Shown here: piece by piece, positions 1-21,579 of the stretch
Layout: each line of letters opens with the position of its first letter
How positions within the stretch are numbered: position 1 is the stretch's first letter
IMG/VR virus record: IMGVR_UViG_3300036760_001479
Span: 1-21,579 of that record
DNA from: a virus
Direction: 5' to 3' (one strand)
Length of the DNA: 21,579 bases
The notes under the pieces: generated by a model
The model's database searches: none
Told to the model about the DNA's origin: nothing
Seen by the model: the letters and a program-made list of their open reading frames with translations, nothing else
Program-made: the position numbers and the translations under genes

Positions 1-309
1 GAACTGATCGACGGGCAATTCGACTCGTTGCCGAAAACCGGAAACGCGGAAGTCGACCTCCTGGTGGAGATACGGTTTCAGAAAGCCGGACTCCGCAAAA
101 TGACGAAGATTTCCGACAGCCTGAAAGCGCACGCGGAACTGGGCAAGCTCATCGCGCTTGAAATGAAACTTTTGAAAGAGATCAAGGCGGACAAAACCCG
201 CGCCGACTCGGCGGCGAAGGCGCTGGAAAATTCCACCGGCAAGCCGGGCGGACTGACCGCCGAGGCCGCCGACGAGATCAAGCGCAAGATTCTGGGGGTC
301 ACCACATGA
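1..309 (+). CDS. Terminase small subunit, Mu gp27-like (3' part only)
   Basis: The reading frame is open from the first base of the window, so the gene begins upstream and only its last 102 residues are seen. They are mostly charged and helical (lysine-, glutamate- and alanine-rich, about residues 35-75 of the visible part). They end in a short segment, AADEIKRKILGV, of the type found at the C-terminus of small terminase proteins of Mu-like phages. The stop codon overlaps the ATG of the large terminase gene (ATGA at 306-309), which implies translational coupling. The small subunit would recognise phage DNA and recruit the packaging motor. No diagnostic motif is present in the visible part, so the call rests mainly on position directly before the large terminase. 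A DUF3486- or DUF1804-type protein is equally possible. Confidence 0.6.
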   Translation, partial: ELIDGQFDSLPKTGNAEVDLLVEIRFQKAGLRKMTKISDSLKAHAELGKLIALEMKLLKEIKADKTRADSAAKALENSTGKPGGLTAEAADEIKRKILGVTT

Positions 310-1835
310 AGGCGGGCGTTCTCCTTCCGTATCAAGTCCGCTGGATTGAGGACGAATCCCCGGTAAAGGTCGCCGAAAAATCCCGTCGCGTCGGCCTCTC
401 GTGGGCGGAAGCCGCCGATAATACGCTGTACGCCGCCAGCGCGGGGGGCGACGATGTTTTTTATATCGGGTACAACGCCGAGATGGCGCGCGAGTTTATT
501 AACGACTGCGCGTTCTGGGCGAAGCATTACAGTCTTGCCGCCGGCGCGCTGGAGCAGACCGTGTTCAACGACGAGGATAAGGACATCCTCGCCTTCCGCG
601 TCAACTTTGCCAGCGGCCACACGATCACCGCGCTCTCCTCCCGCCCGCGCAACCTGCGCGGCAAGCAGGGGCGGGTGGTTATCGACGAAGCCGCCTTCCA
701 CGATGATTTTGACGGCCTGCTGAAGGCCGCGATGGCCCTGCTGGTGTGGGGCGGCAAGGTTCGCATCATCAGCACTCATTTCGGCGACGACAACCCGTTC
801 AACGACCTGGTAAAGGACATTCGCGCCGGGCGCAAAACCTATTCCCTCCACCGGATCACGTTTGACGAGGCATTGGCCGACGGCCTTTACAAACGCATCC
901 GCGAGGTCGGCGGCAAACAATGGGGCAAAGAGGCCGAAGCCGCGTGGCGCGCCGAGATGATTAAAAACTACGGCGACGACGCGGACGAGGAACTGCACTG
1001 CATCCCATCTAAGGGAACCGGAGTTTACCTTCCGGCCGCGCTCATCGAAAAGCGCATGGCCAGCGCGCCAATCTTCCGGATATCGCGCCAGGCTGAATAC
1101 GCGCAGAGGCCGGACGCCGAACGGCAAGCCGACATCATCGAGTGGTGTGAAGAAAACCTTTTGTCGCATCTGTCCGCGCTCGACAAAAAACGCCAACATT
1201 ATTTCGGACTGGATTTTGGGCGCAACGGCGACCTCTCGGTCGTCTGGCCGCTGGCGGAAGAGCGGGGATTGACGTACCGCGTGCCGTTCGCCATCGAGAT
1301 GTCGAACATCCCGTTCCGACAGCAGGAACAAATCCTGTTTTACATCATCGACCGCCTGCCGCGTTTCGCTCACGGGTCGCTCGACGCGCGCGGCAACGGC
1401 CAGTATCTGGCCGAAGTGGCCATGCAACGCTACGGCATCTCGCGCATCTCGCAGATCATGCCGTCGCAAAAATTCTATTTAGAAAACTTCCCCAAATACA
1501 AAGCGGCCTTCGAGGACGGCTCGATCACCGTCCCGAAGGACGCCGACGTGTTGGCCGACCACCGCGTGGTGCGGATGGTAAAAGGTATCCCGCAGATCTC
1601 CGACAAACGGACGACCGGCGAAAGCGGCAACCAGCGGCACGGCGACAGCGCCGTCGCCGGCCTGATGGCCTGGCACGCGCGCGGCCAGGAAACCTATCAG
1701 CCGGTGGCATACGAAAGCGCGGGCCGCCGCCATCTCGAAGGTAGCGGCGGCACTCCTGCCGCCGGAAGGCCGAACCACGACGAAGACGATTACGTCGAGC
1801 GCGGATACGGGCACCGCGCCGGGGCGAGGTTTTAA
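306..1835 (+). CDS. Terminase large subunit, Mu gp28-like (packaging ATPase/nuclease)
   Basis: This 509-residue protein has the two-domain build of large terminases. The N-terminal ATPase carries a Walker A-like loop SRRVGLSW (residues 26-33), a Walker B strand RVVIDEA (123-129) with the catalytic Glu, and a coupling motif STHFG (156-160). The C-terminal RNase H-like nuclease begins with HYFGLDFGRNGDLSV (about 298-312), whose Asp is the expected metal ligand. The length fits Mu gp28 and its relatives. It would pump DNA through the portal encoded next and cut it at headful. The ATG overlaps the stop of the small subunit, and its own stop (1833-1835) overlaps the portal start. The last ~40 residues are Gly/Arg/Asp-rich and probably disordered. 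Confidence 0.93.
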   Translation: MKAGVLLPYQVRWIEDESPVKVAEKSRRVGLSWAEAADNTLYAASAGGDDVFYIGYNAEMAREFINDCAFWAKHYSLAAGALEQTVFNDEDKDILAFRVNFASGHTITALSSRPRNLRGKQGRVVIDEAAFHDDFDGLLKAAMALLVWGGKVRIISTHFGDDNPFNDLVKDIRAGRKTYSLHRITFDEALADGLYKRIREVGGKQWGKEAEAAWRAEMIKNYGDDADEELHCIPSKGTGVYLPAALIEKRMASAPIFRISRQAEYAQRPDAERQADIIEWCEENLLSHLSALDKKRQHYFGLDFGRNGDLSVVWPLAEERGLTYRVPFAIEMSNIPFRQQEQILFYIIDRLPRFAHGSLDARGNGQYLAEVAMQRYGISRISQIMPSQKFYLENFPKYKAAFEDGSITVPKDADVLADHRVVRMVKGIPQISDKRTTGESGNQRHGDSAVAGLMAWHARGQETYQPVAYESAGRRHLEGSGGTPAAGRPNHDEDDYVERGYGHRAGARF

Positions 1836-3484
1836 TGCTGTACGACATGTTGGGACGGGAGATTCCCAAATCGATAAAAACCCCGGATGAACGGCAAATC
1901 ACCTCCGTCGAATTGCGCGACCGCTACGGCGACTATCCCTCGCGCCGCCTGACCCCGCAAAAGCTCTCCGCCATCTTCACCGAGGCCGATCAGGGGAGCG
2001 TCGGGCGGCAGGCGGAACTTTTCGAGGAAATGCTGGAAAAGGATCTCCACCTGTTTTCCGTCATGTCAACCCGCATCAGCGCCGTCTCCAAACTGGACTG
2101 GGAAATACTTCCGTCCGGCGACGACGCCCGCGCACGCGAGACGGCCGACTTCGTCCGCGAGGCGATCGAGGGCCTGGATGATTTCGAGGATAACCTGAAG
2201 GATATCCTCGACGCCATCGGCAAAGGCTTTGCCGCGCTGGAAATACTGTGGGAACTTCAAGGCGGGTCCCACCTGCCGGTAAAACTGCAATGGGCCGAAC
2301 AAAAAAAATTCAACTGGATAAACGCGCTGTATCCCCGTGTGCGAACTCCCGCCAACCAATGGCCCGGTGAGGAACTCGCGCCGTGGAAGTGGGTGTTTCA
2401 CGTCCACAAGACCGCGAGCGGCTGGGCGCCGCGGCAAGGGCTTTTGCGCCGGTGCGCCTGGTGGTACATATTCCGCAACTACGCCGTAAAGGATTGGGTC
2501 GCGTTCGCCGAGATATTCGGCCAGCCGCTCCGGGTCGGCAAATACGACGTATCGGCCTCCGAAACGGACAAGGAAACCCTCTTGCGCGCCGTGCGCGAGC
2601 TGGGAAGCGACGCGGCGGCCATCATAAGCAAGGCCACGGATATAGAGTTCGTGGAGGCGCAAGCCCGCACTTCCGGCAAATCAATATATGAATCCCTGAT
2701 GGACTACGGCGCGGCCGAGATGAGCAAGGGAGTGCTTGGCCATTCCGCGGCCGCCGACAGCACCCCCGGCAAACTGGGGAATGAACAGCAGGCCACATCC
2801 GTCCGGCGGGATATAGCGGAAGACGACGCCGAGCAGATAATGAAAACCCTGCGCCGCGACCTCGTGCGTCCCATCGTGATTTTCAAATTCGGTCCCGACA
2901 CACCCCTCCCCTGGTTCAAACTCAAATACGAACCGGAAGAGGACAAAAAGGCGGAGGCCGACCTTTATTCCGTACACCTTCACAACGGATTTCCCGTTTC
3001 CATTGAATCCTACGCGGCGAAATTCAACCTCCCCGTTCCCAAGGACGGCGAGGTTTTGTTGAACCCCTCCTCCCCTGGGAACGCGGGCTTCCAGCCCGGC
3101 CAAGCCGCCAATGACGGGGCAACCGTCCTCGCCAACCGGGAAACCCCTCCCGCACCTCCCCTTGGAAAGGGGAGAAAATGGGCAGACTGCGGATGTGTGT
3201 TCGTTGGTAAAGACGGGAACCCGGCCCCGGATCCGGTGGATATGCTGGCCGGGAACCTGCTTGCGCACACCAATATGGCGGAGCAGATCGACCCGGTGAA
3301 AAAACTGATGGCCGAGTGCGCCACGCTGGAGGAATTCCGCGACCGCCTGCTGGAGGCATACGCCGGGATGGCCACGGTTCAGTTGGGCAACCTGATGGCA
3401 CAGGCCACCGCCGTCGCGGAACTGTATGGCCGCTATTCAGCCATCGCGGACAAGAGTGTCCGCGCCACCGGAGGGGGCGCATGA
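1835..3484 (+). CDS. Portal protein, Mu gp29-like (DUF935)
   Basis: The 549-residue product matches the DUF935 portal family of Mu-like phages. Recognisable stretches include the early segment with LFEEMLEKDLHLFSVMSTR, a central block with FRNYAVKDWVAFAEIFGQPLRVGKY, and a later DSTPGKLGNEQQATSVRRD region. As the dodecameric vertex ring it would join head, terminase and tail. It starts by stop/start overlap with the terminase (TAATG, 1833-1837), and its own stop overlaps the next ATG (3481). Residues about 410-447 (3063-3177) are low-complexity and Pro/Gly-rich. They are encoded by DNA that looks like host-type hairpin repeats rather than portal sequence. The last codons (3445-3470) also overlap a perfect hairpin. 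The frame stays open through all of these, so the protein is probably still made. Confidence 0.9.
   Translation: MLYDMLGREIPKSIKTPDERQITSVELRDRYGDYPSRRLTPQKLSAIFTEADQGSVGRQAELFEEMLEKDLHLFSVMSTRISAVSKLDWEILPSGDDARARETADFVREAIEGLDDFEDNLKDILDAIGKGFAALEILWELQGGSHLPVKLQWAEQKKFNWINALYPRVRTPANQWPGEELAPWKWVFHVHKTASGWAPRQGLLRRCAWWYIFRNYAVKDWVAFAEIFGQPLRVGKYDVSASETDKETLLRAVRELGSDAAAIISKATDIEFVEAQARTSGKSIYESLMDYGAAEMSKGVLGHSAAADSTPGKLGNEQQATSVRRDIAEDDAEQIMKTLRRDLVRPIVIFKFGPDTPLPWFKLKYEPEEDKKAEADLYSVHLHNGFPVSIESYAAKFNLPVPKDGEVLLNPSSPGNAGFQPGQAANDGATVLANRETPPAPPLGKGRKWADCGCVFVGKDGNPAPDPVDMLAGNLLAHTNMAEQIDPVKKLMAECATLEEFRDRLLEAYAGMATVQLGNLMAQATAVAELYGRYSAIADKSVRATGGGA
3063..3178 (+). repeat. Host-type hairpin repeats lying in frame inside the portal gene
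   Basis: Two hairpins lie within the coding sequence. CGGGCT/AGCCCG with loop TCC spans 3084-3098, and CTCCCCTT/AAGGGGAG with loop GGA spans 3156-3174. The second, with its flank from about 3141, is nearly identical to the non-coding repeat at 5403-5437. Translation gives a Pro/Gly/Ala-rich linker (about residues 410-447) unlike the rest of the portal. These are probably REP- or MITE-like elements that inserted without breaking the frame. Confidence 0.6.
3445..3464 (+). repeat. Perfect hairpin at the 3' end of the portal gene
   Basis: CGCGGACA and TGTCCGCG form an 8-bp stem around an AGAG loop, followed by CGCCACCGG. The same words (GCGCGGACA, TGTCCGCGC, GCCACCGG) recur in the intergenic repeat at 11994-12097, which suggests one repeat family. 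It encodes the C-terminal portal residues IADKSVRATGG. Confidence 0.5.
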
Positions 3485-4680
3485 ACGGAATAAATCTCGG
3501 CACGGTACCCTTTCAGGAGGCGATTGATTTTTTCAAACAAAAGGTGAACCTGCCCACGAAAACGTGGACTGATATCTACGGCGGCCAACACGCCCGCGCG
3601 TTCGTGGTGGCGGGCGCGATGCAATCCGACATGCTGGGCGACTTCCGCTCCGCCGTGGACAAGGCAATCAGCCAAGGAACCGCGATGGAGGAGTTCCGGA
3701 AAGACTTCGACAAGATCGTGGCCGACACCGGATGGGATTATAAAGGGGGCCGCAACTGGCGGACGGCGGTGATCTACAGCACTAACCTCCGGAGCGCCTA
3801 CCACGCCGGGCGGTTCGCCCAGCAGATGGATCCGGATGTTTTGAAAGAGTTTCCGAACCTGCGCTACGTCCACGGGGCCAGCCTCGTACCCCGCCCGGAA
3901 CACCTGGCGTGGAACGGCGTCACGCTTCCGGCAACCGACCCGTGGTGGGAGACGCATTACGGGCAGAACGGCTGGGGATGCAAATGCCGGGTTGAATCGG
4001 CCCCCGCATCGTCTGCGAAAAAAGAGCCGGAGGATTTTGGGAAAAAAGAATGGACAAATCCTTCCACCGGCGAAGTGCGGGATATCCCCGTTGGTATCGA
4101 CCCCGGCTTCGACCATAACCCCGGCGAGGCGGCATGGGGCAAACCGCTGGCCGAGGGCGCGCGTTCGGACGACACCCACACGGTGTTGACGAAGGAAAAC
4201 TGGGAATCCGAAGGGTTGCCCCAACACCTCCCCGTGTCGAAAACGGAAACGCGCCCCGATTACGGCATCACCCCGGCAAACGCCCTGGTACGGCTGTCCG
4301 CGATCATGGGTGGGACTGAAAAAATATTCAGCATCACCGGCAACGAAGGTTTTCGCCATGACCTGGTGGTTGACGCGGAGATATTGACACGCCATCTGGA
4401 CGAGGGGCGGTTGCCGTTCCTTCCCTTCCTCCCCGAAATACTGGAGGCCCCCGCCGAGTCGTGGCTGGCGTTCGACCGCAACGACCGGACTGGCGCGGTA
4501 TCGCTCCGCGTGAATCTCCTTAAATCCCTTGCCTGGGATGGCGGAAAAAAACCGTTCGTTTTCGGGTTCACCGCGTCGAAAGGGAGTCTCCGGTCATGGA
4601 CGGTCATCCCGCTGGACAAGGGGTCGGAGCAGGTGGCAAAGCGCCGAACAGGGAAGTTCATCATGGGGATTAAAAAATGA
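3481..4680 (+). CDS. F: Minor head protein, Mu F (gp30)-like, with C-terminal PBECR-type nuclease-like domain
   Basis: The 399-residue protein has two parts. Residues about 30-175 match the Mu F / SPP1 gp7 head-morphogenesis family: a helical segment with STNLRSAYHAGRF (100-112), then HLAWNGVTLP (141-150), and a closing GWGCKCRV (164-171) with the Cys/His pattern typical of the family. Residues about 260-399 resemble the PBECR family (phage-Barnase-EndoU-ColicinE5/D-RelE-like nuclease) often fused to such proteins. Visible elements are FRHDLVVDAEIL (291-302), a central strand region, SWTVIPL (372-378) and a basic RRTGKF end. The start is the ATG at 3481, overlapping the portal stop; an in-frame upstream extension exists but overlaps the portal by far more. 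It would sit at the portal vertex and may enter the host with the DNA. The nuclease activity is inferred from family only. Confidence 0.85.
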   Translation: MNGINLGTVPFQEAIDFFKQKVNLPTKTWTDIYGGQHARAFVVAGAMQSDMLGDFRSAVDKAISQGTAMEEFRKDFDKIVADTGWDYKGGRNWRTAVIYSTNLRSAYHAGRFAQQMDPDVLKEFPNLRYVHGASLVPRPEHLAWNGVTLPATDPWWETHYGQNGWGCKCRVESAPASSAKKEPEDFGKKEWTNPSTGEVRDIPVGIDPGFDHNPGEAAWGKPLAEGARSDDTHTVLTKENWESEGLPQHLPVSKTETRPDYGITPANALVRLSAIMGGTEKIFSITGNEGFRHDLVVDAEILTRHLDEGRLPFLPFLPEILEAPAESWLAFDRNDRTGAVSLRVNLLKSLAWDGGKKPFVFGFTASKGSLRSWTVIPLDKGSEQVAKRRTGKFIMGIKK

Positions 4681-4799
4681 TTTGGCGGCCATTCCATACA
4701 GCGAAACAGCTTGCCTCAAACGGCTATCGGGGGCTGTATCCCCAACCGTTTGACCACAACTTCATTATACCCGCTTTTGGGGAGCTGGCAAATGGCTGA
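4677..4799 (+). CDS. Small ORF between F and G, 40 aa, unknown function
   Basis: An ATG at 4677 overlaps the stop of the F-like gene (ATGA), and the TGA at 4797-4799 overlaps the start of the G-like gene by 8 bp. The result is a 40-residue aromatic- and Pro-rich peptide beginning MIWRPFHTAKQLA. A weak GGGG stands 8 bp upstream of the start. Perfect tiling between its two neighbours, with coupled starts, argues that it is translated. No family is recognised. The alternative is that the G gene simply starts further upstream in another frame. Confidence 0.45.
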   Translation: MIWRPFHTAKQLASNGYRGLYPQPFDHNFIIPAFGELANG

Positions 4800-5385
4800 G
4801 ATGGTGCGGATAGAGGTCGATGACGCGGCAGTGCGGAGGCTGTTCGCCGCCGTGCAAAGCCGCGCGAAAAACCTCGCCCCGTTTTACAAGGCGACGGGGA
4901 CGGTGGTAAGCCAAAGCATCCGCCACAACTTCGACGTGGGGGGCCGCTACTCGGCGGTCGGCTCGTGGCGCGGCGGATCCACCAGGTGGAAGCCGCTGTC
5001 CGCCGACGCGTTCCTCGCCCGGTTCGGCAAAAAGGACTTTAAAAAAACCGGGGCGCTTTCCGAGTCGGGACGGGGCAAGGCGGGCAACCGCCGGATACTC
5101 CAGCGCGACGGGCATCTTTTGCAAAGCATCACCTTCAATGTCACCTTCGATGGGGTGGAAGTGGGGACGAACAAAATCTATGCGTCCACACAGAACTTCG
5201 GGGCGAAGAACCGGGTGATAAAGGCGAAAAACAAAAAGACGCTGTCCTTCTTTTTCGGGGGTGCGCAACGGTTCCCCAAACAGGTGACGGTCACCATCCC
5301 GGCGCGCCCCTTCATGGTCGTGCAGGACGAGGACGTCGAGCAGATCAAGGCGCTCGGCGCGAAACATATTGCGGAGGGATTGTGA
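4792..5385 (+). CDS. G: Virion morphogenesis protein, Mu G (gp31)-like
   Basis: The 197-residue product matches the phage virion morphogenesis family (Mu gpG, tail completion). It has an N-terminal helix, then a basic region with RWKPLSADAFLARFGKK, a DGHLLQSITFNV strand, YASTQNFGA, and a closing IPARPFMVVQDEDVEQI segment typical of the family. The protein is thought to act at the head-tail joint or tail terminus. The ATG at 4792 is chosen because GGGGAG stands 6 bp upstream and it overlaps the end of the small ORF. A second in-frame ATG at 4801 is possible. The gene is followed by a 109-bp gap holding a hairpin repeat, one of the few gaps in this operon. Confidence 0.85.
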   Translation: MAEMVRIEVDDAAVRRLFAAVQSRAKNLAPFYKATGTVVSQSIRHNFDVGGRYSAVGSWRGGSTRWKPLSADAFLARFGKKDFKKTGALSESGRGKAGNRRILQRDGHLLQSITFNVTFDGVEVGTNKIYASTQNFGAKNRVIKAKNKKTLSFFFGGAQRFPKQVTVTIPARPFMVVQDEDVEQIKALGAKHIAEGL

Positions 5386-5395
5386 ACCACGAAGC

Positions 5396-5476
5396 GGCCC
5401 GCAAACCCCTCCCGAACCTCCCCTTTCCAAGGGGAGGGCTTTCCAAGGGGAGGGGCAAGGTGGGGTTGTGTCATTT
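5396..5476 (+). repeat. Intergenic hairpin repeat between G and I genes
   Basis: The G-I gap holds CCTCCCCTT/AAGGGGAGG (loop TCC, 5417-5437), followed by a second partial copy of the right arm (CCAAGGGGAGG, 5443-5453). The left part (5403-5436) is nearly identical to 3141-3174 inside the portal gene. No T-run follows, so it is read as a dispersed repeat rather than a terminator, although it could stabilise or attenuate the transcript. Confidence 0.6.
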
Positions 5477-5494
5477 TCATTTGGAGGGTAATTA

Positions 5495-6535
5495 ATGGAA
5501 TTTAAAGTTTTTCTGCTACCCGGTGCGAACCTGACGGTGAACGTCACGGAGGCCGACGAGCCAGGTGACAAGAGTTCCGCCCCCGTGCCGGACGAAATTC
5601 AGCTCGCGCCGCTGGGCGAGTTCGCCGACAAGGACGGCAACCGTTTTACGGTGACGCCGGAGGCGGTGGCCGCGATGATCGCGGGCTTTGCCACGCTGGT
5701 CAACGACGTGCCGGTGGATTACGAGCACCAAACCCTCGCCGGCGGCAAAGCGCCGGCGGCGGGCTGGATAACGGAACTGGCTGACAAGGGAACTGCCGGG
5801 TTGTGGGGCAAGGTGAAATGGACAGCCGAAGCCGCAAAACACCTGGCAATGCGTGAATACCGGTATCTCTCCCCCGTCCTGCTGGCAAACAAAAAGGACG
5901 GCGCGGGCCGCTACGTCCCCTCACGGCTCCATTCCGCCGCGCTTACCAATACGCCACAAATCGACGGCATGGTGCCGATCGTCAATAAAGGTTCTTTAAA
6001 CCCTTTACAGGAGGATTTTATGCTTGAAAAATTAAAAAAACTCCTCGGCCTGCCGGACTCCGCCACGGAAGAGCAGGTTGAGGAAGCGGTGATCGCCATG
6101 AAGGCGGCGTCCGTCCTTTCGCCGGAGGCGCTCGCCGCGCTGGGGCTTAAGGCGGGGGCCGACGCATCGGAGATTACCGCAACGGTGCTGGCCATGAAGC
6201 AGACCGCCACCGCAAGCGGCTCATCCGCCGAAAAAATCGCGGCGCTGGAAACACGCCTGTCCCAAAGGGAAGCCGAAGAGGCGGTGACGCTGGCCATGAA
6301 GGAAGGCAAAATCACCGAGGCGCAAAAAACGTGGGCGCTGGACTATGCGGGCAAGGACTTGCCCGGCTTCAGGATGTTTGTGGCCAAAGCCGCCGCCGTG
6401 GTGCCTATGGGCGTCCATCCCGCGGCCGTTGGCGGCGCCCGCCCGCCCGCCGTGATGACCGAGGAAACCATCGCCATAGCGATGAAGATGGGGATATCGC
6501 CGGAACGAATCGAAAAACAGGGAGGGATTGAATAA
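5495..6535 (+). CDS. I: Prohead protease/scaffold, Mu I (gp32)-like
   Basis: The 346-residue protein is a Mu gpI-type head maturation protease (peptidase U35 family) fused to a scaffold tail. The protease part (about 1-165) shows VPVDYEHQT (72-80) with the likely catalytic His, AAGWI (88-92), YRYLSPV (122-128) and LHSAALTNTPQIDGM (145-159). After residue 175 the sequence becomes a helical Ala/Glu/Lys-rich scaffold with two rigid stretches. GGAGGG stands 7 bp before the ATG. As in Mu, the scaffold half also has its own start inside the gene (see 6020). The protease would digest the scaffold once the shell has assembled. Its TAA overlaps the next ATG (TAATG). Confidence 0.9.
   Translation: MEFKVFLLPGANLTVNVTEADEPGDKSSAPVPDEIQLAPLGEFADKDGNRFTVTPEAVAAMIAGFATLVNDVPVDYEHQTLAGGKAPAAGWITELADKGTAGLWGKVKWTAEAAKHLAMREYRYLSPVLLANKKDGAGRYVPSRLHSAALTNTPQIDGMVPIVNKGSLNPLQEDFMLEKLKKLLGLPDSATEEQVEEAVIAMKAASVLSPEALAALGLKAGADASEITATVLAMKQTATASGSSAEKIAALETRLSQREAEEAVTLAMKEGKITEAQKTWALDYAGKDLPGFRMFVAKAAAVVPMGVHPAAVGGARPPAVMTEETIAIAMKMGISPERIEKQGGIE
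6009..6014 (+). promoter_or_regulatory. Internal ribosome binding site for the nested scaffold
   Basis: AGGAGG lies 5 bp before the in-frame ATG at 6020. A perfect Shine-Dalgarno at this spacing inside a coding region would be unlikely unless used, and it decides the start of the Z-like protein. Confidence 0.75.
6020..6535 (+). CDS. Z: Scaffold protein, Mu Z-like, nested in frame within the I gene
   Basis: An in-frame ATG (codon 176 of the I-like gene) is preceded by a perfect AGGAGG at 6009-6014, 5 bp upstream. This is as good as any ribosome site in the operon, although it lies within a coding sequence. The 171-residue product begins MLEKLKKLLGLP and is mostly helical with a likely coiled coil around residues 68-90 (IAALETRLSQREAEEAV). 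Mu makes separate protease-scaffold (I) and scaffold-only (Z) proteins from the same frame, and this layout reproduces that arrangement. Confidence 0.75.
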   Translation: MLEKLKKLLGLPDSATEEQVEEAVIAMKAASVLSPEALAALGLKAGADASEITATVLAMKQTATASGSSAEKIAALETRLSQREAEEAVTLAMKEGKITEAQKTWALDYAGKDLPGFRMFVAKAAAVVPMGVHPAAVGGARPPAVMTEETIAIAMKMGISPERIEKQGGIE

Positions 6536-6945
6536 TGGCCGCATTAACGTCCGACAGAAACACCGCCGCGCGCGAGGGAAACCAGTTGTCGCTCCCGGTG
6601 GCGGCGGGAACAAAAATATTCGCCGGTTCGATCGTCGCCCGCGACGCAAGCGGCAACGCGGTTCCCGGCTCCACCGCGACAACCCTTCTGGGCGTCGGGC
6701 GCGCGGAACAGCAGGTGGATAACACCGGCGGCGCGGCGGGCGACAAGGCCGTGAACATCGCCAAGGGGATATTCCAGTTTGCCAACTCGTCCGCGGGAGA
6801 CCTGATAACGCTGGCCGACGTCGGAGCCAACTGCCACATTGTGGACGACCAGACGGTAGCTAAGACGAATGGGACGAACACCCGCTCGGTGGCGGGCGCC
6901 GTGTTCGACGTGGACGCCAACGGCGTCTGGGTGAAATTCAACTAA
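6535..6945 (+). CDS. Small head protein, probable capsid decoration/cement protein
   Basis: The 136-residue protein is Ala/Gly/Val-rich with short beta strands and no predicted membrane segment. It has the feel of the DUF2190-type decoration proteins that precede the major capsid gene in many phages, for example GTKIFAGSIVARDASGNAV (residues 25-43) and LLGVGRAEQQVDN. Its position between scaffold and capsid genes matches Mu gp33. It starts by TAATG overlap with the I-like gene. It would sit on or stabilise the outer capsid surface. Family membership is an inference from position and composition; it could instead be a head fibre. Confidence 0.65.
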   Translation: MAALTSDRNTAAREGNQLSLPVAAGTKIFAGSIVARDASGNAVPGSTATTLLGVGRAEQQVDNTGGAAGDKAVNIAKGIFQFANSSAGDLITLADVGANCHIVDDQTVAKTNGTNTRSVAGAVFDVDANGVWVKFN

Positions 6946-6960
6946 GGAAGGAAAAAAAAC

Positions 6961-7992
6961 ATGAAAAAACTCATCGCAATGATCCCGTTATTGAGCGCCC
7001 TGTGCGCCGCCGTTATGTTCATCCTCGCGGCATTCGCCGCCATCCCCGCCCCGAACCATCCGGCGGCCCTGCCGCTCCTGCTGGGGCTGACCGTCAACGC
7101 GGCCACACTGCAGGGGATGATGATAAACTTCCGCACCCTTTTCAACGAGGCGCTTTCCGCCGCCCCTTCGTTTTGGGAACAGGTGGCCATGCTTGCCCCC
7201 TCCACCACGTCGGAGGCCGATTACAAATGGCTCGGCGAATTCCCCGGCATGAGGGAATGGCTCGGCGAAAAACAGGTGAAAAACCTCGAAGCGTACAGCT
7301 ATGTGATTAAAAACAGGGATTTCGAGTCCACGATAGCGGTGGACCGCAACGATATCGAAGACGACCAGTTCGGGTTGTACGCCCCCCGTGTGCAGGGAGC
7401 CGGTCGTGCCGCCAAGGTATGGCCCGACACGCTGGTATTCGCGCTTTTGGCGTCCGGTTTCACGGCGAAATGCTTTGACGGCCAGCCGTTCTTCGCCGCG
7501 GCGCACAAGTTCGGCGACGCGGCGGCGTTCAGCAACAAGGGAACGGCAAAACTCACCATCGCCACGCAGGCGGCGGCAATGGCCAGCTACGGCGCGGCCC
7601 GCGTGGCGCTTATGTCGATGGTGGACGACCGGGGAACGCCGCTTGGCATCACGCCGGATACCCTGGTGGTATCCCCGACCTACGCCGACGTCGCCAACGC
7701 GCTGATGAACACCGACCGGCTGGAGGACGGCAAACCGAACCTCTACAAGGGATCCGCGAAGGTTCTGGTAGTCCCGTACCTGCAGGGGGCGGCGTGGTAC
7801 CTGCTCTGCACCGACTTCCCGGTAAAGCCGCTCATCTTCCAGCAGAGGAAGGCCCCGGTGTTTTTGGCCCACACCGACCCCAACTCCGACAGGGTGTTTT
7901 TGCAGAAAAAATACCTGTTTGGCGCGGAAGCGCGCGGCAACGCCGGGTTCGGCCTGCCCCAGCTCGCCTACGGGTCGGACGGATCGGTTTAA
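6961..7992 (+). CDS. T: Major capsid protein, Mu T (gp34)-like, with hydrophobic N-terminal extension
   Basis: From about residue 45 the 343-residue protein follows Mu gpT: NFRTLFNEAL, then YKWLGEFPGMREWLGEKQVKN, FESTIAVDRNDIEDDQFGLYAP, FDGQPFFAAAHKFGDAAAF, VKPLIFQQRKAP and FLFGAEARGNAGFG-like ends (here YLFGAEARGNAGFG). It forms the icosahedral shell. The odd part is residues 1-45: MKKLIAMIPLL followed by two hydrophobic runs, resembling a signal peptide or membrane anchor, which Mu gpT lacks. The ATG at 6961 has AGGAAGG at 6945-6951, about 9 bp upstream, so the extension appears translated. The ATGATG at residues 52-53 lacks a comparable ribosome site. The prohead protease may remove the extension. 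A strong palindrome follows the stop. Confidence 0.92.
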   Translation: MKKLIAMIPLLSALCAAVMFILAAFAAIPAPNHPAALPLLLGLTVNAATLQGMMINFRTLFNEALSAAPSFWEQVAMLAPSTTSEADYKWLGEFPGMREWLGEKQVKNLEAYSYVIKNRDFESTIAVDRNDIEDDQFGLYAPRVQGAGRAAKVWPDTLVFALLASGFTAKCFDGQPFFAAAHKFGDAAAFSNKGTAKLTIATQAAAMASYGAARVALMSMVDDRGTPLGITPDTLVVSPTYADVANALMNTDRLEDGKPNLYKGSAKVLVVPYLQGAAWYLLCTDFPVKPLIFQQRKAPVFLAHTDPNSDRVFLQKKYLFGAEARGNAGFGLPQLAYGSDGSV

Positions 7993-8003
7993 CGGATAAC
8001 GGT

Positions 8004-8033
8004 TTCCCTTGTCCCCGCGCGGGGACAAGGGAA
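8004..8033 (+). terminator. 30-bp perfect palindrome after the major capsid gene
   Basis: TTCCCTTGTCCCC (8004-8016) pairs with GGGGACAAGGGAA (8021-8033) around a self-complementary GCGC. No T-run follows, and the downstream genes share the same orientation with a ribosome site 10 bp later. It may therefore act as a processing or stabilising hairpin for the abundant capsid transcript, or as a leaky terminator, rather than a full stop. Confidence 0.55.
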
Positions 8034-8051
8034 GCAAATCAAGGAGGAACC

Positions 8052-8384
8052 ATGCCCATAACGATTACATCAAGGTTCGACGGCTACCGGTTGTGCGGCC
8101 GCGAGCATCCGCTCGGCGCGAGGGAATATCCGGACGGGTACTTTACCGCCGAAGAGTTGGAGCGGTTAAAAGCCGAACCCCTTCTGACGGTTGAGAGCAT
8201 CGCAGACGGCGCTGGCGGCAATCCGCCCGCCTCCCGCGAAACCCGCGCGGCGGAACTGGCCGCGATGGACTACGCCACACTGTGCGAGCTGGCAAAAACA
8301 TACGGCCTGCCCGGCGCCGGGGTGAAGCGCGGCGTTGTGGAAACGAATATCCTCACCGCCGAGTTCCCGGAGGGAAAAGAGTAG
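8052..8384 (+). CDS. Mu gp35-like protein (HI1506-related)
   Basis: The 110-residue protein opens with MPITITSRFDGYRLCGREHPLG, the pattern of Mu gp35 / HI1506-related proteins found just after the capsid gene. It continues with YPDGYFTAEELERLKAEPLL. The C-terminal part (about residues 68-105, MDYATLCELAKTYGLPGAG) looks like a small SAP/LEM-type helical fold. The ATG at 8052 has AGGAGG 5 bp upstream, so this start is preferred to in-frame sites further upstream that would run through the palindrome. It probably works in head completion or as a head surface protein; no activity is known. Confidence 0.75.
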   Translation: MPITITSRFDGYRLCGREHPLGAREYPDGYFTAEELERLKAEPLLTVESIADGAGGNPPASRETRAAELAAMDYATLCELAKTYGLPGAGVKRGVVETNILTAEFPEGKE

Positions 8385-8387
8385 CCC

Positions 8388-8813
8388 ATGTACTGCGCGA
8401 AGGCCGACCTGACGTCCATCCTGACGGCGGAGCGTCTCATCGAGATGACCGACGACGCCGGAACCGGCGTGGCCGACGACGCGGTGATAAGCCGCGCCAT
8501 CGGCAAGGCGTCCGGCGAAATAGACGCCTATTGCGGACAGCGGTATGCCCTGCCGCTTACCCCCGTGCCGGACGTGGCGCGCGACTACTGCGCCGACATG
8601 GCGGCCTACCACCTGTTCGCGCGGCGGATGGGCGCGCCGGAGGAATGGAAAAACCGGTACGACCGCGCGGTCTCGTTTTTCAAGGACGTGGCGTCGGAAA
8701 AAGCCAACCTCCCATCGGTGGCGGGAGTATCGCCCGCGCCGCAAGCGGGCGGCACGGTGCGGGTCGTCGGCCCGGCGCGCGTTTTCGACCGCGACACTTT
8801 GGGAGGGCTTTGA
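8388..8813 (+). CDS. Head-tail connector protein, Mu gp36-like (DUF1320)
   Basis: The 141-residue product fits the DUF1320 family (Mu gp36/J). It has the N-terminal helix MYCAKADLTSILTAERLIEMTDD, then AISRAIGKAS-type helices (here VISRAIGKASGEIDAYCGQRYALPL, residues 27-51). Next come a DYCADMAAYHLFARR segment (64-78) and a basic YDRAVSFFKDV. These helical adaptors form the ring below the portal. The gene follows gp35-like by 3 bp, and its TGA overlaps the next ATG (TGATG, 8811-8815). Confidence 0.85.
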   Translation: MYCAKADLTSILTAERLIEMTDDAGTGVADDAVISRAIGKASGEIDAYCGQRYALPLTPVPDVARDYCADMAAYHLFARRMGAPEEWKNRYDRAVSFFKDVASEKANLPSVAGVSPAPQAGGTVRVVGPARVFDRDTLGGL

Positions 8814-9403
8814 TGTTTTACGGGATTGAAACCGCGATGATCGCCCGGATAAAAAACTCCGCGCTTGGGGCATACATCAAAAAACTCGACACGCGCGACA
8901 AGGCCGACGTGGATTTGGCGAAGGGGATTATCAACTCCACGGTCCTGCCCGCGGTGTATCTGGGATTTCTCGGCGGCGATGCAACCCGCGTGGCGCAATC
9001 GTACCGGCAAACCGCCCGCTGGTCGCTCTACGTCATGACGTCCAGCCTCTACTCGTCGCAGGTGGCGAAGGAAAAACCCGTTGTGGGGGCCTACGCGATC
9101 CTGAAGGGCCTGCAAACGCTGTTTACGAACCACACGCTGGGGCTTGCCATCACGCCGCTTGTTCTGGGCGGTGTGGAACCGGTTGCGCTGGACGATGAGT
9201 TCCGCACCCTGGGGATGGTCTGCTACTCCGTCACGTTTGCCACCAGCTTCATCGTCGAGGCGGCGAACGCCGACGGATCGGGGCGCGGCGCGGCGACGGA
9301 GGACGAAATTGAAAAGGCGCTGGTGGAGATCATCGCCAAATATGCGTTTGAACCGGGCGCGAATTTCACCGCGCCCGTGGCAACGGACACCCTTAAACCG
9401 TAA
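8813..9403 (+). CDS. Mu gp37-like protein (DUF1834), head-tail joining
   Basis: The 196-residue protein matches Mu gp37 (DUF1834). It has an N-terminal MFYGIETAMIARIK helix, a central AYAILKGLQTLFTNHTLGLAITPLVLGGVEPVALDDE region (about residues 86-122), and a strand pattern FRTLGMVCYSVTFATSF. It is thought to belong to the tail terminator/joining complex. The ATG at 8813 overlaps the preceding TGA and is chosen over upstream in-frame sites that would run through the gp36-like gene. The C-terminal 25 residues are polar and probably flexible. Confidence 0.8.
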   Translation: MFYGIETAMIARIKNSALGAYIKKLDTRDKADVDLAKGIINSTVLPAVYLGFLGGDATRVAQSYRQTARWSLYVMTSSLYSSQVAKEKPVVGAYAILKGLQTLFTNHTLGLAITPLVLGGVEPVALDDEFRTLGMVCYSVTFATSFIVEAANADGSGRGAATEDEIEKALVEIIAKYAFEPGANFTAPVATDTLKP

Positions 9404-9427
9404 CAACCCTTTTTGGAGGACATAAAG

Positions 9428-9610
9428 ATGCTGGTAAAAGCGAGTGCGGGGTTGGAGGTTTCCATCGAAGGGAACCCCCGCGAATACATAACCGATGCCC
9501 CAGCGGTGGAAGTGGCGGACACACCCTACCACCGTCGGCTGATCGCGGACGGCAGCCTGGTGGAAGCCGTCCCGCCAAAAACACAGAAAACGGGAGGTAA
9601 CGGCAAATGA
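9428..9610 (+). CDS. Mu gp38-like small protein (DUF2635)
   Basis: A 60-residue protein beginning MLVKASAGLEVSIEG, with YHRRLIADGSLVEAVPP near the middle. This is the signature of DUF2635 proteins, which sit directly before the tail sheath gene in Mu-like phages. The ATG at 9428 is preferred to a TTG at 9413 because GGAGG (9415-9419) lies 8 bp upstream of it, and the TTG start would place that site inside the gene. Its TGA overlaps the sheath ATG. Function unknown. Confidence 0.8.
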   Translation: MLVKASAGLEVSIEGNPREYITDAPAVEVADTPYHRRLIADGSLVEAVPPKTQKTGGNGK

Positions 9611-11031
9611 TAAACATTTCATCCATCCCCGGCAGTATCCGTAAGCCGGGAGCGTATATCGATTTCGACACGTCGGCCGCCAACCGCGGCGTCCCGGCCA
9701 ACAAACAGAGGATGCTCATCATCGCGCAACGGCTCGCCGCCGGAACCGTGTCCGCCGGTGTGCCGACGCAGGTGTTCAGCGACGAAGAAGCGGCAACCTT
9801 TTTCGGGCGCGGGAGCCAGTGCCATATTATGGCGCGCGCCGCGTTCCGCGCAAACCTGTATTGCGACCTGACCATCTGCGCCCTGGACGATAACGGCGCG
9901 GGCGTTGCCGCAACCGGCACGGTGACAATGACCGGCCCGGCCACCGCCGCCGGTGTGCTCACCCTCTTCGTCGGCGACGTGAAGGTGGAAGCGTCCGTGG
10001 CCAGCGGCGACACCGCCACGGCCATCGCGGCCAGCCTGAATTCTGTGCTGGGCAAACTGCCGAACCTGCCGGTTACCGCCACGTCCGCCCTCGGCGTAGT
10101 GACGCTCACCGCGCGGAACAAAGGTACCTGCGGCAACGCCATAGGGTTGGGCTATGAGTTGACAAACGCCGCGGGAGTTGCCGTGGCGCTGTCGGCGATG
10201 GCAAACGGCTCTGCCGACCCCTTGCTGGACCCGGCCGTTGCGGCCGTTTCACCCGTCCGGTTCCACAACGTCGCGGTGCCGTACACCGGCACAACCGAAC
10301 TGACGGCCGTGCGGGATTACCTCGCCGCGGTATCCGGCCCGATCGAGCAAAAACCCGGCGCCGCATTCGTCGCAATGACCGGATCGCTCGCCTCTTCCAC
10401 CACGCTATCAGCCGCGCTCAACGCCGCGCGCGTCATGCCCTCGTACCTGCGGTATGGCGCGACGAAGCGCAAAACAATCCCGTGGGAAATCGCGGCCCGC
10501 ATCGCGGCGCGGTTCAATTGGATCGAAGACCCGGCACACCCGATGGACTATGAGGAACTGCACGAAGTTTCCGCGCCGGATGTGGCCGAGCGGCTTACCC
10601 GCGCGGAACAGGAATCGCTTCTGTGGAACGGCGTGACGCCGCTTGCCGTGGGGCCGGGCGACACGGTGCAGATCGTCCGGGCCATCAGCAGTTACACAAA
10701 AAACGGCGCCGGGGTGGACGACCCGTCGCTCCTCGACGTCACCACCATCCGGTGTCTCGACTACACCCGCCAGGCGATACGGGACCGCATCCTGCTCCGT
10801 TTCAAGGGGGCGAAACTGGTTGCAAAAACCCCGGCGCGGGTGAAAGACCAAATCCTCGACGTGCTGTACACGCTTGAGGGGATGGAGATCGTCCGCAACG
10901 TGGACGACTGGAAAGGGCAACTCGTGGTGGAAGAGGACGCCAGAGTGGCGGGACGCATAAACGCGAAGATACCGGCGCAAATCGTGCAAGGCTTGCACGT
11001 CTTCGCGGCGGTAATCGAACTGCACATTTAA
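9607..11031 (+). CDS. L: Contractile tail sheath protein, Mu L (gp39)-like
   Basis: The 474-residue product is a Mu-type sheath protein. It opens with SIPGSIRKPGAYIDFDTSAAN (residues 5-25), then KQRMLIIAQ and an AATFFGRGSQCHIMARAAF region (59-77). The middle is a variable surface domain. The conserved C-terminal core holds VTTIRCLDYTRQAIRDRILLRF (about 379-400), followed by DVLYTLEGMEIVRNVDDWK. The C-terminal part forms the contractile lattice around the tube. The start overlaps the stop of the previous gene (ATGA). The tube gene follows 12 bp after its stop. Confidence 0.93.
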   Translation: MINISSIPGSIRKPGAYIDFDTSAANRGVPANKQRMLIIAQRLAAGTVSAGVPTQVFSDEEAATFFGRGSQCHIMARAAFRANLYCDLTICALDDNGAGVAATGTVTMTGPATAAGVLTLFVGDVKVEASVASGDTATAIAASLNSVLGKLPNLPVTATSALGVVTLTARNKGTCGNAIGLGYELTNAAGVAVALSAMANGSADPLLDPAVAAVSPVRFHNVAVPYTGTTELTAVRDYLAAVSGPIEQKPGAAFVAMTGSLASSTTLSAALNAARVMPSYLRYGATKRKTIPWEIAARIAARFNWIEDPAHPMDYEELHEVSAPDVAERLTRAEQESLLWNGVTPLAVGPGDTVQIVRAISSYTKNGAGVDDPSLLDVTTIRCLDYTRQAIRDRILLRFKGAKLVAKTPARVKDQILDVLYTLEGMEIVRNVDDWKGQLVVEEDARVAGRINAKIPAQIVQGLHVFAAVIELHI

Positions 11032-11043
11032 CGGGAGAAACCG

Positions 11044-11400
11044 ATGAAAGAGTACCTCAGCAAAATACGGCTGGAAGTGAACGGCAAGGAGGTCACCGAC
11101 TTCCAGAATTTCAAAGAGGGGAAGCGGGAACTGCGCAAGGCGGTAAACCTGATGAACCATACCGGCACCACGCCGGTCACCCCGCGCCTGACGGTCTCGC
11201 TGGACTACGTCATCCCGAAGGGGGAGGCGGAGTTCAATTTCGAGGACGTTGTGAACGGCACCATCACCGTGGATCACAACGACGGCACCCGGATAACCTT
11301 CACCGGCGCGACGTTTTTGGACAGCGGAGAGGCGACGTTCAACGGCGACAAGGAGGCAACCCGCGCCATTAACTTCCATGTCGACGCCAGAAAGGAGTAA
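11044..11400 (+). CDS. M: Tail tube protein, Mu M (gp40)-like
   Basis: The 118-residue protein fits the Mu tail tube family. It contains KIRLEVNGKEVTDFQNFKEGKRELRKAVNLMNHTG (residues 6-40), then a beta-rich part with LTVSLDYVIPKGEAEFNFEDV and ITVDHNDGTRITFTGATFLDSGEA. It would polymerise into the inner tube inside the sheath. GGGAG stands about 5 bp before the ATG. It is directly followed by the tail assembly chaperone gene, the usual order. Confidence 0.9.
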   Translation: MKEYLSKIRLEVNGKEVTDFQNFKEGKRELRKAVNLMNHTGTTPVTPRLTVSLDYVIPKGEAEFNFEDVVNGTITVDHNDGTRITFTGATFLDSGEATFNGDKEATRAINFHVDARKE

Positions 11401-11403
11401 CCC

Positions 11404-11934
11404 ATGAGCGACCTGCTGGCAAAACTGAAAGCATCCCGGAGCGCCACCAAGAAGGTGACTCTGCCGGGAACGGTCGTGGAGTTTGTCCTGCGCGTGGGCA
11501 CCTGCGCCGAACTCCAGTCCGCCACGTTTTCCACGGAAAAACATTTCCGCGAAAAAGGGGTGGACCCGAACAGCATGAGCCTGTCGCACACCTACGGCCA
11601 CGAGGAAACGGTGCAAATACTGGCGCAGGTGGCAATGGCGGCGGTCGGCGGGGAAAAACGGGCGTTCCGCGACGCGGACGAGTGCAGAATCGCGCTCTCC
11701 GACGACCAGCGCGATTACCTCGCGTCCGCCTACAAGGAATTGGAGACGGAGGTCTCGCCGCGACTGGACGGGCTGGACGACGCCGCGATATCGGCGATGG
11801 CCGAAGAGGTAAAAAAAAACCCGGACGGGCCGCTATCGAGCTTTTTAAGCACGTTCACGCTGAAAAGGCTCGCGCGGTATTTGGCCGCCCCGCCGCGGAC
11901 CTCACAAACGGGGAGTGGCTCTACCTCCTCCTGA
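11404..11934 (+). CDS. Tail assembly chaperone, Mu gp41-like (unshifted product)
   Basis: The 176-residue protein is a small, helical, charged protein encoded between tube and tape measure genes, the standard place of tail assembly chaperones. AGGAG stands 6 bp before the ATG. At codons 137-139 the gene runs through nine A's followed by C. Without slippage, translation continues in frame 0 to 11934, ending in a Ser/Thr/Gly-rich tail. With a -1 slip it makes a longer product. These chaperones bind the tape measure during tail assembly and are absent from the finished virion. Confidence 0.8.
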   Translation: MSDLLAKLKASRSATKKVTLPGTVVEFVLRVGTCAELQSATFSTEKHFREKGVDPNSMSLSHTYGHEETVQILAQVAMAAVGGEKRAFRDADECRIALSDDQRDYLASAYKELETEVSPRLDGLDDAAISAMAEEVKKNPDGPLSSFLSTFTLKRLARYLAAPPRTSQTGSGSTSS

Positions 11935-11984
11935 CGGAGAAGGAATTGAGGGACAGAATGAAAAAAGAACAGCGGGAAGAATGA
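11404..11984 (+). CDS. Tail assembly chaperone, -1 frameshift fusion product
   Basis: A -1 slip at A AAA AAC (11814-11820) would join residues 1-139 of the chaperone to 54 residues read from 11820 to 11981, ending at the TGA at 11982-11984, for 193 residues in all. The shifted part (KPGRAAIELFKHVHAEKARAV, then LTNGEWLYLLLTEKELRDRMKK) is well-formed and helical. It contains a GEWLYLL-type motif characteristic of the C-terminal half of such chaperones. The unshifted tail is low in complexity by comparison. Programmed frameshifting in this pair is conserved among tailed phages, including Mu. Confidence 0.75.
11814..11820 (+). promoter_or_regulatory. Slippery heptamer for programmed -1 frameshift
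   Basis: In the zero frame the bases read A AAA AAC, preceded by more A's (11811-11819 are all A). Both the P- and A-site tRNAs can re-pair after slipping back one base. It lies 115 bases before the frame-0 stop at 11932-11934 and directly within the overlap of the two frames. Confidence 0.8.
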
Positions 11985-11993
11985 ACAAAATAA

Positions 11994-12097
11994 GGTGGCG
12001 CGGACAACGGCCTACAGGGCACTTCCGGAGCGGACGGTGGCATTCCATTCCGCTCCTCCTTTCCTGTCCGCGCACGGGCGGGAGTGCCCGTGCCACC
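11994..12097 (+). repeat. MITE/REP-like inverted-repeat element before the tape measure gene
   Basis: The 134-bp gap between the chaperone stop and the tape measure start holds nested palindromes. GCGCGGACA (11998-12006) pairs with TGTCCGCGC (12065-12073), GGAGCGGA (12027-12034) with TCCGCTCC (12049-12056), and GCACGGGC (12072-12079) with GCCCGTGC (12086-12093). The outer ends GGTGGC and GCCACC are also complementary. No ORF is seen inside. Shared words with the portal-gene hairpin at 3445 suggest the same dispersed family. Confidence 0.6.
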
Positions 12098-12118
12098 GGT
12101 CGAAAGGGGGAGTCATAA

Positions 12119-13954
12119 GTGGCGGGTGAAAATTTCAACCTGGGAATTACCTTCAAGGGGGACGCGCGGAATTTCATCGGCGCGACGGCGAAAGCCGAAG
12201 CGGCTGTGGGTGGTTTTGCCCGCACCGCCATCGGCGCGGCGGCGCGCGTGAACAGCGCGTTCCTGTCGCTCGGCAACTCGTGGTTGGCCCAGATCACAGC
12301 CATCACCGTCGGCATCGCCGGGATGGCCGCGCTGAAAGGGATAATCGACGCCGAATACCGGATGACCCGCTTCGGCATCAACGCCGGCATAACGGGGGAA
12401 AAGCTGGCGGAACTGCGCCGCGAAATATCCGCCGCCGCGCTGGCCACCAGCAACTCCACAGGGGAGATCACCACCGGCCTGGAAGAGATGTTGAGACATA
12501 CCGGCGGCAACCTGACAATGGCGCGGGAGCAGATGAAATTGCTCGGCATCGTCGCCTCCGCAACCGGCGCATCCACGGGACAGGTGGGGCTGGTGGCCGC
12601 CGACATGCTGACCAAAATGAACATCCCCGCCAAAGACCTGCTCAACACATTCGACGGCCTGCATGCGCAGGGGAAAATGGGAGGTTTTTACCTCTCGGAT
12701 TTCGCCGCCAACTCATCCGAGCTGATGCAGGCGGCCATAGATTTCGGGGTGAAGGGCGAAGCGCAACTCCTCCATTTCAACGCGCTGTTGCAACTCTCGG
12801 CGAAGGGGAAATCAAACCCCGCGGAGATAGCCAACTCCTTCGCTATGGCGTTGGGCATGATCAAGGAAAAATCGGAGAATGGAAAAATCGGAAACATCAA
12901 CCTGTACGACAAAAAAAAGTCCGTAGCGTCGCGCCGGCGGGTTTTTCGCGACGTCGATAAGATAATCGAGGATCTCATCGTTGCGGCTAAAGGCGACGAG
13001 ACGGTGCTCCAAAAGTTTTTCGGGCCCCGTGCCGTAAAAGCAATTTCCCCAATAGCCGAATCCTACCGGAAATACGGCGATTTTCGGGAACTGGAGAAGT
13101 TAAACAAAGTGACGTCCGATGGGACGGAAATCCTGCGCGACTTCAACACGGTGCAGGGAACCACGAAAGACCAGCTTAAAGATCTCGGACATTTGGCATC
13201 TGAAATCGCAAAAGAAAATATGGCTGGGCCATTCACGACGCTGAAATATGCGCTCGATATGCTCCAGGAGCATCCGGTTGTGGCCAAGGGGGGCATCTAT
13301 GCGTTGCTCGGCCTTGGCGGCGCGGTCGGCGCAAGCGTGATCGCCAACAAAATTAAAGACGTATTTGGCGGCAAGACGGCGGGCGGCATCGGCGGGGAAC
13401 TGGCAAAAAACCTCGGTATACAGAAAGTTTTCGTCACCAACTGGCCGAACGGCATGATGGGATCGGGTGATTTTTCCTCTTATAAACCGGGCGACGTTCC
13501 CGGCGCAGACGCCACGCCGCCGCCGTGGTGGAACAAAAGTTGGAACCTGCCCGGCAAGATGGGAACCGCCGCGAAGATGGGAGCGGGGATATCATTCGGC
13601 CTGCCGATTATCGCGGGCATGATCGCGGCAGGAACGCTCTATGACGTGGATAAGACCACACAAACCAATATCGAAAGCACAAAAAACACCGCGTCCGCCC
13701 ACGAGGCATTTGCCCTGGCCGCGATCAACAAACAACAGGGCACACATTATGGCACTCAAGCGGAGGCGATGGCACGTCTCCAACACGGCAACCGCCAGCG
13801 CCGCTCCGCCGATGATTATCGGGACGCTGTCACCCACCCCGCCGTGCGCAACGACATATCCATCTCCGTCCACGTCGACAAGGATGGCAACAGCCGGGCC
13901 ATCACCACCGGAAAAAACACCATCACCCGCGTCCATAATCCGGGGGCGTTCTGA
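12119..13954 (+). CDS. Tail tape measure protein, Mu gp42-like
   Basis: The 611-residue protein follows the chaperones, as tape measures do. It has the TP901-type core: ALKGIIDAEYRMTRFGINAGITGEKLAELRREI (about residues 71-103), ALATSNSTGEITTGLEEMLRHTGG (107-130) and TGQVGLVAADMLTKMNI. Hydrophobic stretches are at about 57-75, 390-410 (IYALLGLGGAVGASVIA) and 488-508 (GISFGLPIIAGMIAAGTLY), which may contact the inner membrane at DNA entry. The start is a GTG at 12119 with GGGGGAG about 6 bp upstream; no ATG is available nearby. It sets tail length and, with this size, would give a tail of about Mu length. The last bases overlap the start of the N-like gene. Confidence 0.88.
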   Translation: MAGENFNLGITFKGDARNFIGATAKAEAAVGGFARTAIGAAARVNSAFLSLGNSWLAQITAITVGIAGMAALKGIIDAEYRMTRFGINAGITGEKLAELRREISAAALATSNSTGEITTGLEEMLRHTGGNLTMAREQMKLLGIVASATGASTGQVGLVAADMLTKMNIPAKDLLNTFDGLHAQGKMGGFYLSDFAANSSELMQAAIDFGVKGEAQLLHFNALLQLSAKGKSNPAEIANSFAMALGMIKEKSENGKIGNINLYDKKKSVASRRRVFRDVDKIIEDLIVAAKGDETVLQKFFGPRAVKAISPIAESYRKYGDFRELEKLNKVTSDGTEILRDFNTVQGTTKDQLKDLGHLASEIAKENMAGPFTTLKYALDMLQEHPVVAKGGIYALLGLGGAVGASVIANKIKDVFGGKTAGGIGGELAKNLGIQKVFVTNWPNGMMGSGDFSSYKPGDVPGADATPPPWWNKSWNLPGKMGTAAKMGAGISFGLPIIAGMIAAGTLYDVDKTTQTNIESTKNTASAHEAFALAAINKQQGTHYGTQAEAMARLQHGNRQRRSADDYRDAVTHPAVRNDISISVHVDKDGNSRAITTGKNTITRVHNPGAF

Positions 13955-15234
13955 TTCCGCCGGGCTGGGATAAGGGGGACGTCGCGGCGTTTGCCGGAGT
14001 GCCGTTCAAGTACATCAACACGTCCGACGGGTTCAAAAAACGGCTGGTAAAACACGACCTGCCGTATAAAAACGGGAGCCTCATCGAAGACCTCGGCCTG
14101 TCGTCCCCGACCGTGACACTCACGGCGGTATTCATGGGGGAAAATTACCCGTATCTCAAGGATTTCCTCGTGGCGGTGGCCGAACCCGGCAGAAACGACC
14201 TGGTGCACCCGATCATGGGAACATTTTACGCCTTTGTGGAGAGCGCGGATGTGACACACGACGACCGCGTGGGCTACGCCGAAGTGCGGGTGACATTTGT
14301 TTTGCAGGATAAAATACCGACCGCCTTTGCCCCCGCGGACAGCGCGGAAATGAAGGAGACTGCTATCGCGGAGTCCGCGGCGGAAACCGTGGCGGACGCC
14401 GAAAGCGCGCTGGCCTCGTTCATGGGCGGCGTCAAGAACGGGATGGCGCAGTTGAACGCGGTAAAGGCCAAAGCGGGCGCGCTCGTCAACAAGGCGACCG
14501 AGCCGTTCAAACTGCTCACCTCCGCCATAAGTTTCGCCACAACGCTGGAAGGCGACATCCTGGGCATTTACGCCGGGGGCATTGAAAGCGCCGCCGGGAC
14601 GTTCCAAACCGCGATAAACGCGCCCGCCGCGTTCACCCGGTCGCTAAAAAACGGCATGGCGGCCATCGAGGCCGCACTCCAAAAATTCCGCCCGCCTCCC
14701 GCGCCGGGACAAAACAGCCCCCCTTCAACCGCCGTGCGGGAAGGCGTGGCGCGCGCGCTGGAGGCGGCATACAAAACGGTCGCCGCCAGCGCCATAGCAA
14801 AAGCGGCGGCGGTGGAGCTGTCCATCGACGAGGCGTTGGAAAACGGCGTGAACCTGAATTTGCAAAGCAGGGGGTCAACCACCTCCGCCGACCGCCCGCG
14901 ACTGATGACGATAGACGAAATCGATTCAGTCACCGCCGATGCGCGCGGCGTAATCGGCGAGGCGATAGCGTCCGCGGCGGCGTTCGGCCCGCAAGCGTGG
15001 CCGATTATCGCGGGGCTGGAAAAACAGGCCCGCCTGTTGCAAGAGTCGGCGGACGCCGTCCGCCTGCGCCGGGAACGGCTGGTAAAATACGAAGCGCAAA
15101 ATCCCACATCGATTTGGCTTTTGTCCTTCAGGCTGTACGGCTCGGTGGATCAGGTCGACCGGCTTCCGCGGATAAACGCCATCGCCGAACCGAACTTCAT
15201 CCCCGCCGGAAGGGAACTAAACATTTATGCCTGA
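13951..15234 (+). CDS. N: DNA circularisation/tail protein, Mu N (gp43)-like, non-canonical start
   Basis: The 427-residue product matches the Mu N family near its N-terminus: FAGVPFKYINTSDGFKKRLV, then HDLPYKNGSLIEDLG, LTAVFMGENYPY, and LVHPIMGTFYAF. It is a baseplate or tail-tip component. The first ATG/GTG in frame (GTG at 13999) would begin inside the conserved FAGVPF segment. The frame is open upstream to a stop at 13936, where the only candidates are CTG at 13951, overlapping the tape measure TGA as CTGA, and ATT at 13954. GGGGG at 13942-13946 serves either. The CTG is chosen here, with modest certainty. The C-terminal third is Ala-rich and helical. The stop overlaps the P-like start by 8 bp. 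Confidence 0.8.
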   Translation: MIPPGWDKGDVAAFAGVPFKYINTSDGFKKRLVKHDLPYKNGSLIEDLGLSSPTVTLTAVFMGENYPYLKDFLVAVAEPGRNDLVHPIMGTFYAFVESADVTHDDRVGYAEVRVTFVLQDKIPTAFAPADSAEMKETAIAESAAETVADAESALASFMGGVKNGMAQLNAVKAKAGALVNKATEPFKLLTSAISFATTLEGDILGIYAGGIESAAGTFQTAINAPAAFTRSLKNGMAAIEAALQKFRPPPAPGQNSPPSTAVREGVARALEAAYKTVAASAIAKAAAVELSIDEALENGVNLNLQSRGSTTSADRPRLMTIDEIDSVTADARGVIGEAIASAAAFGPQAWPIIAGLEKQARLLQESADAVRLRRERLVKYEAQNPTSIWLLSFRLYGSVDQVDRLPRINAIAEPNFIPAGRELNIYA

Positions 15235-16354
15235 CAGAGTGAAAATCACCATCGGCGGCAAGGAGGTGGCGACGTACACGGCTTTTTCCGCCGACTCGAA
15301 CCTGCTCATCCCAGCGGACGAGTTTTCCGTCACGCTACCCGGCGCGCATCCGGAGATAAAAGCCGGGGAGCGGTTTTACCTGCACGTCAACGACACGCTG
15401 GAAATGAACGGCATAATCGAAAAACGCGAGCCGCGTATCGGCCCCAACGGCGGCGAGACCGCGCTTTCCGGGCGCGACCTGATGGGCATCGTGGTGGACA
15501 GTTGTTTGGGCAAAGAGGACTGCAACTCCCTGCACGCCGTTTCGCTCAAAAACACCGCCACAAGGTTTTTCGGCAAACTGCCATACATCAATGCCTCAAA
15601 AATAGTGTCCAGGGACGAACTGGCGGACAAGGGGGTGAGCGGGCGGAAAAACATATACAAGAAACCGGGAGGCGGCAACCCCTTCGCCGAACTGCTCAAC
15701 ACCATCGCGGACGAGCAGTACGAGCGCGGCGCAACCGTATTCGAGGCGCTGGCCGACAAGGCGCAACGGCACGGCCAGTTATTTTGGCTGGAGCCGGACG
15801 GCACCTTTGTTTTCGGACGGCCGCAGGGGCAGGACGCGCCGGTGTCATTCTCCTTTCACCTGTGGAAAGAGGCCGAGAGGTGGGGGGACGGCGGGCCGCA
15901 TTTAAACAACGTCCTTTCCGCCACGCTGGCGGAAGACATTTCCAAGGTCTATTCGGACGTCACCGTGGTGGCACAGTCTCCCGGCGGCGGCGAAAATCCG
16001 CTTGTCGTCGGCGAACACGATCAGGAGGGGTCGGCAAAGTTTGCCGGTTTTCCCTACAAAAAGCCGTTGGTCATTCAGCGGCATTGCAAAACCGCCGCCG
16101 AGGCAAAGGCCATCGCGCATATCGAGATGTATAAGCGGATTGCCGATTCATGGCGGCTGAAACTGTCCGTCCCCGGTTTTTCGCTGGGCAACGTGAACTA
16201 CCGCGCCAACGCCGCCTGCAACGCGGCTATCGAGCCGCTGGGCGTGGACGGCAAATACCTGATACTCGGCCGGCGGTTTACTTTTAGCGTGTCGGAAGGG
16301 CAAAAAACCGAGTTGGAAATCGGAAAGCTGATGGAGGGATACGTTGATAAATAA
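15227..16354 (+). CDS. P: Baseplate hub protein, Mu P (gp44)-like
   Basis: The 375-residue protein resembles Mu gp44, the central hub related to T4 gp27 and P2 gpD. It opens with DRVKITIGGKEVATYTAFSADSNLL (residues 3-27), then FSVTLPGAHPEIKAGERFYLHVND, an ALSGRDLMGIVVDS strand (78-91), and an AVTVFEALADKAQRHGQLFWLEPDGTFVFGRP-like domain (about 170-200). The hub trimer links the tube to the spike encoded next. The start overlaps the N-like gene by 8 bp; the stop overlaps the spike start. Confidence 0.9.
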   Translation: MPDRVKITIGGKEVATYTAFSADSNLLIPADEFSVTLPGAHPEIKAGERFYLHVNDTLEMNGIIEKREPRIGPNGGETALSGRDLMGIVVDSCLGKEDCNSLHAVSLKNTATRFFGKLPYINASKIVSRDELADKGVSGRKNIYKKPGGGNPFAELLNTIADEQYERGATVFEALADKAQRHGQLFWLEPDGTFVFGRPQGQDAPVSFSFHLWKEAERWGDGGPHLNNVLSATLAEDISKVYSDVTVVAQSPGGGENPLVVGEHDQEGSAKFAGFPYKKPLVIQRHCKTAAEAKAIAHIEMYKRIADSWRLKLSVPGFSLGNVNYRANAACNAAIEPLGVDGKYLILGRRFTFSVSEGQKTELEIGKLMEGYVDK

Positions 16355-16916
16355 CGTTGCGCGGTTCTTCCGCGCGGTGATTGTGCGGGTGACGCCCGGA
16401 AAGCTCCCGCTGGCGGACTTTAAGGGCAACGGCGAAAACCACCGCGCCAAGGAGTTGTGGCAACATTACGCCTTTACCTCGCGCCCGAAAAAAGGGATGG
16501 AGGCGCTGTGTTTCCGCATCTTCGGCTGGGTGGTGGTGCTGGCCACCGACGACCGCGCCCACCGCCCCGCGCTGGACGACGGCGAGGCGGCGCTGTGGAC
16601 GGATGAAGGGGACATGATAAAGCTGAAGCGCGGAAGGATCGTCGAAATCATCGCCGGGACGAAAGTGACCGTCACCGCGCCGATGGTGGAATTCAGCGGC
16701 GACGTGAAAATAAACGGGAAACTCGACGTAACCGGCCTTGTCACCGCCCTCGGCGGCATCACGGCACTGGGCGGCGTAAGCACCGCGGGCGCGCCCTCCG
16801 GCGGCGCCGTTACCGACGCCGCGGGGACATTGGCGGCGGCGCGCGCGGCGTTTAACACACACACCCATACCGATCCGCAGGGCGGAACCACCGGCCCGGC
16901 GACGCCACAAATGTAG
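16344..16916 (+). CDS. Baseplate spike protein, Mu gp45-like
   Basis: The 190-residue protein has the order of Mu gp45: an N-terminal OB-like part, GKLPLADFKG, then HYAFTSRPKKGMEALC (42-57), and a beta-helical stretch with KVTVTAPMVEFSGDVKINGKLDVTG (about 109-133). The C-terminus carries THTHTDPQGGTT (171-182). Such HxH repeats at the tip of phage spikes bind a metal ion that hardens the point. The start is a TTG at 16344 with GGAGGG 5 bp upstream, overlapping the end of the hub gene. The trimer would pierce the outer membrane. Confidence 0.9.
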   Translation: MINNVARFFRAVIVRVTPGKLPLADFKGNGENHRAKELWQHYAFTSRPKKGMEALCFRIFGWVVVLATDDRAHRPALDDGEAALWTDEGDMIKLKRGRIVEIIAGTKVTVTAPMVEFSGDVKINGKLDVTGLVTALGGITALGGVSTAGAPSGGAVTDAAGTLAAARAAFNTHTHTDPQGGTTGPATPQM

Positions 16917-16926
16917 AGGGGGAAAA

Positions 16927-17292
16927 ATGAAAGACCTGGCACTTGAACCGGTAAACAGAGACCTGGCAAACGGGATTTTAACGATGGACAATTCCCTTTT
17001 AAACAACGTTTATTTGAGCCTGATGACCCCGTTAGGAGGGTGGTGGCCCGCGCCGGAATTCGGGAGCAAACTGCACCTGCTGGCAAAGGAAAAGTTCCTG
17101 CCCCGCGTTGCAAAAACGGCGGTGGACTACTGCCGCGAGTCGGTGAAGTGGATTGTCGATGGCGGACGCGCCAGGGCTATTGACATAACGGCGGAACTGG
17201 ACGAAAAAAACCGCCGCGCCGTCTGCCGGATATCGGTGACGAAAAACGACGGCACGGCGTTGGACTACACCCATTTTGTGAGGGTTGGCTAA
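16927..17292 (+). CDS. Baseplate protein, Mu gp46-like
   Basis: The 121-residue protein matches the Mu gp46 / T4 gp25-like family: MKDLALEPVNRDLANGIL, then NNVYLSLMTPLGGWWPAPEFGSKLHLL (residues 25-51), a helical VDYCRESVKWIVDGGRARAI segment and a final strand. GW..P.FGS is the typical motif. It joins the wedge to the sheath and helps start contraction. GGGGG stands about 6 bp before the ATG. The stop overlaps the J-like gene (TAATG). Confidence 0.87.
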   Translation: MKDLALEPVNRDLANGILTMDNSLLNNVYLSLMTPLGGWWPAPEFGSKLHLLAKEKFLPRVAKTAVDYCRESVKWIVDGGRARAIDITAELDEKNRRAVCRISVTKNDGTALDYTHFVRVG

Positions 17293-18371
17293 TGGCGAAA
17301 ATCCTGTCCTACACCGCCGCGCTGGAGCAAATCCTGACGGCGTTCAAAAACCAGTTCCCGGATGCGGATATCGCGCCCGGATCCGTGGTTTACGCGCTGG
17401 CGACAGCGCAGGCGGCCGCCGTGGCGGGGCTGTACCACCATCAGGACTACATCATGCGGCAGATATTGCCGGACAGCGCCGAAGGGCAATACCTCGACCG
17501 ACACGCATACATCGAGGGGCTGGTGCGTAAACCCGCGGAACCGGCGGGCGGCACGGTGACGCTGTCCGGGCAGAACGGCACGGTGGTGCCCAGCGGACTT
17601 TCGATGGCCGCCGCCGATGGAACGCTGTTCAACTCGCTTGCGGGCGGAACAATTGCGGCGGGCGTGTTGGCCGTATCCACACAGGCGCTGAAAGGGGGCG
17701 TGGCGGGCAACATCGCGTCCGGCGCAAAACTCACATTACAAAGTCCGCCGCCGGGGATTGACTCGGCGGCATTGTCCGCCCCCGCGTTCACCGGCGGATC
17801 GGATGTGGAAAGCGATACAGCCCTGCGCGCGCGGGTACTGGACAAACGCCGCAAGCCTCCGGCTGGTGGAAACGCCAACGACTATCGCGCGTGGGCACTG
17901 GAGATGACGGGCGTGGCGGATACGTTTGTCTACCCGTTGCGCCTCGGACTCGGCTCCACCTCCGTGGTGGTACTCACCTCTGGTTCCGGCGGGGCGCGTA
18001 TCCCGGCGCAGGGGTTGCTTGACCTGGTCACGGCCCATCTCAACGACGTGCGGCCGGTGGCCTGCCCCATCCTTCAGGTATTCGGCCCCACGGCAAAGCC
18101 GCAGGCGGTGACCACCACCATCGCCATCGCGTCCGGCTTTACCTTTGCCACAGTGCAGGCGCGGGTTGTGGCGGCCATAACCGATTACATCGGCCAGCTT
18201 GCGCCGCTGGAGACACTTCGCCTTTCCAAACTTTTCCGCGTCATCATGACAATCGAAGGGGTGGACAACTGCGCCATCACCGTCCCCGGCAACGACGTGG
18301 CGGCCTCCGACCTCGGTGGGACATCCGTGGAAATGATCACCCCCGGAGCCATCACGGTGACACTGGCATGA
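17292..18371 (+). CDS. Baseplate wedge J-like protein, Mu gp47-like
   Basis: The 359-residue product belongs to the baseplate J family (P2 gpJ, Mu gp47, T4 gp6). It has an N-terminal helix TAALEQILTAFKNQFPDADIAPGSVVYALATAQAAAVAGLY (about 8-49), then LDRHAYIEGLVRKPA. A beta-rich middle domain carries GTVTLSGQNGTVVPSG and SDVESDTALRARVL (about 167-181). It continues with NANDYRAWALEMTGV and the C-terminal VVAAITDYIGQLAPLETLRLSKL. It forms the wedge ring whose opening triggers contraction. Start and stop both overlap neighbouring genes. Confidence 0.92.
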   Translation: MAKILSYTAALEQILTAFKNQFPDADIAPGSVVYALATAQAAAVAGLYHHQDYIMRQILPDSAEGQYLDRHAYIEGLVRKPAEPAGGTVTLSGQNGTVVPSGLSMAAADGTLFNSLAGGTIAAGVLAVSTQALKGGVAGNIASGAKLTLQSPPPGIDSAALSAPAFTGGSDVESDTALRARVLDKRRKPPAGGNANDYRAWALEMTGVADTFVYPLRLGLGSTSVVVLTSGSGGARIPAQGLLDLVTAHLNDVRPVACPILQVFGPTAKPQAVTTTIAIASGFTFATVQARVVAAITDYIGQLAPLETLRLSKLFRVIMTIEGVDNCAITVPGNDVAASDLGGTSVEMITPGAITVTLA

Positions 18372-18931
18372 ACGGTTACGCTGATTTTTTGAAAGCACAC
18401 CTGCCACCGGTGGCGCTTGATACCAGCGCGTCCGGGCTGGGGCGGCTAATCTCTTCGCTCGCCCCCGCGCTTGATGCGGCAAATGCCGAGGCGGCGGAAC
18501 TGCTGAATGAGGCGGCCGCCCTCGCCGCGAATGAATTGCTCCCGGCATGGGAGGTGTCTTACGGCATCGAGGCGGACGTCTACATTCCCCTCCCCTCCCG
18601 CATTACATTGCTCCTTGCCCGTATCCGCGCGCGCGGCGGCCTGTCGCGGCAATATTTCATCGACCTTGCCGCCACTCTGGGTTACACCATCACCATCGGG
18701 GAGTTTGTACCATTCATGGCCGGCTGGGGGCTGTGTGGTGCCACCCTTTACGTTGGCGGAGTGGTGAACGTGTGGAACGTGTCCACCTCCCAAAACCCCG
18801 GCTGGCGGACGTTTGAAGTGGGGGTTAGCCGTGCCGGGGATTGTCTTGCGGCAAACATATCCACCTTATTAGAAACGTTATTTAACGAGCTTAAACCGGC
18901 TCATACATTCGTATTTTTCACCTACGTTTAG
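18368..18931 (+). CDS. Baseplate/tail protein, Mu gp48-like (DUF2313)
   Basis: The 187-residue protein fits the Mu gp48 / DUF2313 family that links the wedge to the tail fibres. It has ADFLKAHLPP near the N-terminus, a LASSL-type helix (here LGRLISSLAPALDAANAEAAELLNEA), and RITLLLARIRARGGLSRQYFIDLAATLGYTITI (about 78-110). The C-terminus contains LFNELKPAHTFVFFTY, the family hallmark. It begins by ATGA overlap with the J-like gene and is followed by the fibre gene 12 bp later. Confidence 0.88.
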   Translation: MNGYADFLKAHLPPVALDTSASGLGRLISSLAPALDAANAEAAELLNEAAALAANELLPAWEVSYGIEADVYIPLPSRITLLLARIRARGGLSRQYFIDLAATLGYTITIGEFVPFMAGWGLCGATLYVGGVVNVWNVSTSQNPGWRTFEVGVSRAGDCLAANISTLLETLFNELKPAHTFVFFTYV

Positions 18932-18943
18932 CGGAGGAATATT

Positions 18944-20014
18944 ATGGCAAAAACGGTTTATTCGGACGGCAACCAGCAGACGGGCGTTCCCGGCACACGC
19001 GTCACCGCCGCACAACTCAACGCCCTGCTCAACCCGGAATTCGATGGGCAGGATATCGACGGCCACAACGCCGCGTTCCGCAAGGGGGCGGACATCGCCA
19101 GCGCCGCCGCGCTGGTGTTCGACACGGCGAACGGCAACCGGTTCGGCGTCACCGGCGCGGTCAACATCACGTCGATGCCAAACCTCGGCGGCGGCACACA
19201 TGTGGTGCTGGAATTCGCCGCCGCCCTGATCATCTACCACGACGCGGCAACCGGCAACATCAAATGTCCCGGTGGGCAGAACCTCCCGGTCGTCCCCGGC
19301 GAAAAATACCTTTTCATCGAATACGCGGCGGGTAAATGGGAATTGGCGAGCACCTCCACGCAAGTTGTCACAGGAATAGTAAATGGTACGCAATTGGGGC
19401 AGTATAACCTTCCAGCGAATACCACAAACACCTCACCGATCATTACATTAAGCGGTACGGATTTGCTTCGGGCGGGAATGACCGTTACCGGCACGGGAAT
19501 TCCAGCAAACACCACAATCTCCTCTATCACCGATACCGTCACGGCGGTTCTTTCAAATGCGGCGACCGTTACCACAAGCGGCTTGAATAACGCGAATACC
19601 CTTGTGTTTACCAGCGTGCCAGCCCCATCTGGGTTGGTTGGCGAGACTTATCATTGGAGTGGTATTACTACCGCTGTCGCCACCACCGCAACCGAACTTC
19701 GCGCCTTTTCCCTACCTGCTGGCAAATGGGATGTCCTGGCGTTTGTGCTGTCATACGACAATGTTGGATATGGCAGTTCAAATACTTCTTTGGCTTCTTG
19801 GATTGGAGCCATTTCAGGCGTTTATACTGGAACAACGCGAGGTAGGGATAGGGCACATGTCAAGGGTTACACCGGGGCTGGTAATGATAGTTCAACGACC
19901 CCATTGCGAAGAATAATCTCAATATCTGGAACGACCACTTTTTACCTTGGTGCTTATTACAGTACCACTACGGGTTCGGTGGATTGGTCAATAACAGCGG
20001 TGAGGATAAAATAA
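18944..20014 (+). CDS. Tail fibre / receptor-binding protein, mosaic
   Basis: The 356-residue protein follows the gp48-like gene, the position of Mu fibre gene S. Residues 1-140 are GC-rich like the rest of the operon and resemble phage fibre N-termini: NQQTGVPGTRVTAAQLNALLNPEFDG, then a strand-rich VAL-type part. From about residue 140 the DNA turns AT-richer and the protein Thr/Ser-rich, with a GMTVTGTGIPANTTI motif common in fibres and adhesins (179-193). The C-terminal domain (235-356) is probably the receptor-binding head. GGAGG stands 7 bp before the ATG. No Mu S sequence identity is recognised. It would bind the host surface. The second half was probably exchanged between phages. Confidence 0.75.
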   Translation: MAKTVYSDGNQQTGVPGTRVTAAQLNALLNPEFDGQDIDGHNAAFRKGADIASAAALVFDTANGNRFGVTGAVNITSMPNLGGGTHVVLEFAAALIIYHDAATGNIKCPGGQNLPVVPGEKYLFIEYAAGKWELASTSTQVVTGIVNGTQLGQYNLPANTTNTSPIITLSGTDLLRAGMTVTGTGIPANTTISSITDTVTAVLSNAATVTTSGLNNANTLVFTSVPAPSGLVGETYHWSGITTAVATTATELRAFSLPAGKWDVLAFVLSYDNVGYGSSNTSLASWIGAISGVYTGTTRGRDRAHVKGYTGAGNDSSTTPLRRIISISGTTTFYLGAYYSTTTGSVDWSITAVRIK

Positions 20015-20367
20015 TGAATTACGATAACTATGTTACGGCAATCTTGTTTTTAAAACCGACTGCAAGGAACGGTTTGGATTTTTATGTTACCGGTGCAGGA
20101 GAGATTGGCGAGTGGAACTCCGCAAAGCTTGGGGTACAGCCTACCATTACTGAAATTCAGGCGGCAATCCCGCTTGCGTTGGCGGCAATAGCGGCGAACG
20201 CTTACATCGGCAAACGCGCCGCCATATACCCGCCGAAAGAAATGTATCTGGATGCAAAAGTGAAACAGGCAAGACCTGACCCCGTGATACGGGCGGAAGG
20301 CGTGGCACAGGAAGCGGAATATTACGCTTTATGTCTGGCGGTTAAAGCGGAAATTCCAAAACCGTGA
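20014..20367 (+). CDS. Small protein after the tail fibre, possible fibre-associated/XkdW-like
   Basis: The 117-residue protein starts by TAATG overlap with the fibre gene. Its N-terminal half (YVTAILFLKPTARNGLDFYVTGAGEIGEWN) is encoded by the same AT-richer DNA as the fibre C-terminus. The second half (AAIYPPKEMYLDAKVKQARP, about 68-87) vaguely recalls the YP..eqLDaL motif of XkdW-like proteins found next to fibres. It may help fibre assembly, but no firm family is recognised. Confidence 0.6.
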   Translation: MNYDNYVTAILFLKPTARNGLDFYVTGAGEIGEWNSAKLGVQPTITEIQAAIPLALAAIAANAYIGKRAAIYPPKEMYLDAKVKQARPDPVIRAEGVAQEAEYYALCLAVKAEIPKP

Positions 20368-20376
20368 AAAAGAGCA

Positions 20377-20406
20377 GGTCGGGGCGGATATCAGCCGCTC
20401 CCGACC
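20377..20406 (+). other. Hairpin in the space where the dam 5' end should be
   Basis: GGTCGGGGCGG (20377-20387) pairs with CCGCTCCCGACC (20395-20406), leaving one bulged T, around a 7-base loop. It begins 10 bp after the stop of the small protein. No T-run follows. It may be a leftover of the event that removed the start of the methylase gene, or a processing hairpin. Confidence 0.45.
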
Positions 20407-20442
20407 GCGCGGAATCAACCCGCGCACGGCACGAGGCCGATA

Positions 20443-21087
20443 CTCTCGGTACTACTCACAAAAGAGCCGTCGAAAAACGAGGTGGTGAACGACTTTGACA
20501 CCGAGTTGGCCAACCTCTACAAAGTGGCCAAGTTCCGCCTGGGCGAACTGTGCGCGGCGGTGGAACACATCCCGGCGAGTCGGCAGATATGGGAAGAACT
20601 GCTCCACGCAGATCATAATTACCTGAATGAGGTGTACCGCGCCGTGCGGAAAATCTATATCCTCCGGGTTTCGTACGGCGGGCGCGGCCTACACTTCGGC
20701 ACCGACCGCACAAATTGCCGGTTCAAGGCTCCCCAACTCCGCGCGTGGTTGGAGGCGTTTTGGGCGCGCACCGCAAAGGTGACAATCGAGTGCCTGGATG
20801 CTTGCCACTTTATTTCCGTCTACGATGCCCCGGAGACATTTTTCTACGTTGACCCGCCCTACATCGGCAAAGATGATTACGCCCAAAAATTCGGCGATCG
20901 GGAACAGCAGGAACGATTGCGCGACTCGCTGGCGGGCGCAAAAGGGAAATGGCTCCTTTCGCATCACGACTGCGCGGACATCCGTGAGGTATATAAAGGA
21001 TTCCACATCAGCCCCCTAAAAGTCCCCTACAGCGTCCAAACGCGGGGAACGGCCAAGGCGACGGAACTCCTAATCAGCAACTATTAA
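20443..21087 (+). pseudogene. DNA adenine methylase (Dam family), 5'-truncated
   Basis: From LSVLLTKEPSKNEVVNDFDTELANLYKV onwards the frame follows phage Dam methylases: a substrate-binding region with RQIWEELL and YGGRGLHFG, the catalytic DPPY motif in FFYVDPPYIGKDDY (DPPY encoded at 20851-20862), KWLLSHHDC, and a normal C-terminus at 21087. The N-terminal SAM-binding segment (the PGGK and FxGxG motifs, about 45-60 residues) is absent. The frame is closed upstream by the stop at 20365-20367, and the intervening bases match nothing in any frame. Translation could start at GTG 20482, giving 201 residues, but this product should be inactive. In Mu a DNA-modification gene (mom) lies at the same place, so this was probably an anti-restriction gene. 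An assembly error is possible. Confidence 0.7.
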
Positions 21088-21110
21088 GGAGGGTATTCAC
21101 CCCCCTTTTA
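21086..21110 (+). terminator. Probable terminator at the end of the late operon
   Basis: AAGGAGGGT (21086-21094) pairs with ACCCCCCTT (21099-21107) around ATTC, with one mismatch, followed by TTA. It overlaps the stop of the methylase gene and ends the long + strand gene run. The short T tail makes it a modest intrinsic terminator. Confidence 0.55.
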
Positions 21111-21131
21111 TAGGTGCACAAACCGCGTTTA

Positions 21132-21154
21132 AAGGGGGGTGCAAAGCCCCCCTT
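21132..21154 (+). terminator. Second hairpin downstream of the late operon
   Basis: AAGGGGGG (21132-21139) pairs perfectly with CCCCCCTT (21147-21154) around a 7-base loop. A 6-bp hairpin AACCGT/ACGGTT (21176-21190) follows. Tandem hairpins here could shield the phage end from late transcription. No T-run follows, so termination is uncertain. Confidence 0.4.
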
Positions 21155-21181
21155 CCGCCCATTCCCCCAGACGGAAACCGT

Positions 21182-21268
21182 CAAACGGTTGGCGAATTAC
21201 AGGGGAGGGGGGTATCAACTTGTCTCAAACGAGGTGGCTGCTTTTCCCAAACGAGGTGGCTGATTACA
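21182..21268 (+). mobile_element. Putative right end of the Mu-like prophage (transposase-binding sites)
   Basis: CAAACGAGGTGGCTG occurs at 21226-21240 and 21248-21262. A related site, CAAACGGTTGGCGAATTACA, starts at 21182. The three starts are 44 and 22 bp apart, all multiples of 22. The outermost site is followed by ATTACA, so on the opposite strand the end reads TGTAATCAGCCACCTCGTTT, with the 5'-TG terminus of Mu-class elements. Position 21269 is also exactly where a host repeat begins. Mu's right end likewise has three transposase sites of about 22 bp. The call is an inference. Confidence 0.6.
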
Positions 21269-21331
21269 AGATTGCCCCTCCGGGGCAAAGTACATGGTTG
21301 AGACCATGTACCTACCAGAAAGGGTGTCCTA
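21269..21331 (+). repeat. 63-bp host repeat, copy 1 (abuts the phage end)
   Basis: The sequence is identical to 21404-21466 over 63 bp. It holds two perfect hairpins: TTGCCCC/GGGGCAA (21272-21288) and GTACATGGT/ACCATGTAC with loop TGAG (21290-21311). It is taken as chromosomal DNA directly flanking the prophage. Its first five bases (AGATT) would be the target duplication. Confidence 0.75.
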
Positions 21332-21356
21332 TTGCGCGGATGGTTTTTCTTGGTGG

Positions 21357-21396
21357 GTACGCGGCCTCTGCCGTGTACTTCATGCCGAAGGCATGA
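21357..21396 (+). repeat. Hairpin pair between the two 63-bp repeats
   Basis: GTACGCGGC/GCCGTGTAC (loop CTCT, one G-T mismatch, 21357-21378) is followed by TCATGCC/GGCATGA (loop GAA, 21380-21396). With the 63-bp copies they form a hairpin-rich block with a 135-bp period. Confidence 0.6.
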
Positions 21397-21403
21397 TTGC
21401 CTT

Positions 21404-21466
21404 AGATTGCCCCTCCGGGGCAAAGTACATGGTTGAGACCATGTACCTACCAGAAAGGGTGTCCTA
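21404..21466 (+). repeat. 63-bp host repeat, copy 2
   Basis: Identical to 21269-21331, with the same two hairpins (21407-21423 and 21425-21446). It is preceded by CTTCATGCCGAAGGCATGA and so probably shows what stood upstream of copy 1 before the phage inserted. Confidence 0.75.
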
Positions 21467-21482
21467 CTAAAAAGGGGGAAGT

Positions 21483-21579
21483 ATGAAGAAGTGGCGGATA
21501 CGGGCGGCGGTAGTTATTGCTTTGGCGGTTTTGTGCGGGGCGGGGACGGCGCGGGCGGGGGAACCGCCCAGGGAGCCGA
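21483..21579 (+). CDS. Exported protein, 5' end only (probable host gene)
   Basis: An ATG at 21483 with GGGGGAAG just upstream opens a frame to the window end. The 32 visible residues form a classic Sec signal peptide: MKKWRIRAA, a hydrophobic core VVIALAVLCGAG, and a likely cleavage after TARA, before GEPP. The Cys is not in a lipobox context. It lies beyond the proposed phage end, so it is probably a chromosomal gene for a periplasmic or outer-membrane protein. The function cannot be told. Confidence 0.65.
   Translation, partial: MKKWRIRAAVVIALAVLCGAGTARAGEPPREP

Follow-up and report, generated by a model that had tools for sequence, protein, structure and literature searches.

A probable Mu-type right terminus beside a two-hairpin REP-like unit in a metagenomic virus record

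The right terminus of an integrated transposable phage of the Mu type very probably lies at position 21268 of the window, i.e. of the entire record of 21,579 bp; two contiguous 22-bp blocks would be its transposase sites, and the phage would have inserted near a REP-like unit. The window begins just before the large terminase gene, and the left half of the phage is missing both here and in the contig of its closest relative (L014). It contains a Mu-like phage with a contractile tail and, beyond it, about 311 bp of other DNA. The elements are distributed as follows:

306 to 20367, plus strand: Mu-type head and tail gene block (PHROGs and Pfam matches; tblastn to Mu-like phages)
20482 to 21087, plus strand: D12-class N6-adenine methylase whose N-terminal part is absent, the final phage gene (Pfam PF02086)
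21219 to 21240, plus strand: inner 22-bp block, proposed transposase site R2 (91% identical to 21241-21262; conserved in L184)
21241 to 21262, plus strand: outer 22-bp block, proposed transposase site R1 (stops 6 bp from the terminus; conserved in L184)
21263 to 21268, plus strand: ATTACA, terminal 6 bp of the phage, TGTAAT when read inward (L184 homology ends here; TTACA is also the PV-1 right terminus)
21269 to 21273, no strand: AGATT, right copy of the predicted 5-bp target duplication (a CTGCA duplication is seen in the PV-1 relative)
21269 to 21331, plus strand: two-hairpin REP-like unit A, abutting the phage (fold z = -5.1; identical to 21404-21466)
21351 to 21401, minus strand: REP-like unit B, inverted (fold z = -3.9; its hairpin 2 is 24/28 identical to the unit at the L184 end)
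21404 to 21466, plus strand: REP-like unit C, an exact repeat of unit A, upstream of an open frame at 21484

The head and tail block carries genes for the large terminase, the portal, F, the I protease and a T-type head protein, together with those for the sheath, the tape measure, J/gp47, gp48, the fibre and an assembly protein. This Mu-type set includes Mu-like_Pro and Phage_Mu_Gp48 (PHROGs, Pfam). In the phage collection, the best matches to the window proteins have identities of about 46-54%. The closest relative found, far nearer than all others and the one close relative in the collections reached, is a groundwater MAG contig (JACQDN010000051.1; L014/L184), with identities of 71% for the portal, 65% for the major head protein and 53% for J.

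The methylase matches PF02086 over profile positions 47-248 of 253. Its gene (20368-21087) lacks an N-terminal part: the methylases of relatives have about 35-40 additional residues, which carry the GGK motif. In L184 just the last ~35 residues remain, and both phages appear to be losing the gene. An imperfect inverted repeat with G/C tracts (21088-21151) separates the methylase from the terminal sites and may be a terminator; L184 has a similar inverted repeat with G/C tracts 3' of its methylase remnant.

An earlier reading of the DNA, made from the sequence only, had placed the right end of a prophage at 21268 on the basis of two identical 15-bp sites, a TG/CA terminus with tandem sites like those of Mu, and a repeat starting at the very next base. 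These elements were all recovered. The 15-mer CAAACGAGGTGGCTG has just two exact copies, 22 bp apart, which start at 21226 and 21248; no 15-bp repeat within 60 bp was obtained in 200 dinucleotide shuffles of the window. The repeat is better seen as two adjacent 22-mers (21219-21240 and 21241-21262; 91% identity), and the letters after the outer one are ATTACA, then AGATT. The TG/CA-type terminus and the tandem right-end sites about 22 bp apart are conserved in L184, whose right end reads CCAAACGAGGTGGTTAAATTTCTCAAACGAAGTGGTTAATTACA up to the terminus and AATAGTCGG beyond it. Over the terminal 50 bp the two phages are identical at 40 positions, with both blocks and TTACA in common, and the homology ends there. 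The base-exact end is thus independently supported, because the homology with L184 stops at TTACA. Read inward, both ends start with TGTAAT, followed by two 22-bp blocks with the consensus YARCCACYTCGTTTGRSAMAWK (established by eye). The same reading had also proposed a diverged third site further inside, at 21182. The right end of Mu has such a third site (R1-R2-R3). Its in-register match is restricted to CAAACG, which is not found there in L184, and the site was rejected since it is not conserved. The only conserved piece nearby is CGAATTACA, at a distance from the end of 67 bp (window) or 62 bp (L184).

The geometry of the right end is shared with L184, with phage Mu and with a Mu-like prophage of Mariprofundus ferrooxydans PV-1 that has a 5-bp duplication. 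The right end of Escherichia phage Mu (AF083977) also has a pair of contiguous 22-bp blocks immediately inside its terminus, which is of the TG/CA type, and a DNA-modification gene lies just before it, in the same position: mom in Mu, the D12 methylase remnant in the window. The site sequences differ, being 11/27 identical to Mu R and 16/27 to Mu L, and the terminus is ATTACA/TGTAAT instead of TTCA/TGAA. Haemophilus phage SuMu (JF832915) has the Mu-like gene order and an adenine-specific DNA methylase gene close to its right end, but its structural proteins are distantly related to those of the window (sheath 39%).

The PV-1 prophage (G007:C3, about 438127-476640; sheath 44%) is more distant than L184. 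It has both ends visible; they were located by searching for TGT/ACA ends flanked by a common 5-mer. The right end reads GTCGCGTTACA followed by CTGCA, and the left one CTGCA followed by TGTGACGCGG, about 38.5 kb apart. The junctions are therefore TTACA followed by CTGCA on the right and CTGCA followed by TGTGACG on the left, i.e. a 5-bp duplication of CTGCA. Like the window, the prophage has a TTACA right terminus, 22-bp blocks at 6-27 and 28-49, and related head and tail genes. The 22-bp blocks at the right end of Mu have these same positions. The site sequence differs from that of the window. Within PV-1 the right blocks share 17/22 positions and the two termini 16/27. About 2.3 kb from the left end lies the gene for a MuA-like protein (Mu DNA-binding domain, rve, Mu-transpos_C), and a MuB-like ATPase is present as well. 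Since both ends are known in PV-1, TTACA preceded by tandem 22-bp blocks can be taken as a right terminus in this wider group. More distant Mu-like relatives (L038:18352-18470, L285:16756-16810, L298:8308-8400) have ends in CGCTACA or GCTTACA, which come shortly after a methylase or after 22-bp-spaced repeats; this suggests that TACA is a common right terminus. The duplication scan resolved no left end for the relatives in G004, G005, G006, G008 and G009.

For the window phage, AGATT is a good prediction as target duplication, because a 5-bp duplication is present in PV-1, and TGTAATCAGCC is the predicted left end. No left end was found in the viral contigs or in the L184 MAG. This MAG gave no Mu-transpos_C match either, and control genomes likewise gave none. 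The searches made showed no transposase gene of the window phage, for which the predicted location is outside the record. Exact searches of the viral contigs returned neither the double site nor the repeat, and those of the genome contigs returned no match to part of the repeat. A search of the viral contigs with the terminus gave 12 hits, all of them in the same coding motif from a group of unrelated low-G+C phages, and these were discarded.

The 63-bp exact repeat that begins at 21269, the base next to the proposed end, and again at 21404 is the window's only exact repeat of at least 20 bp. It belongs to an array of three palindromic units, A(+), B(-) and C(+), intergenic and of alternating orientation within 200 bp, which is a REP/BIME-like arrangement. 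Each unit has two hairpins, one short and GC-rich, the other of the form GTAC...GTAC with the loop WGAG; ACCA comes next. After the array, an open frame with a signal-peptide-like start (21484-21579) runs off the record and is the window's only hint of a host gene. The L184 phage end also adjoins a two-hairpin unit in the same orientation, at another locus, beside a PEGA/Lcl_C gene. The distance from the end to the first hairpin is 3 bp in the window and 5 bp in L184. The L184 host flank (6138-8302) has 52% G+C, compared with about 61% in the rest of its MAG and a minimum of 54% among some 300 random pieces of it, so this contig may be misbinned.

No perfect GTAC hairpin of this type was seen elsewhere in about 5 Mb of fetched loci. 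The pattern of hairpin 2 had no second copy in G001 and was absent from 384 other genomes of its class; it was likewise absent from 395 genomes in the phylum to which the L018 host belongs and from 77 in that of the L042 host. These groups need not include the host of the window phage, and the L184 contig is perhaps misbinned. As no dispersed copies of the unit were found in the genomes searched, we infer a host origin for the sequence starting at 21269 (AGATTGCCCCTCC) from the existence of the array and from the differences between the flanks further on. The flank had no match among plasmids. An Rfam identity was not retained, the only two matches being sub-threshold and attributable to chance. 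The single assembled flank would fit an integrated prophage better than a virion-packaged host end, itself possible.

The proposed events would be the following. A MuA-like transposase, probably encoded outside the record, would bind the two contiguous 22-bp blocks. The end, TGTAAT when read inward, would be cut after TTACA and joined to staggered target DNA, and transposition would have brought the phage into an intergenic repeat array, at a distance of 3 bp from the foot of one of its two-hairpin REP-like units. The staggered cut would be expected to duplicate AGATT (5 bp).

The end would have to be moved to the right of 21268 if the two-hairpin unit belonged to the phage, for example as a terminator at its extreme end. 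A unit of the same design does follow the end, with the same orientation, in the window as well as in L184. Such an assignment would, however, make the terminal sites internal, unlike those of Mu and PV-1, and the first unit of the window is followed by two more, of which one is identical to it. Moreover, the hairpin of the L184 unit is closer to the distal inverted unit B (24/28) than to the phage-adjacent unit A (19/28), whereas the phage ends agree at 40 of 50 positions. A host repeat family is therefore favoured over a piece of phage, and we consider the latter improbable. That the junction is an assembly artefact, a chimeric join at a repeat, is hardly credible: short repeats are present at the junction, and the relative comes from a MAG with a host flank compositionally odd for the bin, but two independent assemblies break at the same phage-end base, directly outside the terminal sites.

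With the end kept at 21268, the adjacency of unit A may reflect target choice, and not just provide a convenient boundary marker, because the L184 end, too, is bordered by a unit of this design. Whether it is instead a coincidence, or a survivor bias in which insertions in intergenic arrays are tolerated, is in our opinion evenly balanced. Intergenic insertion sites are favoured by selection, only two insertions are available, and no such hairpin unit neighbours the PV-1 prophage (judged by eye). On the other hand, the neighbouring unit is of one kind in both insertions, and both phages lie on its same side at a distance of 3-5 bp; hairpins of the GTAC type are absent elsewhere in the ~5 Mb of fetched loci. 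Hotspots at REP/BIME elements are also on record for transposable phages of another host: Ab30 and 2P1 of P. aeruginosa have insertion hotspots near these palindromic elements, those of Ab30 being 54-61 bp from the motif and without orientation bias (PMC5977238). The window and L184 phages resemble them in their insertion beside such elements; they differ in that their ends are 3-5 bp from the hairpin and both in the same orientation (n=2). Because REP/BIME-adjacent hotspots have already been described for the P. aeruginosa phages, we regard the end as ordinary for the Mu type, and a preference for hairpin targets as possible. The stronger proposal of a hairpin-selective lineage of Mu-type myophages, in which transposition would target the foot of two-hairpin REP-like units and always in one orientation, is tentative, and we rate it somewhat below an even chance.

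Besides a base-exact end, the comparison supplies a simple rule, a pair of 22-bp blocks and then TTACA, by which Mu-like prophages can be trimmed in contigs from metagenomes; the limits between virus and host are frequently uncertain in such contigs. The kind of phage is ordinary, and the hairpin adjacency is the sole part of the finding that could turn out to be surprising. If the hairpin preference is true, REP-directed insertion would be extended from P. aeruginosa phages to Mu-type myophages that infect uncultured hosts, and target choice would become testable.
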